Of a stretch of 64,000 nucleotides of DNA, positions 1 to 64,000 are shown one piece after another. The notes beneath the pieces were generated by a model. It was not told where the DNA came from, made no database searches, and saw only the letters and a program-made list of their open reading frames with translations. A program made the translations under genes and the position numbers. This stretch comes from Clostridia bacterium (GTDB lineage: Bacteria; Bacillota; Clostridia; Oscillospirales; Acutalibacteraceae). Where the stretch lies: assembly GCA_017513195.1 (NCBI GenBank), contig JAFXGM010000024.1, positions 62,001-126,000 of the forward strand, given 5' to 3'. The first letter of the stretch is position 1; the number at the start of each line of letters is the position of its first letter.

Positions 1-408
1 ACAAGCAGCACAGTGATAAAGCAAATTATCCATAAGCGGATCATCAAAATAAAGCTGAGGGGTCAGTTCTCCGACACCCTTTGCGCCTAAAGATTTGTAA
101 TATTCAAGCAAGGGCGTAAAATTTGCATCAGGTCGGTTGCCGCACGAACGTGGGTCTATGTTGCAAAACCAGAAAAAACGTTCAGGATATTTTTCTGCTG
201 TGTGTGCGCAATCAGCGGAGGTGACAAGAAACGAATGATATTCGGGGGAGACAAGCGGTAGTAATACACCCTTTTCAATATTGAGCTTATCGTAAAACTC
301 TATAACCTCGCGAGCACATACAAAGGATTCATCGCGCGCATAGACGGGTGCGATATGTTCAAACGGTCTTGCATGAGCATGCATATCTATTTTTTTGATT
401 GCCTTCAT
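1..408 (-). CDS. amidohydrolase family protein, 3' part outside window
   Basis: Only the N-terminal 136 residues are inside the window; the gene runs off the left edge. The start is the ATG at 408, preceded on the minus strand by an AGGAGATATTTT ribosome site. The protein begins MKAIKKIDMHAHARPF and is nearly identical residue by residue to the complete gene just upstream (433-1341), so it is a tandem duplicate. The HAHARPF segment near the N-terminus is the metal-binding HxH of the amidohydrolase 2 (Amidohydro_2) superfamily, which includes hydrolases and decarboxylases. With 24 bases between them the two copies are probably cotranscribed. The substrate is unknown; a role in sugar-derived or aromatic acid metabolism is only inferred from neighbours. 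Confidence 0.8.
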   Translation of the reverse strand, partial: MKAIKKIDMHAHARPFEHIAPVYARDESFVCAREVIEFYDKLNIEKGVLLPLVSPEYHSFLVTSADCAHTAEKYPERFFWFCNIDPRSCGNRPDANFTPLLEYYKSLGAKGVGELTPQLYFDDPLMDNLLYHCAAC

Positions 409-432
409 AAAATATCTCCTGTAAGGTTTTTT

Positions 433-1341
433 CTACTCTGCCTCATCCAACTTTAATAACTTTATAGCATTTCCGCGTACAATTTTATAGTAGTTTTCTT
501 CACTGATCATTCCATCAGCACGCATTTGGGTAAGAAACTCGTCAAAATCAAATTGAAAAGTATTAAATATTTGACATATATCGCAGCCGTATAAAATGCG
601 GTCAGCGAATTCTTCTATAAAACTTGCGGCATATTCGGGATCACGCATCATAGCGTTAGAGCCGCTGGTTGCAGATAAATCGCAGTAAAGATTTTCGTAT
701 TTGCGCATAAGCTCGGCAATTCTGCCTTCTTTTACCTTGCCTTTCGGGTAACTACTTCTGGTTTCTTCGGTTACATCGGAACTGATTTCCGACCAGAAGG
801 GAGCAGAATGACCAAGTATTTTTAAATTTTTATGTTTTTGAAGCATTTTTTCAAGTCTTGGAAGACCAATATCGTCTACTATTCCATAAGAGTAGCCAAA
901 ACGGGTTCCCATATCTATAGTAACTGGCATATCGCAAGCGGCGCAGTGGTAAAACAAATTATCCATAAGCGGATCATCAAAATAAAGCTGTGGCATAAGC
1001 TCGCCAACGCCCTTTGCACCTAAGGATTTATAATATTCGAGCAAGGGAGTAAAGTTTGCATCTGGTCTGTTGCCGCAACCACGCGGGTCTATACTGCAAA
1101 ACCAAAAAAATCGATCGGGGTGTTTTTCTGCCGTGTGGGCACAATCGGCAGACGTAATAAGAAATGAGTGATATTCCGGCGAAGTAATCGGCAGCAGAAC
1201 GCCCTTTTCAATATTAAGTTTATCGTAAAAATCTATAAGTTCGCGCGCACACACAAAGGATTCACCTCGCGAATAAACGGGTGCGATGTGTTCAAAAGGT
1301 CTTGCGTGAGCGTGAATATCTATTTTTTTGATGGTTTTCAT
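433..1341 (-). CDS. amidohydrolase family protein (TIM-barrel metal hydrolase)
   Basis: Complete 302-residue protein of the amidohydrolase 2 superfamily. The N-terminal HAHAR (residues about 10-14) gives the HxH metal ligands, ILGHSAPF (about 175-182) supplies a further His, and LYGCDICQIF near residue 250 holds the late Asp of the barrel. Start at ATG 1341 follows GAAAGGGGTTGTCATT. It lies upstream of a near-identical second copy (1-408) on the same strand. No signal peptide is seen, so it is probably cytoplasmic. Members of this family hydrolyse or decarboxylate small cyclic substrates; the exact reaction cannot be told from sequence alone. The adjacent AraC regulators make catabolite-induced expression plausible. 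Confidence 0.85.
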   Translation of the reverse strand: MKTIKKIDIHAHARPFEHIAPVYSRGESFVCARELIDFYDKLNIEKGVLLPITSPEYHSFLITSADCAHTAEKHPDRFFWFCSIDPRGCGNRPDANFTPLLEYYKSLGAKGVGELMPQLYFDDPLMDNLFYHCAACDMPVTIDMGTRFGYSYGIVDDIGLPRLEKMLQKHKNLKILGHSAPFWSEISSDVTEETRSSYPKGKVKEGRIAELMRKYENLYCDLSATSGSNAMMRDPEYAASFIEEFADRILYGCDICQIFNTFQFDFDEFLTQMRADGMISEENYYKIVRGNAIKLLKLDEAE

Positions 1342-1366
1342 AATGACAACCCCTTTCTTTTAGAAA

Positions 1367-1395
1367 ATTATATCATTATGTGAGCCGTTTAACAA
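1367..1395 (-). promoter_or_regulatory. sigma-A-type promoter for the amidohydrolase pair
   Basis: On the minus strand a -35 box TTGTTA (1390-1395) and a -10 box TATAAT (1367-1372) are separated by exactly 17 bases, about 25 bases before the ATG at 1341. It lies downstream of the AraC gene terminator, so the hydrolase pair has its own promoter. Confidence 0.6.
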
Positions 1396-1442
1396 TAGCC
1401 GATAATGTTATATTTTTGGATTATATTGCTTTATTTTGCTGT

Positions 1443-1477
1443 AAAAATAAAAAAATCCTTGCAAAAATGCAAAGATT
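1443..1477 (-). terminator. intrinsic terminator of the AraC pair
   Basis: A 10-bp stem (AATCTTTGCA with TGCAAGGATT on the minus strand, one G-U pair) and a short T loop are followed on the minus strand by a long T-rich run. It sits just after the stop codon at 1480. Confidence 0.8.
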
Positions 1478-1479
1478 CT

Positions 1480-2313
1480 TTATTTTCTTGGTGTTGTACC
1501 GGTTATTTTTTTATAGCAACGATAAAAATAACTTATATCATTATATCCACAAAGAGTAGCAACCTCTTGTATGGTTTTGCTTTTATCTTTCAGCATTGCC
1601 TTGGCTATATTAATTCTGTGCCGGGTGATATAGTTTATTGGTGTATCGTCCGTTACCTCTTTAAATATGCGACAAAAATAATATTTGCTCAGATGACAAA
1701 GGGATGATAACTCTTCAACCGTTATGTTTTGGCTATAATCGTTAAAGATTTTTGTAATTGCCGGCTCTATTAAAGCAACCTTTTTAATCTCTTTTGTAGT
1801 TAAAAGACGTGGTTTGCCTTGATATAGATGTTCGCGAAGCAGTAGGCAGAAAAATTGTGCCATAAGATTTCGTATTATTGATTGATAATATTCTTTTTGT
1901 TCATTAGCCTCTTTTATAACCTGCATTATTATTTCGTTTAGCCTGCTGTTGTTTTTGATGTGGTTATTAAATGCGGCCCCGTTTGTTATAAGCAAACTAC
2001 GCAAATCGGTATCAATAAGACCGGTGTTCTCGAAAAAATCGAGGTCTATCATTATAATGTAGTATTTGCCACTGTGCAAATTGGTTTGAATATTTGCGTG
2101 AACCTCGTAAGGATTAGCAATGGTAATATCGCCCGCATTTGCAATTATGGTTTTAGAGCCGATAGTTTGAATTGAATTGCCCTCATAAAAAAGTTTTATT
2201 TCAATTTCGGGATGGAAAGCGTTTTTTGAGTTGGATGACATTCTGTCAGAAATAGCAATTTTAAAATCATCAGATTGAAATGAAATTGTTTGCAGTAAAG
2301 CATCTTTATTCAT
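1480..2313 (-). CDS. AraC-family transcriptional regulator
   Basis: 277 residues from the ATG at 2313, which is preceded by AAAGGCGGTATAGTT; longer reading would overlap the upstream gene. The N-terminal half is a cupin-like sensor region (PEIEIKLFYEG, AGDITIANPYEVHANI). The C-terminal 100 residues carry two helix-turn-helix motifs typical of AraC/XylS proteins (ITVEELSSLCHLSKYYFCRIF and TIQEVATLCGYNDISYFYRCYKK). It lies 20 bases behind a second AraC gene, in one operon. Such proteins usually sense a sugar and activate neighbouring catabolic genes, here likely the amidohydrolases or the ADP-ribosylglycohydrolase/DUF4091 pair (inference). Confidence 0.9.
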   Translation of the reverse strand: MNKDALLQTISFQSDDFKIAISDRMSSNSKNAFHPEIEIKLFYEGNSIQTIGSKTIIANAGDITIANPYEVHANIQTNLHSGKYYIIMIDLDFFENTGLIDTDLRSLLITNGAAFNNHIKNNSRLNEIIMQVIKEANEQKEYYQSIIRNLMAQFFCLLLREHLYQGKPRLLTTKEIKKVALIEPAITKIFNDYSQNITVEELSSLCHLSKYYFCRIFKEVTDDTPINYITRHRINIAKAMLKDKSKTIQEVATLCGYNDISYFYRCYKKITGTTPRK

Positions 2314-2333
2314 AACTATACCGCCTTTCATTT

Positions 2334-3206
2334 TTATTTTCTGTATTCTGATGGTGACATACCGCAATGTTTTTTAAATGCGCGGGTAAAGCATGATATT
2401 GACTCAAACCCTACAGCATCCGATATTTCGGTTATGCTTTTATTTGTACTGCTTAGCAGATATTGTGAGTGGTTTATGCGAGCTTGAGCTATAAACTGTT
2501 GTGGTGACATATCGGTAAATTCGTAAAAATAGCGTCGCAATGTGGCGGTGCTTATAAAGCACTTGTTAGCTAAAACATCGAGTGTTAATTCCTTTGAATT
2601 GCTAAGATTTTCAGATATATGTGTAAGTGCCGGTAGCATTTTATCAAAACTGCGGCGTCGTGGCACAATGTTGTTCTTTAAATCGCATTCAATCCGCGAC
2701 AATTCAAGAATTAACTGTTGCACAAGCAAAAGAGCATAAAGCTGTGAAAGACCTTTGCCGTTTTGTGTTTCGTCAATACACTTACTTATGATTGCGGAAA
2801 GTTCAGGGTATTCTTGCGGAGAAAAGACACCGCTAAAGTTTACCTGTTTTTCAATAATTTTTGCAATGCGGTTGCCTATATCGTCGTTAGATGTTAGCTT
2901 ATACGGATCATAAGAAAACCAAATCCATCTGCCACGGTTTTTGACATCGCCGTTAGCAAGGTGCGGTTGATAGGGTAAAACGATTTGTATGTCACCTTTA
3001 TTATATCTATAGAGGCGGTTGTCTATTATGCAGTTGCCACTACCTGCAGTGCATACACCTATTTCAAGACATTTATGAAAATGAAGCGAGGTTATCTCGT
3101 CGGTAGAAAGCGGGACCTGACCGTTATAGCAAACAAATCGCTCGGTGTTACCTATGTATACGGGACTGTAAAAGGCAGGTAATTGTGAAATCAAGCTATA
3201 TTCCAT
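2334..3206 (-). CDS. AraC-family transcriptional regulator with N-terminal cupin
   Basis: 290 residues. The start is taken at ATG 3206 (MEYSLISQL), preceded by GTGGTGAT; upstream codons lack a better site. The N-terminal cupin domain has the LHFHKCLEIGV strand and a YNKGDIQIVLPYQPH turn seen in AraC sugar-binding domains. The C-terminal region has paired HTH motifs ending in GFESISCFTRAFKKHCGMSPSEYRK-like helices. It is divergent from the ADP-ribosylglycohydrolase gene with a 120-bp shared upstream region, so regulation of that gene is the simplest guess. Two adjacent, clearly different AraC proteins in one operon is notable. Confidence 0.9.
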   Translation of the reverse strand: MEYSLISQLPAFYSPVYIGNTERFVCYNGQVPLSTDEITSLHFHKCLEIGVCTAGSGNCIIDNRLYRYNKGDIQIVLPYQPHLANGDVKNRGRWIWFSYDPYKLTSNDDIGNRIAKIIEKQVNFSGVFSPQEYPELSAIISKCIDETQNGKGLSQLYALLLVQQLILELSRIECDLKNNIVPRRRSFDKMLPALTHISENLSNSKELTLDVLANKCFISTATLRRYFYEFTDMSPQQFIAQARINHSQYLLSSTNKSITEISDAVGFESISCFTRAFKKHCGMSPSEYRK

Positions 3207-3263
3207 TTGTATCACCACTTTGCACATTTGATTGATTGGGTTAAAATTATGATAGATAACGAC

Positions 3264-3292
3264 TTGCAAATCTATGCTGTTATTAGTATATT
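3264..3292 (+). promoter_or_regulatory. sigma-A-type promoter
   Basis: TTGCAA (3264-3269) and TATATT (3287-3292) with a 17-base spacer, 35 bases before the ATG at 3327, in the divergent region between the AraC gene and the ADP-ribosylglycohydrolase-family gene. Confidence 0.55.
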
Positions 3293-3326
3293 AAAAATAG
3301 CAATAAATTACAAGGAGAAATTTGCT

Positions 3327-4772
3327 ATGAATATGAATTTTAATCGTGCAGAGCTTCGCGACAAGATCCACGGCTGTTGGATAGGTAAAAATATCGGTGG
3401 TACAATGGGTGGACCTTTTGAGGGTAAGAGAGAACTTTTGGACATTCCGGGCTTTACCACACCAAAGGGTGAGCCACTACCTAACGATGACCTCGATTTG
3501 CAGCTTGTATGGCTTAGATACCTTGAAGAAAACGGTCCGTTTAATATGACCGCTTTAGATCTTGGTGAGTATTGGATTAGCTTTATAGTACCTCACTGGG
3601 CAGAATACGGTATTGGTAAATCTAATATGAGATATGGTATTCAGCCACCTCTTTGCGGTGCTATAAACAATGACTATTGGAAAAATTCAAACGGTGCTTG
3701 GATTCGTACTGAAATTTGGGCTTGCCTTAACCCAGGTAACCCTGATGCCGCGATTAAATATGCATTTAAGGATGCTTGTATCGACCACGGCATAGGCGAG
3801 GGTACATACGCCGCAGTGTTTGTAGCTGCACTCGAAAGTGCTGCTTTTGTTGAAAGCGATATTCGTAAACTTATTGATATCGGTCTTACAAAAATTCCCG
3901 AAGATTGTCGTATGGCAAAGGCTATAAAGCTATTACTTGATAACTATGACAATGGTGTTGATTGGGTGACTACAAGAAACGACCTTGTTAAGCAGTCAGA
4001 GGATATTGGTTGGTTCCAGGCGCCCGCTAACGTTGCATTTGCTATTTTAGGTATACTTTATGGCGAGGGTGATTTTAAAAAGTCGATGATAACTGCAATT
4101 AACTGTGGTGATGACACCGACTGTACCGCTGCAACTGTAGGCTCTATTCTTGGTATTATAAATGGTACTGCCGGTATTCCTACCGATTGGCAGGAGTATA
4201 TTGGTGATAAAATTGTTACCGTATCTATAAATATGGGCTGTGACCCAAGATATCCACTTACAATAACCGACCTTACCGACAGAGTTTTGAAGCTTGTACC
4301 GGTTACTGCATCTACTATCCGTAACTATAGCGTTACCGTAACCGACGAGCCTACCGACACCGAAACACCGCCACTTTATGGAACCCTTGAAGGAAAGCAT
4401 CTTTTTGAGCGAAGTGAGTATTCTTTTGACGCCGACTTAGGTTATGGTAATGCTGTTATTTCTTACGACAGATGTCCACGTATTAAGCCGGGTGAGAGTA
4501 TTGGTGTGAACATAAGAATTGTTGGTCGTTTCTGGGGTATTCCTGAAAATCTATCTATTAGATTTATAACTCCAGAAGGCTTCAGGGTTGATGGCCCAAG
4601 GGCTTTCCATATGGAACAGGGTAGTCAGAGGAATGATTACTATCCTACCGCTAATAACGATTACGTTATAACTGCCGGTGAAAACGTTGAGGCACAAAAC
4701 CGCATCATAGTTGAGGTTGTATGCCAAGGCCGTCCTTCTGTGGGACTTTTTGAAATGATTGTTTTAGGCTAA
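3327..4772 (+). CDS. ADP-ribosylglycohydrolase family protein
   Basis: 481 residues from ATG 3327, which has AAGGAGAAATTTGCT before it. The N-terminus (GCWIGKNIGGTMGGPFEG) and the later GDDTDCTAATVGSILGI segment match the metal-binding motifs of the ADP-ribosyl-glycohydrolase/ARH fold; the Asp cluster would bind Mg ions. The ARH domain fills roughly residues 1-340. The last 130 residues form an additional beta-rich domain of unknown function. In gut Firmicutes, members of this family often sit among glycoside-degradation genes and may cleave N- or O-glycosidic bonds of nucleosides or sugars rather than ADP-ribosyl-protein. Here the partner is a DUF4091 protein 80 bases downstream, which supports a sugar role (inference). 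Confidence 0.85.
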   Translation: MNMNFNRAELRDKIHGCWIGKNIGGTMGGPFEGKRELLDIPGFTTPKGEPLPNDDLDLQLVWLRYLEENGPFNMTALDLGEYWISFIVPHWAEYGIGKSNMRYGIQPPLCGAINNDYWKNSNGAWIRTEIWACLNPGNPDAAIKYAFKDACIDHGIGEGTYAAVFVAALESAAFVESDIRKLIDIGLTKIPEDCRMAKAIKLLLDNYDNGVDWVTTRNDLVKQSEDIGWFQAPANVAFAILGILYGEGDFKKSMITAINCGDDTDCTAATVGSILGIINGTAGIPTDWQEYIGDKIVTVSINMGCDPRYPLTITDLTDRVLKLVPVTASTIRNYSVTVTDEPTDTETPPLYGTLEGKHLFERSEYSFDADLGYGNAVISYDRCPRIKPGESIGVNIRIVGRFWGIPENLSIRFITPEGFRVDGPRAFHMEQGSQRNDYYPTANNDYVITAGENVEAQNRIIVEVVCQGRPSVGLFEMIVLG

Positions 4773-4778
4773 TGTAAG

Positions 4779-4812
4779 AAATACCGATTGACTTTTCAAT
4801 CGGTATTTTTTA
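4779..4812 (+). terminator. intrinsic terminator
   Basis: AAATACCGATTG pairs with CAATCGGTATTT around a short loop and is followed by a T run, right after the stop codon at 4772. The next gene has its own strong ribosome site, so read-through may still occur. Confidence 0.8.
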
Positions 4813-4854
4813 TAATAAACTTAAAATATATGCACCTTTTAGGAGGTAAACAAA

Positions 4855-6525
4855 ATGAGCTTTAATTCAAGACTTGTATCATCACTTGAAAAATGCTTTT
4901 TAACGTCTGACATTAACGAGTTCACCGAGCTTCGTGAAGAAAAAATATTTAAAAATCAAAAATATTCTTTCCAGCTTGTTGGTCGCTTTGAGGGCACTTG
5001 GCAGGTAGCCTTTAAACCTGTTGTAGAGGGTGATTTGGCACCCTACGTTACAATTCGTGAGGTTGTAAACATTCCTGCAGAGCTGCCTACATACACAACC
5101 TGCACTCCGCTACCAAAGGTTCACGAACCCGGTCTTTATCCTGACCTTTTGCGTCCGCTAAAATACCGCGGTACCTTCCGTTTTCACCCACAGCAAAGCC
5201 GTGCTTTGTGGATTGATATTGACCCACGCGGTGAAATTACGGGCGAGCATATTCTTAAAATTAAGCTTTTAAAGGTGGGCATTACAAGCAAGGGCTTTAC
5301 ACCTACCGAAGAGGTTGCCGTAGAGCACGAGCTTAAAATTGATATTAAAGACGTAGAAATTCCTGAACAAAGCCTTATTTTCACACAGTGGTTTTATGCC
5401 GATTGTCTTGCAGACTACTATAATATAGAGGTATTCAGTGATCGACATTTTGAAATTTGCGAAAACTTTGCTAAAACTGCTGTTGAAAACGGTAGAAATA
5501 TGCTTATGGTACCCCTTCTTACCTATGCGCTTGATACTCACGGCGGCGGTGAGCGTACCACCACACAGTTAATCGACGTTTACAAAGACGGCGATAATTA
5601 CACCTTTGGTTACGAAAATCTTGACCGTTGGCTCGATATGTATAAGCGTGTAGGTGTTAAATATTATGAAATTTCGCCTGTGTTTTCACAATGGGGTGCA
5701 GATAGCACACCAAAGGTAGTAGCAACCGAAAACGGCGAAAAGAAGACCATTTTTGGTTGGGGCACAAATCCACTATCAAGAGAGTATAATACATTTATAC
5801 GTGCGTTTCTGGGTGGATTTATTGAACATATGAAAGAGCGCGGCGAAGATAAAAAATGTTGGTTCCATGTATCTGACGAGCCTATTGCTGAACATTTTGA
5901 GCAGTATAAAAAGGTTAGAGATTCAATATATGATTTAGTAGAGGATTACGAAACACTCGACGCTATATCACATTATGAATTCTGCAAATTAGGTCTTAGC
6001 AAGCATCCCGTGCCAAAGACAATGGTTGTTCACGAATTTATTGATAACGGTGTGAAGGATCTTTGGACATATTACTGCGGTGGACAGTGTATTGACGTTA
6101 GTAACTGCCACTTTGCAATGGAGCTTGCTCGTGTGCGCTGCATCGGTACACAGATGTTTAAATACGATATAAAAGGTTTCTTACATTGGGGTTATAACTA
6201 CTATAACAACCAGTGGTCTTACGATATGCTTGACCCGTTTGCAAGCTCAGATGGTGAATGCTTTGCCGCAAGTGGTGACGCATATATGGTATATCCCGCA
6301 CCAGATGGTACAGCTTGGGAATCGACCCGAATTCGCGCATTTTATGAAGGTTTAGAGGATATGCGCGTAATGCAACTAGCAAGTATCCTTTGCGGTAAGG
6401 AAGCTGTTGTTAAAGCTATTGAAGATATCGTTGGTGAAGTTAGATTTGACAAGTGCATTCTTGAAACCGATACTATGATGGCAGTTCGCAGAACCGTAAG
6501 CCGGATGGTATTTGATAAAATCTAA
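4855..6525 (+). CDS. DUF4091 domain-containing protein (glycoside-hydrolase-like)
   Basis: 556 residues starting at ATG 4855 after TAGGAGGTAAACAAA. The N-terminal 170 residues are beta-rich. The middle and C-terminal parts look like a TIM barrel: HVSDEPIAEHFEQYKK (about 345-360) and the terminal AFYEGLEDMRVMQLA (about 490-505) are typical of DUF4091, a domain found in many bacterial proteins beside glycan-degrading enzymes. No signal peptide, so it is probably cytoplasmic. The catalytic residues and substrate are not established for this family; the Asp-Glu pair in SDEP is a reasonable candidate. It follows the ADP-ribosylglycohydrolase-family gene and probably acts in the same pathway. Confidence 0.8.
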   Translation: MSFNSRLVSSLEKCFLTSDINEFTELREEKIFKNQKYSFQLVGRFEGTWQVAFKPVVEGDLAPYVTIREVVNIPAELPTYTTCTPLPKVHEPGLYPDLLRPLKYRGTFRFHPQQSRALWIDIDPRGEITGEHILKIKLLKVGITSKGFTPTEEVAVEHELKIDIKDVEIPEQSLIFTQWFYADCLADYYNIEVFSDRHFEICENFAKTAVENGRNMLMVPLLTYALDTHGGGERTTTQLIDVYKDGDNYTFGYENLDRWLDMYKRVGVKYYEISPVFSQWGADSTPKVVATENGEKKTIFGWGTNPLSREYNTFIRAFLGGFIEHMKERGEDKKCWFHVSDEPIAEHFEQYKKVRDSIYDLVEDYETLDAISHYEFCKLGLSKHPVPKTMVVHEFIDNGVKDLWTYYCGGQCIDVSNCHFAMELARVRCIGTQMFKYDIKGFLHWGYNYYNNQWSYDMLDPFASSDGECFAASGDAYMVYPAPDGTAWESTRIRAFYEGLEDMRVMQLASILCGKEAVVKAIEDIVGEVRFDKCILETDTMMAVRRTVSRMVFDKI

Positions 6526-6540
6526 ATTGTAATATAAATA

Positions 6541-6575
6541 AAAGAAGACTTACCTTGGTAAGTCTTCTTTTTGTT
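6541..6575. terminator. bidirectional terminator between convergent genes
   Basis: A 14-bp perfect stem (AAAGAAGACTTACC / GGTAAGTCTTCTTT) with a 2-base tip, with T-rich sequence on either side. It serves both the DUF4091 gene and ftsK, which converge here. Confidence 0.85.
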
Positions 6576-8993
6576 TTATTCGTCGCTTCCTGCGCGCATT
6601 TCCATAAGCTGTTCGGGTGTTATAAGCACCTGACGGGGTTTGGCTCCCTCGTAACCGCCTATAATGCCGCGTTCTTCCATTTGGTCAATTATACGTGCGG
6701 CGCGTGCGTAGCCAAGCTTTAACTTTCTTTGAAGTAGGGAAGTAGATGCTTGACCAAGCTCAACTACAACCTTGATAGCTTCGTCAAGAACCGGGTCGTC
6801 ATCGTTAGCGCCTTCTTCTACAACACCTGTACGCTGTTGCTTTTCGATAGCTGCTTGACGTTCAATTTCTAACAATACGTTATCGTCATAATTGGCTTTG
6901 CCGCCACTCTTTACAAATTCAACAACGCGCTCAACCTCTTCATCACTTACAAAGCATCCTTGAATTCGGTTTGGCTTATTAGCGCCGACAGGGCGGAACA
7001 GCATATCGCCTCGGCCAAGTAGTTTTTCAGCACCTGCGCAGTCAAGTATTGTACCACTGTCGATATGTGATGATACCGCAAATGCAATACGGGTTGGAAT
7101 ATTAGCTTTAATAACACCCGTTACAACGTTTACAGATGGACGCTGTGTTGCAATAAGTAGGTGAATACCTGCGGCACGCGCCTTTGCAGCAATGCGGTTA
7201 ATAGAATCTTCGACCTCTTTTGGTGCTGTCATCATAAGGTCGGCAAGCTCGTCTATGATTATAACGATGCGAGGCATCTTTTTAACTTCAGGTTCGTCTA
7301 TAAGTGACTCAACAAGTTTATTATAGCCCTCAATATTACGAACATCACGGTCAGCGAACATTTTATAACGCTGTTCCATTTCGTTAACCGCCCAGCCAAG
7401 AGCGCCGGCAGCTTTTCTGGGTTCGGTAATTACGGGAACTATGAGGTGTGGGATGCCGTTATAAATACCAAGCTCAACAACTTTAGGGTCAACCATAAGA
7501 AGTTTTACTTCTTCGGGAGAAGCCTTATATAAAAGACTTATGATAAACGAGTTAATACATACCGATTTACCGCTACCTGTAGCACCTGCTATTAGCCCGT
7601 GAGGCATTTTAGCAATATCGGCTACTACAGTATTGCCGCCGATATCTTTACCCATAGAAACGGTAAGTTTACTTTTTGAAGCTGAGAAGGTGCTTGATTC
7701 TATAACCTCGCGAATGCCTACTGTTGAACTGTCACGGTTTGGAACCTCAATACCAACAGCTGCCTTATTTGGAATAGGTGCCTCAATACGTACACCTGCG
7801 GTGGCTAAATTAAGCGCTATATCATCAGCAAGGCTTGTGATTTTACTGATTTTAACGCCTGCCTTTGGTTGTAACTCATAGCGTGTAACTGTAGGACCAC
7901 GGCTAACGTTTATAACCTGTGTTTCAACGCCAAAGCTTTTAAGTGTGTCAACAAGACGTGCTGCTGTACTTTCAAGCTCGGCAGCTACAGCCTTGCTGTC
8001 GGTGCTGCTGAGATTATCGAGAAGACTAAGCGGCGGAAATTTGTAGATTGGCATATCGTCAGCATTTTCAGAGATTTCGCTTGCCACGGCATCGGTCTCT
8101 TTTTGAAAATCTACTGTAATACGTTCGGGCTGATTATTTTCTGCCTCTTCACGTGCTGCGATAATTGCTTCGTCTATATCATCAGTATCGTCGTCGGGTA
8201 TGTATTCATCCTCGTCGGTTGGCGTGGGAATTTCTTCATCACTATAGCTTTCAACCAACTTTTGCTGCATTTCGTTTAGAGTATGCTTTTTGCGCGGCGT
8301 TTTTTCCGGCTCGTCAACCTCCATATCAACATCAAAGCCTTTGATAACCTTAAGTTCCTTTTTCTTTCCATCTTTATCGACATCTTTTATCATACGTTCT
8401 GCAAAAGCGTTTGTTGCTTGTTCAGATACTGCCTTGGCGGGCTTTGTAATTGCCTTTAGGAAGGCGATTAATTGTGTGCCGGTCATTATCATTACGAAAA
8501 CAAAGATTAAAAGAATTAGTGTAATTATAGCACCGGTTTTACCAAAAGCAAGACCTATGGGAAAACCTATAAGTCCACCAAGTAGACCGCCGTCATATTT
8601 TGATGAAATATCCCAAGCGGCTTCCAGGTTTTCACCAAACATATCACCAATAAGGTGTTTTGAGTCTGTGCAACATACGTTGACAAACGCACCGATAAGC
8701 ACAACAAGAATTATCGATTCTATTATTTTTGCATTTGCATGTGCATAACGTTTATCGGTGGCATAAATTATTGCTATAGCACCTAGTAAAAACGGACAAG
8801 CATATGCTGTAATACCAAAAAGTCTAAACATAAACTCGTGCATGGTTTTCCAAATGTTTTCGCCCTTTATAAATACCACAAACAATAAAAATATTGCTAC
8901 CGCAAACCATATAATAGCGTAAAGCTGTTTTTTGGGTTTTGCTGTAGTTCTGGTTTTTGTTTGATTAGATGGACGTCCTCTTTTTTTTGCCAT
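6576..8993 (-). CDS. ftsK: DNA translocase FtsK/SpoIIIE
   Basis: 805 residues. The N-terminus has a basic leader and four hydrophobic membrane segments within about the first 180 residues, then an acidic, low-complexity linker (about 200-320). The motor domain follows, with Walker A GATGSGKSVC near residue 467 and Walker B IIIIDELADLM. The C-terminal gamma domain (ASTSLLQRKLKLGYARAARIID) is the winged helix that reads KOPS/SRS DNA. It moves chromosomal DNA through the division or sporulation septum. Length and order match the family. Start at ATG 8993 after GGGGTGTTACATAA. Gene order tepA then spoIIIE is also seen in Bacillus, so this may be the sporulation form. Confidence 0.95.
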   Translation of the reverse strand: MAKKRGRPSNQTKTRTTAKPKKQLYAIIWFAVAIFLLFVVFIKGENIWKTMHEFMFRLFGITAYACPFLLGAIAIIYATDKRYAHANAKIIESIILVVLIGAFVNVCCTDSKHLIGDMFGENLEAAWDISSKYDGGLLGGLIGFPIGLAFGKTGAIITLILLIFVFVMIMTGTQLIAFLKAITKPAKAVSEQATNAFAERMIKDVDKDGKKKELKVIKGFDVDMEVDEPEKTPRKKHTLNEMQQKLVESYSDEEIPTPTDEDEYIPDDDTDDIDEAIIAAREEAENNQPERITVDFQKETDAVASEISENADDMPIYKFPPLSLLDNLSSTDSKAVAAELESTAARLVDTLKSFGVETQVINVSRGPTVTRYELQPKAGVKISKITSLADDIALNLATAGVRIEAPIPNKAAVGIEVPNRDSSTVGIREVIESSTFSASKSKLTVSMGKDIGGNTVVADIAKMPHGLIAGATGSGKSVCINSFIISLLYKASPEEVKLLMVDPKVVELGIYNGIPHLIVPVITEPRKAAGALGWAVNEMEQRYKMFADRDVRNIEGYNKLVESLIDEPEVKKMPRIVIIIDELADLMMTAPKEVEDSINRIAAKARAAGIHLLIATQRPSVNVVTGVIKANIPTRIAFAVSSHIDSGTILDCAGAEKLLGRGDMLFRPVGANKPNRIQGCFVSDEEVERVVEFVKSGGKANYDDNVLLEIERQAAIEKQQRTGVVEEGANDDDPVLDEAIKVVVELGQASTSLLQRKLKLGYARAARIIDQMEERGIIGGYEGAKPRQVLITPEQLMEMRAGSDE

Positions 8994-9026
8994 TTATGTA
9001 ACACCCCATGATAATATTATATGTAT

Positions 9027-9046
9027 CGTGCCGGTATACCGACACG
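9027..9046 (-). terminator. GC-rich hairpin after tepA, weak terminator
   Basis: CGTGTCGGTATACCGGCACG is an almost perfect palindrome placed one base after the tepA stop codon on the minus strand. No T run follows, so it may protect the RNA end or slow polymerase between tepA and ftsK and not stop it fully. Confidence 0.35.
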
Positions 9047-9047
9047 G

Positions 9048-9725
9048 TCAACTTTCTTCAATAATTTTATAAAGATTTTCTAAAACTTCGCCTATAGTAC
9101 CAATTGAATCAATAAGCCCTTCGTTTACGGCCTTCTCACCAGAAAGGGTAGTACCAACGTCGGTTACAAGCTCACCGGTATTCATCATAAGTTCGGTAAA
9201 ACGTGCCGCAGTTATATTTGAGTTGCGCACTACAAAATCGGTGATACGCTCCTGCATACGAACAAAGTGATTCATAGTTTGAGGTACACCGATAACCAAA
9301 CCGTTGGTTCTAACAGGATGAACGGTCATTGTGGCACTTGGAGCTATAAAGGATTTTTTTGCCGATACTGCAAGTGGAATACCAATAGAATGGCCGCCGC
9401 CCAGCACAAAACTAACGGTTGGTTTTTTCATACCTGAAATAAGTTCTGCCAAGGCGAGTCCTGCTTCAACATCGCCACCAACAGTGTTTAATACTATCAG
9501 CACGCCTTCAATGTTTTGGTCTTGTTCTACAGCCACAAGCTGTGGAATGATGTGCTCGTATTTTGTGGTTTTGCTGTTTTCGGGCAGGCAAGAATGTCCT
9601 TCGATTTCTCCTATAATTGTAAGGCAGAAAATTTTATGCTTACAATCTTCAACCCTTATTGTACCTAAATCCTTTATTGCTTCCAGTTGTTCACTGTTTT
9701 GTGATTCGTTCTTATTATTGCTCAT
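9048..9725 (-). CDS. tepA: ClpP-family serine protease TepA
   Basis: 225 residues of the ClpP/crotonase fold. GGDVEAGLALAELI and VLGGGHSIGIPLAVS (catalytic Ser in the GHS turn) followed by SATMTVHPVRTNG (catalytic His) match the TepA (YmfB) group, proposed to help protein translocation or degrade signal peptides in Bacillus. The start was set at ATG 9725 because GGAGGG lies seven bases before it; a TTG 15 bases upstream would fall inside that ribosome site. The neighbour ftsK/spoIIIE downstream on the same strand repeats the Bacillus order and supports the assignment. Confidence 0.88.
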   Translation of the reverse strand: MSNNKNESQNSEQLEAIKDLGTIRVEDCKHKIFCLTIIGEIEGHSCLPENSKTTKYEHIIPQLVAVEQDQNIEGVLIVLNTVGGDVEAGLALAELISGMKKPTVSFVLGGGHSIGIPLAVSAKKSFIAPSATMTVHPVRTNGLVIGVPQTMNHFVRMQERITDFVVRNSNITAARFTELMMNTGELVTDVGTTLSGEKAVNEGLIDSIGTIGEVLENLYKIIEES

Positions 9726-9888
9726 ATAATTTCCCTCCAAATCTATTATTTGAAAAGAAACTATAACAATACATAATAATTATATATCTTTTATATATAA
9801 TTTGCAAGAAAATACTTTATTTTTGTTTGAAAAAGTAATATAATTAAATTAACAAAAACAGTTGTACACGCGAAAGGGGAGATAGCAT

Positions 9889-11076
9889 TTGAAATTTGAA
9901 ACCGCTAATCAGGCTGCAGCCCGTTTGGGCGTTACAGTGCGCGCAGTTCAAAAATGGGCAAAAGAAGGCAAGCTTGAGGGCGCTCAAAAAATAGGACGCG
10001 ATTGGATGATTCCTTTTGGCGCGGTAGCAACGGAAACGAAGGTAGACGTAGTTGAAACCAAAGCTACCAAGAAGGTTTTTGACGTTGCATTTCCAATGTT
10101 TCAGCTTCCATATTTTTCAGGCGAACTGCTTGAACATATTAACAAAATAAGTGACCCCGATGAACGCGATTTATACTTAATTGAGTATTATTATTTTATA
10201 GGCGAGCTTGAAAAGTCCGAGGAAATTGCCGAATTATATATAGATTCTCCTAATTTAAAGCACCGATTGTCTGCTAAATTGTTTAGCACCTTTGATAATA
10301 TGATTACAGGGCACCTACATAAAGTGCATTTTGCGGCAGGACTTTTAAAGTCGGAAATTGAAAACAGCGATTTGACCGACGAATCGGCAATACGCGATAA
10401 TGCGCTAAAGGTTTTTGCGGGTGTAGTTTTAAAAACGCAGCTTCACACACCGTTTGAGACTGTGCCGCAAATCGAGGATTACATTAAGCATTTGCCGGAA
10501 GGTTTAAGAATTATAGCACTTTATTTATCGGCATATAAGGCATACCTTGCAAAAGATTATAGCCGTTCACTTGGTATTGCTCAGGCGGCTATCAACTGTG
10601 CAACAATGCAATACCCCATGCCGATGATATACTGCAATATAATTTGTGCAATAGACTGTATAAATCTTTTGCAGCTTAATAAAGCAGGGGAGTATATTAA
10701 AAGAGCCTGGGAGCTTGCAATTCCGTATAAAATGTATATGCCCTTTGTAGAGCACTACAGTATATTGCAGGGTTTGCTTGAAAACAATTTCAAGAGGTCT
10801 GACATAGATAATTACAACAAAATTATAGAACTTGCAAGAAAGTATAATACATCTTGGTATCAGGTTTATAATAAAAAGACCGATGGAAAGGTTACAATGG
10901 AGCTTACACCTACAGAGTTTACCATTGCAATGCTTTATTCAAGAAACTGGCGAGCCAAAGAAATTGCAGCGCATATGCACATTTCGGAACGCACGGTTAC
11001 AAACTATATACAGGTAATTTACGAAAAGCTCAATATAAACGGAAGAAAAGAATTAGAAAAATACGTTATGAATTAA
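9889..11076 (+). CDS. transcriptional regulator with excisionase-type N-terminal HTH and LuxR-type C-terminal HTH
   Basis: 395 residues starting at TTG 9889, with AAAGGGGAGATAGCA before it. Residues 1-45 (TANQAAARLGVTVRAVQKWAKEG) form a MerR/excisionase-like winged helix of the HTH_17 type. Residues about 70-330 look helical and repetitive, like TPR-type helical hairpins. The last 60 residues (LTPTEFTIAMLY, AKEIAAHMHISERTVTNYIQ, YEKLNINGRKELEKYV) form a LuxR/GerE DNA-binding domain. So it carries two different DNA-binding modules at its ends. It sits just upstream of, and on the same strand as, the Cys-rich protein and large adhesin, with palindromic sites in between; it may control them or itself (inference). 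Confidence 0.8.
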   Translation: MKFETANQAAARLGVTVRAVQKWAKEGKLEGAQKIGRDWMIPFGAVATETKVDVVETKATKKVFDVAFPMFQLPYFSGELLEHINKISDPDERDLYLIEYYYFIGELEKSEEIAELYIDSPNLKHRLSAKLFSTFDNMITGHLHKVHFAAGLLKSEIENSDLTDESAIRDNALKVFAGVVLKTQLHTPFETVPQIEDYIKHLPEGLRIIALYLSAYKAYLAKDYSRSLGIAQAAINCATMQYPMPMIYCNIICAIDCINLLQLNKAGEYIKRAWELAIPYKMYMPFVEHYSILQGLLENNFKRSDIDNYNKIIELARKYNTSWYQVYNKKTDGKVTMELTPTEFTIAMLYSRNWRAKEIAAHMHISERTVTNYIQVIYEKLNINGRKELEKYVMN

Positions 11077-11124
11077 ATAAAGCGCTACTTTATTCGTCCA
11101 AGCGAACAAAGTAGCGCTTTATTT
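11075..11124 (+). terminator. long inverted repeat at the regulator's stop codon, probable terminator
   Basis: A perfect 17-bp inverted repeat (11075-11091 with 11108-11124; AAATAAAGCGCTACTTT) encloses a 16-base loop and overlaps the TAA stop. Its right arm ends ATTT, so the T run is short. The loop itself is the first of three palindromic copies described separately. Confidence 0.6.
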
Positions 11125-11172
11125 GTTCGCCAAAGCGAACGATTATACAACAAAACGTTCGCCAAAACGAAC
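11092..11172. promoter_or_regulatory. three phased copies of a 16-bp palindrome, candidate operators
   Basis: Copies at 11092-11107, 11125-11140 and 11157-11172, each close to GTTCGCCAAAGCGAAC, spaced 33 and 32 bases start to start, which is about three DNA turns. They lie 120-200 bases before a good promoter for the downstream operon. Phased short palindromes are what a cooperative dimeric regulator would need; which protein binds is unknown. Confidence 0.45.
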
Positions 11173-11291
11173 AAAAATTTGTCAAATTGCTGTTAAAACG
11201 ATAACAATTTGTCTTTTTTGTTAGAATACCTTGTTTTTCACCGGTAAAAAATAAAAGCAAACTTACAGACATTTCTTTTTAAAAATACTCG

Positions 11292-11319
11292 TTACAAGTG
11301 TAAGCTACGCGTCTATAAT
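11292..11319 (+). promoter_or_regulatory. sigma-A-type promoter for the Cys-rich protein and adhesin
   Basis: TTACAA (11292-11297) and TATAAT (11314-11319) with a 16-base spacer, 37 bases before the ATG at 11357. An imperfect inverted repeat (CAAATTG ... CAATTTG, 11183-11211) followed by a T run lies upstream and may end an earlier transcript. Confidence 0.55.
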
Positions 11320-11356
11320 AAATTTGTAAAATAAATTTGTTATCAGGAGGGTGCCT

Positions 11357-11644
11357 ATGGCTAAGACTCTCAACCGCCAGTTTGTTTTATATGGTGACAT
11401 TGTAGACGTGATGTTCGTATATAATGAATCGTCAGACAAATATTTTGGCGACTACCCAGATTTTGATGAAAGTCCACGAATTACACCTTGCGGCAGGCGA
11501 TGGGTAAACGCTACAAAAGATGATTGCCCGTATGCCGACAAAGAATATGGTGATTGTGGCTCGTGTCAGTATTATCGATGCGAACACCCCGGTGATTTGA
11601 TTGGTGTTTGTGACAATGAGAAATTAAGAAAGGAAGCAATTTGA
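11357..11644 (+). CDS. small Cys-rich protein of unknown function
   Basis: 95 residues from ATG 11357; the nearby GTG at 11351 is too close to the AGGAGGG ribosome site. It has six cysteines, at about residues 45, 57, 67, 70, 75 and 85, in a C-terminal half with a CGSC motif and then YYRCEH, which suggests a metal-binding or iron-sulfur-type fold. No signal peptide or membrane segment is seen. It is separated from the large adhesin gene by one base, so the two are translated from one message. I do not recognise the family. Confidence 0.7.
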   Translation: MAKTLNRQFVLYGDIVDVMFVYNESSDKYFGDYPDFDESPRITPCGRRWVNATKDDCPYADKEYGDCGSCQYYRCEHPGDLIGVCDNEKLRKEAI

Positions 11645-11645
11645 A

Positions 11646-14600
11646 ATGAAAAATTCAAAAAAGAGATTTAACAAATTTTTATCAGTGTTTTTGGTACTTA
11701 CAATAGTTTTCTCGCTTTTTGCGGGATTGACAGTAGGTGCTGCAACATCTAACCCATATTATAATAAGGTGGCCGATTCGGATACATTAGATGGTTGGAA
11801 GCAATTTTTTGGTTCAACCACCAATTCAACCGAGAATGCCGGTGGCGTATGGACCGATAAATCGGTTTTTGTCGATAATTCGGCTTTTACAGGACTTACC
11901 GATGCTTATGGTGACACCATTTTACCGGAAGTGTCAGATGACGGCTTTTTAGTGGCACTTTCAGCAATTGCTTCTAATAAGTCTATTGTTGGCTATTCGC
12001 ATATTCCTACCGATACTGTGCTTGTGCTTGATATTTCGGGTTCTATGGGTCCCGGCAACAATAACGCCGTGGCAGATCTTGTTCTTGCGACAAATGCAGC
12101 TATTACTAAACTGCTTGAACTTAATAATAACAACCGTGTGGGTGTTGTTTTATATTCAGCAGAATATGACGAAGGCAATGACGAGCATTATTATACGTTG
12201 CTTCCAATTGATCGTTATGCTGCAACCGGTACAGTTACTTATAATAACGGAACTAGATTTGACACCTCAGACGATATAACTGTTGGTAGATATTTAGAAA
12301 CCAATAGCAACTATTCACACAACGGAAACGAAATATCAATAGCATCCGGCGTAAGTAATTCGACAGGTGTAGTTGGTAAAAAAACGGTTGACGTTGTAGG
12401 CGGTACCTTTATTCAGGGTGGACTTAAAGCCGCTGCTGATTTATTTAAAGGCAAAGCCGATGCTAACGATACAGTAGTAGCAGGTGACGGCTTCCAAGGC
12501 GGAACTCAGCGCAAGCCTGTTATGGTGCTTATGAGTGATGGCGCTCCTACCTATGCTTCAACAAACTATACAAATCCTAACAATCCTAACGAAGGTAGCG
12601 GACATTATACCTATGATTCTTATGCGTTTTTAACTCAGCTTACAGCAGCATACGTTAAAGAGCAAATTACAACCTATTATAACGATACAGAAGCGTTATT
12701 TTATACTTTAGGTATGGGTGTTGGCGGCAGCACAGTAGCACAAAGTGTGCTGGACCCACAAAACTCTACTCCTACTATCAATGATTATTGGAATGATTAC
12801 AACGATGCTTCAAACGGTGCGTCGGTTGAGATAACAAATGATATTTCGGTTGTAAAGAATTCGGCCGTAACCGATATAGTATATACAAATCAGTATTTTG
12901 AAGCAGAAAACGGTTCAGACCTTTTTGATGCGTTTGACTCAATAGTAAATGAGATTATAATTCAGTCGCTTTATAGACCTACCTTGGTTGAAAACAACAA
13001 CGCACATATGGAAGGCTATATTGAATTTATTGACGATATAGGCGACTTTATGGCGGTTAAGCAAATCGAGGGTATAATGATTGGCGATAAGCTTTTCACA
13101 GGTGAAAAGCTTTGCGAAAACTTCCGTGCAGACGGTGGCGATCTTGGCACAATACAAAATCCAAACACTCTTGGCGATAATCTTATTTGGGCGGTTAAGG
13201 AACGCCTTGGTATAGAGGATACAGCAACAGCTCAAAGACTTGTAACACTCGCTTACGAGCACGGTCAGTTAAGCTATACCGATGAAGACAACTACTCTAA
13301 TTTCATCGGTTGGTACGCTGATGAAAACGGCAAATATCTTGGCTTCTGGGATGAATCACACACCTATTCTCAAGCACCTATGGGAGCTAAGTATATTAAT
13401 AAATCTTATGGTATGTTAGGTGAGGTTGTTGACGGACATAACGCAAGCGACCTTATGTACGTATCTATTCAGGTGCATACCGAGATACTTCCTCAAGGTA
13501 CATTTGGTACTACCGAAAAAGATACTATAGTTGCCGGTCACGCTCAGATGATATTTCGCGTTCCTGCATCACTTATTCCTGTTGTTAATTATGAGGTAAC
13601 ACTTGAAGGTACAAGTTACGACAATGCTAAAAACATTGAGATGACTATAAACGATGCAGAGCCTATAAGACTTCTCTTTGAAGTGGGACTCCGCGATGAT
13701 ATTAACGAATACAATATTGAAAAACGCCTTGCAGATAATTACCGCACAGCAGACGGTAGATACGTGCTTTATACAAACGAGTGGAGTAAGGACCAGTTTG
13801 ATAAAGAAATTGATCCAAACAACACCGACTATATTGCTCCTACCGATTCTATAAACACAATAGCATATTTTGAACCAAACTATGCTAATGAGCGTTATTA
13901 CTATACCGAGCCTACACCGGTTTACGTATATAATTCGGCGACAGGTGAATACGTTAAATATTCTTCTACCACAAAGCCTACAGCAGGTGACGGCAATGTA
14001 TATTTCCGTCAGATAAACGTGTTCGAGCTTACAGGCAACGGTAACGAGGCCGTTCATAAGAAGGTATATGAAAGAGTATCTGACACAGCGCTTGGCAGAG
14101 TTGATAAAAGTGACACAAACGGCGGTTGGAATATAAGAAAAGAAACTATTCACCGTGTATATGATGAAATTGAAACACTAAAGGCCAATAACGAAACCGG
14201 TACAATCAATTATTCATATTTCCCAACAGTAGAGCATATCGAGGGTACACACTATTACGCTGATGCTATTCTTGGCAACAACGGTAAGCTTACCGTTACA
14301 CCTGTAACAGGTATTAGCCTTACAAAAACAATAGATGATACCTTGACAGGTACAACACACGATTTTACCTTTAACGTTGATATTGGTGATACAGCTGCCA
14401 CATATAGTGTAGTTCGCAGCTTTGACGGTAATTATACCGACAAGGGCGAAACCATAACGGTTGACAGTGACGGTAAAGACACTATAAACGTAAAACCGGG
14501 CGAGACCGTGCTCATAGTTGGTATTCCTGCAGGTACAGCATACTCTATAGAAGAGTATATTCCAAGTGGTGCAAACTATGAGGTATCTACAAGCAGTGGT

Positions 14601-17105
14601 ACTACCGGTACTATACAGCAAAATCATTTAAGCGAGGTAAAATTTGAAAACACACTTGCTGACGGTAATCTTGTAATTACAAAGCAGGTTGTTCATCCGT
14701 TTGCTACTGCGCCCGACAGCATGAAGAACCACGTGTTTAAGTTTGAAGTAATGTTAAGTGGTTATAACGATGGCGACACGGTTAAGGCTTACTATTCAAC
14801 AGATGTTGACAACAAATTTGACCTTACTGTTAATGGTGGAACGATTAGCAACCTTGAGCTTCGCGGTAACCAGTCAATAGTGATTTTAGCAAAAGCCGGT
14901 GCGAAGGCTGTAGTTACCGAAGATATTACGGCAATGCCCAAGGGCTTTTCACTCGGTAGCGTCGAGCCTCCTGCAAACAATATAATTGCTACCGATAACA
15001 ACGTTGTGTACGTTTTCACAAACACGTATAATCCTGAGGCTGTAAATCCTGATATTACCATAAACGCTTCTAAAGAGTTTACAGGTCGTCCATGGAACAA
15101 CGACCAATTTACCTTTGCGCTTTATAAGTATGATACAGTTTTGGCAAAATACGTTGAGGTAGCAAATTCTAGCGAAACCATAACCAAAGCAGGCGATTTT
15201 GGCAGCGTTATTACCGCAGCTATAAAGGCCGAAGAATTTGACAAGGTTGGCACATATCATTATTCTATAAGAGAATTAGTGCCCGATAACACCTATGGCG
15301 TAAGCTATGATACCGTATCACGTGACTTTAACGTAATAGTTACAGATAATGACACCGACGGAAAGTTTGAAATCAACGCGGTTGAAAACGCTAATCACAC
15401 ATCGGTTGCCAAAAACGGTAATGCATACACTGTAACAGCCAATAAGTTTGTAAACACCTATAAGGCTGATGGTATTGCAGAGGTAATTATCGAAATCAAC
15501 AAAACCGTTGATACTCCCGATGGTATAACCTATAGCCCTGAAGGCTTCGAGTTTGGTGTATACAACGATGCAGGTGAGCTTGTAAGCCCACTATACGATA
15601 CCGACGCAAACGGTAAAACACAGTTTATCTTTACCTTTAACGCTGATGGTGTAAATTATCAGAATAATAAGGTTTATAACTACGTAATAAAGGAGACCAA
15701 CACAGGTCTTGGCGGTATAACCTATGCTAAAGATATTCCGTTTACCGTAACTGTAAAAGATAATCTTGACGGTACAATCAGCGCGACAACCAATATTGCT
15801 AATACCAATAACGGTGTATCGGTTGTTGACGTAACAAACGTTTATAACACACAAAGCGTTGACGTTATAATTGAAGCTACCAAAAAAATCACAGGTCGTG
15901 GCCTTAAGGACGGCGAATTCAAGTTTGACCTATATAGTCTTGACACCAATTCGGTAGTTAAAAACGACGTTACAAACGACGCTGCAGGCAAGGTTAGCTT
16001 TAATCTTACGTTTGACAAGGTTGGCACCTATAACTACAAGGTATATGAGGATGAGCTTGACGGAAACGGTGTAACCGTTGACAAGACCGAGCACAACGTA
16101 ACTATAGTTGTTGACCACGACGGCGAGGGTAATTTGACTGCTACAGTTAACGGCACAAAAGCCGGCACCACGCCTATAAATGTTGGTACCTTTAACAACA
16201 GCTATTCCGCTGCCGAAACTAACGTAGTATTTGAAGCTACAAAGCATCTTACCGGTCGCGATTTGGTAGATGGCGAATTTGAGTTCAATCTTTATAACAA
16301 CGATACTAATACTCTAATTCAGACCAAAACAAATGACGCTGACGGCAATGTTGTATTTGATGCTATAACCTTTGATATAGGCGGCATATACAACTACAAA
16401 ATATATGAAAATGAAGTAGATCAAAACGGCGTTACAGTAGATACCACATCTTACGAAATCACAGTGTTCGTATATGACAATGACAAGGGCAACCTTGAAA
16501 CCGAGATATACGTTGATACAAATAAGCTTTCAGGCGCTATGAAAGACGTAGTTGTATTTGAAAATAAGTACAAAGCAGATGCTACCGACATAGTTATAAA
16601 TGCTAAAAAGGTACTTGATGGTCGTGATTTAGTAGCTGACGAGTTTGAATTCCAGCTTTATCTTGGCGATGATTTATTACAAACCGTGAAAAACGACGCC
16701 GACGGTAACGTGGTATTTAACAATGTTTTGGTTGAGTCTGCAGGCAAGGTTACCTTTACTGTAAAAGAGGTTAAGGGCGATGCCGAGGATATAACCTATG
16801 ACGAAACGGTTTACACCGTAACTGCAACCGTAACCGATAATCTTGACGGTACTTTAAGCGTGGATTATCTATACGAGGTAGACGGCGACAAGGTTGATGA
16901 GATTGTATTTAACAATAAATACACAGCTCCTACACCTGAACCCATACCACAACCCGAACCACAGCCAGAACCTACTCCAACTCCACAACCGGAATCACCA
17001 AAGACAGGTGACAGCACAAATCTTACTGCATGGTTGGCAGTGGTATTTGTAAGTGGTGCAATAATCTTTGCAACAGGCAAAAAGCTAAAAAGACTTAGCA
17101 AATAA
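11646..17105 (+). CDS. large wall-anchored surface protein: VWA domain plus pilin-type (Spy0128/FctA) repeats
   Basis: 1819 residues. A signal peptide (about 1-33) is followed by a von Willebrand A domain whose MIDAS motif DISGS is at residues 129-133, with a later SDGAP. From about residue 890 on come immunoglobulin-like pilin domains; the best conserved begin near residues 1141, 1281, 1411, 1531 and 1652 with patterns such as KEFTGR and KKITGRGLKDGEF, and end in an Asn-Tyr motif (FNNSY, FENKY, FNNKY). The Lys/Asn pair is placed for intramolecular isopeptide bonds. The C-terminus has a Pro/Glu/Thr linker, a sortase-like SPKTGD signal, a hydrophobic helix and KKLKRLSK. It is probably a sortase-anchored adhesin or tip pilin. 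No sortase is in the window. Confidence 0.88.
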   Translation: MKNSKKRFNKFLSVFLVLTIVFSLFAGLTVGAATSNPYYNKVADSDTLDGWKQFFGSTTNSTENAGGVWTDKSVFVDNSAFTGLTDAYGDTILPEVSDDGFLVALSAIASNKSIVGYSHIPTDTVLVLDISGSMGPGNNNAVADLVLATNAAITKLLELNNNNRVGVVLYSAEYDEGNDEHYYTLLPIDRYAATGTVTYNNGTRFDTSDDITVGRYLETNSNYSHNGNEISIASGVSNSTGVVGKKTVDVVGGTFIQGGLKAAADLFKGKADANDTVVAGDGFQGGTQRKPVMVLMSDGAPTYASTNYTNPNNPNEGSGHYTYDSYAFLTQLTAAYVKEQITTYYNDTEALFYTLGMGVGGSTVAQSVLDPQNSTPTINDYWNDYNDASNGASVEITNDISVVKNSAVTDIVYTNQYFEAENGSDLFDAFDSIVNEIIIQSLYRPTLVENNNAHMEGYIEFIDDIGDFMAVKQIEGIMIGDKLFTGEKLCENFRADGGDLGTIQNPNTLGDNLIWAVKERLGIEDTATAQRLVTLAYEHGQLSYTDEDNYSNFIGWYADENGKYLGFWDESHTYSQAPMGAKYINKSYGMLGEVVDGHNASDLMYVSIQVHTEILPQGTFGTTEKDTIVAGHAQMIFRVPASLIPVVNYEVTLEGTSYDNAKNIEMTINDAEPIRLLFEVGLRDDINEYNIEKRLADNYRTADGRYVLYTNEWSKDQFDKEIDPNNTDYIAPTDSINTIAYFEPNYANERYYYTEPTPVYVYNSATGEYVKYSSTTKPTAGDGNVYFRQINVFELTGNGNEAVHKKVYERVSDTALGRVDKSDTNGGWNIRKETIHRVYDEIETLKANNETGTINYSYFPTVEHIEGTHYYADAILGNNGKLTVTPVTGISLTKTIDDTLTGTTHDFTFNVDIGDTAATYSVVRSFDGNYTDKGETITVDSDGKDTINVKPGETVLIVGIPAGTAYSIEEYIPSGANYEVSTSSGTTGTIQQNHLSEVKFENTLADGNLVITKQVVHPFATAPDSMKNHVFKFEVMLSGYNDGDTVKAYYSTDVDNKFDLTVNGGTISNLELRGNQSIVILAKAGAKAVVTEDITAMPKGFSLGSVEPPANNIIATDNNVVYVFTNTYNPEAVNPDITINASKEFTGRPWNNDQFTFALYKYDTVLAKYVEVANSSETITKAGDFGSVITAAIKAEEFDKVGTYHYSIRELVPDNTYGVSYDTVSRDFNVIVTDNDTDGKFEINAVENANHTSVAKNGNAYTVTANKFVNTYKADGIAEVIIEINKTVDTPDGITYSPEGFEFGVYNDAGELVSPLYDTDANGKTQFIFTFNADGVNYQNNKVYNYVIKETNTGLGGITYAKDIPFTVTVKDNLDGTISATTNIANTNNGVSVVDVTNVYNTQSVDVIIEATKKITGRGLKDGEFKFDLYSLDTNSVVKNDVTNDAAGKVSFNLTFDKVGTYNYKVYEDELDGNGVTVDKTEHNVTIVVDHDGEGNLTATVNGTKAGTTPINVGTFNNSYSAAETNVVFEATKHLTGRDLVDGEFEFNLYNNDTNTLIQTKTNDADGNVVFDAITFDIGGIYNYKIYENEVDQNGVTVDTTSYEITVFVYDNDKGNLETEIYVDTNKLSGAMKDVVVFENKYKADATDIVINAKKVLDGRDLVADEFEFQLYLGDDLLQTVKNDADGNVVFNNVLVESAGKVTFTVKEVKGDAEDITYDETVYTVTATVTDNLDGTLSVDYLYEVDGDKVDEIVFNNKYTAPTPEPIPQPEPQPEPTPTPQPESPKTGDSTNLTAWLAVVFVSGAIIFATGKKLKRLSK

Positions 17106-17118
17106 GCTATAATAGAAC

Positions 17119-17149
17119 ATCACGGGGTGCGATTTTCGCACCCCGTGAT
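17119..17149 (+). terminator. strong hairpin after the adhesin gene
   Basis: A 14-bp perfect stem (ATCACGGGGTGCGA) with a 3-base loop lies 13 bases after the stop codon. The sequence after it is A-rich with no T run, so it may be a 3' end stabiliser or terminator of unusual form. Confidence 0.6.
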
Positions 17150-17188
17150 ACTAAATAAAAAATAAATTTAATATATTTAAAAAATAAC

Positions 17189-17217
17189 TTGATTTTATTG
17201 GACTGTTGTTGTATAAT
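17189..17217 (+). promoter_or_regulatory. promoter for tRNA-Leu
   Basis: TTGATT (17189-17194) and TATAAT (17212-17217) with a 17-base spacer, 17 bases before the tRNA 5' end, fitting a tRNA promoter. Confidence 0.65.
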
Positions 17218-17234
17218 AACTTTCGCACCAAATA

Positions 17235-17322
17235 TGCCGGTGTGATGGAATTGGCAGACGTAGTGGACTCAAAATCCACCGGTAGCGATACCGTGCCGGT
17301 TCGAGTCCGGCCACCGGCACCA
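17235..17322 (+). tRNA. tRNA-Leu (CAA)
   Basis: The acceptor stem GCCGGTG pairs with CACCGGC, the anticodon arm is GTGGA-CTCAAAA-TCCAC giving anticodon CAA (reads UUG), a variable arm of leucine type is present, the T loop has GGTTCGAGTCC, and CCA is encoded at 17320-17322. The long variable arm is expected for a class II tRNA. Confidence 0.95.
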
Positions 17323-17356
17323 AAAAACCTTAGACTTATTGTCTAAGTTTTTTTTA
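17323..17356 (+). terminator. intrinsic terminator of tRNA-Leu
   Basis: CTTAGAC pairs with GTCTAAG, extended by A-T pairs, and is followed by a run of eight or more T. Confidence 0.85.
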
Positions 17357-17376
17357 TTGCTTATTATTAAAATGTT

Positions 17377-17805
17377 TTAATTGCTTGAATTAAGTTCAAA
17401 CAATCTTTGTTTTATTGCAACAAGAGCCGCATCTGAGCTTGTTATGCCTTTTACACAGTCTTCAATAGGGCATATACCGTCACCTGCGCGGTTAACAATA
17501 TGCGGTACCTGCCTTTCAAAGAATACGGGTATATTGTTGCGCTTTAAAATCTCTTTTGCAGCGGCGCTTATTACATTTGCCCATACAGATTTTACCTTTA
17601 GTAGAACGTAAAGGTGTGCTGCTCCCGCGCCAACAACCTTGTCGGCGGCACAATAGTTACTAAAGTCGATGTTTGACTCTAAAAACTCAATTAACGGTCT
17701 GACACCCTTTTGATTTGAGTAATGTTCTTGTGTGCCGTTAAAAAGCACGCAGGTGTAATCGCCCAAAATTAGCATTTCTTTTGCTTTTTCTAAATTAGTA
17801 TTCAT
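17377..17805 (-). CDS. DUF1893 domain-containing protein
   Basis: 142 residues. The sequence (LILGDYTCVLFNG near residues 10-25, DKVVGAGAAHLYVLL near 55-70, then PVFFERQVPHIVNR) matches the DUF1893 family, known in clostridia and methanogens. The core is a small alpha/beta fold with a conserved Lys and Gly-rich stretch that may bind a nucleotide or act in a deaminase-like fold; the function is not known. It begins five bases after the end of the aldo/keto reductase gene and has only a weak ribosome site, so its translation is likely coupled to that gene. Confidence 0.8.
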   Translation of the reverse strand: MNTNLEKAKEMLILGDYTCVLFNGTQEHYSNQKGVRPLIEFLESNIDFSNYCAADKVVGAGAAHLYVLLKVKSVWANVISAAAKEILKRNNIPVFFERQVPHIVNRAGDGICPIEDCVKGITSSDAALVAIKQRLFELNSSN

Positions 17806-17810
17806 TAGAT

Positions 17811-18914
17811 TTACTCAAACCTTTTAGTAATGTTGTCAAAAAGCTCACGTATTTTTATGTTTTGCGAGCATACGCCCTCACACTTGCCGCATTTTATGCA
17901 GTCGGCGATTTTGCTTTTCTGATTTTGTATGTTTTCTTTCACTTCGCCAAGTGTTGCTTTGTTGGACAAATAGCGGTTATACTCTTTAAATATAGCCGGT
18001 ATGGCAATTCCTTTGGGGCAAACACCAACACAGTAATTGCAGGCCGTACAACCGATTTGTAGGGTTTGCAATATAATTTTTCTTGCGTCATCAAAAAGCG
18101 ACATTTGTTTATTGGTAAATGGGGTAAAATTGTTCATTGCATTTATATTGTCGTGTATCATATCGGTATTACCCATACCCGAAAGCACCATAAATACATT
18201 AGGGTAGCTTGCGGCATAGCGTATAGCAAGTGAAGCGTCGCTGCCGTCAAGGATAGATAAAGCCTCTTTGGCTTTGCTTGGAATATCTGCAAGCACACCG
18301 CCCTTTACAGGCTCCATAACAATTACGGGTTTGCCGTGCTTTACCGCTACGTCATAACAAGCCTTGCTTTGTACGGCGGGATTATCGTAATCAAGGTAGT
18401 TTATTTGAAGCTGTACCGCTTCCATAAAGGGTTGTTCGGTGAGTACCTTATCTAAAAACTCGGCCGTGTCGTGAAAAGACATAGCTATATGCTTAATTTT
18501 GCCCTGCTCTTTAAGCGCTTTAATCTTGTCAAAAGAGTTGCACCTTTTATGCTTTTCGTAGGTTTCGTGGTTTATGCAATGGAAAAGGTAAATATCAAAA
18601 TAATCTACGCCGCAAAGCTCTAACTGTTTATGGAATAACGGTAAAATATCGTCTTCGCCGTCAAAACACCAGGATGACAGCTTGTTTGCCAAAACATAAT
18701 CCTCACGGTTGTATCGGGCAACCAAACAGTCGCGAAGCGCTGTTTCGCTTTTGCCGTCAAGATAACCGTGTGCGGTGTCAAAATAGTTAAAACCTGCATT
18801 TATAAACTTATCTATCATTTGGTTGAATTCATTATAATCAACCTGATTGTCACCGGTCATAGGAAGTCGCATACAACCGAAGCCGAGATTTTTCTTTACT
18901 TCTTCAAAAATCAT
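17811..18914 (-). CDS. aldo/keto reductase with C-terminal dicluster ferredoxin domain
   Basis: 367 residues. The N-terminal 270 residues form an aldo/keto reductase TIM barrel (GFGCMRLPM start, Asp-Tyr-Lys-His-type residues at FDTAHGY and LANKLS). The C-terminal part has CTACNYCVGVCPKG and CIKCGKCEGVCSQN, two sets of cysteines for two 4Fe-4S clusters. This arrangement is common in clostridia, where ferredoxin or another carrier donates electrons to a small carbonyl substrate. The substrate is unknown. The gene is in a minus-strand cluster behind the two SbcCD-like genes and ahead of DUF1893. Confidence 0.88.
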   Translation of the reverse strand: MIFEEVKKNLGFGCMRLPMTGDNQVDYNEFNQMIDKFINAGFNYFDTAHGYLDGKSETALRDCLVARYNREDYVLANKLSSWCFDGEDDILPLFHKQLELCGVDYFDIYLFHCINHETYEKHKRCNSFDKIKALKEQGKIKHIAMSFHDTAEFLDKVLTEQPFMEAVQLQINYLDYDNPAVQSKACYDVAVKHGKPVIVMEPVKGGVLADIPSKAKEALSILDGSDASLAIRYAASYPNVFMVLSGMGNTDMIHDNINAMNNFTPFTNKQMSLFDDARKIILQTLQIGCTACNYCVGVCPKGIAIPAIFKEYNRYLSNKATLGEVKENIQNQKSKIADCIKCGKCEGVCSQNIKIRELFDNITKRFE

Positions 18915-18930
18915 AGTAAGCTCCTAAAGA

Positions 18931-21288
18931 TTATTTTTTATAAGGGGTTTGAATTTCAACATCTTGCTTTTTGGCTATATCGCAAATTGAGTTGTGGCAG
19001 GTAAACAAAACACCCTGACCGTTTTTACAAAACTCTTTTAAAAATTCCATAGCGTGCTCGGCACGGGTATCGTCATACTGTGAAAGTGAATCGTCAAGGA
19101 ATATCGGCAGACTTTCGCCGTCGCTTACCAAAGATGCAATTGCAAGGCGCAGGCTTAAATACGCCTGATGGGTAGTGCCAACGCTTAAAAAGCCCAGCTC
19201 GTGTGTGCCGAAAATATCTGATTTTTCAACCGATAAATCAAGCGTGTCGGTTACACGGATGTTGTTGTATCTACCACCCGTAAGATTTGAAAAAATGTCA
19301 AGCGTTGCCTTTTCAAGCTCGCTACCATAACCGCGGCGAAGCTCGTAAAAGCTTTCTTTTAAAACCTCTTTTGCTATTGTGGCGGCATCGTAAAAGGCTT
19401 TTTTAGATTCCATTTTTTCTTTAAGTAATTCAATATCGCGTTTTACCTCTTCGGGATTTTCGCTATGTCTAAAAGAGGTTTTAAGCTCGGTGGCAATAGA
19501 GGTGATTTCGTCCTTTATTGCAGAAATTTTATCGGTAACGTCTTGATATTCGGCTTTTGCACTGTCGATATCAACGTCTTGGTCGGCTGAAGTGTTCATA
19601 TCAGCAAGCTTTTTTTCGGCTTCATCGTAATCGATGTTGCCAAGGAATTGACTTGCGGTCATAAGCTTTAGCTTGATTTCTTTAACCTGTTCGGTTTTTT
19701 GCTTTAGCTCAAGTAGCTTTTGTTGGGCTGTGTCAATGCTGTCAATCCCGCCAAAGCCGGATAACAGGGCAAACAGTTCATCTTTTGCAAGGTTTGATTT
19801 TTCAAGCTCGGCTTGCAAAAGTTCTTGCTTTTTGGCAAGGTCGTCAAGACGCTGTTGCTTTATGGTGTTATCCGCCTGCAATACAGAATTTAAGGTATTT
19901 ATGCTTGCGTTTATGTTATTTAGCTGTTCTTGCGCAGTGTTTTTGGCAGACTTATTTTCGGCAAGAGCGTTAGTAGCTGTGGCAAGATTGTTTTGTGCCG
20001 CTGCTATAGCAGAGGTGTTTTTTGGTTTGATGACAAACGAAAGTATCAAAAGTAAAACTGCAACACCAATTGCAGCCGCTGCCGCTATAACGCTTACAAA
20101 GAATGCTAACGCGCCACCTGATGCCGCTAAAATAATAGCTAAAACAAGCAATAGGGGATTGACAGCTGCCTTTTTGTTTTGTGCCTTGTCAAGTTCTTGC
20201 TTAAACTGTTCAACACGCGCTATAAGATTTTCTTCTAGTGCGTCATATTTGGCTTTTTGTTCTTCTACGGTTTTTGCCTGAGCTTTTAAATCTTCAAGCT
20301 GTTGCTTGGTAGCTTCGGGTGAAGAATTTTGCAAAGCAATGGTTTCGTTAATCCCGTTAATGTCTTCTTTGATTTGCTCTATTCTGTCTAAAGAGGTTTT
20401 ATATTTATTAAGACCAAACTCTATTTTACCGGTAAGATTTTCGTTGATAACGGTGCCGTCAGGTAGGGTTAAGGACTCGTTTAATTTGTCTAAACTGCGT
20501 TTGGTTTCTAAAAATTCGGCAAGGCTTTCGCGGTTTTTGATATCTTGCTCGCGGTCAACGATTGTCTTAAGCTCTTTTTGTTTTTTGTTAAGCAGTTCGT
20601 ATTCGGCAAGCTTTTGCTGTGCGCGGTCGTTAAGCTGGGATTTTAGCTTTGCATCGTTTTCGGCATTTGCAAGGCGTGCTTCAAGCTCACCTAGTGTTTG
20701 TAAATCTTTGTTATACGAGCCGCTTTTTTTGTTTACAGATATTATTTTTTCACGCGGTGTGTCAATATTTTTTTCAACCTTTGTAAAAGATACGTCTTCG
20801 CTTCCGGTAAATGCAATGTTAGATAACTTGCCGTTGATTTCGCCGGTTGCATCATTGTCTTTTATAAAGTCGCCGCCCGAGATAAACAGGCTTCGTTCAA
20901 ATGCTTTATCGCTAAAGCCAAAGAAATGCTGACCGACACTGCCCGATATTTTTACCTCGTTTCCGCTGTCTAAATCGGTAACTGTTACCTTGTCGGTAGA
21001 GTCGGAGGAACGAAAGATTTTTTCAAGGCTGTAGCGCTTACCCTCGTGTTCAAACTCGATACGGCCGGCCATAGCGCTGCCGTCCCACGGGGTGTATTTT
21101 TGACGAATGCTTTCAGCAAGATTGGCTTTTTTTGTGCCTGTGCCGTAAAACATACACTTTATAAAGGTGGCTACGGTGGTTTTGCCGTCCTCATTATTGC
21201 CGAAAATAACATTAAGTCCGTCGTTAAGATTTAGCGTAAAATCTTTTAGTCCACCAAAAGCGGAGATATAAATTTTATTAAGCTTCAT
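18931..21288 (-). CDS. AAA-type ATPase with long coiled coil (YhaN/SbcC-like)
   Basis: 785 residues. The N-terminus has a Walker A GNNEDGKTTVATF (about 30-45) in an ABC/Rad50-type head. A very long coiled coil, with a hydrophobic segment of about 45 residues in the middle (near 375-420), separates it from the C-terminal head, which contains an ABC-signature-like SVGTTHQAY and Walker B LPIFLDDS. This matches the YhaN group that pairs with a YhaO-type nuclease. The start at 21288 overlaps the end of the nuclease gene by 11 bases, so the two are translated together and presumably form a complex that processes DNA ends (family knowledge; role in this cell inferred). Confidence 0.85.
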   Translation of the reverse strand: MKLNKIYISAFGGLKDFTLNLNDGLNVIFGNNEDGKTTVATFIKCMFYGTGTKKANLAESIRQKYTPWDGSAMAGRIEFEHEGKRYSLEKIFRSSDSTDKVTVTDLDSGNEVKISGSVGQHFFGFSDKAFERSLFISGGDFIKDNDATGEINGKLSNIAFTGSEDVSFTKVEKNIDTPREKIISVNKKSGSYNKDLQTLGELEARLANAENDAKLKSQLNDRAQQKLAEYELLNKKQKELKTIVDREQDIKNRESLAEFLETKRSLDKLNESLTLPDGTVINENLTGKIEFGLNKYKTSLDRIEQIKEDINGINETIALQNSSPEATKQQLEDLKAQAKTVEEQKAKYDALEENLIARVEQFKQELDKAQNKKAAVNPLLLVLAIILAASGGALAFFVSVIAAAAAIGVAVLLLILSFVIKPKNTSAIAAAQNNLATATNALAENKSAKNTAQEQLNNINASINTLNSVLQADNTIKQQRLDDLAKKQELLQAELEKSNLAKDELFALLSGFGGIDSIDTAQQKLLELKQKTEQVKEIKLKLMTASQFLGNIDYDEAEKKLADMNTSADQDVDIDSAKAEYQDVTDKISAIKDEITSIATELKTSFRHSENPEEVKRDIELLKEKMESKKAFYDAATIAKEVLKESFYELRRGYGSELEKATLDIFSNLTGGRYNNIRVTDTLDLSVEKSDIFGTHELGFLSVGTTHQAYLSLRLAIASLVSDGESLPIFLDDSLSQYDDTRAEHAMEFLKEFCKNGQGVLFTCHNSICDIAKKQDVEIQTPYKK

Positions 21289-22408
21289 CGTAGTGTACCT
21301 CCCCGCTAAATGCCTTTATACCAATGTTTAGCGCGTATAGTAATTGCTCTTTTTCGTTTTCTTTGGCGCTTTCTATTTTAGTTAGCATATTTTTAACAAA
21401 AACACCTTTGAGGGTGTTTTCTTTTGATAGTGTTTCGTAATCCAATTTGATTTCGGTTTTGTCACGCAGTTTTGCAAAATATACCGAATCGTTTAGTCTG
21501 GTAGTGATTTCGGCAAGAGACAATCGCACGCCGTCATCAATACTGCCGACAAGTATAATTTTATATAGGTTATCGGCATAGGTATCGGGGTATTTTTCTT
21601 TTAAGTAATTTAATATTTGCTCGGCAATTTCATTAGACGTAGCAAGTCCGCTAATGTCAACATTTTCACATAGGTGCATTCTTTTGCAAACGGGAACAAA
21701 CTCAAGACTGCAATTATCTTTTGAAATTTCACCTAAATATATGCCTTTTTCGCCTAACTCGTCAAAGCCCTGTCCTTCGGGACAACCGCAATATGCAATA
21801 AAGCTGTCGCCAAGCTTGCTAACTTCGGTTCGCTTGTGCACGTGACCGAGGGCAATATAATCCATACCGGAGGATTTTATAAAGTCGCTTGTTATTGAAT
21901 TGTAATCCGAGCCCAAATCACTGCGCAACTCGCCGTGAATACACATAAGGTTTATAAAACTTGTATCGGGCTTAATGGAAAACACAGGCTCGCCCTGCAT
22001 ATAAACCTCTTTAAAGGATTTGCCATATACGCGTGTGTTAAGGTCTTTAAACTCTATGCAGTGGTCCTTTGTATCTATAACATAAAGGTTAGACGGCAAG
22101 CTATATTTTTTGAAAGGGGAGTCGGCATTTAGTGGATCGTGATTACCGGAAGCATATACGATTTTAACGTCGGGAATAGATGCCATACATTCGAAAACAC
22201 GGTCAACAAATGACTTTTCAATGTTGTTAGAATTGAATAAATCACCTGCAATAAGCAGTATATCAACATTTTGCTCTTTTGCGAGGCTTATTATCTTTTC
22301 AAAGGTGATAAGTGTTTCAGCGCGACGGCTTTCGGCCAAAGTACCAAGCGAGCTTTCGGCAGCGCCTATATGTACGTCTGCACAATGTAAAATTTTAACT
22401 GAATTCAT
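21278..22408 (-). CDS. metallophosphoesterase DNA repair exonuclease (YhaO/SbcD-like)
   Basis: 376 residues. The calcineurin-type phosphoesterase motifs are all present: ILHCADVHIG (residues 5-14), LIAGDLFNS, YASGNHDPL, and ALGHVHKR, giving the metal-binding Asp, His and Asn ligands. The C-terminal third is a helical extension that should meet the partner ATPase. It precedes and overlaps the ATPase gene, as in the Bacillus yhaO-yhaN pair. Likely a Mn-dependent double-strand-end nuclease. ATG 22408 is followed by MNSVKILH with AAGAGGATTTTTT before it. Confidence 0.9.
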   Translation of the reverse strand: MNSVKILHCADVHIGAAESSLGTLAESRRAETLITFEKIISLAKEQNVDILLIAGDLFNSNNIEKSFVDRVFECMASIPDVKIVYASGNHDPLNADSPFKKYSLPSNLYVIDTKDHCIEFKDLNTRVYGKSFKEVYMQGEPVFSIKPDTSFINLMCIHGELRSDLGSDYNSITSDFIKSSGMDYIALGHVHKRTEVSKLGDSFIAYCGCPEGQGFDELGEKGIYLGEISKDNCSLEFVPVCKRMHLCENVDISGLATSNEIAEQILNYLKEKYPDTYADNLYKIILVGSIDDGVRLSLAEITTRLNDSVYFAKLRDKTEIKLDYETLSKENTLKGVFVKNMLTKIESAKENEKEQLLYALNIGIKAFSGEVHYDEA

Positions 22409-22474
22409 AAAAAATCCTCTTATAGTAATAATATATACACATTATAACACTTTTTTCGACATAATAAAAGGGTA

Positions 22475-22511
22475 TTTTACCGAATAGTTATATTTTTTTA
22501 CCGAACAGTTA
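22475..22511 (+). promoter_or_regulatory. two 16-bp direct repeats, LytTR-type operator
   Basis: TTTTACCGAATAGTTA (22475-22490) and TTTTACCGAACAGTTA (22496-22511) differ by one base and are exactly 21 bases apart (two DNA turns). The core NAGTTA is close to the known LytTR box. The second copy ends eight bases before the -35 box of the LytTR gene's own promoter, which fits autoactivation. Confidence 0.7.
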
Positions 22512-22518
22512 AAATCTA

Positions 22519-22547
22519 TTGAAAAGAGAGCTTTTGAATGATAATAT
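22519..22547 (+). promoter_or_regulatory. sigma-A-type promoter for the LytTR gene
   Basis: TTGAAA (22519-22524) and TAATAT (22542-22547) with a 17-base spacer, directly downstream of the direct repeats and 22 bases before the start codon. Confidence 0.6.
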
Positions 22548-22569
22548 ACGCATGAAAGGAGGAATTATT

Positions 22570-23001
22570 ATGAAATGCACGGTAATTCTAGATAAAACCC
22601 GTGAAGAAGAAATTGTAATCTATGCTCATCAAAAAAATGAAATGATTTGTGAAATTGAACGTATGGCACAAGAAAAGCCCTTACAAATGACAGGCTTTTT
22701 AAATGAAGAGATTGTAAGACTTGAGCCTCAAGATATATACTGCTTTACGGTAGAGGGCGGCAGGCTTTACGCCATAGGTGAAAATGAAAAATATCTTATT
22801 AAGGCAAGGCTTTATAACATTGAGGAAATACTTGATAAAAGCTTTATAAAAATAAATCAGTCAAGCATTGCAAATGTTAAAAAAATTCAAAAATTCGACG
22901 CGTCAATAAGCGGAACGTTAAAGGTGATTTTTAAAAACGGACACACCGATTATGTGTCGCGACGCAATGTTAAAAATGTTAAGGAAAGGTTAGGGTTATA
23001 G
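22570..23001 (+). CDS. stand-alone LytTR DNA-binding regulator
   Basis: 143 residues from ATG 22570 (AAAGGAGGAATTATT before it). The N-terminal 40 residues lack a receiver domain. The C-terminal 95 residues form a LytTR beta-fold domain (DIYCFTVEGGRLYAI, FIKINQSSIANVKKI, KVIFKNGHTDYVSRRNVKNVKERL). Such receiver-less LytTR proteins commonly lie beside a DUF3021 membrane protein, which here starts two bases after the stop; the membrane partner is thought to hold the regulator in check. The direct repeats upstream are its likely autoregulatory site. Confidence 0.9.
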   Translation: MKCTVILDKTREEEIVIYAHQKNEMICEIERMAQEKPLQMTGFLNEEIVRLEPQDIYCFTVEGGRLYAIGENEKYLIKARLYNIEEILDKSFIKINQSSIANVKKIQKFDASISGTLKVIFKNGHTDYVSRRNVKNVKERLGL

Positions 23002-23003
23002 TT

Positions 23004-23420
23004 ATGAATAAATACGTTAAGGAATTTTTGCACCGAGGATTAATTTTTGGCGGCTTTGGACCGATTGTAATGGCGATTATATATCTTATTTTGTCGTACA
23101 ATATAAAAGATTTTTCTGCTGGCGGCATCGAGATTTTTACAGCAGTTTTATCAACATATGTATTAGCTTTTGTGCATGCAGGAAGCAGCGTGTTTAACCA
23201 AATTGAGCATTGGGGTGTTATGAAGGGCCTGCTTTGCCAGTTGGTATCGCTATATGTTGCATATATCGGATGTTATATTATAAATTCGTGGATTGCGTTT
23301 GAAATTTCAGTTGTTGCAATATTTACTACTATCTTTGTAGTGGGTTATCTTGCTATATGGGGAATAGTTTATCTCTGCGTAAGAGGGAAAGCTAAAAAAA
23401 TGAGTGAAAAATTAGTATAA
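23004..23420 (+). CDS. DUF3021 family membrane protein
   Basis: 138 residues with four hydrophobic helices (about 10-30, 42-62, 72-95 and 105-130) and a basic C-terminal tail. This is the usual companion of LytTR regulators in Firmicutes and is probably their membrane-bound inhibitor. It sits two bases after the regulator and has no gene between, so a common transcript is almost certain. The signal it senses is unknown; a membrane or antimicrobial-peptide stress is only a guess. Confidence 0.85.
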   Translation: MNKYVKEFLHRGLIFGGFGPIVMAIIYLILSYNIKDFSAGGIEIFTAVLSTYVLAFVHAGSSVFNQIEHWGVMKGLLCQLVSLYVAYIGCYIINSWIAFEISVVAIFTTIFVVGYLAIWGIVYLCVRGKAKKMSEKLV

Positions 23421-23485
23421 TTCGGTGGACATTTGTCTCTTTTTGTGATAAACTTAATTAAAATATCAAAAAGGGAGGCGAAAGT

Positions 23486-24517
23486 ATGAAATTTTTTAAA
23501 TCGAAAACCAATATTTTGTTTCTATTTATAATATTTCTGCTTGTGGCCTGCCTTTCGGGTGTTTCGTATTTTGCTTATGATAAGTATAATGATTACGTTG
23601 ACGTTTCAAACGAGCTTGATGAAAATATCAGCGATTTAGAAGCGGCTCAGGAAAAGATTAACGGCTTGAATGAAAAAATTGCCGAATATGACGTTGACGT
23701 AACCAAAAGCGCACAGGAAAAGGCTGAACTTAAATCACAGCTTGATGCAGCTCTTGCTGAAAAGGCGAGATTAGAGCAAGAAAACAGCAGTTTAAAAACA
23801 GAAATCGAGCAACTTAAAATAGAAAAGCGTCGCAACGAGTTGCAAGATGCCATAAGGCTTAATAAAGTAAATCAAGCAGATACTGCCGAGAGCGGTATCT
23901 GCTATCTTACGTTTGATGACGGTCCGTCAAACAATACTCTAAAAATTTTAGATATACTTGATGCATACAATATAAAAGCGACGTTTTTTGTTGTGGGTAC
24001 AGCAAAAACGCAGTATTTACCACAGATTGCTAATCGCGGACATGCTATAGGGTTACATACAAAAACACATAAATACGAGATGGTTTATAAAGATATTAAC
24101 AGTTACCTTGAAGATATAAAGGGTATATCTGATATTGTTTACAGTAAAACGGGGATTCGTAGTAATATTATACGTTTTCCGGGCGGTAGCAGTAATAAGA
24201 TAAGCTCTAACTATTGCAAAGGAATAATGACCGATTTAAGTAAGCGTATGCCGGAGCTTGGTTATTCTTATTTCGATTGGAATGTAGTTTCGGGTGATGC
24301 TGACGCGGCTGTTGTACCTGCAAATACTATTGCGACAAACGTTTTAAACAGAGCAAAGGGTAAAAAGAGCATTTGTGTGCTTATGCACGACAATGGCGGC
24401 AAAACCACGACAGTAGAGGCTTTACCGCAAATTATTGAGGGCCTTAAAAAAATGGGCTATCGTTTTGAGAAGCTCACGGCAGAGTCCTTTGGCTTTCATC
24501 AAAATTTAAATAATTAA
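23486..24517 (+). CDS. membrane-anchored polysaccharide deacetylase (NodB family)
   Basis: 343 residues. A basic start and a membrane segment (10-32) are followed by a coiled coil (about 45-125) and then a NodB domain. All five NodB motifs are visible: TFDDGPS (142-148), HTKTH (191-195), RFPGG (230-234), the Asp of SYFDWNV (264) and LMHD (299-302), so it should be active and metal-dependent. It probably removes acetyl groups from peptidoglycan or a related glycan outside the membrane. AAGGGAGGCGAAAGT precedes the ATG. It starts a run of plus-strand genes. Confidence 0.92.
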   Translation: MKFFKSKTNILFLFIIFLLVACLSGVSYFAYDKYNDYVDVSNELDENISDLEAAQEKINGLNEKIAEYDVDVTKSAQEKAELKSQLDAALAEKARLEQENSSLKTEIEQLKIEKRRNELQDAIRLNKVNQADTAESGICYLTFDDGPSNNTLKILDILDAYNIKATFFVVGTAKTQYLPQIANRGHAIGLHTKTHKYEMVYKDINSYLEDIKGISDIVYSKTGIRSNIIRFPGGSSNKISSNYCKGIMTDLSKRMPELGYSYFDWNVVSGDADAAVVPANTIATNVLNRAKGKKSICVLMHDNGGKTTTVEALPQIIEGLKKMGYRFEKLTAESFGFHQNLNN

Positions 24518-24539
24518 TAAAATCATTAAGGAGGATATT

Positions 24540-25352
24540 ATGGAATATTTAATAGCTTGTGATTTAGAGGGTATTCATGGAGTAGTAGGTGAGCCAAACA
24601 AGGGACTTTTAAAAGAACTCCCAGATTATAAACTTGCTGTAACCAATGCCGAAAAGGAAATAAACGCCGCTGCGAAGGCGCTTTTTGACAGTGGTGCTAC
24701 AAAGGTTGTTTTGTGGGACAATCACGGCGGTATGGGAAACGTTAATCGCGATAATATTGATAGCCGCGTGATACACATAGATATAAACGCTATCAAGGGA
24801 TATCCTCGCTATGATTTTGCAAGAGAGCATAACTTTGCCGGTATTGTTTATATTGGCTACCATTCTCGCGAGGGCACGTTAAATGGCGTTTTGGCGCACA
24901 CGTTTAGCTCGGTTGCTATTCAGTATATGAAGATTAACGGCAAGGCGGTAGGCGAACTTGAAATAGACAGTTATATCTGCGCAAAGCATGGTATTGCGCC
25001 TATATTCTTTTCAAGTGATGATATTTGTGTTGCACAGTTTAAGGAAACCGCACCTAACATAACAAGCGTTATTACCAAATACGCAAAGGGTAGAAACGCC
25101 GCTGACTTTATTGACGAAGATAAGGTGCTTGAGGATATATACAACGGCGTGTGTGAAGCGGTTAAAAAGAATAACCCACTTATCCCAATGACCACACCAT
25201 TAGAATTAGAGGTTAGATATACCCGAATGGAACGCGCGGCAGAAAAGTTTAAGCTTGCAAATGATAAGAACATACCCGTAAGATACGGCGAGGACGCACA
25301 CATATTGTTCTTTGAGATTGATAAAATAGACGATATACCATTCTTTACCTAA
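24540..25352 (+). CDS. M55-family D-aminopeptidase (DppA-like)
   Basis: 270 residues. The family's metal ligands are visible in order: the CDLEG turn (Asp8, Glu10), the WDNHGG His near residue 60, the GYHSREG His near residue 103, and GELEIDSY Glu near residue 137. DppA-type enzymes are zinc D-aminopeptidases that act on short D-peptides, and so may recycle peptidoglycan material. It lies 22 bases after the deacetylase gene, which fits a wall-related role, though a metabolic use of D-peptides is equally possible. AAGGAGGATATT precedes the start. Confidence 0.88.
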   Translation: MEYLIACDLEGIHGVVGEPNKGLLKELPDYKLAVTNAEKEINAAAKALFDSGATKVVLWDNHGGMGNVNRDNIDSRVIHIDINAIKGYPRYDFAREHNFAGIVYIGYHSREGTLNGVLAHTFSSVAIQYMKINGKAVGELEIDSYICAKHGIAPIFFSSDDICVAQFKETAPNITSVITKYAKGRNAADFIDEDKVLEDIYNGVCEAVKKNNPLIPMTTPLELEVRYTRMERAAEKFKLANDKNIPVRYGEDAHILFFEIDKIDDIPFFT

Positions 25353-25379
25353 AAGATAAATTTTTATTTGGTGAAAACA

Positions 25380-26216
25380 ATGAAGCTAAAAGCTAATGCA
25401 AAAATAAATCTAACACTTGACGTTTTAGGTAAGCGTGAGGACGGGTATCATCTTATTGATTCGGTATTTCAATCGGTATCGCTATGTGATGAAGTGACCG
25501 TTGAAAAAAGTGATGATATTACGGTGCAATGCAGTGATGACACGTTATGTGATAAATCAAATATAGCATATAAGGCGGCTATCAAATTTTTTGAACTTAC
25601 TAAAATTTGCGGTGGAGCTAAAATAGTTATTGAAAAGCATATACCGCTAGCCTCGGGCATGGGTGGCGGTAGTGCCGATGCCGCGGCTGTAATAGTTGCT
25701 CTTAATAAACTGTATAATACTAATTTGTCGCAAGAAGAATTGTGCAAAATTGGTTTATTGGTTGGTGCCGACGTGCCTTTTTGTATAGTGGGTGGTACTG
25801 CACGTGTGGGCGGCATAGGTGAGCAAATGAGTAAACTATCGGATATTCCGGATTGCGCAATGCTGCTTATAAAGCATGGAACAAAGCTATCTACTGCAGA
25901 TATGTACAAAAAGGTCGATACATATCCACAAGATAAATTTTATACTAAGTTGATGGTTGATGGTATAAATAACGGGGATTTAATCGCTGTGTGTCAAAAC
26001 GTTTTTAACGCATTTGGTAGTGTTTGTGATAATGAAAAGTTAACACAAGATATAAATGAAACAAAACCTCTCGCCGTATCGTTGTCTGGTAGCGGTCCTA
26101 CAGTGTTTGCAATATATAAAGATTTGGTGACTGCGCAAAAGGCAAAGGAATTATTAAAAATTAAAGGCTATAATCCAATAATTGCAACACCTACAAAAAA
26201 TGGAATAATTGAATAA
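25380..26216 (+). CDS. ispE: 4-diphosphocytidyl-2-C-methyl-D-erythritol kinase
   Basis: 278 residues of the GHMP kinase family, catalysing the fourth step of the MEP route to isoprenoids. LKANAKINLTLDVLGKREDGYH is the classic N-terminus, PLASGMGGGSADAAAVI the ATP-binding motif, and SLSGSGPTVFAIY the C-terminal GHMP loop. The start ATG 25380 follows GGTGAAAACA; a TTG 12 bases earlier would sit in the ribosome site. It starts 27 bases after the M55 peptidase gene. Confidence 0.95.
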   Translation: MKLKANAKINLTLDVLGKREDGYHLIDSVFQSVSLCDEVTVEKSDDITVQCSDDTLCDKSNIAYKAAIKFFELTKICGGAKIVIEKHIPLASGMGGGSADAAAVIVALNKLYNTNLSQEELCKIGLLVGADVPFCIVGGTARVGGIGEQMSKLSDIPDCAMLLIKHGTKLSTADMYKKVDTYPQDKFYTKLMVDGINNGDLIAVCQNVFNAFGSVCDNEKLTQDINETKPLAVSLSGSGPTVFAIYKDLVTAQKAKELLKIKGYNPIIATPTKNGIIE

Positions 26217-26219
26217 AAA

Positions 26220-26270
26220 AATTACTTCTGTCAATATTACTTATAGGAAAAATTTGACAGGAGTATTTTT
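26220..26270 (+). promoter_or_regulatory. hairpin covering the spoIIR ribosome site, terminator-like
   Basis: The segment after ispE (26221-26234) pairs with 26254-26267 in a nearly perfect 14-bp stem, with TTTTT right after it. The right arm contains the AGGAG ribosome site for spoIIR, whose ATG is at 26271. Either ispE transcription stops here or the message hides the spoIIR site. Confidence 0.55.
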
Positions 26271-26885
26271 ATGAAAAAGACGGTTAGAAAAAACGTTGAA
26301 TTAGGTGTGTTGTTTGGGCTTATTTGCGCGATAGTTTTAAATTTTTTGCATTTTGAAGCAAGATGTGACGAGCTGCGTCAAGGAGTGCTGCGACTTCATA
26401 TTATTGCGAATTCTGACGATGAGGCAGATCAAAAATTAAAATTAGAAGTTCGTGACGAAATACTGAAAAGCTCTACCGATATATTTAAAAATTGCAACTC
26501 TACCGAGGACGCGATTATAACTGCAAGCGAAAGTATTGAAAGCATAAATAAAATTGCTAACAAGGTTATAAATGAAAAGGGCTTTTCTTACAACGCACGT
26601 GTGTCGGTAGAAGACAGATATTTTGATACAAGAGAATATGACGATTTTACTCTGCCGGCCGGTACTTATAAGTCGCTTGTTGTAGATATAGGTAAGGCGC
26701 AGGGTAAAAATTGGTGGTGTGTAGTATTTCCTTGCGTATGTGTACCAACGGCGCACGACGCAAGTCTATCAGACAGTGTATCAAATGAAGCGGCAGATAC
26801 AGCAGAAAACGCCAAAAAATACAAAGTAAAATTTAAAACAGTGGAGCTTTACGAGAAAATTAAAAAATTATTTTCAAAAAACTGA
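26271..26885 (+). CDS. spoIIR: stage II sporulation protein R
   Basis: 204 residues. A single N-terminal membrane/signal segment (about 13-28) is followed by the SpoIIR domain: VLRLHIIANSD, a Leu/Glu region, ending with TLPAGTYKSLVVDIG and NWWCVVFPCVC, the signature of the family. SpoIIR is made in the forespore and triggers SpoIIGA processing of pro-sigma-E across the septum. Its presence shows the organism is, or recently was, a spore former. A sigma-F-type promoter was not clearly seen upstream. Confidence 0.93.
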   Translation: MKKTVRKNVELGVLFGLICAIVLNFLHFEARCDELRQGVLRLHIIANSDDEADQKLKLEVRDEILKSSTDIFKNCNSTEDAIITASESIESINKIANKVINEKGFSYNARVSVEDRYFDTREYDDFTLPAGTYKSLVVDIGKAQGKNWWCVVFPCVCVPTAHDASLSDSVSNEAADTAENAKKYKVKFKTVELYEKIKKLFSKN

Positions 26886-26904
26886 TATTTTTTAAAAATA
26901 ATGC

Positions 26905-26933
26905 TTGCATTTTTGAAAGTTATGTGGTAGAAT
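26905..26933 (+). promoter_or_regulatory. sigma-A-type promoter for rpmE
   Basis: TTGCAT (26905-26910) and TAGAAT (26928-26933) with a 17-base spacer, 34 bases before the rpmE start. Confidence 0.65.
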
Positions 26934-26967
26934 TCCAATGTTACAACGAAAGAAAGGGGTGACAAGG

Positions 26968-27174
26968 ATGAAAGAAGGTTTACATCCTCAGTACGAAAAG
27001 GTAACAATTAAATGTGCTTGTGGTGCCGAATTCGAGACACGCTCAACAAAGAAGGACATCCGTTTGGACATTTGTTCTAAATGTCATCCGTTTTTCACTG
27101 GTAAGCAGAAGTTGGTAGATACCGGCGGACGTGTTGACAGATTTAAAAAGCGTTTCGGTATGGAAGATAAATAA
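26968..27174 (+). CDS. rpmE: 50S ribosomal protein L31
   Basis: 68 residues from ATG 26968; an earlier ATG at 26938 lacks a ribosome site. The four zinc-binding cysteines of the C-plus form are visible in CACG and CSKCHPF. It is the normal size and binds the 50S central protuberance. It has its own promoter and terminator, so it is a single-gene unit. Confidence 0.95.
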
Positions 27175-27188
27175 TTATTACCGCAATT

Positions 27189-27222
27189 CCGCAATCGGCC
27201 TACGGGTTGATTGCGGCTTTTT
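27189..27222 (+). terminator. intrinsic terminator of rpmE
   Basis: CCGCAATC pairs with GATTGCGG around a 12-base loop, followed by CTTTTTG. Confidence 0.8.
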
Positions 27223-27254
27223 GTTTAAAATATATGTTTTGTGAGGTGAATTAC

Positions 27255-27878
27255 GTGCAGGAATATATAACTATAAAAGATAATTTTACGGCAGAATATG
27301 AGGAAAAGCATTCCCGTTTTATAGCAGTTTGTTTTCACTGTGAAAGTGAACAGCAGGCTAGCGAAATAATTGCCGCTCAAAAAAGCAAATATTGGGATGC
27401 AAGACACAATGTGTATGCCTATCTTTTGCAGGATGGCTCTGCGCGTTTTTCTGATGATGGTGAGCCTCACGGCACGGCAGGTATGCCGATGCTTGATATT
27501 ATAAAGGGTAGCGGTATTACAAACGTATTAGTGGTTGTTACCAGATATTTTGGTGGAATTCTGTTGGGTACCGGTGGTCTAGTTCGCGCATATAGCACCA
27601 GCACACGCGATGCTTTAAGTGGTGCACAAAAGGTTTTGATGTGTAGCTGCATCGAATATAAAATTGAATGCGATTATGGCAATTATGACCGCCTTTTAAG
27701 ACTTATATCCGATTCGGGCGGAATGGTGCAAAATACGGATTTTACCGATAAGATTACTATAAACGTTATGTTTAAAGAGGTTGATAGTAATGCCTTTTTA
27801 GATAAGCTTTGCGAATCTTTTGCATCAAAACTTACGGCAAAACAAGAAAATAAAATATTTTTTCCATTTAATTTGTAA
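27255..27878 (+). CDS. YigZ/IMPACT family protein
   Basis: 207 residues starting at GTG 27255 after GAGGTGAATTAC. The N-terminal IMPACT fold has the family signature WDARHNVYAY, FSDDGEPHGTAGMP and TRYFGGILLGTGGLVRAY; the C-terminal domain is of the ferredoxin-like type (DUF1949). YigZ proteins are conserved and are linked to translation control in eukaryotes; the bacterial role is unclear. Single gene ahead of dgt. Confidence 0.9.
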   Translation: MQEYITIKDNFTAEYEEKHSRFIAVCFHCESEQQASEIIAAQKSKYWDARHNVYAYLLQDGSARFSDDGEPHGTAGMPMLDIIKGSGITNVLVVVTRYFGGILLGTGGLVRAYSTSTRDALSGAQKVLMCSCIEYKIECDYGNYDRLLRLISDSGGMVQNTDFTDKITINVMFKEVDSNAFLDKLCESFASKLTAKQENKIFFPFNL

Positions 27879-27934
27879 AAAATAGAGGATTTTTCGAAAA
27901 AAATTGTAATATATAATCAAGAAGGGGTGATCTT

Positions 27935-28936
27935 ATGGAGAAAATAAGGGTATTAACCGAAAATTTAGAGAAAGAAACACTGTCACCTTATGCTACCTTA
28001 AGCACTGAATCGGTCGGCCGTGAAAAACAGGAAGAAAAGTGTGAGCTTCGAACCGATTTTCAGCGTGACCGTGATAGGATAATACACTGCAAAGCGTTTA
28101 GACGACTAAAACATAAGACACAGGTGTTTTTATCACCCGAGTCAGATCACTACCGCACCAGACTTACCCATACACTTGAGGTAGCGCAGATAGCTCGTAC
28201 CATAGCAAGAGCATTGCGCTTTAATGAGGATTTGACTGAGGCTATTGCACTTGGTCACGACCTTGGTCATACTCCGTTTGGCCACGCAGGCGAACGCGCA
28301 TTGGCAACAATATACCCCGGTGGTTTTACGCACTATGCACAAAGTGTGCGAGTGTGCCGTGTAATAGAAAAAAACGGCAAGGGACTTAACCTTACCCATG
28401 AGGTGCTTGACGGCATTATGAATCATACCAAGGGTGAGTGGCCACACACACCTGAGGGCAAAATAGTCCGCTTTAGCGACCGTATAGCATATATAAATCA
28501 CGATATTGATGACGCTATAACAGCGGGCGTTTTTAGCGAAGAAAGTATTCCAATTGAGTATAGACAGGTTTTGGGCTTTAGAAAAAGCGAGCGTATTAAT
28601 ACACTTGTGAAATCTATTGTAGAAAATACCGAAAAAGACGACGTTAAGATGGACGAGCGCACACAAAAGGCGTATGAAGATTTGCATACCTTTATGTATG
28701 ACAGCGTTTATCTTAATCCTATTGTTAAATTTGAAGAAACCAAGGTTGACGGAATTGTAAGCGGTATATATGATTATCTGCTTAAAAATCCCGACAAGCT
28801 TGATGATGAGTATAAACTAATCCGCGAACGCGAAGGTGTTGAACGTGCGGCGGTGGATTATATTTCGGGTATGACCGACCATTTCGCCGTTTCTATGTAT
28901 TCGGACATTTACATTCCAAAAGAGTGGAAGGTTTAA
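27935..28936 (+). CDS. dgt: deoxyguanosinetriphosphate triphosphohydrolase-like protein
   Basis: 333 residues of the HD superfamily. The ligands are visible: RTRLTHTLEVAQ (His79) and GHDLGHTPFGHAGE (His108-Asp109, His112, His117), with the CKAFRRLKHKTQV N-terminus typical of Dgt. Length is that of the short single-domain group. It would split dGTP (or other dNTP) into nucleoside and triphosphate. It precedes dnaG and rpoD, an order common in clostridia. GAAGGGGTGATCTT gives a strong ribosome site. Confidence 0.92.
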   Translation: MEKIRVLTENLEKETLSPYATLSTESVGREKQEEKCELRTDFQRDRDRIIHCKAFRRLKHKTQVFLSPESDHYRTRLTHTLEVAQIARTIARALRFNEDLTEAIALGHDLGHTPFGHAGERALATIYPGGFTHYAQSVRVCRVIEKNGKGLNLTHEVLDGIMNHTKGEWPHTPEGKIVRFSDRIAYINHDIDDAITAGVFSEESIPIEYRQVLGFRKSERINTLVKSIVENTEKDDVKMDERTQKAYEDLHTFMYDSVYLNPIVKFEETKVDGIVSGIYDYLLKNPDKLDDEYKLIREREGVERAAVDYISGMTDHFAVSMYSDIYIPKEWKV

Positions 28937-28997
28937 TGTACTGATTTTGGTGCAATCTATATGATATAAAGTATTACGAAAGGAGAGTGCAAATTGT

Positions 28998-30770
28998 ATG
29001 GCAATACCTGAAGAAATTATTAATGAAATTAAATACCGAAATGATATTGAATCGGTTATGGCGCCGTATATTGACCTTAAAAGACGTGGCAAAAATCTTG
29101 TGGGTCTTTGTCCTTTTCATAATGAAAAAACACCCTCCTTTACGGTGTACCCTGAAAACGGGTCGTTTTATTGCTTTGGTTGCGGTGTAGGCGGTGACGT
29201 GTTTAGCTTTGTGCGTCAGATAGAAAATCTTGATTATATTGATGCTGTAAAGCTGCTTGCAGAACGCAGTGGTGTTACCATTCCGCAAGATGGCTACGAC
29301 GATTCAATGCAAAAACTTAAGAACACGATATATGAAATAAATCGCGAAACAGCAAGGTTTTATCATACATACTTAATGTCGCCGGATGGCAAATGGGCGC
29401 TTGATTATCTAACGGGCAGAGGTTTATCGATAGATACGATAAAGCATTTTGGCCTTGGTGCTGCTCCTGATAGTTGGGACAGCCTCATAAAGCACTTAAA
29501 GGGACTAGGGTACAGCATTGCCGATATGATTCAGGCAAATGTGGTTGGCAAAAGCCAACGTGGTACTTACTATGACCGCTTTAGAAAGCGCGTTATGTAT
29601 CCTATAATTAATATTCGTGGTAAGGTTATTGGCTTTAGTGGACGAGCTATGCCGGGTGAAGATAAAATGGGTGGCAAGTACGTTAATACGTCTGATACGC
29701 CTGTTTACAAAAAAAGTGAAAACCTTTTTGGTATGAACTTTGCCAAAAATCACTGTGACGAACAGATTATTTTGGTAGAAGGAAATATGGACGTTATAAC
29801 GCTTCACCAAGCGGGCTTTGAAAACGCGGTAGCGGCTCTTGGCACCTCGTTTACCGATGACCAAGCAAAACTGTTATCGAGATATACGAAAGAAATTGTG
29901 CTTATAATGGACTCGGATGCTGCCGGCCAAAAAGCGGCGCGAAGAGCCGGTGAAATATTGCAAAATACCGGTCTTGAAATAAGGGTGGTTGTACTGCCCG
30001 ACGGCAAAGACCCTGATGAATATATCAAAAAGCAAGGCGCGGCACGATTTAGGGCATTGCTTGACGGCGCTGTGAGCGAAATAGAATATAAGCTGCTTAC
30101 AGCGGTTGAGGGTATTGACACTTCAAGCAGTGACGGTAAGCTGCAATATCTGTCTCGCGCAGCGGTAATAATTGCCGAATCTAGTGATGTTATGACACGT
30201 GACCTTTATATAGGTAAGCTTTCCGATAAGTATGGCGTATCGCGTACTGCACTTGAAAGCAAGATTAACGACATTAGAAAACAAAAATTCAAGCAGCGTG
30301 AAAAACGTGAGTTTGACGAAATTTTACATCCAAAATTCAGCAAAACCGACGTTAATCCTGAAAAACGTATGTATCCCGCGGCAGTAGCGGCAGAAGAAAC
30401 GGTTATTGCAATACTGTTGCAACATCCCGATTTTTATGAAACCGCTTGCGAAAGATTAAAGCCCCACGATATGATAAGCGTGATTAACCGTCGCATATAT
30501 AAATCGTTGTGCGAATGTATAGCAGCAGGAAGACATCCTGATTTATCATATTTTGGCGAAATGCTAAATCAAGCCGAAATGGGATATTTGGCATCGCTTG
30601 CCAATAGCGAAAAAGGTGATAAAAACGCCCTTATTGTATTAAAAGATAGTATCAAGGTAATATTAGATGAGGGTGTAAGAATCAAATCGAGCGACACAAA
30701 AAATATGTCGGTTGATGATTGGGCAAATAATTTACAAAAAATAATAGATGCAAAGAAAAAGGGGAAATAA
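28998..30770 (+). CDS. dnaG: DNA primase
   Basis: 590 residues. The CHC2 zinc finger has Cys38, His41, Cys59 and Cys62 ([13 protein letters not shown] and FYCFGCG), followed by the RNA polymerase-like core, a TOPRIM domain ([17 protein letters not shown] and [13 protein letters not shown]), and a helicase-binding C-terminal region. It makes the RNA primers at replication forks. It starts 61 bases after dgt, and its stop lies two bases before the rpoD start, so it is in the macromolecular-synthesis-type operon. Confidence 0.96.
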
Positions 30771-30772
30771 AA

Positions 30773-31843
30773 ATGGCTGACAACAAAGCAAAACAACCAA
30801 CCGCAGAAGAACTTGAAAGACAGGCTGACGCGCTTTTGGAAGAAGACGAAAAAAGAGAAACTATTGATGATATTGAGGCAGCGCCCGATGATATAGAAAG
30901 CTTACTTTCTGACCCGGACGTGTTAGAACGCGATTTTGATGAAGAACCTACCGAGGACGAGCTTAAGCTTGAAGAAGTTGATCTTGATAATCTTGACGAC
31001 GACACAGCGCTTGAAAATATGTCACTTGACGACCCTGTAAAGGTATATCTTCGTGAAATTGGTCGCGTGCCGCTTCTTACTTCAAAAGAGGAGGTTGAGC
31101 TTGCTGTAAAAATTACAGAAGGTGACGAATATGCTAAAAAGCGTCTTACCGAAGCAAACCTACGTCTTGTTGTAAGTATCGCAAAAAAATATGTTGGCCG
31201 TGGTATGTATTTCCTCGACCTTATTCAAGAGGGTAATGTTGGCCTTATTAAAGCGGTTGATAAATTTGACCATACAAAAGGCTTTAAATTCTCGACATAC
31301 GCTACTTGGTGGATTCGTCAGGCAATTACCCGTGCAATAGCTGACCAGGCAAGAACTATTCGTATTCCTGTTCATATGGTTGAAACCATCAATCGTCTTA
31401 AAAAGGTACAAAGTCAGTTGCTTCACGAAAACGGATATGAGCCAAGTGAAGAGCTTATTGCAGAAAAGATGGACCTTACCGTTGAGCGTGTACGCGAGAT
31501 TATGCGTGTAGCGCAAGAACCTGTTTCTATGGAAACACCAATAGGTCCTGAGGAAGATTCTCGTCTTATGGACTTTATTCGCGATGAGGATGCATTGGCT
31601 CCTGATGATGCCGCACTTAAAACAATTACAAACGAAGATATTGACGCTGTTTTGCACACACTTTCTCCTCGTGAGGAATCGGTTATTCGTCTTCGTTTTG
31701 GTCTTAAAGACGGCAGATGTCATACTCTTGAAGAGGTTGGCACCGAGTTTAACGTTACCCGTGAGCGTATACGTCAGATAGAGGCAAAGGCACTTCGCAA
31801 GCTTCGCCACCCCGTAAGAAGCAATAAGTTTAAGGAAAGATAA
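30773..31843 (+). CDS. rpoD: housekeeping sigma factor SigA/RpoD
   Basis: 356 residues, the size of a Gram-positive sigma-A. An acidic region 1.1-like N-terminus (about 1-80) precedes region 1.2 ([17 protein letters not shown]), region 2 ([35 protein letters not shown]), region 3 and region 4 ([34 protein letters not shown]). It gives the core polymerase its -10/-35 specificity, which matches the promoters seen here. It starts two bases after dnaG. Confidence 0.97.
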
Positions 31844-31855
31844 GGAATAATAGCA

Positions 31856-32107
31856 ATGAAATTCACATATAAAACAAATGGGGTTTGTTCGCGCAGTATT
31901 GATATTGAGATTGACAACAATGTTATTGAGTCTGTTTCTTTCTATGGCGGTTGCAATGGTAACTTAAAGGGTATTGCGGAGCTTGTTAAGGGAATGAATA
32001 TTGATGACGTTATTGAGCGTCTTGAAGACATAAAGTGTGGATTTAAAAATACGTCTTGTCCGGCTCAGTTAGCAAAAGCGCTAAAGGAGTATAAAGACGG
32101 ACAGTAA
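31856..32107 (+). CDS. TSCPD domain-containing protein (TIGR03905 family)
   Basis: 83 residues. NTSCPAQLAKAL near the C-terminus is the TSCPD motif of a small family of unknown function, also found as the C-terminal segment of class II ribonucleotide reductases. GVCSRSI and GGCNGN hold further cysteines, so metal binding is likely. It lies 12 bases after rpoD and 16 before the next gene, in the same transcript. Confidence 0.85.
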   Translation: MKFTYKTNGVCSRSIDIEIDNNVIESVSFYGGCNGNLKGIAELVKGMNIDDVIERLEDIKCGFKNTSCPAQLAKALKEYKDGQ

Positions 32108-32123
32108 AGATAGGGTGATAAAA

Positions 32124-32666
32124 GTGTTGACAGATGATTTAGATGTAAAAATTGCGGGTGATAAGCCGTCAGAGGACGTGCGTCGCAATAAGAATACGCC
32201 TGCACAAAGCTCGTCTGTAACCTCCGAACAAAAAAAGGCTGCCAAGGAAGTTGGTAAATTAGTTGCACAAAGCTTTATTCGCGATGCCGAAACCGAGGTT
32301 GACGAGGAATTTCGCGATTATGATATGATTGTACAAAGACGGTTGCTGCTTTCATTTGCTGCAACGGCAGGCTTTGAGCAGTATATAGGCGATGATACAC
32401 TTGACGGTATTGCACAAAAAAGCTTTCTTGACACACTTAATAAGCATAGTGCAGAGCTTTATAAAACGTCGAGTGATACGGGCGCGTTTTCCTTTTACTA
32501 TCTCGCGTTTCGTAGAGGCAGCGAGGTTGAGCGTCGCATAGGTCAAACCTTTGCAATGCTTTGCTTGCACGATGGCGATCCAATATTCCAAGAATTAGGT
32601 GAAGCGCTTTACTGCTGGTTTTTATCGGTAGTTCGCAAAGCAGTTGCAGAATGTTTTAATAAATAA
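32124..32666 (+). CDS. hypothetical protein
   Basis: 180 residues starting at GTG 32124, with AGGGTGATAAAA before it; the GTG at 32115 would overlap the ribosome site. A charged, probably unstructured N-terminus (about 1-50) precedes a mostly helical domain (residues about 55-175) with several aromatic residues (YDMIVQRRLLLSFAATAGFEQYIG, SFYYLAFRRG, LYCWFLSVVRKAVAE). No signal peptide or membrane segment. It closes the rpoD operon. I do not recognise the family. Confidence 0.7.
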   Translation: MLTDDLDVKIAGDKPSEDVRRNKNTPAQSSSVTSEQKKAAKEVGKLVAQSFIRDAETEVDEEFRDYDMIVQRRLLLSFAATAGFEQYIGDDTLDGIAQKSFLDTLNKHSAELYKTSSDTGAFSFYYLAFRRGSEVERRIGQTFAMLCLHDGDPIFQELGEALYCWFLSVVRKAVAECFNK

Positions 32667-32671
32667 AAAAG

Positions 32672-32704
32672 AGGGTTTTGGAGTACTCCAAAACCCTTTT
32701 GTTT
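32672..32704. terminator. bidirectional terminator
   Basis: A perfect 26-bp palindrome (13-bp stem, AGGGTTTTGGAGT) sits six bases after the stop at 32666, with TTTTG after it and an A run before it that becomes a T run on the minus strand. Confidence 0.85.
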
Positions 32705-32807
32705 ACTTTTTGTTATCGTATTTATTATCGTTTTTATTGTTGTCATTTTTATTTTGATTGTTTTTATTGTCGTTTTTGTTCTGGTTTTTGTTCTTGTTGT
32801 CGTTCAC
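32703..32807 (-). CDS. possible 34-residue Asn/Lys-rich peptide
   Basis: A GTG start at 32807 has GGGGTGA about six bases before it. The frame encodes VNDNKNKNQNK then 23 more residues made almost only of Asn, Lys, Asp and Gln, ending NKYDNKK and a TAA at 32703. Such low-complexity Asn/Lys peptides occur in spore-forming clostridia, and may be disordered spore or stress proteins. The apparent ribosome site falls in the tatD terminator hairpin, so translation is uncertain. Confidence 0.35.
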   Translation of the reverse strand: MNDNKNKNQNKNDNKNNQNKNDNNKNDNKYDNKK

Positions 32808-32855
32808 AAAAATCACCCCGCTTTCAGTAGTATTATTTACTGATTACGGGGTGAT
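32808..32855 (-). terminator. terminator of tatD
   Basis: ATCACCCCG (32812-32820) pairs with CGGGGTGAT (32847-32855), with an inner TCAGTA/TACTGA stem. On the minus strand it follows the tatD stop and is followed by TTTTT. Confidence 0.7.
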
Positions 32856-32861
32856 TATTCG

Positions 32862-33644
32862 TTATTTGATTAGGAACAAATTTTTAGCATTTTTAGCGGT
32901 TAAATTTAAAATTTGTTGGGTTGTTGTACCGCGTATTTCGGCAATTTTTTGAGCGGTATATTTTATCATTCCGGAATGACACAGCTTGCCGCGATATGGC
33001 ACGGGAGCAAGGTAGGGACAATCGGTTTCAACAAGTAACAACTCGTCTGGAATAATTTTTACCACGTCGGGTAATTTTTTTGCGTTATTAAAGGTAACAA
33101 CACCGCCAACACCGATATACATACCAAGCTTGATAATTTCCTCTGCCATTTCAACACTGCCCGAATAGCAGTGTACAACGCCTTTTGGTTTATACTTTTT
33201 AAGAATTTCGAGTGTATCGCCGTGAGCGTCGCGATCGTGGACAAGTATTGGTAAATCGAGTTCTTTAGCAAGCAAAATTTGTCGCTCGAAAATCTCAATT
33301 TGCTGAGGTTTGTTATCGTCTACCCAATAATAGTCAAGACCAATTTCACCGATGGCTACGCACTTTGGGTGGGTGGCGAGCGACCTTATTTGCTCGATGG
33401 TAGTACCCGAGTCAATATTGCTTGGGTGAATACCAACGGCGGCATATACAAAGTCATTTTGTTCTGCCATTTTAAGCGCTCTTTTAGATGATGCTTCGTC
33501 GCAACCGCAACTTACAATGCCGCACACACCGTTTTGATGCATTTCATGGAATAACTCGTCACGAATACTGTCAAAACGCTCGTCGTCATAATGCGCGTGA
33601 GTGTCAAAAATAGGGTATGAGTTTATTAAATCGTCGCTATACAT
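32862..33644 (-). CDS. tatD: TatD family metal-dependent hydrolase
   Basis: 260 residues from the ATG at 33644, which shares its A with the TAA of metG (TAATG); an ATG at 33659 would add five residues and overlaps metG. The TatD barrel shows IFDTHAHYDD (HxH), VAIGEIGLDYYW, LDLPILVHDRDAH, VHCYSGSV and VETDCPYLAP, all the metal ligands. TatD proteins are Mg-dependent 3'-exonucleases/DNases involved in DNA repair. Translation is coupled with metG, an arrangement seen in many Firmicutes. Confidence 0.9.
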   Translation of the reverse strand: MYSDDLINSYPIFDTHAHYDDERFDSIRDELFHEMHQNGVCGIVSCGCDEASSKRALKMAEQNDFVYAAVGIHPSNIDSGTTIEQIRSLATHPKCVAIGEIGLDYYWVDDNKPQQIEIFERQILLAKELDLPILVHDRDAHGDTLEILKKYKPKGVVHCYSGSVEMAEEIIKLGMYIGVGGVVTFNNAKKLPDVVKIIPDELLLVETDCPYLAPVPYRGKLCHSGMIKYTAQKIAEIRGTTTQQILNLTAKNAKNLFLIK

Positions 33645-35569
33645 TATCTGATTTTGCATCCTTCGGGAATATTATCAACAAATATTACCTTAACATCGTC
33701 GTTGGGGCAGTCGGCCGCCAAAATCATACCGTTTGACTCTACACCGCAAAGTATAGCAGGCTTAAGATTTGATACAACAATAACGTTGTGACCTATAAGC
33801 TCATCAGGGGTATAATATTTTGCAATACCCGATGCTACTGTACGGAGCTTTCCGCTACCGTCGTTAAGTGTGAGTTTTAAGAGCTTCTTTGCTTTTGGAA
33901 TTGGTTCGCAAGCCACAATTTTGGCAGTTGTAAGCTCTACCTTTGCAAAATCGTCGATTGATATTTCGGGAAGTTTTACGATGTTTGCAGCCTTTTCTGC
34001 CTCGGCTGCCTTTTTTGCCTGTTCAGCAGCGATTTCTTCAAGCACCTTTGGCATATCAATACGCGCAAAAAGCGGAGTTGCTTCGCCAACGGTAAATTCA
34101 TTTACCTTGCCAAAGTCAAGTTCTTTACAATCACTGTTGATTTGTGCGGCAATGCTCTTACAGCTTGACGGAATAACGGGAGTGAGCATAATCGAGAGTA
34201 AGCGTATACCTTCAAGTAAGTTGTAAAGTACGTCGTTAAGACGGGGGAGAGTGCTTTCGTCCTTTGCAAGCACCCAAGGTGTTGTTTCATCAATGTATTT
34301 GTTTAAGCGCTTTGCAAAGTTCATTACGCATTCACATGCATCTGCGTTGCGGTAAGCGTCCATAAGTGAATAATACTTTTGAATTGTATCATTAGCTACT
34401 GCAATAAGTTCGTTGTCTAGTTCTTCACGTGTGCTTGGTGCAGTTACCTTGCCGCCAAAATACTTGTTGGTCATAGCAACAGTACGGTTTACGAGGTTGC
34501 CGAGTGTGTTTGCAAGGTCAGCGTTAAACTTTGTAATAAAGCTTTCATAAGTTATTGTACCGTCTTGTGTAAACGGAATTTCTGAAAGTAGGTAGTAACG
34601 AACTGCATCTATGCCGAAACGAGCGGCAAGCTCGTCAGCATAAATAACGTTGCCCTTTGATTTGGACATTTTATCGTCGCCTACAAGCACCCACGGGTGA
34701 CCGAGCACCTGCTTTGGTAGCGGTTCACCTAAAGCCATCAAAATAATTGGCCAGTAAATTGTGTGGAAACGAACAATATCTTTACCAATTACATGCAAAT
34801 CGGCAGGCCAAAGCTTTTCATATTGTTCACTGCTTCCGTCGGGGTTGTAGCCAACACCTGTGATATAGTTAGAGAGTGCGTCTATCCAAACATAAATTAC
34901 GTGTTTGTCATCAAAGCTTACGGGCACGCCCCACTTAAATGATGAACGTGATACGCAAAGGTCTTGAAGACCCGGCTTTATAAAGTTGTTGAGCATTTCG
35001 TTTTTACGGGATTCCGGCTTTATAAAGTCGGAATTCTGCTCGTAATATTCAACCAATTTGTCTTGATATTTTGAAAGGCGCAAAAAATAAGCTTCTTCTT
35101 TAGAGTCGATAACCTCACGACCACAGTCAGGGCATTTGCCGTCTACAAGCTGACTTTCGGTATAGAAGGACTCGCAAGGAACGCAGTATTTACCTTCATA
35201 AGTGCTTTTGTAAATATCACCTTGGTCGTATAGCTTTTTAAATATCTTTTGAACCGCGTCCTCGTGATAGTCGTCGGTTGTACGGATAAACTTGTCATAG
35301 CAGGTATCAAGTGAGTCCCAAACTGCCTTAATATTAGCAGCAGCATTGTCAACAAATTCTTTAGGACTGATGCCGTCAGCCTTTGCATATTCTTCAATCT
35401 TTTGACCGTGCTCGTCAGAGCCTGTCATAAGATATACATCAAAGCCCATCATCTTTTTGTAACGGGCAATCATATCGGCAAGCACTATATCATATGCGTT
35501 GCCTATATGCGGCTTACGGGATGCGTAAGCAATGGCAGTTGTGATGTAAAATTTTTGTTTGTTATCCAT
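33644..35569 (-). CDS. metG: methionyl-tRNA synthetase
   Basis: 641 residues. The HIGH-type motif is PHIGNAYD near residue 21, the zinc cysteines are in CVPCESFYT and CPDCGRE (CxxC twice), and the KMSKS motif is DDKMSKSKGN near residue 300. A C-terminal tRNA-binding (OB-fold) domain, about 535-641, starts at ISIDDFAKVELTTAKIVA. It charges initiator and elongator tRNA-Met. AGGAGGAATAAATT is the ribosome site; it directly abuts the inverted-repeat element upstream, so the 5' leader and promoter must come from that element. Confidence 0.97.
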   Translation of the reverse strand: MDNKQKFYITTAIAYASRKPHIGNAYDIVLADMIARYKKMMGFDVYLMTGSDEHGQKIEEYAKADGISPKEFVDNAAANIKAVWDSLDTCYDKFIRTTDDYHEDAVQKIFKKLYDQGDIYKSTYEGKYCVPCESFYTESQLVDGKCPDCGREVIDSKEEAYFLRLSKYQDKLVEYYEQNSDFIKPESRKNEMLNNFIKPGLQDLCVSRSSFKWGVPVSFDDKHVIYVWIDALSNYITGVGYNPDGSSEQYEKLWPADLHVIGKDIVRFHTIYWPIILMALGEPLPKQVLGHPWVLVGDDKMSKSKGNVIYADELAARFGIDAVRYYLLSEIPFTQDGTITYESFITKFNADLANTLGNLVNRTVAMTNKYFGGKVTAPSTREELDNELIAVANDTIQKYYSLMDAYRNADACECVMNFAKRLNKYIDETTPWVLAKDESTLPRLNDVLYNLLEGIRLLSIMLTPVIPSSCKSIAAQINSDCKELDFGKVNEFTVGEATPLFARIDMPKVLEEIAAEQAKKAAEAEKAANIVKLPEISIDDFAKVELTTAKIVACEPIPKAKKLLKLTLNDGSGKLRTVASGIAKYYTPDELIGHNVIVVSNLKPAILCGVESNGMILAADCPNDDVKVIFVDNIPEGCKIR

Positions 35570-35582
35570 AATTTATTCCTCC

Positions 35583-35856
35583 TAGGCTGACGGGTGTCGA
35601 ACCGGTTATGGTTTCGAACGCTGCCTTTTGTTGATTATTGTATTCATATTTGTAAAACGGTAGCCTTACTGTAAATTTTACGATTTGCCTTTCGCAAAAG
35701 GCGGATGTGAGAAACTCTTTGACCTGCCAATTAATAATTTTTTGGGAGGGCGAAGCCGAAGAGGGCAGTAATACTGGCGTATTACAAACGATGAGGCAAG
35801 AAAAAACATAAAATTATTATTTGTCAGGCATGACGGGTTTGATACCCATCAGCCTA
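35583..35856. repeat. 274-bp element with imperfect 22-bp terminal inverted repeats
   Basis: TAGGCTGACGGGTGTCGAAC at the left end (35583) matches the complement of the right end (35835-35856, ...CCCATCAGCCTA) at 18 of 22 positions. Inside is a second inverted repeat (about 35720-35742 with 35811-35829), a GTAATAC-TGGC-GTATTAC hairpin and a GCCTTT/AAAGGC hairpin. No reading frame fills it. Its left end meets the metG ribosome site and its right end supplies the TAG stop of the neighbouring gene. It may be a miniature inverted-repeat element or a structured leader RNA. No target duplication is evident. Confidence 0.5.
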
Positions 35857-38493
35857 CGGTTTTCGAATGAGAAAACCGATTATTGATAAAACGGTTGTGC
35901 CAAGTGCGTAAAGTAAAACTGTCGATGCCTGTGGCATTGATAAAATGCCTGAAAAAGCGGCATACACAAAGTAAAGTGCTCCAAGTACTGCAAATATTGA
36001 ATAAAGTATTGTAAGCAAGCGGTTGGATTTATTGATGCCCGAGGCACAATTCACAATCTTTATAAAGTTAAGACCACTGCCGCGGAATATAGCAGGCGAA
36101 GAACAGATTTGCGTATCGGGAACAGCGTTTTTATACATATGAAGACCTGTGTTTGTCATTACTCTTACCGAGTCGTCATAAAGGCCAAAATAGTCGCACA
36201 GCATTGCTTCATTAACGTTAGGATCGCAATTTTCTACAAGTAGCAGTACACCAAGATCAGTAATTTTGTGAAGTTCTTTTTCAACTGCATAATCAACGTT
36301 ATATTGTACTATAATAAGCGCACAAGCGGTAGTTGACGTAGCAACGTACACAGGGAAATAACCCTGGCGTAAAATCTTTTTGTCAACCTCAAGACTAGGA
36401 ATATCTATTCCGTGAGCCTTCATAAGTGAACGGTTGCCTATAAATAAAGGTTCGTTGTCTACCCAGCCTGAAATACCGAGATTTTTTTCATATTTTACGG
36501 TATCGGAATCGGGAATAGAATAAGACGTGTTAGTGCCTGCAATTTCTTCAAATATAGGACGCAGCGGGCTACCGACAGCCGCGGTAAGCGAAGCCGCACG
36601 TAGTAAGATTTCGTCAATATTGTTATTTGACAGCACCTTCATATCGTGTAGTGTTATTGTTCCTTGAGGGAAAATATCATTGACGTTAATAACTGCGGCA
36701 TTCGCGTTTTCAATTTTTTCGGCGCCGTAAATACCGGCAATCATTGCGCCTTTATCATTAAGCTTTTTAGCTGCCGAAGTAAGAGGTAGGGTGTCAATTA
36801 AAAATGCGGTCGGAATTGCTGCAATACCGGTAATGCAGGTTGCGGCAAAAACCGCACTAAAAATATTGTTGTTGCCGTCTAAAAAGTATGCTATAATTCC
36901 GCAAATCAAAGCAAGACCTAAAGTTACGTAAAAAATTATTGGTGTTTTGCCCGACATGGTAGCGTGATAATCATAGTGTTTGCAAAAGTTTTCAACAAAA
37001 CCCGTCTTTTTGTGTGCGGCAATTAAAACATCACCATCAATTGAATTCTTTGCCATAGCAAAGGTGGTTGCAGAATCGTTTATAAGAGTAACAGCATTTT
37101 TAGGATTATCATTTGTAATTTTCTTAAGGCTGCTGTGTTTTGTTGATATAAATTTGAATTTGCATACTGTTCGAACAAAAAGAACAACGGCGCACAAGAA
37201 AATCATATGAAAGGCATCAGAATTTGTAAATGAAGCGGTAACACCAAGTGTTAAAGTAGATATTGCAAATAAAGCCGCCATAATATCGAATGTTGCACGT
37301 TTATTTAATAGATTTTTAAAGTCAGCGCACATATCAATATTAGCTGCAATTGATACAAATAAAAATGCCGAGCAGGTAACCATTGCATCTTTTGCATTTG
37401 CAAGTCTAAAATCGTGCAAAGAAGGTATAAAGAAAAGTGAAAGAGCAATAAGTGCAACTAAAGAAATAATTGCATCAATAAAGTATGAACGTTTTTTCTT
37501 GGCAAGCGATAAAAGCAACTGCTTTCCGCTTTTGGCGTCAGTATATTCTTCTTGTGGAGTAAATGCGTCAAAATCGGATTCTTCAAATTGAGGGGAAGAA
37601 TGGCTTGATATATCCTCCGGAATTTGCTCGCCAAGATCAATATGCTTTGTGACGCTACTAATCGTTATATGATCGGTGTTTCCTTTGTTATCTTTTATAG
37701 GAGTAAAACGTATTGTAGCTGTATTGGAAATCGGGTTTTCGTTGGTAATGCCAACCTCTTGTGTGTCAATGTCAGAAATATCGGGCACACTGATATCGGG
37801 CAGCTCTTTTGCCTTTTTTTCTTCAAAAAGACTTTCGTAAAGCTTGCGGTTTTCACGGGCTTCAGAATCATTAACCATTTGTTCAAAAGCGGGGGTAGGC
37901 GTAGTGGCATTTGAATTGTTTTTTTGTGGTGTTGATTCGTTCTTTGTAGTTGCTTCTTGGGTTGGTGTTTTCTCCTTCGGCTTTTTGCCTAAATCATCTA
38001 CTACAAAGTCAAGGCCATATTTTTTAGATAGGTTTTTCATGGCGGTTTCGCCATCGTTCATCAAAATTTCCGCAACGCTTTCAAGCTCGTAAAGCGGCTT
38101 TTGGTTTTCGGTTACGTCGTGACCTTGTTCGTCTATGGTATAACGCTTAACCTTTTCCATAAGAGTTTTGTTATCCTTTATTGTTGCGTCGGATACATCA
38201 ATGTGCTTTGGCTTAAGTTCTTTTTGCGGCTTGGGAGTTACGGTTTTTTTGATGGGTGTTTCTTTGATTTCTTCGTCCTTTTCATTTGAAACGTTCATTC
38301 GCTTTTTGAGCGAATCGAGCGCATTGGTTTGTTTAGGAGTCTCGTTATCACCGAAAACCCAAAGGCCTGAAACCTCTTCGGGTGTCATAGCGTGAGGTGC
38401 TAGATTTTTATCACCCGATATTTTTATAGGCTCATCGTCGGTATTTATAATAAATCCGTTGTTTTCATCTTTTCGTTTTGAGAAAAATCCCAT
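35854..38493 (-). CDS. degenerate P-type-ATPase-like membrane protein
   Basis: 879 residues. The first 340 residues are acidic, proline-rich and probably disordered. Then come at least six membrane helices (near 343-365, 375-395, 405-425, 430-450, 535-560 and 565-590). The following cytoplasmic part (about 600-810) lines up by eye with HMA-type P-type ATPases, but the phosphorylation site DKTGT is replaced by VNDIFPQGT, the TGD motif by VENCDPN and the CPC-type motif by GIAAIPTAF. A final pair of membrane segments ends the protein. So it should bind no phosphate and not pump ions; a structural or regulatory role is likely. It lies between rlmB and metG. Confidence 0.7.
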   Translation of the reverse strand: MGFFSKRKDENNGFIINTDDEPIKISGDKNLAPHAMTPEEVSGLWVFGDNETPKQTNALDSLKKRMNVSNEKDEEIKETPIKKTVTPKPQKELKPKHIDVSDATIKDNKTLMEKVKRYTIDEQGHDVTENQKPLYELESVAEILMNDGETAMKNLSKKYGLDFVVDDLGKKPKEKTPTQEATTKNESTPQKNNSNATTPTPAFEQMVNDSEARENRKLYESLFEEKKAKELPDISVPDISDIDTQEVGITNENPISNTATIRFTPIKDNKGNTDHITISSVTKHIDLGEQIPEDISSHSSPQFEESDFDAFTPQEEYTDAKSGKQLLLSLAKKKRSYFIDAIISLVALIALSLFFIPSLHDFRLANAKDAMVTCSAFLFVSIAANIDMCADFKNLLNKRATFDIMAALFAISTLTLGVTASFTNSDAFHMIFLCAVVLFVRTVCKFKFISTKHSSLKKITNDNPKNAVTLINDSATTFAMAKNSIDGDVLIAAHKKTGFVENFCKHYDYHATMSGKTPIIFYVTLGLALICGIIAYFLDGNNNIFSAVFAATCITGIAAIPTAFLIDTLPLTSAAKKLNDKGAMIAGIYGAEKIENANAAVINVNDIFPQGTITLHDMKVLSNNNIDEILLRAASLTAAVGSPLRPIFEEIAGTNTSYSIPDSDTVKYEKNLGISGWVDNEPLFIGNRSLMKAHGIDIPSLEVDKKILRQGYFPVYVATSTTACALIIVQYNVDYAVEKELHKITDLGVLLLVENCDPNVNEAMLCDYFGLYDDSVRVMTNTGLHMYKNAVPDTQICSSPAIFRGSGLNFIKIVNCASGINKSNRLLTILYSIFAVLGALYFVYAAFSGILSMPQASTVLLYALGTTVLSIIGFLIRKP

Positions 38494-38512
38494 AATTATT
38501 TTCCCACCATTT

Positions 38513-39283
38513 TTATTTTAAATTTCTCTTTCTTACTACTTCGTACATTAGTACACCGGCGGCTACAGATGCGTTAAGTGAATTAATTTTGCCGCACATA
38601 GGAAGACTGATAATGCCGTCACATTTTTTGGCAACCAAAGTGCCAATGCCTTTACCCTCGTTGCCGATAACTATTGCACAAGGCATATCATAATCGGTGT
38701 TGGTATAGGCGGCACCATCCATATCGGCGCCAAACACCCAAATGCCTTTTTCTTTAAGCTCGTCAATAGTGTTTGATATGTTGGTAACGCGCGCAACCTT
38801 CATGTATGCCAAGGCGCCTGCCGACGTTTTTTCAACAGTAGCGTTAAGCGAGGCCGAACGACGTTTTGGAATGATTATGCCGTGTACACCGCAAGCCTCG
38901 GCTGTACGGATAATAGCGCCAAGGTTGTGAGGGTCCTCGATTTCATCACAAATTACAATAAAAGGATTTTCACTTCGCTCCTCGGCGGTTTTTAGTATCT
39001 CTTCTACCGTAGAATATTCCTGACTGGCTATCATTACGGCAACGCCTTGATGATTACCACCATTACAGTAATAGTCAAGCTTTTGAGGGCTGATTTCTTT
39101 GATAAGTATGCCGCGTGCGGCGCATTTTGCACGAATTGCTGTAACCGAGCCGCCCGTTACACCGTGTGCGATGAGCAGTCTGTCAATTTCGCGGCCAGAA
39201 CGCAGAGCCTCCATAACGGGATTTCTGCCATATATGATATTACCTTGCTTTGAGTCAAGATTTTCCCTATTGCCAAATTCCAT
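38513..39283 (-). CDS. rlmB: 23S rRNA guanosine-2'-O-methyltransferase, SpoU family
   Basis: 256 residues. Start at ATG 39283 with AGGTGATTAT before it. IIYGRNPVMEAL begins the substrate-binding domain, and the SPOUT knot motifs are visible: EIEDPHNLGAIIRTAEACGVHG, VIGNEGKGI and MCGKINSLNASVAAGVLMYE. It methylates G2251-type sites of 23S rRNA using S-adenosylmethionine; the exact target could be RlmB or a close TrmH-like enzyme. It overlaps the enolase upstream region on the other strand. Confidence 0.93.
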   Translation of the reverse strand: MEFGNRENLDSKQGNIIYGRNPVMEALRSGREIDRLLIAHGVTGGSVTAIRAKCAARGILIKEISPQKLDYYCNGGNHQGVAVMIASQEYSTVEEILKTAEERSENPFIVICDEIEDPHNLGAIIRTAEACGVHGIIIPKRRSASLNATVEKTSAGALAYMKVARVTNISNTIDELKEKGIWVFGADMDGAAYTNTDYDMPCAIVIGNEGKGIGTLVAKKCDGIISLPMCGKINSLNASVAAGVLMYEVVRKRNLK

Positions 39284-39335
39284 ATAATCACCTATTATAT
39301 AATAATACATAGTAATTATAACATACATAAAATAA

Positions 39336-40601
<1,266 letters not shown>

Positions 40602-40615
40602 GAAATAAGTATTTA

Positions 40616-40644
40616 TTGACATTTTGTTCACTTTACTGTAAAAT
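40616..40644 (+). promoter_or_regulatory. sigma-A promoter before the GtrA gene
   Basis: TTGACA (40616-40621) and TAAAAT (40639-40644) with a 17-base spacer, a near-consensus promoter 65 bases before the gtrA-like start. Confidence 0.75.
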
Positions 40645-40656
40645 AGATAAGCAGTA

Positions 40657-40692
40657 GGGGCTGCAACCAATTTTGGTTTGCAGTCCTTTTTT
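40657..40692 (+). terminator. terminator-like hairpin in the leader of the GtrA gene
   Basis: GGGCTGCAACCAA pairs with TTGGTTTGCAGTCC, followed by TTTTTT. It begins only about ten bases after the predicted transcription start, so it acts as an attenuator or yields a very short RNA. Confidence 0.55.
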
Positions 40693-40708
40693 ACGGAAAT
40701 TTTACGGA

Positions 40709-41143
40709 GTGATTGTAATTAGTATTTTTACAAACCGATTAGTTGATATTTTTAAAAAGCATCGTGAAATTATTATGTACGTAATTTGCGGTGCGGCCAC
40801 AACGCTTGTAAGCATAGTAACATATTATTTGTTTGCAAAGTTTCTTTTTGATACAAGCAATGCGCTTGAGCTACAAATCAACAATATTTTGTCATGGGTT
40901 GTAAGTGTTTTGTTTGCTTATATTACAAATAAAATATTTGTTTTTCAAAGCAAAGGCTCGCCTAAAGCAGAGATTATAAAATTTTATCTTGCGAGGATAG
41001 CAACGCTTGTAATTGATATGGCATTAATGTATTTACTGGTAACGCTTTGTTCGTTTGATGATATGCTTTCAAAATGTGTTGTGCAAATTGTTGTTATAAT
41101 ACTTAATTATATATTCGGCAAATTAGTGTTTGCAAAGAATTAA
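40709..41143 (+). CDS. GtrA family membrane protein
   Basis: 144 residues if it starts at GTG 40709; the ribosome site is weak (GGAAA, nine bases away) and other starts are poorer. Four membrane helices are visible (about 20-42, 50-70, 85-105 and 112-135) with the GtrA-type YVICGAATTLVSIVTYYL and LSWVVSVLFAYITNKIFVF. GtrA-like proteins move lipid-linked sugars across the membrane for cell-surface glycosylation. That fits the glycosyltransferase block a few kilobases downstream, though FAD oxidoreductase is between. Confidence 0.8.
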   Translation: MIVISIFTNRLVDIFKKHREIIMYVICGAATTLVSIVTYYLFAKFLFDTSNALELQINNILSWVVSVLFAYITNKIFVFQSKGSPKAEIIKFYLARIATLVIDMALMYLLVTLCSFDDMLSKCVVQIVVIILNYIFGKLVFAKN

Positions 41144-41160
41144 ATTTCAGGAGCGATTTT

Positions 41161-42534
41161 ATGAAAAAGTTTGATACTGTGATAATAGGCGGAGGTATAG
41201 GCGGTCTTATGGCGGCTTATCGCTTGCGTCAAAATAATCCGGAGATGGCAATTGCTATAACCGAGCGCGGCAATGAGCTTGAAAAGCGTGTTTGCCCGGC
41301 AAGTAAAAACAACGGTTGTATTCACTGTAAAATTTGCAGTATTACAAGCGGTTATGCAGGCGCGGGTGCGTTTAGTGACGGTAAGTTTAACCTGGGTACT
41401 GCTTATGGCGGCACCTTGGGCGAAGAGCTTGGCGATGACACTGCCAATCTTTATATAGATGAGGTTGACAAAATTCTTAACGAATACTGCACTTCGGGTG
41501 TTCCAAAGGTATTTAAATCTAATGATGAATTACGTCTAAAATGCATACAAAACAACCTTCGTTTACTTGATATGAACGTAAAGCACCTTGGTACAGATAA
41601 CAACTACATAACAATGCAAAATCTAATAGCGGCTATACGTGCATCGGGAAGTGAGCTATATAGCTTTTATGATTGCATCGACATTAAAAAACAAGACGGA
41701 AATTACGTGTTAAACTATGCTAACGGTGAAGTTTTTGAGACTAAAAATATTATAATTGCAACGGGCCGTTCGGGCGCTAATTTTGTGTCAGAGTTTTGTA
41801 AATCAAATGGTGTAAAAATGCGTTCTAATCATATAGATATTGGTGTGCGCGTTGAAATGAAGGATATTATTTGGCGTGAATTTTCTTCTAAAATTTACGA
41901 GCCAAAAATTCTTTACAAAACCAAGACCTTTGAAGACAGATGTCGTATGTTCTGCTTTAACCAAGGTGGTCTTGTATCGGCTGAAAATAATCATGGCATA
42001 ATTACGGCAAACGGTCATTCTTATGCTCAGGCAGATAAAAAGACCGACAACTGCAACTTTGCAATTCTTTCAAGCATTCGCTTTACCGAGCCGTTTAATC
42101 AGCCTACCGAGTATGCTGAAAATATTTCTCGCCTTGCTAATATGATAGGTAAGGGCAACGTGCTTGTGCAGCGCTTTGGTGATCTTATTCGTGGACGCCG
42201 TACAAACGACCATAGACTTTCACAAAACACGGTAATACCTACACTTAAGGCAACAGCGGGTGATATTTCACTTGTGCTTCCACACCGTATACTTACAAAT
42301 ATTATTGAAACTATTTATGCGCTTGATAAGGTAGCACCTGGTACCGCAAATGATGATACCTTGCTTTACGGCTGCGAAAGTAAGTATTACTCTATTAGAC
42401 CTGAATTTATGAATAAAAAGTTTGAGCTTATCGATAACGTTTATATTATTGGTGACGGCAGTGGCATCTGCCGTGGGCTTTCACAATCGGGAGCTATGGG
42501 CATTTACGTTGCTGACTGTATAACGGGAAAATAA
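41161..42534 (+). CDS. NAD(P)/FAD-dependent oxidoreductase
   Basis: 457 residues. VIIGGGIGGLMAAYRL (about 6-21) is the FAD Rossmann motif. NNGCIHCKICSITSGYAGAGAFSDGKF (about 50-76) has three cysteines and is characteristic of a conserved clostridial group (COG2509-like). The GDGSGICRGLSQSGAMG segment at the C-terminus closes the FAD site. The substrate and electron acceptor are unknown. It lies 17 bases after gtrA and shares a transcript with it; a strong terminator follows. Confidence 0.85.
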   Translation: MKKFDTVIIGGGIGGLMAAYRLRQNNPEMAIAITERGNELEKRVCPASKNNGCIHCKICSITSGYAGAGAFSDGKFNLGTAYGGTLGEELGDDTANLYIDEVDKILNEYCTSGVPKVFKSNDELRLKCIQNNLRLLDMNVKHLGTDNNYITMQNLIAAIRASGSELYSFYDCIDIKKQDGNYVLNYANGEVFETKNIIIATGRSGANFVSEFCKSNGVKMRSNHIDIGVRVEMKDIIWREFSSKIYEPKILYKTKTFEDRCRMFCFNQGGLVSAENNHGIITANGHSYAQADKKTDNCNFAILSSIRFTEPFNQPTEYAENISRLANMIGKGNVLVQRFGDLIRGRRTNDHRLSQNTVIPTLKATAGDISLVLPHRILTNIIETIYALDKVAPGTANDDTLLYGCESKYYSIRPEFMNKKFELIDNVYIIGDGSGICRGLSQSGAMGIYVADCITGK

Positions 42535-42538
42535 AAAG

Positions 42539-42577
42539 GAAAAGTTGGTTGTTTTGTGCAGTCAACTTTTTTTTGAC
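42539..42577 (+). terminator. intrinsic terminator
   Basis: AAAGTTG pairs with CAACTTT (stem extended with two mismatches), followed by eight T, just after the oxidoreductase stop. Confidence 0.75.
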
Positions 42578-42601
42578 TTTATAGAGAATATGTGATACAA
42601 T
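42573..42601 (+). promoter_or_regulatory. promoter of the glycosyltransferase block
   Basis: TTGACT (42573-42578) and TACAAT (42596-42601) with a 17-base spacer; the -35 box overlaps the end of the previous terminator's T run, and the ATG is 30 bases on. Confidence 0.6.
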
Positions 42602-42630
42602 TAAATAAATATATGTAAAGCTGGTGTACT

Positions 42631-44856
42631 ATGAATTCTTTTTGTGATGTAATAATACCAATATATAATGCTTATGATGCGACAGTTGAGTGCATAGAAT
42701 CTGTTATTAAGAACACAAATTTTACAAAGGATAGGCTTATACTAGTAAACGATTGTAGTCCAGATGAGAGGATAAGTGTGCATATCAATTCTATTAAAGC
42801 ACAGTACCCAAAGCTCAATATCGTTGTAATTGAAAACGAGAAGAATAAAGGTTTTGTTGGTACCGTTAATGTAGGTATGCGTTATTCTAAAAATGATGTG
42901 CTGCTTCTTAACAGTGATACCGTCGTAGGAAAAAACTGGCTTGACAAAATAAAAAACTGTGCCTATAGTCAGCCCAAAGTGGGCACTGTTACAGCAATGT
43001 CAAACAATGCTACGCTTGTATCGGTTCCACAGGGTCTTATGCGTAATGAAGTGCCTAATGACATAACGATTGATGAATATAATGATATATTGTCTGAATG
43101 TTCGTATCGTGATTATCCAGCACTGCCTACAGCTCATGGATTCTGTCTTTATATAAGACGTGAGGCGCTTGATACTATTGGATTGTTTGACGAGGAAAGT
43201 TTTGGCAGAGGATATGGCGAGGAAAATGATTTTTCATATCGCTGCATGGATTACGGATTTAAAAATCTTATGTGTGATGATGTTATTGTATATCATCTTG
43301 AGAGTCAATCTTTTTCTGAAGAACGAGAAAAAGTGCTTGAAAGTCATTTGAAAATAATCGAAGAAAGATATCCCGACTATTTTAAAAATATTGATAATTG
43401 GTGTAAAGCATTTCCTATAGATTATATCTGTAAAAACATAAATTATAACTTGAATTTAAGAAAAAAGAAAAATGTTTTGATAGTAATTCACGAATGGGAT
43501 AATGTTATTGGTGGTACCACTATTCATGTTAAGGATATTGTTTCATCTTTATCGGAATTTTTTAATTTTCACGTTCTTTTCCCAAATGGCGAGGGATATG
43601 TTGTAGAATCATATTTTGGCAAAGAAATTCTTAGAATTACTATGCCGTTTAAAATGGGTATTACAGCAAAATACAACAGATTTAATAGTGAATATGGCAA
43701 AATGATAGACCATATTGTTCGTGCCTATGCGATTGATGCTGTGCACATACACCATATGTCCGGGCATTTTTTTGATATTGCCGATGTAACCACAAAGTAT
43801 AATATTAATTCTGTTATTACATTGCACGATTTTTATTCTTTGTGCCCGTCTGTTAATATGCTTTATTGTAATGAGAAGTATTGCGGGGATATGACCGAAA
43901 AAAATTGTGCCGAATGCTTGATAAAATGTAACCGAGCATCAAACAATATAATTCCCGAATGGCAGTCTGAATGGAATAAATTTTTAAGAAAATTCAGTAA
44001 GATTATAGTGCCTTCTGAGGATACTAAAGCGAAACTTGCCAAAACTTTTAATGATGTTGAAATAACCGTAATTGAACATGGGGTAGAAAATTCAAAGGCA
44101 GATATTGTACCAGCGATTGATGGAAAGCTTCGCGTTGCTTTTATAGGTGTTATGTGCAGACATAAGGGCTCTGATATAATAAGAGATCTTATCAAAACTT
44201 GTAAAAAGGTTGAATTTCACACCTTTGGCAAAAGTGAGTTTTCAGATCTTAAAAAGAATAAATCTAACTACATATTCCATGGCCCATATAAAAGAGAAGA
44301 ACTTAGTAAACTGCTTTGGAAAAACAGGATAAATATTATCTGTTTTATGCAAATTTGGCCCGAAACATATTCATATACTGTAAACGAAGCGGTGTCTGCG
44401 GGGGTTCCAGTCTTATCTTTAGACATTGGTGCCGGAGCAGAAAGAGTAAAAAAATATAATCTTGGCTGGGTATTGCCGCGAGATTCAACTCCGGAAGAAA
44501 TAGCGGACAAGTTAATTCAAATTAATAAAAATGTTAGCGAATATAATACGGCAGTTGAAAATGTAAAAAAATATGTTTTTAAGTCTGTTGCAGAAATGGC
44601 AGAGGAATATAAGAATATATATGACGATCCCAACAATGCTGTACGTGTGGTTGATTGTGACGCGTTGAAATATCTTATAAAAGAAGAGAAAGATTTATAT
44701 TCAAGCGGTTATGTTAGCAGTAATGCGGTATATGTACTAAACGAAATAATGAATTCTACAAAATGGAAGCTCATAAGTATGTTGAAAGTACCGCGTTTTA
44801 TATCTCGTCCCGCAAAAGTTATTTTAAGACTAATTAAAAAGTTGGTAAAGAGGTAA
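42631..44856 (+). CDS. fused GT2-GT4 glycosyltransferase
   Basis: 741 residues. The N-terminal part (about 5-250) is GT2: VIIPIYNAYDATVECIESV, LVNDCSP, NKGFVGTVNVGM, LLNSDTVV. The C-terminal part (about 285-700) is GT4-like: VIHEWDNVIGGTTIHVKDIV, VHIHHMSGHFFD, VAFIGVMCRHKGSDII and EAVSAGVPVLSLDIG. Both halves look intact, so one protein should make two linkages, as in several rhamnan and teichoic-type systems. No membrane segment; it acts at the inner face of the membrane. A GT2 gene starts four bases later. Confidence 0.9.
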   Translation: MNSFCDVIIPIYNAYDATVECIESVIKNTNFTKDRLILVNDCSPDERISVHINSIKAQYPKLNIVVIENEKNKGFVGTVNVGMRYSKNDVLLLNSDTVVGKNWLDKIKNCAYSQPKVGTVTAMSNNATLVSVPQGLMRNEVPNDITIDEYNDILSECSYRDYPALPTAHGFCLYIRREALDTIGLFDEESFGRGYGEENDFSYRCMDYGFKNLMCDDVIVYHLESQSFSEEREKVLESHLKIIEERYPDYFKNIDNWCKAFPIDYICKNINYNLNLRKKKNVLIVIHEWDNVIGGTTIHVKDIVSSLSEFFNFHVLFPNGEGYVVESYFGKEILRITMPFKMGITAKYNRFNSEYGKMIDHIVRAYAIDAVHIHHMSGHFFDIADVTTKYNINSVITLHDFYSLCPSVNMLYCNEKYCGDMTEKNCAECLIKCNRASNNIIPEWQSEWNKFLRKFSKIIVPSEDTKAKLAKTFNDVEITVIEHGVENSKADIVPAIDGKLRVAFIGVMCRHKGSDIIRDLIKTCKKVEFHTFGKSEFSDLKKNKSNYIFHGPYKREELSKLLWKNRINIICFMQIWPETYSYTVNEAVSAGVPVLSLDIGAGAERVKKYNLGWVLPRDSTPEEIADKLIQINKNVSEYNTAVENVKKYVFKSVAEMAEEYKNIYDDPNNAVRVVDCDALKYLIKEEKDLYSSGYVSSNAVYVLNEIMNSTKWKLISMLKVPRFISRPAKVILRLIKKLVKR

Positions 44857-44860
44857 CAAA

Positions 44861-45715
44861 ATGAAATTAGCAGGGGTTGTTGTTCTATATAATCCGGACA
44901 TTAATGTAGAGGATAATATAAGGTCTTATCTTGATTCAGTTGATGTTGTTTACGCGGTTGATAATTCACCTAGTGATAATAGTGAACGATTTTCAAATGA
45001 TAAAATAGTATATATATCCAATGGTGAAAACAGGGGAATAGCATATGCTCTTAATGCAGGCGCGCGTAAGGCTATTGCAGATGGATATGACTGGTTGCTC
45101 ACGATGGATCAAGATAGCAGTTTTAGTGATGATGGAATCGAAAAAATGAAAGAATTCATCATTGATTGCAGGGAAAATAAAAACGAATACAATTATCAAA
45201 AAATAGGTCTTATTACGCCTTTTCATCGAACAATTTTCAACGAAAACGAAAATCCCCAAGGTATAGATAGTCCTGCGGTTGTAATGACATCGGGTAATAT
45301 AATCAATCTTAAAGCGTATAAAGAGATTGGCGGTTTTAAAGACTGGATGTTTATTGATGCTGTTGATTTTGATTATTGTCTTAATTTGCGTGATCATGGA
45401 TATGATATTTGGCGACTTACTTATATTGAACTAAAACATAATTTGGGTAATGTAGTATTTAAAAATATAGGCAAAAAACATATGTATAGTTTAAATCATA
45501 GCGCTATGCGCAGGTATTACATAGTAAGAAATCGACACTATTTTTATGATATGTACCATGAGCGTTGGCCAGATTTTTGTAATGCTGAAAAGGCTAGAAC
45601 GTCTCGTGAAGCAGCAAAGATTTTTTTGTGTGAAAAACAAAAATATAAAAAACTTTTTGCTATGCTTAAAGGTTACATTGATTATAAGAGAGGCGTAAAA
45701 GGTGCAAAAAAATAA
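44861..45715 (+). CDS. GT2 family glycosyltransferase (rhamnosyltransferase-like)
   Basis: 284 residues. VVVLYNPDINVEDNI, AVDNSP, ENRGIAYALNAG and LLTMDQDSSF show the GT-A fold with a DQDS metal motif, found in rhamnosyltransferases such as RfbF/RfbG. The rest is a helical acceptor region with an aromatic patch (RRYYIVRNRHYFYDMYHERWP). Likely adds rhamnose or a similar sugar to a surface glycan; rfbA elsewhere in the window fits with dTDP-sugar supply. It overlaps the following membrane protein by 14 bases. Confidence 0.88.
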   Translation: MKLAGVVVLYNPDINVEDNIRSYLDSVDVVYAVDNSPSDNSERFSNDKIVYISNGENRGIAYALNAGARKAIADGYDWLLTMDQDSSFSDDGIEKMKEFIIDCRENKNEYNYQKIGLITPFHRTIFNENENPQGIDSPAVVMTSGNIINLKAYKEIGGFKDWMFIDAVDFDYCLNLRDHGYDIWRLTYIELKHNLGNVVFKNIGKKHMYSLNHSAMRRYYIVRNRHYFYDMYHERWPDFCNAEKARTSREAAKIFLCEKQKYKKLFAMLKGYIDYKRGVKGAKK

Positions 45716-47732
45716 GGTTGTAAAAATAATATGCATGGTATTCGCTTTTTTGATTACTGTGTATGTAAGTTTAACATATATTTCGGTAGGGAATTTTAAT
45801 TTAATTTCTTTTGGCAAAAGTACCGGTCTTTTGTTTTCTGAAAGCCAACCTCAAAGTTATAATAGAGAATATATAGTTGTTCATCAAAGCGTTAATGTAA
45901 GCGAGCCCAATGGGGTAGGGACGATATCGCATGATTATTCACTTTCTTTTGATCAGTTACCGAAAGATATAGTTGCAATTTCATTGAATTTTGACTCTAG
46001 CAAAGCGAGTTTGGGTAATGTTTCGCTAAATGTTCTAAGTGGCGAAAATAATACTTCTTTTAACATATCAACTTCTGCTAATACGTTACTAATACAGGCA
46101 GGAATTCAAAATGCTGATGAGATTAAAATTACTTCAAGATTTGATCAATATGGTGGAGCGGTTGTTAGTAATGAAGAAGTAGTTAGTATATCTTCCGTAA
46201 AAATCAATGCGGAAGAAGATATAAAACTTTTAAAGAAACAATTTTTATTTGATTTGTTAGAGAGTATGGTTGTTTCAGCAATTATTTGGTTGATAGTGTT
46301 TTTAATCTTAAAAAGTAAAGCTGATGCAAAAATCTTCAAAAATACTTTTTCTATTGAAAAAACTTTTTTGGTTACGGCATTGGTAGTCGGTGTTATATTT
46401 GCTTTATTGTTTCCGGTGTACCAGATTCCTGACGAGCAAACGCATATAAACATAATATATGAAGAATTAAATTGGGACATAAATATTAAAACGCAAGGTG
46501 ATATTTCCAATTTTGCGGATACAATTCGTATAATAAGAAATTACGATGAAAAAGTTAATTTATCAACATATGTTGATATGCAGATTGCATCACCATTGCC
46601 CGACGATTTTTCGGTTCCTTCTATCAAACTTATAAGACATCTTCCACAAGCTGTAGGATTTGTATTAACCAGTCTATTAAGAATGCCATTGTGGATATGC
46701 GTTAGCTTTGCTGAAATTTGCGCAGTGATTGTTTATGCAATTTTTGGGTATTTGGCGGTTAAATTAATGCCTTTTAAAAAGGAATTGATGACAGCAATAA
46801 TGCTTTTGCCAATCTGCTTGCAGGAATTCCCATCTTTGTCATACGATTCATTTTTAATGGCATCATATTTTTTGCTTTTTGCCTACATACTGCATGTTAA
46901 ATTTACAAAGGAAGAATTCACGTTAATTGATGTCGCTATAATGGTAGCGTTGATTGCCGTTATAGTAATAACAAAAATACCATACGCGCTAGTTGCGTTA
47001 CTTATAGTTACTATACCTGTTTCAAAAATTGATTTTAATTTTGGATTCTTTAAACTTAATGGAGAATTAATTAAAAAACGCAAAGTAGCATTTTCAATAC
47101 TCGCAGCTTTTTTGATTGCAGTAGCAGCTGTGGGCGCAATTAAAATTTTGCCATATATATCTGAAGGAAAAACATTTATTGGTGCAATGTACGATATTAA
47201 AGCATCTATTAAATTGGTATTTCTGACGGTTAAAGCATATTTCGGCGAATGGCTTACACAAATTACGGGTGATTTAGGATGGTTTGACACGCCCGTAGCA
47301 TTGATATTTACGGTTTTTGTTATTTTGAATTTGCTGTTTTTGAATTTATTTGATTATAACAATAAGTCAAAATGTCCCTTCGAAAAAAATCCATTTAAAA
47401 AAATTGAACTTGTAATAGTATTTGTTGTGGCTTTAGGAATGACCTTTGTTACTGTTCTTTCAATGTTTGGTTGGACAATGAAGGCATACGGAATAGATAT
47501 GAATACTCTGACGACTTCCGAGGTAGCCAGTTATATGAATCAAATACCATATATCGGAGGATTGCAAGGTAGATATTTTGTGCCAATCATTCCTTTGCTG
47601 CTTGTTCCATGCTATTTTCCTAAATTTTCAGCGTCGATTCAAAAGATCAATTATAAAGCATATTTATGTGGATATCACCTAACAGTATATATATATTTGT
47701 TTGTTGTAGTTTTAAAACGTTATTGGATATAA
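45702..47732 (+). CDS. DUF2142 family membrane protein
   Basis: 676 residues starting at GTG 45702 inside the end of the GT2 gene. An N-terminal helix (about 8-28) precedes an extracellular beta domain (30-180); then come around ten membrane helices (from about 190). The segment FPVYQIPDEQTHI (about 250-262) is the DUF2142 loop motif, found in lipid-linked sugar transferases of the GT-C type that use undecaprenyl donors. It probably works with the two glycosyltransferases to add a sugar at the outer face. The final helix is short, but the stop is clear and a strong terminator follows. Confidence 0.82.
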   Translation: MQKNKVVKIICMVFAFLITVYVSLTYISVGNFNLISFGKSTGLLFSESQPQSYNREYIVVHQSVNVSEPNGVGTISHDYSLSFDQLPKDIVAISLNFDSSKASLGNVSLNVLSGENNTSFNISTSANTLLIQAGIQNADEIKITSRFDQYGGAVVSNEEVVSISSVKINAEEDIKLLKKQFLFDLLESMVVSAIIWLIVFLILKSKADAKIFKNTFSIEKTFLVTALVVGVIFALLFPVYQIPDEQTHINIIYEELNWDINIKTQGDISNFADTIRIIRNYDEKVNLSTYVDMQIASPLPDDFSVPSIKLIRHLPQAVGFVLTSLLRMPLWICVSFAEICAVIVYAIFGYLAVKLMPFKKELMTAIMLLPICLQEFPSLSYDSFLMASYFLLFAYILHVKFTKEEFTLIDVAIMVALIAVIVITKIPYALVALLIVTIPVSKIDFNFGFFKLNGELIKKRKVAFSILAAFLIAVAAVGAIKILPYISEGKTFIGAMYDIKASIKLVFLTVKAYFGEWLTQITGDLGWFDTPVALIFTVFVILNLLFLNLFDYNNKSKCPFEKNPFKKIELVIVFVVALGMTFVTVLSMFGWTMKAYGIDMNTLTTSEVASYMNQIPYIGGLQGRYFVPIIPLLLVPCYFPKFSASIQKINYKAYLCGYHLTVYIYLFVVVLKRYWI

Positions 47733-47774
47733 AGAAGAAGCCTTGTTGCATACAACAAGGCTTCTTCTTTTGAC
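47731..47774 (+). terminator. intrinsic terminator of the glycosyltransferase block
   Basis: A perfect 18-bp stem with a CATA tip (arms at 47731-47748 and 47753-47770) ends in TTTT. Confidence 0.9.
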
Positions 47775-47832
47775 TGAAAAACTGTTTTTTGACAAAAGTT
47801 TGACAATTTTTTCAAAAAACGAAATTTTCTTA

Positions 47833-47861
47833 TTTACTTTTTAAAGTAAAAGTGTTATTAT
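47833..47861 (+). promoter_or_regulatory. nifJ promoter with an operator-like palindrome
   Basis: TTTACT (47833-47838) and TATTAT (47856-47861) with a 17-base spacer. The -35 box begins a perfect palindrome TTTACTTTTTAAAGTAAA (47833-47850) that extends into the spacer, a typical place for a repressor. Two TTGACA-like boxes lie further upstream without a clear -10. Confidence 0.6.
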
Positions 47862-47925
47862 ATATCCGTATGAGACTGTTTGAATGTTGCAGCCTCTCGA
47901 ATAAAATTTTTGGAGGAATTTTAAC

Positions 47926-50900
47926 ATGGCAAGAAAGTTTAAAACCATGGATGGTAACAACGCTGCGGCTCACGTTTCTTATGCGTTTACCGAAGTAGCA
48001 GGTATTTATCCTATTACACCATCCAGCCCAATGGCAGACTATGTTGACCAATGGTCAGCACAGGGCCTCAAAAACATTTTTGGAACAAAGGTTAACGTTG
48101 TAGAAATGCAGTCCGAAGCAGGTGCTGCAGGTACAGTTCACGGCTCACTCGCAGCTGGTGCTCTTACTACAACATTTACCGCTTCACAGGGTCTTCTTTT
48201 GATGATTCCTAATATGTACAAAATCGCAGGCGAATTATTGCCTTCAGTTTTCCACGTATCAGCTCGTTGCGTAGCAAGCCACGCTCTTAACATCTTTGGC
48301 GACCACTCTGACGTTTATGCATGCCGTCAGACAGGTTTTGCAATGCTTGCTGAATCAAACCCACAGGAAGTTATGGACCTTGGTGCAGTAGCACACTTAG
48401 CTTCTATCAAGGGTCGCGTACCTTTCATCAACTTCTTTGACGGTTTTCGTACTTCACACGAGCTTCAAAAGATTCAAGTTTGGGATTTTGATGACCTTAA
48501 AGAAATGTGCGATATGGATGCAGTTGATGCATTCCGTAAGCGTGCTCTTAACCCAGAGCGTCCTGTAATGCGTGGTTCACACCAGAACGACGATATCTTC
48601 TTCCAGAACAGAGAAGCTTGCAACAAGTATTATGAAGCTCTTCCTGCAATTGTTGAAGAATATATGGACAAGGTTAATGCTAAAATTGGCACAGACTATA
48701 AGCTCTTTAACTACTATGGTGCACCTGATGCAGAGCGTGTAATCATCGCTATGGGTTCATTCTGCGACGTTGCTGAAGAAGTTATTGACTATATGATGGC
48801 AGCAGGCGAAAAGGTTGGTCTTATTAAGGTAAGACTTTATCGTCCATTCGCTGCTGACAAGTTTGTTGAGGCTATTCCTGCAACTTGTAAAAAGATTGCA
48901 GTTCTTGACAGAACAAAAGAACCAGGCTCACTTGGCGAACCACTTTATATGGACGTTGTTAGTGCACTCGCACAGCAGGGTCGCAAGATTGACTGTGTTA
49001 TCGGTGGCCGTTACGGTCTTGGTTCAAAAGATACTCCTCCTTCAAGCGTATTCGCAGTATATAAGGAATTAGCAGCTGACGCTCCACGTCACAACTTCAC
49101 AATCGGTATCGTTGACGACGTTACCAATCTTTCACTCCAAGAAGAAGCAGCTCCAAACACCGCTGCAGAAGGCACAATCGAGTGCAAGTTCTGGGGTCTT
49201 GGTGGTGACGGTACCGTTGGTGCTAACAAAGACTCTATCAAAATTATCGGTGACCACACCGACAAGTACGTTCAGGCTTACTTCCAGTATGACTCTAAAA
49301 AGACCGGTGGTATCACAATTTCTCACCTCCGTTTCGGCGACAAGCCAATCAAGAGCCCATACTACATCAACAAGGCTGACTTCGTTGCTTGTCACAACCC
49401 ATCATACGTAATCAAGGGTTACAAGATGGTTAATGACGTTAAACCCGGCGGTGTATTCCTTATTAACTGCCAGTGGACTCCTGAAGAATTAAATCAGCAT
49501 ATGCCTGCAGAAGCTAAGCGCTACATTGCTAACAACAACGTTCAGCTTTATACTGTTAATGCTATTGATATGGCTGCCCAAATCGGTCTTGGCAAGCGTA
49601 CCAACACCGTTCTTCAGTCTGCATTCTTTGCGCTTTCTGAAGTTCTTCCACGTGAAGAGGCTATCGGCTACATGAAGGAAAAAGCTCAGAAGTTTATGAA
49701 GAAGGGTAAAGAAATCGTTGAAATGAACGAAAAGGCAATCGACGCAGGCGCTAACGCTTACGTTAAGATTGACGTACCTGCTGACTGGGCTAACGCTACC
49801 GATGACAACGCTGCTGCTGCATCTGTTGGTGCAGACAAGCTCGTTAAGATGGTTGACAACATCATGAAGCCAGTTGGTCTTATGAACGGTTATGACCTTC
49901 CTGTATCTGCATTTACCGATCATGCTGACGGTACATTTGAACAGGGCGCATCTGCTTATGAAAAGCGCGGCGTTGCTGTAATGGTACCTGAGTGGAACAA
50001 CGAAACATGTATCGGTTGTAACAAGTGCGCATTTGTTTGCCCTCACGCTACAATTCGTCCATTTGCACTTTCAGCTGACGAAAAGGCAGCTGCTCCTGCA
50101 GATATTAAGATTGCAGTAAAAGAAAAGCTCGTTACAAACAAGGGCTATTCTTATGCACTTACAATTTCTCCACTTGACTGTATGGGTTGCGGCGTTTGCG
50201 TTGGCGTATGTCCTACCAGCTCACTCAAGATGGTATCTCAGGAATCACAGCTTTCTGAGCAAGCAAGCTTTGATTACTGTGTTGCAAACGTAACTGAAAA
50301 AGAAGGTATTGCTTCAAGCGCTAACCTCATTTCTTCACAGTTTAAGAAACCGCTTCTCGAGTTCTCAGGTTCATGCGCAGGTTGTGCTGAAACCGCTTAT
50401 GCTCGTCTTATTACACAGCTCTTTGGTGACAGAATGTACATCTCTAACGCTACCGGTTGTTCATCAATCTGGGGCGGTCCTGCTGCTACATCACCATACA
50501 CAACAGACGCTAACGGTCATGGTCCTGCTTGGGCAAACTCTCTCTTCGAAGACAACGCAGAGCACGGCTTTGGTATGTACTTAGGTCAAAAGGCTATCCG
50601 TAACCGTCTTATCGACGATGTTAAGGCTATAGTTGACGCTTGCAAGGCACCTGAAAATGTAGTTGCTGCTGCAAATGCATACCTTGACACACTTAACGAT
50701 GGCGACAAGAACGCTGCTGCATCAAAGGCACTCGTTGAAGCACTCGAAGGCTTTGACTGTGACTGCGATATGAAGAAAGACATCCTTGCAAATCAAGAGT
50801 ACCTTTCAAAGAAATCTGTATGGATCTTTGGTGGTGACGGTTGGGCATACGATATCGGCTTTGGCGGTGTTGACCACGTACTTGCTACCGGCGAAAACGT

Positions 50901-51468
50901 AAACATTATGGTATTCGATACCGAGGTTTACTCTAACACAGGTGGTCAGGCATCTAAGGCTTCTAACATCGGTCAGGTTGCTCAGTTCGCAGCAGCTGGT
51001 AAGGCTATCAACAAGAAGAGTCTTGCTGAAATCGCAATGAGCTATGGTTACGTTTACGTAGCACAAATCGCTATGGGCGCAGACCAGAACCAGACACTCA
51101 AGGCTATTAAAGAGGCTGAAGCTTATGACGGTCCTTCAATCATCATTGGTTACTCACCATGCGAAATGCACTCTATTAAGGGTGGTATGGTTAACTGCCA
51201 GGCAGAAATGAAGAAGGCTGTAGATTGTGGTTATTGGGATCTCTTCCGTTATAACCCAGCACTCAAGGCTGAAGGTAAGAATCCATTCTCACTCGACAGC
51301 AAGCCAGCTACAACCGACTATAAGGAATTCATCCTTAACGAAGCTCGTTACTCATCACTTACACGTTCATTCCCAGAGCGTGCAAATGAGCTCTTTGACA
51401 AGGCTGCTGACGCTGCAAAGGCACGTCGTGCTCACCTTGAAAAGCTTGTTGAGCTTTACGGTAAATAA
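47926..51468 (+). CDS. nifJ: pyruvate:ferredoxin (flavodoxin) oxidoreductase
   Basis: 1180 residues, the single-chain form. Domain order matches the family: domain I/II from the start (GYPITPSSPMADY-type), a domain III, the two-cluster ferredoxin domain with CIGCNKCAFVCPHA (near 690) and CMGCGVCVGVCPTS (near 748), and the thiamine-diphosphate domain (CAGCAETAYARL, ATGCSSIWGG, GDGWAYDIGFGG, NTGGQ). It oxidises pyruvate to acetyl-CoA and reduces ferredoxin. The highly biased codon use suggests strong expression. GGAGGAATTTTAAC precedes the ATG. Single gene. Confidence 0.97.
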   Translation: MARKFKTMDGNNAAAHVSYAFTEVAGIYPITPSSPMADYVDQWSAQGLKNIFGTKVNVVEMQSEAGAAGTVHGSLAAGALTTTFTASQGLLLMIPNMYKIAGELLPSVFHVSARCVASHALNIFGDHSDVYACRQTGFAMLAESNPQEVMDLGAVAHLASIKGRVPFINFFDGFRTSHELQKIQVWDFDDLKEMCDMDAVDAFRKRALNPERPVMRGSHQNDDIFFQNREACNKYYEALPAIVEEYMDKVNAKIGTDYKLFNYYGAPDAERVIIAMGSFCDVAEEVIDYMMAAGEKVGLIKVRLYRPFAADKFVEAIPATCKKIAVLDRTKEPGSLGEPLYMDVVSALAQQGRKIDCVIGGRYGLGSKDTPPSSVFAVYKELAADAPRHNFTIGIVDDVTNLSLQEEAAPNTAAEGTIECKFWGLGGDGTVGANKDSIKIIGDHTDKYVQAYFQYDSKKTGGITISHLRFGDKPIKSPYYINKADFVACHNPSYVIKGYKMVNDVKPGGVFLINCQWTPEELNQHMPAEAKRYIANNNVQLYTVNAIDMAAQIGLGKRTNTVLQSAFFALSEVLPREEAIGYMKEKAQKFMKKGKEIVEMNEKAIDAGANAYVKIDVPADWANATDDNAAAASVGADKLVKMVDNIMKPVGLMNGYDLPVSAFTDHADGTFEQGASAYEKRGVAVMVPEWNNETCIGCNKCAFVCPHATIRPFALSADEKAAAPADIKIAVKEKLVTNKGYSYALTISPLDCMGCGVCVGVCPTSSLKMVSQESQLSEQASFDYCVANVTEKEGIASSANLISSQFKKPLLEFSGSCAGCAETAYARLITQLFGDRMYISNATGCSSIWGGPAATSPYTTDANGHGPAWANSLFEDNAEHGFGMYLGQKAIRNRLIDDVKAIVDACKAPENVVAAANAYLDTLNDGDKNAAASKALVEALEGFDCDCDMKKDILANQEYLSKKSVWIFGGDGWAYDIGFGGVDHVLATGENVNIMVFDTEVYSNTGGQASKASNIGQVAQFAAAGKAINKKSLAEIAMSYGYVYVAQIAMGADQNQTLKAIKEAEAYDGPSIIIGYSPCEMHSIKGGMVNCQAEMKKAVDCGYWDLFRYNPALKAEGKNPFSLDSKPATTDYKEFILNEARYSSLTRSFPERANELFDKAADAAKARRAHLEKLVELYGK

Positions 51469-51494
51469 TTAAGATTTTTAAAGTCTTAAATATA

Positions 51495-51526
51495 AAAATC
51501 CCACTATGAAAATAGTGGGATTTTTT
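51495..51526 (+). terminator. intrinsic terminator of nifJ
   Basis: AATCCCACTAT pairs with ATAGTGGGATT around GAAA, followed by TTTTTT. Confidence 0.85.
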
Positions 51527-51528
51527 CG

Positions 51529-51556
51529 TTGACTTTATGCGTATAAATGTTATAAT
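51529..51556 (+). promoter_or_regulatory. promoter of the first GH20-like gene
   Basis: TTGACT (51529-51534) and TATAAT (51551-51556) with a 16-base spacer, 25 bases before the ATG; it starts right after the nifJ terminator. Confidence 0.7.
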
Positions 51557-51580
51557 TTGCTTGAAAGGTGGGTGCTTTTT

Positions 51581-53200
51581 ATGGCGAAAAAATATGAAAG
51601 ACTTGGCGTTATGATAGATATGTCGCGCAACGCTGTTATGAATGTGAAGGCGCTTAAGGAGTATTTAGTTCTTCTTAAAAAAATGGGCTATAACTCGGTT
51701 ATGCTTTATACTGAAGATACTTATGAGGTAGAGGGTGAGCCGTTTTTTGGTTATATGCGCGGCAGATATTCGGTAGCCGAAATGCAGGAGCTTGATGAAT
51801 ATGCAAATAGTTTAGGTATTGAGCTTATTCCTTGCATTCAGACACTTGCTCACTTAAATCAGGCACTCCGTTGGGGTACAATTCCCGTTGACTGCAACGA
51901 TATTATGCTTTGTGACGACGAACGTGTTTATGATCTTATCGACCGTATGTTTAAAACACTTAAAAAGTGCTTTAAATCACCGTATATACATGTTGGTATG
52001 GACGAAGCTCATATGTTAGGCCGCGGTAAGCACCTTGATATACACGGTTACGAAAATCCGGCTACCATAATTAAGCGCCATTTGGACAAGGTTTGTGAAA
52101 TTGCTAAAAAGTATGAATTAAAGCCAATCATTTGGGCTGATATGTACTTTGGACCGTGGAACAACGGTGAATATGTTTTTATAGATGGTAAAAAGCAAGT
52201 GCCGCAATACGTGAAAGATTCGGTACACCCTGATGTTATACCTGTTTATTGGGACTATTACAGTGACAAGCAAGAGCACTATGACGATATGATTTATAAT
52301 CACAAACAACTGTGGGATGACATTTGGTTTGCAGGTGCAGTTTGGGGTTGGCAAGGCTTTATGCCGCTAAACGAATATTCTATAAAAAATTCTGTTCCGG
52401 CAATTAACTCTTGTAAAAAGAATAAAATTAAAAATATATTTATTACAATGTGGGGCGATGATGGCGGTGAATGTCCGCATTTTGCTATGCTTCCATCTCT
52501 GTTGTATGTTGCAGAATATCTAAAGGGCAACACCGATGAAGAAAAAATCAAAGCAAAATTCAAACGTCTTACGGGTATAGAGTTTGATGATTTTATGCTG
52601 CTTGATAAACCAAATCAGGTAGATATGGATACTACGGCGTGGTTTCCACCAAACCCTGTAAAGTATATGTTTTATTCAGATTATATGAGTGACTTTTTAG
52701 ACGTTACTGTTAGTGATAATGTGAACGCATACGAATATTATAATAATTTAGCAAAAGAGCTTTACTCGGTTGCTAAAAAAACACGAAAATACGGCTATCT
52801 TTTTGATACGGCGGCAAAGCTTTGTGAAGTTATGCAATATAAGTATGAAATAGGTAAAAAGACCCGTGCTGCTTACGAAAAAGGTGATAAGGCAGAGCTT
52901 GAAAAACTTGCTAAAAATGATTACATAAAGCTTGCTCGTAATATGAAAAAGTTTAGTCTTGCTTTTGAAAAACAGTGGTATAAAGAAAACAAACCGCAAG
53001 GCTTTGATGTTCAAGACCATCGTATTGGTGGTATGATACACCGTACCGACGCTTGCCGCAGAAGAATTTTAGACTATGTTGCGGGCAGGGTAGATTCAAT
53101 TCCCGAATATGAAGAGAAACTACTTCCTATGTATGATAACAAAGCGACATATATAGAGCGTTACTGGCAGTACGCTACGGTAAATGTAATATCGCATTAA
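51581..53200 (+). CDS. GH20-like beta-N-acetylhexosaminidase-type enzyme, copy 1
   Basis: 539 residues from ATG 51581 after GAAAGGTGGGTGCTTTTT. The first 350 residues form a TIM barrel in which YIHVGMDEAH (near 142-151) is the GH20-type Asp-Glu motif; the Glu would be the acid and the Asp would orient the acetamido group. NQALRWGTIPVDC and MWGDDGGECPHF are further conserved loops. The last 190 residues are helical. No signal peptide, so it works inside the cell, perhaps on imported amino-sugar oligomers. It is followed by a copy of the same length and most of the same sequence. GH family is by eye; other families with this fold are possible. Confidence 0.75.
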   Translation: MAKKYERLGVMIDMSRNAVMNVKALKEYLVLLKKMGYNSVMLYTEDTYEVEGEPFFGYMRGRYSVAEMQELDEYANSLGIELIPCIQTLAHLNQALRWGTIPVDCNDIMLCDDERVYDLIDRMFKTLKKCFKSPYIHVGMDEAHMLGRGKHLDIHGYENPATIIKRHLDKVCEIAKKYELKPIIWADMYFGPWNNGEYVFIDGKKQVPQYVKDSVHPDVIPVYWDYYSDKQEHYDDMIYNHKQLWDDIWFAGAVWGWQGFMPLNEYSIKNSVPAINSCKKNKIKNIFITMWGDDGGECPHFAMLPSLLYVAEYLKGNTDEEKIKAKFKRLTGIEFDDFMLLDKPNQVDMDTTAWFPPNPVKYMFYSDYMSDFLDVTVSDNVNAYEYYNNLAKELYSVAKKTRKYGYLFDTAAKLCEVMQYKYEIGKKTRAAYEKGDKAELEKLAKNDYIKLARNMKKFSLAFEKQWYKENKPQGFDVQDHRIGGMIHRTDACRRRILDYVAGRVDSIPEYEEKLLPMYDNKATYIERYWQYATVNVISH

Positions 53201-53214
53201 ATAAACAAATTGTA

Positions 53215-53242
53215 TTTACAAAAACATTTTAAGTGTTATAAT
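53215..53242 (+). promoter_or_regulatory. promoter of the second GH20-like gene
   Basis: TTTACA (53215-53220) and TATAAT (53237-53242) with a 16-base spacer, the same spacing as for copy 1; both then have TTTGAAAGG before the ATG, so the duplication included the promoter. Confidence 0.6.
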
Positions 53243-53264
53243 ATGTTTGAAAGGACGTGTTTTT

Positions 53265-54884
53265 ATGGCAAAAAAATATGAAAGACTCGGCGTTATGATA
53301 GATATGTCACGTAACGCCGTTATGAACGTGAAGGCGCTTAAAGAATATCTCGTTTTGCTTAAAAAAATGGGTTATAATTCGGTTATGCTTTATACCGAAG
53401 ACACTTATGAAGTAGAGGGCGAGCCATTTTTTGGTTATATGCGAGGCAGATACTCGGTAGCAGAAATGAAGGAGCTGGACGAATTTGCTAACAACATAGG
53501 TGTTGAGCTTATTCCTTGTATTCAAACACTGGCTCACTTAAATCAGGCACTTCGTTGGGGCACGATTCCCGTTGACTGCAACGATATTATGCTTTGTGAC
53601 GATGAGCGCGTTTACAACTTAATTGACAAAATGTTTTCTACCCTTAAAAAGTGCTTTAAATCGCCATATATACATATCGGTATGGACGAAGCACATATGG
53701 TAGGTCGCGGTAAGTATATGGACCTTCACGGCTACGAAGATACCTTTTCAATACTAAAGCGTCATCTTGAAAAGGTTTGCGAGCTTGCAAAAAAATATGA
53801 CTTTGTTCCGCTTATCTGGTCAGATATGTTCTTTAGACCGTGGAGTGACGGTTTGTATTGCGCAATTAAGGGCAGACATGAAATGCCAAAGGGATTTAAA
53901 GACGCTATTAACCCTGACGTTATCCCTGTTTACTGGGATTATTATAGTGACAAGGAAGAACATTATGATGATATGTTCTACAACCATAAAGCCTTTAAAC
54001 AAAAAACTTGGTTTGCAGGCGGTATATGGGGTTGGCATGGCTTTACACCGTTTAATGCGCATTCTATTAAAAACTCTATTCCTGCGGTTGAGTCTTGTAA
54101 AAAGAACAAGGTCAAAAATATATTCTTTACTATGTGGGGTGACGATGGCGGCGAGTGTTCGAACATAGCTAATCTGCCGGCACTTTTCTACGTTGCAGAA
54201 TATGCAAAGGGCAATAGCGACGAAGAGAAAATCAGGCACAAATTCAAGCGCCTTACCGGTATAGAATTTGATGACTTTATGTTGCTTGATAAGCCTAATC
54301 AGGTTGATATGGATTCTACCTCTAATAACCCACCAAACCCTGTAAAATATATGTTCTACTCTGATTATATGAGCGACTTTTTGGACGTCACTGTGCGTGA
54401 TAATGTAAATTCTTTCGAGTATTACGATGATTTAGCCAAAAAGCTTTATGCGGTTGCTAAACGCAGTCGCAGATACGGCTATCTTTTTGATGCGGCAGCA
54501 AAAATGTGCGATGTTATGAAATACAAGTATGAGCTTGGCAAAAAGACTCGCGCCGCTTACGAAAAAGGCGATAAGGCAGAGCTTGAACGCCTTGCAAAAA
54601 CCGATTATGTAGAGGTTGCAAAGGCAATGCGTAAATTTGGCGCCGCATTTGAAAAGCAGTGGTATAAAGATAATAAACCACAGGGCTTCGATGTGCAGGA
54701 TCACCGCATTGGTGGTATGATTTACCGTACCGAAACCTGCCGCAAGCGTATTTTGGACTATGTTGCAGGAAAAATAGATTCTATTCCCGAATATGAGGAA
54801 AAGTTAATAGGTGCTTACGGAAATCAGCCGTCAAGTCTTTCGCAATATAAGGTATACGCTACAGTAAACGTAATAACACACTAA
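53265..54884 (+). CDS. GH20-like beta-N-acetylhexosaminidase-type enzyme, copy 2
   Basis: 539 residues, exactly the length of copy 1. The start region (first 70 residues or so) is nearly identical, and the catalytic YIHIGMDEAH is kept, but segments such as residues 160-215 and 255-315 differ more (for instance FFRPWSDGLYCAIKG against YFGPWNNGEYVFIDG). So both copies are probably active but adapted to slightly different substrates. Start at ATG 53265 after AAAGGACGTGTTTTT. No signal peptide. A strong bidirectional terminator overlaps the stop codon. Confidence 0.75.
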   Translation: MAKKYERLGVMIDMSRNAVMNVKALKEYLVLLKKMGYNSVMLYTEDTYEVEGEPFFGYMRGRYSVAEMKELDEFANNIGVELIPCIQTLAHLNQALRWGTIPVDCNDIMLCDDERVYNLIDKMFSTLKKCFKSPYIHIGMDEAHMVGRGKYMDLHGYEDTFSILKRHLEKVCELAKKYDFVPLIWSDMFFRPWSDGLYCAIKGRHEMPKGFKDAINPDVIPVYWDYYSDKEEHYDDMFYNHKAFKQKTWFAGGIWGWHGFTPFNAHSIKNSIPAVESCKKNKVKNIFFTMWGDDGGECSNIANLPALFYVAEYAKGNSDEEKIRHKFKRLTGIEFDDFMLLDKPNQVDMDSTSNNPPNPVKYMFYSDYMSDFLDVTVRDNVNSFEYYDDLAKKLYAVAKRSRRYGYLFDAAAKMCDVMKYKYELGKKTRAAYEKGDKAELERLAKTDYVEVAKAMRKFGAAFEKQWYKDNKPQGFDVQDHRIGGMIYRTETCRKRILDYVAGKIDSIPEYEEKLIGAYGNQPSSLSQYKVYATVNVITH

Positions 54885-54922
54885 AACAAAAAGCGATGGA
54901 TTAATCCATCGCTTTTTGTTTT
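54883..54922. terminator. bidirectional terminator
   Basis: A perfect 40-bp palindrome (20-bp arms with AAAACAAAAAGCGATGGATT) overlaps the TAA of copy 2 and precedes the stop of the convergent lipoprotein gene; both strands have T-rich tails. Confidence 0.85.
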
Positions 54923-54925
54923 ATA

Positions 54926-56074
54926 TTAGTTGGCTGTAAAGGTAAGTTTTGTGCCAACGGGAATATCTTCGAGCATATCTTTAAACGTTTGCGTGCATGA
55001 TTTAACTGTTAAAGTGTTTTCATCTGTTCTTGTTAAAACGATTTGTGCAGTGCTTTCATCGAGTGCTGTTAGGGTAATAGTGTTACCGCTTTCTACTATT
55101 GTAGCTAAAGGAGCGTTGCTACCTCTGGCACACCAATATTCAACGCCTTGATAAACGATATAAGATTCTTTATAATCGGGTTCGTCTTTGTGATTTCTTA
55201 TATCATCTTGAATTTCTTGCTCCATTTTAGAAAGTGGGTCTCCAACACCTACGCCTATTGAAAGATCACCAATAACATTTAGTCCTACTGAGTAATATGT
55301 ACCGTTTGAAATATAAATTCCTTCCCAATAACCGTTTTTATTGCTTAATGGTGTAACGGTATAGTTGGGGTCGGCGGTTCCGCACACAGTGCATTTTCCT
55401 TCTCTAAAGTTGTGGCCCAACGCATTTCCGTCGGTTGCACCGCAAGAGCATGTCTTTGGCTTTGTGCAGGTAGCATTGGTAAACGAATGGGTATGTACTG
55501 GTTTTGTGGGCTTTGATGAAATGTTGTCGCTCTCGTCTTTAGATGATGTACTGTCTTGAGAATCGGTATTTTCAGAGTTGTTGTTAGTATCAATATCAAG
55601 TTTATCTATTGTTACGGTAATTTCAAGCTCTTTTGCCGCCGAATTTGCCGCTGTAGTGGCGTTTGTCAAAATATCGGCAGTATTTATTTCTTTGTCCTTT
55701 TTTTCAACGATTTCAAAATTGATATTGGCATTTTCTTTTACAAAGCCTTTATCGTTAGCGCTTGTAACAATATTTTTGATAACTGTATCAAGTTTTTGAT
55801 TTTTGTAACTGATACTATCTTTTAATGACTCTGCATCCTTATTTACAGCCTCTACGGCTAAAACGTTCGAGTCTTTGTCAAGGTACAGTTTGAATTGTGG
55901 GTTTATGGTAACAAGTAAAACAGATGCGTAATTTTCAGGCTTTACAAAAGCGGTAGTGTTGGTTGATGATGAAACGGGTAAATCACTATTTGATGAAGAG
56001 GTATCTTTTTCACCACAACCTATAATTAGAAATACAAGGGAAATTGCTAAAACTAATGCTATGATTTTTTTCAT
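54926..56074 (-). CDS. lipoprotein with RsgI-like domain
   Basis: 382 residues from ATG 56074; an earlier ATG in the same frame is too close to AGGAG. A lipobox LVFLIIGCGEK (Cys near residue 20) marks a lipoprotein. After a Ser/Thr linker, residues about 42-150 (YASVLLVTINPQFKLYLDKDSNVLAVEAVNKDA) match the extracellular domain of anti-sigma-I RsgI. A second Ser/Asp linker leads to a double Cys motif (CTKPKTCSCG and CTVCG with GHNFREG) that resembles a small zinc ribbon, and then a beta-rich C-terminal domain. No sigma factor is nearby, so the RsgI-like part is likely a detached sensor or ligand-binding domain. Confidence 0.72.
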   Translation of the reverse strand: MKKIIALVLAISLVFLIIGCGEKDTSSSNSDLPVSSSTNTTAFVKPENYASVLLVTINPQFKLYLDKDSNVLAVEAVNKDAESLKDSISYKNQKLDTVIKNIVTSANDKGFVKENANINFEIVEKKDKEINTADILTNATTAANSAAKELEITVTIDKLDIDTNNNSENTDSQDSTSSKDESDNISSKPTKPVHTHSFTNATCTKPKTCSCGATDGNALGHNFREGKCTVCGTADPNYTVTPLSNKNGYWEGIYISNGTYYSVGLNVIGDLSIGVGVGDPLSKMEQEIQDDIRNHKDEPDYKESYIVYQGVEYWCARGSNAPLATIVESGNTITLTALDESTAQIVLTRTDENTLTVKSCTQTFKDMLEDIPVGTKLTFTAN

Positions 56075-56126
56075 TTTATACATCTCCTTTGAAGTATTAC
56101 GCAAAACAATGTTGTTTTATGATTTA

Positions 56127-56155
56127 ATTATATCACATATTTTGTTTTCATACAA
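56127..56155 (-). promoter_or_regulatory. promoter of the lipoprotein gene
   Basis: On the minus strand TTGTAT (56150-56155) and TATAAT (56127-56132) have a 17-base spacer, about 53 bases before the ATG. Confidence 0.6.
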
Positions 56156-56194
56156 GGTGAAAAAAAGGTGTATATTATATGGCGATTAACATCC

Positions 56195-56605
56195 TTATTT
56201 TATGCTTCTTAAATAATCCTCTAAAATTATTACTGCTGCTACTGCGTCAACCGTTTGCTTACGCTTTTTGCCGCGGACGTTATTCATACTTAAATAATTA
56301 TGTGCGGTAATGGTGGTGCAACGCTCGTCCCAAAGGACTGTTTCGATGCCGCTTACTGTCTTTATTTGTTCGGCTATTGTGGCACATTCCTGTGCACGTT
56401 CGCCTAAAGAGCCGTCCATGTTTTTTGGGTAGCCTACTACAATACGTTCGGCAACATATTCTTTTGCCTTTTCGCACACCTTTTCAACAAGGCGCTCGGT
56501 GTTATATTCGGTTATAACGTCTTTGGGAAATGCAAACTGACAAGATGCGTCTGATACGGCAATACCAGTTCGTGCTTTGCCTAAATCAACTGACATTATT
56601 ATCAT
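56195..56605 (-). CDS. ruvX: Holliday junction resolvase RuvX (YqgF)
   Basis: 136 residues of RNase H-like fold. SVDLGKARTGIAVSD near the start, IVVGYPKNMDGSLG and LWDERCTTITA in the middle, and TVDAVAAVIILEDYL at the end match the YqgF family. It acts in pre-16S rRNA maturation and possibly in recombination. It is near its usual length. AGAGGTGTTACT precedes the ATG. It lies 11 bases after the histidine phosphatase gene on the minus strand. Confidence 0.93.
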   Translation of the reverse strand: MIIMSVDLGKARTGIAVSDASCQFAFPKDVITEYNTERLVEKVCEKAKEYVAERIVVGYPKNMDGSLGERAQECATIAEQIKTVSGIETVLWDERCTTITAHNYLSMNNVRGKKRKQTVDAVAAVIILEDYLRSIK

Positions 56606-56616
56606 AGTAACACCTC

Positions 56617-57270
56617 TTAATCCTTTGGTATTATGCGGCTGCGCTTGGGCATATATTCGGCCGGTACATGACTATGGTCATTGAAAAATTCAATGCTAAT
56701 TTTGTCATTATCGTCAATTTTTATTAGAGTAACCGCGGTGTTTTCGTGCCAAGGAACATCTTTTAGACGGGTAATATCGTTATAAAGAATGCGACAGGTG
56801 AGACAGCGCAAAACCCCACCGTGAGAGGCTAATGCAATGGTTTTGTTGCGATTTTTCCGAGCAAGTGCCATTATCTCGTCGTAAATACGAACGTAGGCGT
56901 CGCGCATAGCTTCGCCTCCCTCGGGAGCAAAGTCTTGCGGATGATTGTTCCAAGCATCTGCAAGACCCGGGATAGCGTTAAAAGCCTCTTGCCATGGTCT
57001 GCCTTCAACAATGCCGCCGTCAAGCTCGGCTAAATTTTTGCGGGTGATGATTTCCAAGCCCTTGCCGTAAGCTATTGATTCGGCAGTCTTTTGTGCACGA
57101 ATAAGTGGACTAGAATAAACCGCGTCAAGCTTTATACCCATAAAACGCTCTTTTAGATACTCTAATTGTTTAGTACCAATTTCGCTTATATCGCAATCGG
57201 TAGAGCCTTGAAAAAGTCGTTTGTGATTGCCCATAGCTTCACAGTGACGAACAAGATAAATATAAGTCAT
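56617..57270 (-). CDS. histidine phosphatase family protein
   Basis: 217 residues from ATG 57270 (AGAGGTTAAAA before it). LVRHCEAMGNHKRLFQG (RHxE motif) begins the phosphoglycerate-mutase-like fold; VYSSPLIRAQKTAESI, AELDGGIVEGRPW and LASHGGVLRCL complete the active site (His of SHGG). The family includes phosphatases of sugars, cobalamin precursors and nucleotides; the substrate here is not clear. It is coupled with ruvX downstream. Confidence 0.85.
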   Translation of the reverse strand: MTYIYLVRHCEAMGNHKRLFQGSTDCDISEIGTKQLEYLKERFMGIKLDAVYSSPLIRAQKTAESIAYGKGLEIITRKNLAELDGGIVEGRPWQEAFNAIPGLADAWNNHPQDFAPEGGEAMRDAYVRIYDEIMALARKNRNKTIALASHGGVLRCLTCRILYNDITRLKDVPWHENTAVTLIKIDDNDKISIEFFNDHSHVPAEYMPKRSRIIPKD

Positions 57271-57294
57271 TTTTAACCTCTTTCGCATAGGAGT

Positions 57295-57342
57295 ATCCCT
57301 CCACCGCTAAAGCGGTCCACCTCCCTTTAGGTAAGGGAGGCA
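57295..57342. repeat. intergenic double-hairpin repeat
   Basis: Two adjacent hairpins, ACCGCTAAAGCGGT (57303-57316) and CCTCCCTTTAGGTAAGGGAGG (57320-57340), preceded by CCCTCC. This form, with CCTCCC arms and an ACCGC core, is common as an intergenic repeat in gut Firmicutes (family knowledge). Its effect on the phosphatase gene is unknown. Confidence 0.5.
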
Positions 57343-57351
57343 TAAGAGGAA

Positions 57352-59484
57352 TTACATAATTTCTATTTTAATGTTATCGGGTGCATCGACTTGTACAATA
57401 GGTTTTTCGCCTGTGGTATCAAGCGATACGGCTATTACACCATTTGGAGTGACAATACTGCCCGATGCCTTTAAGCCACGTGTTGTTTTTACGGGGTTTA
57501 TAATTACGTCAGTGTATCCTGCAGTACCTTCGCGCTGGCGAATGCCCAAAACACTTTGGAAAAGCTGACGTGCGCATGCGCCGAACATTGGGTGGTTGTG
57601 TGAGCATCTACCGTTAAAGTATTCCCAAATTGTTGTAGCACCTTGGCGCTTCATATAAAGGAAAGTACCGCGTTTTTCGCTTTTTAGCAGTGATAAGAAA
57701 ACATCGGTATAGCCGTAATTACAAAGCACCTCACAAAGAATGTCGGTGCAGATAAATCCGGTGTTGAAATACTCAAGCTCGGTGTATTCTTGGGCCAACA
57801 TTTTTACGGTTTCTTCGCCTGCAAGACCGCACCATACGGCAAATGCATCGCAGCCTTGACCACCACCTGCGAAATGACCTGTAGCGGCGTCGTAATAGGT
57901 GTCAACGATTGATTTTTCGGTGAGGGCACGAAGCTCTTGATAGTAGGAGATATCGTCGTCTTTGCCAATGATTGCTGCCATTTCTTCTAAAAGTAAAAGA
58001 TTTTTAACAAAATAACAGCTGTTTACATAAGGCTCGGGAATTTCCATTTTGTCAAGAGAAGCCCAGTCACCAAGACACCAACCGCCCGGGTCTTCACTAG
58101 TTACAAGTCCGTTTTCAGTGTGGGAGAGCAAATAGCTAATCCACAGCTTCATACTGTCGTAACACTTTTCTATAATATCGGTGTCGCCATATTGCTTATA
58201 ATAAGCATAGGGCACAATGGTTATGGCGCTACCCCAACCACCTGGACCACCGCCGCCGCCCATAAAGGGTGCGGTGTGTCGAATATGACCATTTGTATCC
58301 TGACAGTCAAGAATGTCCTGTATCCATTTTTTATAAAATTCGCGCGTGTCTATCATCATCATAACTGTCGGCGCGCAAATTTGACCATCGCCTGTGTAAC
58401 CAAGTCGCTCACGGTGAGGACAGTCGGATGGAATACTGCCGTGCATATTGTCAAGCTGGGTGCGTAAAAACGCATCGTACAAAAAGTTTAGACCCTCGTG
58501 GTTTGAAGTGAATGTTGAGGTGACGGGTGTGTCAGCGTGAATAACATTTACTTCTACCTCGTCAAATTCACCCTCTATTTCAAAATAACGGAAGGCATAC
58601 CAAACAAATTTTGGTAATAAAGTGCGTGATGCGCCATCGGTTATAAAGGTGTTTTTCATAATTTGAAGTTCACCGCTGCGTGTTGCTTCGTAAGAGCTTA
58701 TGGTTGAAGAAAAATTAAGCGACTTATCTTCGTTAATATTTTCGGCAAAGCGAAGTGTAATTACACTACCTGCGGCAGCGTTGGTTTTAACGGCAACAAC
58801 GCCGGTTATATTTTCACCGTTGTCAAAAATCTGTTTGCCGTCTATTTCGGCAATTTTAATAGGCTTGATTTTGCGAATAACCTTATCGGGTGTGCCAATT
58901 GCCTCGCTTAAAATAGTTTGTGCTGCGGGGAAAATATTAACCGCTTTTTCTTCTTGCAGCTTTGCGGTGTAATCTATTGTTTCGCCCAAATACATATTGC
59001 TAAAACGAATAGCGCTATCGGTATATGTTTCGCTGCCGTCAGAGCAAAGTTCTATCACACCGTTTTCGGTTTCTAAAACTATTTTGTAAATGCATTTTAA
59101 AACATCTCCAAAATACATTTTACCTTCGGCAGTACGTTCTTCTTGTCGATAAAAACCATTGCCAAGCTGAACTGAAAGCAGGTTTTCACCCCTCTTTAAT
59201 AAATGGGTAATATCAAAATCGTAATAGTAAATTCTATTTGTTGTAGTACCGGTAGTTCCTTTGTGCGCGCAAAGGGTTAGGTCACGAGGTTCGTAGTCGC
59301 TGGCAACGGGTAAAAAGCAATAGTCGGTTACGGGATTATCATTGATTTTAGCCTCAAAATAGCCGAGACCTGTAATGATAATGTTTGCCTTTTTGACATT
59401 GTTTGCATCGAATCGGCGCAAAATAATTGGCGAAACGGTTTCGCTTTCGGCACCAATCCAAGCACAGTTGTTTAACCTATTCAT
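57352..59484 (-). CDS. alpha-L-rhamnosidase, GH78 type
   Basis: 710 residues. N-terminal beta-sandwich domains (about 1-300) include GLGYFEAKINDNPVTDYCFLP, typical of bacterial rhamnosidases. The (alpha/alpha)6 barrel follows with DCPHRERLGYTGDGQ (about 355-370), GGPGGWGSAITIVPY and WEYFNGRCSHNHPMFG; the acidic residues in the DCPHRER and GGWG loops form the active site. A C-terminal beta domain completes it. No signal peptide, so it acts on imported rhamnosides such as those from pectin or flavonoids. It lies 12 bases after the SGNH gene and shares its promoter. Confidence 0.9.
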   Translation of the reverse strand: MNRLNNCAWIGAESETVSPIILRRFDANNVKKANIIITGLGYFEAKINDNPVTDYCFLPVASDYEPRDLTLCAHKGTTGTTTNRIYYYDFDITHLLKRGENLLSVQLGNGFYRQEERTAEGKMYFGDVLKCIYKIVLETENGVIELCSDGSETYTDSAIRFSNMYLGETIDYTAKLQEEKAVNIFPAAQTILSEAIGTPDKVIRKIKPIKIAEIDGKQIFDNGENITGVVAVKTNAAAGSVITLRFAENINEDKSLNFSSTISSYEATRSGELQIMKNTFITDGASRTLLPKFVWYAFRYFEIEGEFDEVEVNVIHADTPVTSTFTSNHEGLNFLYDAFLRTQLDNMHGSIPSDCPHRERLGYTGDGQICAPTVMMMIDTREFYKKWIQDILDCQDTNGHIRHTAPFMGGGGGPGGWGSAITIVPYAYYKQYGDTDIIEKCYDSMKLWISYLLSHTENGLVTSEDPGGWCLGDWASLDKMEIPEPYVNSCYFVKNLLLLEEMAAIIGKDDDISYYQELRALTEKSIVDTYYDAATGHFAGGGQGCDAFAVWCGLAGEETVKMLAQEYTELEYFNTGFICTDILCEVLCNYGYTDVFLSLLKSEKRGTFLYMKRQGATTIWEYFNGRCSHNHPMFGACARQLFQSVLGIRQREGTAGYTDVIINPVKTTRGLKASGSIVTPNGVIAVSLDTTGEKPIVQVDAPDNIKIEIM

Positions 59485-59496
59485 AAAAATGCCTCC

Positions 59497-60720
59497 TTAA
59501 AAAGAAATTAAAACACCCATAATTATAACTTTGCCGTTTTTATGGGATTTAATTGTAAGAGTAACGTCTTCGGTTGTGGCTTTGCCTGTGTAAACACGGT
59601 GCCACATGGCTCTTGGCCAGCCAATAGCAGTGGTATTGCAAGAGCTTTTCATATTTAAAAAATCGGTTTCAAACGAGCCATTTGAATTAAAAAACTGAAC
59701 ATATACGCGACAAGCACCTTTGGGTACAATAATCTTGATATTGCCTTCAACATTATCACTTACAAGCGCGCCGCGCCATTTGTAGCTTATGTTTGGAATT
59801 CTTTCTTGAAATTCAAATCCACCGCGTGCTCTTTCTTTAAATTCGTAAGCGTACTGAGCATTAACTTTGTTAAACGTGTCAAAATATATCCAGCTGGTGT
59901 GAAGCTCATCTGTTATATATTCGTCGGTAAGTCTAGTGCTTTCGAGTACGTTATCAAGGTAATTTGCAATACAGGTGGCAATCAAAGTATGTCCGGCGTT
60001 GTTGGGATGAACTTCGTCAGGAGATAGCATTTTCCAATCAAAAACGGCTTGGCCGTCGGGGAAAATAGCATTATGATAACTAATTGCTGGCATATTATAA
60101 TGGTCAGCAAGCTCTAAATGTATTTTTTGCAAACTGTCGCCGTTTTGATTTACAAGACATATCGGTATAACAGCAATTCCTTTTTCAAGGCAGCGACGAA
60201 CAATCGATTCGTAGCTTTCGAATATCTCGTCTTTTAAGAGGAATGGTACGGCATCAAGGTCGTTTACAGAAAACTCTATTATTACTAAATCGGGACTGTA
60301 ATTTAACACCATTTGGTCAAGGCGAAAGGTTCCTAAAAAAGAGGGTGTTGCGCCAATGCCTGCGTTAATACCGTTGATTTGTGTATTGGGAAAAGTTTCT
60401 TCAAACCAGTCGATAGTACGTTCAAAATAACATTTTTCGCCACTCAAATCATCGGTGAAAGCAGTCGCATTGTTTCCAATACCGTTTTGTGATCTTGCGT
60501 GAGCACCCTCGATAATAGAGCCGCCAATAGCCGCAATGGTTATAGTTTCGCCGCGCTCTGCTTTACAAAACACTTGACGAAGGCGATTATTGGTTTCGTC
60601 TTGATCAATGACGTAAGAGCGCAAAATAGCCTCTTTTAACGCCGTTTCATTACTGCCCAGAGCAAGGGCGAGCATTTGTATTATTTTATCGTATTTCGTA
60701 TTTATTTTATAATCATTCAC
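59497..60720 (-). CDS. SGNH/GDSL-type hydrolase
   Basis: 407 residues starting at GTG 60720 with AGAGGTGTTTCGTT before it. IGGSIIEGAHA (about 62-72) holds the catalytic Ser of block I, GINAGIGAT the block II Gly, FSVNDLD (about 148) the Asn of block III, and DEVHPNNAGH (about 238) the catalytic Asp/His of block V. A C-terminal beta-sandwich follows the catalytic domain. Such enzymes often remove acetyl esters from sugars, and its partner is a rhamnosidase, so a role as a carbohydrate esterase is likely. Confidence 0.88.
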   Translation of the reverse strand: MNDYKINTKYDKIIQMLALALGSNETALKEAILRSYVIDQDETNNRLRQVFCKAERGETITIAAIGGSIIEGAHARSQNGIGNNATAFTDDLSGEKCYFERTIDWFEETFPNTQINGINAGIGATPSFLGTFRLDQMVLNYSPDLVIIEFSVNDLDAVPFLLKDEIFESYESIVRRCLEKGIAVIPICLVNQNGDSLQKIHLELADHYNMPAISYHNAIFPDGQAVFDWKMLSPDEVHPNNAGHTLIATCIANYLDNVLESTRLTDEYITDELHTSWIYFDTFNKVNAQYAYEFKERARGGFEFQERIPNISYKWRGALVSDNVEGNIKIIVPKGACRVYVQFFNSNGSFETDFLNMKSSCNTTAIGWPRAMWHRVYTGKATTEDVTLTIKSHKNGKVIIMGVLISF

Positions 60721-60751
60721 AACGAAACACCTCTATGTATTTGTTGCATTA

Positions 60752-60780
60752 ATTATACAGTAATAATTTAAAAAAAGCAA
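60752..60780 (-). promoter_or_regulatory. promoter of the SGNH-rhamnosidase operon
   Basis: TTGCTT (60775-60780) and TATAAT (60752-60757) on the minus strand with a 17-base spacer, 32 bases before the GTG. Confidence 0.6.
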
Positions 60781-60806
60781 TAAAAATACAGTTTAAAAAA
60801 TAACTA

Positions 60807-60835
60807 TTGAAAGTTTGGTAAAATACTGTTAAAAT
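60807..60835 (+). promoter_or_regulatory. promoter of the cyclophilin gene
   Basis: TTGAAA (60807-60812) and TAAAAT (60830-60835) with a 17-base spacer, 31 bases before the ATG. It is divergent from the SGNH operon promoter. Confidence 0.65.
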
Positions 60836-60865
60836 ATAGGTAAATTACGAAAAAGAGGTAGTATT

Positions 60866-61465
60866 ATGTCTTGTTTACAGCTTGAAGCCGTAAAAAGCGG
60901 TGATATAGTTGCAGTAATGCATACTAATATGGGCGACATTGAGATTAAGTTGTTTCCTGAGCAAGCGCCCAAAACGGTAGAAAACTTTACTACACACGCA
61001 AAAAACGATTATTACAACGGTATAATATTTCACCGTGTAATTAAGGATTTTATGATTCAAGGCGGTGATCCAACCGGCACAGGTATGGGCGGTGAGTCGA
61101 TTTGGGGACGCAGTTTTAAAGATGAATTTACCCCTGAACTTCACAACCTTCGCGGTGCGCTTTGCATGGCAAACGCAGGTCCTAATACCAATGGTAGTCA
61201 GTTCTTTATTGTGCAGGCAAGTGATGTTCCTGCGAATATGCTCGAGCAAATGAAAGACCTTGCCGATAATGGTTTTCCGCCCGAAATTACCGAAGCTTAT
61301 GCTAAAATGGGCGGTACACCATGGCTTGATTTTCGTCACACTGTTTTTGGACAGGTTGTAAATGGTATGGACGTGGTGGATGCCATTGCAAACGTGCAGG
61401 TTGGCGCAGCCGATAAACCGGTAAACGATGTCGTAATTCTCGGCATAGATATAATTGTTAAATAA
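60866..61465 (+). CDS. peptidyl-prolyl cis-trans isomerase, cyclophilin type
   Basis: 199 residues. [22 protein letters not shown] (about 52-73), [18 protein letters not shown] (about 98-115) and [20 protein letters not shown] are hallmark cyclophilin segments that hold the active-site Arg, Phe, Gln and His. It has no signal peptide, so it is cytoplasmic and speeds protein folding at proline bonds. AAGAGGTAGTATT precedes the ATG. It lies 15 bases before rfbA. Confidence 0.95.
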
Positions 61466-61480
61466 AAAGGAGTTTTTAAT

Positions 61481-62359
61481 ATGAAAGGTATTATTCTTGC
61501 AGGCGGTAGCGGAACACGTCTTTATCCGCTTACTATGGTAACTTCAAAACAGCTTCTTCCGGTATATGACAAGCCGATGATTTATTATCCGCTTTCCACC
61601 CTTATGCTCGCAGGTATTCGTGATATACTTATTATCTCGACACCTACCGATTTGCCAAACTTTGAGCGCCTTTTGGGTGATGGCTCACGTTATGGTATTA
61701 ATCTTTCTTATGCTGTACAACCATCACCAGACGGTCTTGCACAGGCGTTCCTTATTGGTGAAGAGTTTATTGCAGGCGATAGCTGCGCAATGGTTTTGGG
61801 TGACAACATCTTCTACGGTAGCGGCTTAAAGAAGCATCTTCGCGAAGCGGCGGCTAAAGAGACGGGCGCTACTGTGTTTGGCTATTACGTTGAAGACCCA
61901 GAGCGTTTTGGTATAGTAGAATTTGACGAAAACGGCAAGGCAATATCATTGGAAGAAAAGCCAAAGAATCCGAAGTCAAACTACTGCGTAACAGGCCTTT
62001 ACTTCTATGACAACCGCGTTGTTGAAATGGCTAAAAAGGTGAAACCTTCTGCACGTGGCGAACTTGAAATTACCGACCTTAACAAGCTTTATCTTGAGGA
62101 CGATACCCTCAATGTTGTAACACTCGGCCGCGGCTACGCTTGGCTTGACACCGGTACAATGGACGCATTGGCTGAAGCTACCGAATTTGTAAAGGTTATT
62201 GAAAGCCGTCAGGGTATTCAGATTTCTGCTGTTGAAGAAATTGCTTACAAAAACGGTTGGATAAGCAAAGAAAAGCTTATTGAATCGGCAGAAAAGTATG
62301 GCAAATCACCTTACGGCGAACACCTCCGCAAGGTTGCAGACGGCAAGATACTTTACTAA
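61481..62359 (+). CDS. rfbA: glucose-1-phosphate thymidylyltransferase
   Basis: 292 residues, the normal length. [31 protein letters not shown] is the nucleotidyltransferase signature, followed by [41 protein letters not shown] and [18 protein letters not shown]. It makes dTDP-glucose, the first step of dTDP-L-rhamnose synthesis; RfbB, C and D are not in the window. It would supply rhamnose for the glycosyltransferase block. It probably shares the cyclophilin promoter. Confidence 0.95.
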
Positions 62360-62379
62360 TTAGAAATACGAGTTAAATT

Positions 62380-62416
62380 AAAGACTCCGCTTTTAAAGTG
62401 GAGTCTTGATTTTTGT
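62380..62416 (+). terminator. intrinsic terminator of rfbA
   Basis: AAGACTCC pairs with GGAGTCTT around an 11-base loop that itself has CTT/AAG pairs, followed by GATTTTTG. Confidence 0.8.
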
Positions 62417-62453
62417 TTTTTACATTTGTATAATTAAATTATGAGGTGGTTTA

Positions 62454-63020
62454 ATGCCAAAAGAAAACATAAAAGAAATCTTAACTAAAGATATTATAAA
62501 AAATGAAATAAGAAATATTTCTAAATTTACAATAATACATACCACAATAGAATTGGGTGCATTGTGTTCGCTTTTTATTCTTTTGTTATTTTTAAATATG
62601 GGAAATGATTTCGTTGTAAAACTTTTATTATTAGGGTGGACGGGATTAGTGATTGCTTTTTTAAAGTGTTGGCTGATTTATATTTTGGTTTACAGTATAA
62701 AAGCATATAAGGCTACCCAAAACGATGGCGTTAATATATTAGTTGAAAAATTGGTTGATATAAAAAATAACATACCAGATGGCGCTGATATAAGAATCAA
62801 AGCGCGTTTTAACCCTTTTTTTGCATCATTGTTCTTTGAGTCGGGTAATAGATACAGTATTCCACGGGGAATTAATTATGGATGGTCGAAAAAATATAGT
62901 ATGGATAATCGTGGTGTGTTTAGAGCGTCAAAAATAGGTGATGAATTTTATTTGGCGGTTATTGGGAATAAAAAGGTGCTTCTTGCCTATAATACAAAGT
63001 TTTTTGAATTAAGGGATTGA
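62454..63020 (+). CDS. small two-helix membrane protein of unknown family
   Basis: 188 residues from ATG 62454 after GAGGTGGTTTA. A charged N-terminus (about 1-28) precedes two membrane helices (about 30-52 and 58-82), then a cytoplasmic beta-rich domain ending GDEFYLAVIGNKKVLLAYNTKFFELRD-like. A frameshifted paralogue begins three bases after its stop. The family is unknown; the C-terminal YxIPxGxNYxWSKxF pattern is shared by both copies and may define a ligand-binding fold. Confidence 0.75.
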   Translation: MPKENIKEILTKDIIKNEIRNISKFTIIHTTIELGALCSLFILLLFLNMGNDFVVKLLLLGWTGLVIAFLKCWLIYILVYSIKAYKATQNDGVNILVEKLVDIKNNIPDGADIRIKARFNPFFASLFFESGNRYSIPRGINYGWSKKYSMDNRGVFRASKIGDEFYLAVIGNKKVLLAYNTKFFELRD

Positions 63021-63022
63021 AT

Positions 63023-63573
63023 ATGAGTGAAGAAAACAAAAAAGAAATTTTGACAAGAGAGATAATTAAAAAGAAATTAAACATTTATATTTTGCTAATA
63101 TTAGGTTTACACTAATAATTTTAAGTATCTTTATTATTTGTATGTTTGGCTTGCGATTTACAACTGAACATATGTATAAAGATATTAAACATATTGAGGT
63201 TATATTTTTATTGGTAACAGTGGTGATTTGTATATTGTCAATGGCGTGCACCGGCTTTTATAAAAATGTCAAATATTTTTATAAAGCAAGTCGTGACGAA
63301 TTTAAAATAGTGATTGATAGTGTTGTGTATGGCATACCGGGAAAGCATAGAACAAAATTTGAACATGAAAGTTCATCATATAAATTGTTTTTTTCTTCTT
63401 ACGCTGAGTACGAAATTCCGGGTGGAATGAATTATAAATGGTCTAAAGAATTTTGTATGTTTAACGAATCTATATATAATGGCGCTATAAAAGGTGACGA
63501 ATTTTATTTAGCGGTTATTGATAACAAAGAAATACCTATAGCGTATAGTAAAAAACATTTTGAATTGCAGTAA
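63023..63573 (+). pseudogene. frameshifted paralogue of the preceding membrane protein
   Basis: The ATG at 63023 (MSEENKKEILTREIIKK) matches the start of the previous protein (MPKENIKEILTKDIIKN), but the frame stops at 63113-63115. From about 63070 another frame continues the match (KEIKHLYFANIRFTLIIL, then MFGLRF at 63142) through to GDEFYLAVIDNKEIPIAY and the stop at 63573. A one-base change in the AAAAAG tract at 63068-63073 would join the two. This is either a true frameshift mutation, an assembly error, or -1 slippage at AAA AAG. Confidence 0.7.
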
Positions 63574-63582
63574 TGATTTTAC

Positions 63583-63648
63583 GGATGAGCATTGCTCATC
63601 CCTACGAATAAATTTGAGTTTTAACGTAGGGACGACCATTGGTCGTCC
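63583..63648. repeat. nested palindromic (REP-like) repeat
   Basis: Hairpins GGATGAGCATTGCTCATCC (63583-63601) and GGACGACCATTGGTCGTCC (63630-63648) flank an outer CCCTACG/CGTAGGG inverted repeat. The same CGTAGGG-GCGACCATTGGTCG-type arms are frequent intergenic repeats in gut clostridia (family knowledge). The second hairpin followed by TTTTTATTTT could act as a terminator for the frameshifted gene. Confidence 0.6.
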
Positions 63649-63734
63649 GTTTTTATTTTGTGTAAAAATTTTCTTGCTTTAATAAGCTAAACATTATATA
63701 ATAAACACGATAAATGTTTTAAGGAGATATTGCT

Positions 63735-64000
63735 ATGAGCTTTATTAACGATGATTTTATTTTAACCAACGAAACGGCTAAGCGTCTTTATCACGATTAT
63801 GCTGAAAAAATGCCGATTATTGACTACCACTGTCATATAAATCCAAAAGAAATTTATGAAAATAAAAAGTTTAAAAATATTACTGAAATTTGGCTTGGCG
63901 GCGACCACTACAAGTGGCGTTTAATCCGTAGCAACGGTACCCCCGAAAACGAGATTACGGGCGATGCTGACGATTACACCAAGTTTTTGCGTTTTGCCGA
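63735..64000 (+). CDS. uxaC: glucuronate (uronate) isomerase, 3' part outside window
   Basis: The first 88 residues are inside the window, starting at ATG 63735 after [34 protein letters not shown] (HxH metal ligands), [21 protein letters not shown] are typical of UxaC. It isomerises D-glucuronate to D-fructuronate and D-galacturonate to D-tagaturonate, the entry to uronate catabolism. Together with the rhamnosidase, it suggests use of pectin-type sugars. The rest of the gene runs off the right edge. Confidence 0.92.

Follow-up and report, generated by a model that had tools for sequence, protein, structure and literature searches.

The window, by which we mean the whole 64,000-nucleotide stretch of clostridial DNA that was analysed, carries on its minus strand the gene order rlmB–X–metG–tatD, where X encodes the protein of interest here; its parts and its neighbours are placed in Table 1. 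The longest open reading frame of rlmB starts at TTG, its likely start being the ATG at 39283, and its stop lies 19 bp ahead of the ATG of X. The two genes downstream of X are presumably metG-like and tatD-like, by the family resemblance we assign to them. Hydropathy of the window protein gives segments that merge into eight, together with one at residues 711-729 that falls within a predicted strand, and no CxxC is present in the protein. The final residues are Lys-Pro (35857-35862), with Pro879 invariant in all 69 rows of the near clade and Lys878 kept there at 90% or more; the C-terminal pair is not conserved in deep members.

Table 1. Gene X, its parts and its neighbours in the window (residues are those of the X protein)
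Feature	Coordinates	Strand	Basis
Gene X, pseudo-P1B-ATPase, 879 aa, whole ORF	35854..38493	-	
X residues 1-319, acidic, mostly disordered N-terminal tail	37537..38493	-	conservation, pLDDT, pI 4.80
Short conserved stretches of the tail, e.g. residues 111-169, 200-216, 232-286			conservation
X residues 320-879, P1B-like membrane and cytosolic core, eight helices predicted	35857..37536	-	
X residues 462-512, shortened A-domain remnant, without TGES	36958..37110	-	
X residues 559-561 (AIP), place of the CPC metal motif of M4	36811..36819	-	
X residues 603-607 (NVNDI), place of DKTGT	36673..36687	-	
X residues 613-731, N-domain (once nucleotide-binding), most conserved part	36301..36657	-	
X residues 755-757 (NCD), place of TGD, Asp retained	36223..36231	-	
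rlmB, 23S rRNA (guanosine-2251-2'-O)-methyltransferase	38513..39385	-	TIGR00186, 254.6 bits (cut-off 160.15)
metG-like gene, downstream of X, same direction	33644..35569	-	
tatD-like gene, downstream of X, same direction	32862..33659	-	

In AF2 models X folds like a P-type ATPase, with eight helices in the membrane and the A, P and N domains, and P1B ATPases are the top matches of these models. In the fold search these ATPases head the list both for the window protein and for a relative from a deep branch, which bears out the heavy-metal P-type ATPase fold that the first-pass annotation had read from the letters. The alignment with 4bbj gives a TM-score of 0.36 by query and 0.45 by target at an rmsd of 11.2, and VIA returns an rmsd near 9; such modest scores and high deviations imply that the domain arrangement of X differs from that of the solved pumps or is poorly fixed. 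The A-domain remnant comprises 51 residues, compared to about 123 in the CopA of the same genome, with the boundaries in X drawn by us from structure model and alignment. At the level of profiles, NCBIfam NF007952 recognizes the window protein with 44 bits, below its cut-off of 1316, and a Pfam scan of the same protein gave no match above cut-offs. Chance resemblance to P1B ATPases is ruled out by the profile and fold matches. In a maximum-likelihood tree of 80 rows, 76 rows of X stand on one side and four CopAs on the other with support of 100/100; this tree predates the reading of other families, so that the deepest families of the order are absent from it, and a long-branch warning applies within its deep part. 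Judged from these sequence comparisons, X and CopA share common descent.

P-type ATPases are defined by a phosphorylated aspartate, and in the standard scheme the motifs DKTGT, GDGxND and TGES serve phosphorylation and dephosphorylation. The breakage of DKTGT, TGD and CPx that had been noticed in the window copy is real, NVNDI, NCD and AIP occupying those places, and it extends to the relatives examined, so the window copy is not a lone broken gene. We compared 258 aligned rows of X (252 distinct sequences, many of them near relatives) and a wider alignment of 57 rows from 21 families of the order, the latter including, from the split gene of L177, its C-terminal part of 430 aa. In none of these rows does DKTGT retain its Lys, its Gly or its last Thr, and the GDGxND columns are gapped throughout both sets. 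The TGES columns are gapped in 258/258 rows; among the 57 wider rows, loosely aligned at this point, TGE occurs in none, Thr in one and a Gly-Glu pair in six, while in a single row of the 258 (L043) the string TGES occurs at another place. The TGD motif is intact in no row, its Gly being lost everywhere, its Thr present in 12/258 and 35/57 and its Asp in 255/258 and 56/57. Of the CPC motif of M4, the first Cys is found in 6/258 and 1/57 rows and the second in 0/57, the Pro being usually retained at or beside its place. The four true CopAs included in the same alignments retain the letters of the motifs discussed. DKTG strings elsewhere in X turned up in 2 of 196 sequences (L049, P0068) and also in L100 and L101, and were dismissed as a real motif, since by position all lie within the tail.

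None of the X members read thus retains any whole motif. The wider members more often keep single letters, so that in the window copy an ancient loss has gone furthest. Combined with the fold match, the family-wide motif loss supports the earlier view of X as a recruited pseudo-enzyme, single letters surviving in part of the family; the role of regulator or scaffold suggested along with that view is plausible. Because X fails the catalytic and the metal features of CopA, it should not be called a pump. The surviving letters must be considered, all the same, for an energy-using pump or phosphatase of altered chemistry, working through D606 or through the Asp of the old position together with the Asp of the TGD column. 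The D606 column, at the Gly position of DKTGT, has Asp in 242/258 rows and Asp or Glu in 48/57; the phosphorylation column itself still shows Asp in 75/258 and 29/57; and the TGD column has its near-invariant Asp, joined by Thr in most of the wider rows. Survival of these residues and of the Gly-Glu pair in some rows makes residual phospho-chemistry or nucleotide binding possible in part of the family. With the Lys and Gly of DKTGT, GDGxND and the TGES of the A domain gone, however, the machinery of phosphorylation and dephosphorylation is missing by the standard scheme, and within the core the membrane helices show the lowest conservation. We consider an altered-chemistry enzyme improbable.

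Regarding the nucleotide site, the N domain lacks the conserved-column Glu and His, which we take to be the main adenine contacts of the CopA site, in all rows of both alignments (0/258 and 0/57 each). Part of the cradle is retained, 255/258 rows having the second Gly of GxG and 256/258 the glycine of GN, so the head of X may still bind nucleotide. N-domain residues that never vary among close relatives of the window protein are held less strictly in the order as a whole, the Trp677 column for example being Trp in 31 of the 57 wider rows.

Searching with X retrieved 649 relatives at E <= 1e-3. Among the best 120 of these, none has a precomputed Pfam domain, most are full length, and the few names given by the source read 'hypothetical protein'. 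A genome scan added 76 further X loci of 22-72% identity. The distribution was established with a profile (A4) built from 29 diverse members and applied at E <= 1e-30. It matches 275 of 295 genomes of the order, a count that takes the weakest in-order matches by score alone (e.g., G217 at E 1.8e-32), and 143 of 148 genera; of the 226 genomes with a completeness of 90% or more and a contamination no higher than 5% it matches 220, leaving six high-quality genomes without a match. In all but three of the matching genomes of the order, X is single-copy. An earlier profile (A2), applied at a less strict threshold, had matched only 168/295 genomes; deep members escape it, and real CopAs may be among its weak matches. 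Searches of the class and the phylum gave no genome outside the order above 101.4 bits (E 2.5e-29), and the best out-of-order matches span only profile positions of about 559-836, the P/N stretch. All 13 out-of-order matches that were read have DKTGT, CPC, TGES and GDG[IV]ND, and with these motifs intact they are real CopAs. From the profile matches, X looks like a core gene of one clostridial order and, in the present sample, of none other.

The alternative that X is a decaying gene or recent pseudogene draws on the loss of the main motifs and on internal stops, one in the genome G022 and others among the listed matches. Set against it are the 649 relatives with mostly full-length top members, the presence in nearly all high-quality genomes and the strong residue conservation. 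Its breadth and its conservation refute a recent broken gene, and we regard decay of X as scarcely credible. The individual interruption in G022 (family f23; loci L177 and L086) is a TGA that splits X into open pieces of 363 and 430 aa; a broken gene, an assembly error or recoding are all possible there. One internal stop is likewise seen in six further genes among the A4 matches listed.

Where conservation sits in X was assessed by comparing domain identities over non-redundant pairs that are 55-65% identical across the core. For X (1348 pairs) the values are 0.794 in N, 0.660 in P, 0.592 in A, 0.501 in the membrane helices and 0.467 in the tail. For CopA from related hosts (392 pairs) they are 0.710 in the membrane helices, 0.626 in A, 0.619 in P and 0.363 in N; the domain order in the 65-75% band is the same as in the 55-65% band. 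X is thus the inverse of CopA, with the N domain its most conserved part and the membrane helices the least conserved of its core: the CopA set holds the transport path and lets the nucleotide domain drift, and X does the opposite. We see this inversion as the best evidence that X now does its work in the cytosolic head and no longer in the membrane.

The long acidic N-terminal tail, described earlier as a trait of the window protein, is present there and common in the family, yet it is not universal. By hydropathy, the first membrane segment begins at residue 113 to 922 in 95 members; more than 80 residues precede it in 109 of 114 members, and in 104 of the 109 this stretch is acidic (pI < 5.5). 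The four members of family f10 examined (L161-L164) are proteins of 541-548 aa with the first helix at residue 17-21 and have no tail, and docking by the tail therefore cannot be a universal function. In members of eight families (f2, f3, f4, f7, f11, f15, f23, f26), X has a motif like [FYM]S[LIV]DDILxE that lies no further in than residue 61, among its carriers L127, L128, L165-L167, L170 and L171. Among 3300 ORFs from the fetched loci and the window it has 24 matches, equal to 16 distinct genes as the loci overlap, all of them in X or an N-terminal piece of X, and shuffled sequences gave 0. The motif is a possible docking helix. Tails of the window clade bear other motifs. Given motifs specific to lineages and the tail-less f10 members, the tail looks like a set of changing docking motifs and not like the core function.

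The gene upstream of X is constant, unlike the downstream genes. Directly upstream on the same strand, rlmB was found in 123 of 126 loci, the remaining three being cut by a contig end. In the near set (the window and L004-L079) the count is 74/77, L070 and L073 included, with L007, L061 and L078 beginning at the contig end; in the wider set it is 49/49 genomes (20/20, 9/9 and 20/20) spanning 21 families. The 49 were picked by hand from those listed among the 275 genomes with a match, first by score and then at roughly one to a family, with families f5, f6, f12, f16 and f25 lying outside the reading. The 77 near loci were drawn from a different source, and the two sets may therefore share species. 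RlmB identity rests on NCBIfam TIGR00186 in 3/3 tested cases, the other loci being named by BLAST to these. In the split gene of f23 (L177), rlmB adjoins the N-terminal piece. For 70 of 72 pairs the distance between rlmB and X falls between -85 and 48 nt, L058 with 146 and L060 with 408 being the exceptions, and in 17 of the 72 the rlmB stop overlaps the X start by 1 or 4 nt, which suggests translational coupling. On the other side, a member of the metG cluster lies within seven ORFs of X in 60/76 near rows and one of the tatD cluster in 55/76. Among ten neighbours scanned in wider loci, those on the downstream side of X include EF-G (twice), a pyruvate phosphate dikinase-like protein, DUF6062, ribulose-phosphate epimerase, nitroreductase, LytR-family and MgtC-family proteins. 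The downstream genes hence vary while rlmB stays, also in the deep branches.

Other candidate partners at or near the locus were considered and dropped. Fourteen loci have, directly behind X or separating it from metG, a gene of one BLAST cluster; the three of these genes that were scanned encode Wzy_C (O-antigen-ligase-like) membrane proteins, and the copy at L062:9500-10726 overlaps the X stop by 4 nt. PF04932 has no match in the window genome, which removes the O-antigen ligase as a general partner. YacP is, we presume, the rlmB neighbour in Bacillus. X as its replacement was likewise dropped: PF05991 (NYN_YacP) has no match in the window genome, yet 32 of 117 genomes from the order do have one, in 31 cases within frames of 833-1334 aa (e.g., G097:C73:26995-27459), where it is apparently fused to another domain. 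A further possibility weighed is that X, as an inactive subunit, attaches to the real CopA of the genome or to another P-type pump and adjusts its activity. The window genome does have an intact CopA (L001), and X comes from the same superfamily. Against that, X does not adjoin copA in the window, a copA-like gene is near it in just 2 of 20 wider loci, which speaks against general co-location, and the protein lacks both CxxC and the CPC pair. A role in tuning CopA appears unlikely to us.

Linkage to rlmB can reflect inherited operon order and not shared function. This leads to the alternative of X as a membrane receptor for a small ligand, such as a nucleotide, a metal or an S-adenosylmethionine-related compound, with rlmB merely the first gene of an old operon. 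Consistent with it, the former nucleotide-binding domain is the most conserved part of X, two glycines of the cradle are nearly always kept, and the order of metG and tatD is also maintained in the near clade, indicating that operon inheritance alone can hold genes together. The persistence of rlmB in all 123 readable loci, deep branches with a changed downstream gene among them, is less well explained, and the Glu and His presumed to contact adenine are absent from all rows. Since the cradle is partly kept, a head that senses a ligand is a serious competitor, or else a complement, to a partnership with RlmB; as the complete account of X, we consider it possible and hold it with little confidence.

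Among known systems, CopA-type Cu+-exporting P1B-1 ATPases (3rfu, 4bbj, 7r0g) are the best sequence, profile and fold matches of X, alike in the predicted eight helices and in the A/P/N order. Compared to them, X has no DKTGT, TGES, GDGxND or CPC, has lost the nucleotide-site Glu and His, and is shortened in the A and P domains. KdpB, the P1A subunit of KdpFABC, is a lower-ranking Foldseek match (5mrw_B, E 4.9e-11) and offers the analogy of a P-type subunit dependent on a partner protein, as proposed for X; unlike the proposed X, KdpB is catalytically active, and no gene resembling KdpA was noticed beside X. The FUPA families of Chan et al. 2010 are reportedly functionally uncharacterised P-type proteins, some truncated or defective. 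The window genome encodes, outside the window, a second P-type ATPase of 815 aa (L002, G000:C15:166054-168498), which we take to be P2-like by its motifs. It keeps DKTG and has SGDV in place of TGES and TGNDFEDADAL in place of TGDGVNDAPAL; pattern matches in its relatives from genomes of the family number 19/19 for DKTGT, 16/19 for TGES and 14/19 for TGDG[VI]NDAPAL, so that L002 looks, from these letters, like an isolated, partly degenerate pump. The P6 ATPases (CtpE family) and the uncharacterised CtpH/CtpI resemble X as prokaryotic P-type lineages outside the classic families; the available parts of a 2023 review (PMC10654040), which lists families P1 to P6 and expects more prokaryotic ones, describe them as pumps or possible pumps, and X, unlike them, groups with P1B by fold and profile. 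Those parts of PMC10654040 mention no family without the phosphorylated-Asp motif. In its kept fold and lost motifs X is like pseudoenzymes in general (reviewed in PMC10211241), folds that lost their catalytic motifs and were recruited to non-catalytic work. A literature search that covered few subscription papers found no P-type ATPase pseudoenzyme or dead P-type family and no work linking rlmB with a P-type ATPase.

Based on the evidence as a whole, X is best understood not as a pump but as a receptor or scaffold that is anchored in the membrane and produced along with RlmB, a reading to which we give an even chance. In it, X would form no phospho-enzyme and would move no metal, and its membrane part would be mainly an anchor. 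A partner or small ligand would bind to the cytosolic head, chiefly to what was once the nucleotide domain, with short docking motifs possibly contributed by the disordered tail where there is one. As the rlmB–X pair is kept while the other neighbours change, this partner would be RlmB itself or its substrate, the large ribosomal subunit. A more specific proposal is that a whole order made a copper pump into a core, catalytically dead membrane platform working with RlmB, and that the old ATP domain of X, now a head that recognises a partner or ligand, couples one step in the maturation of ribosomes to the membrane; this is speculative, and we rate it as rather doubtful. The importance of X lies in a near-universal, usually single-copy and unannotated core gene in which a P-type fold appears to be maintained for another job; its constant neighbour rlmB provides a specific candidate partner, and the inverted conservation points to the region of interest on the protein.
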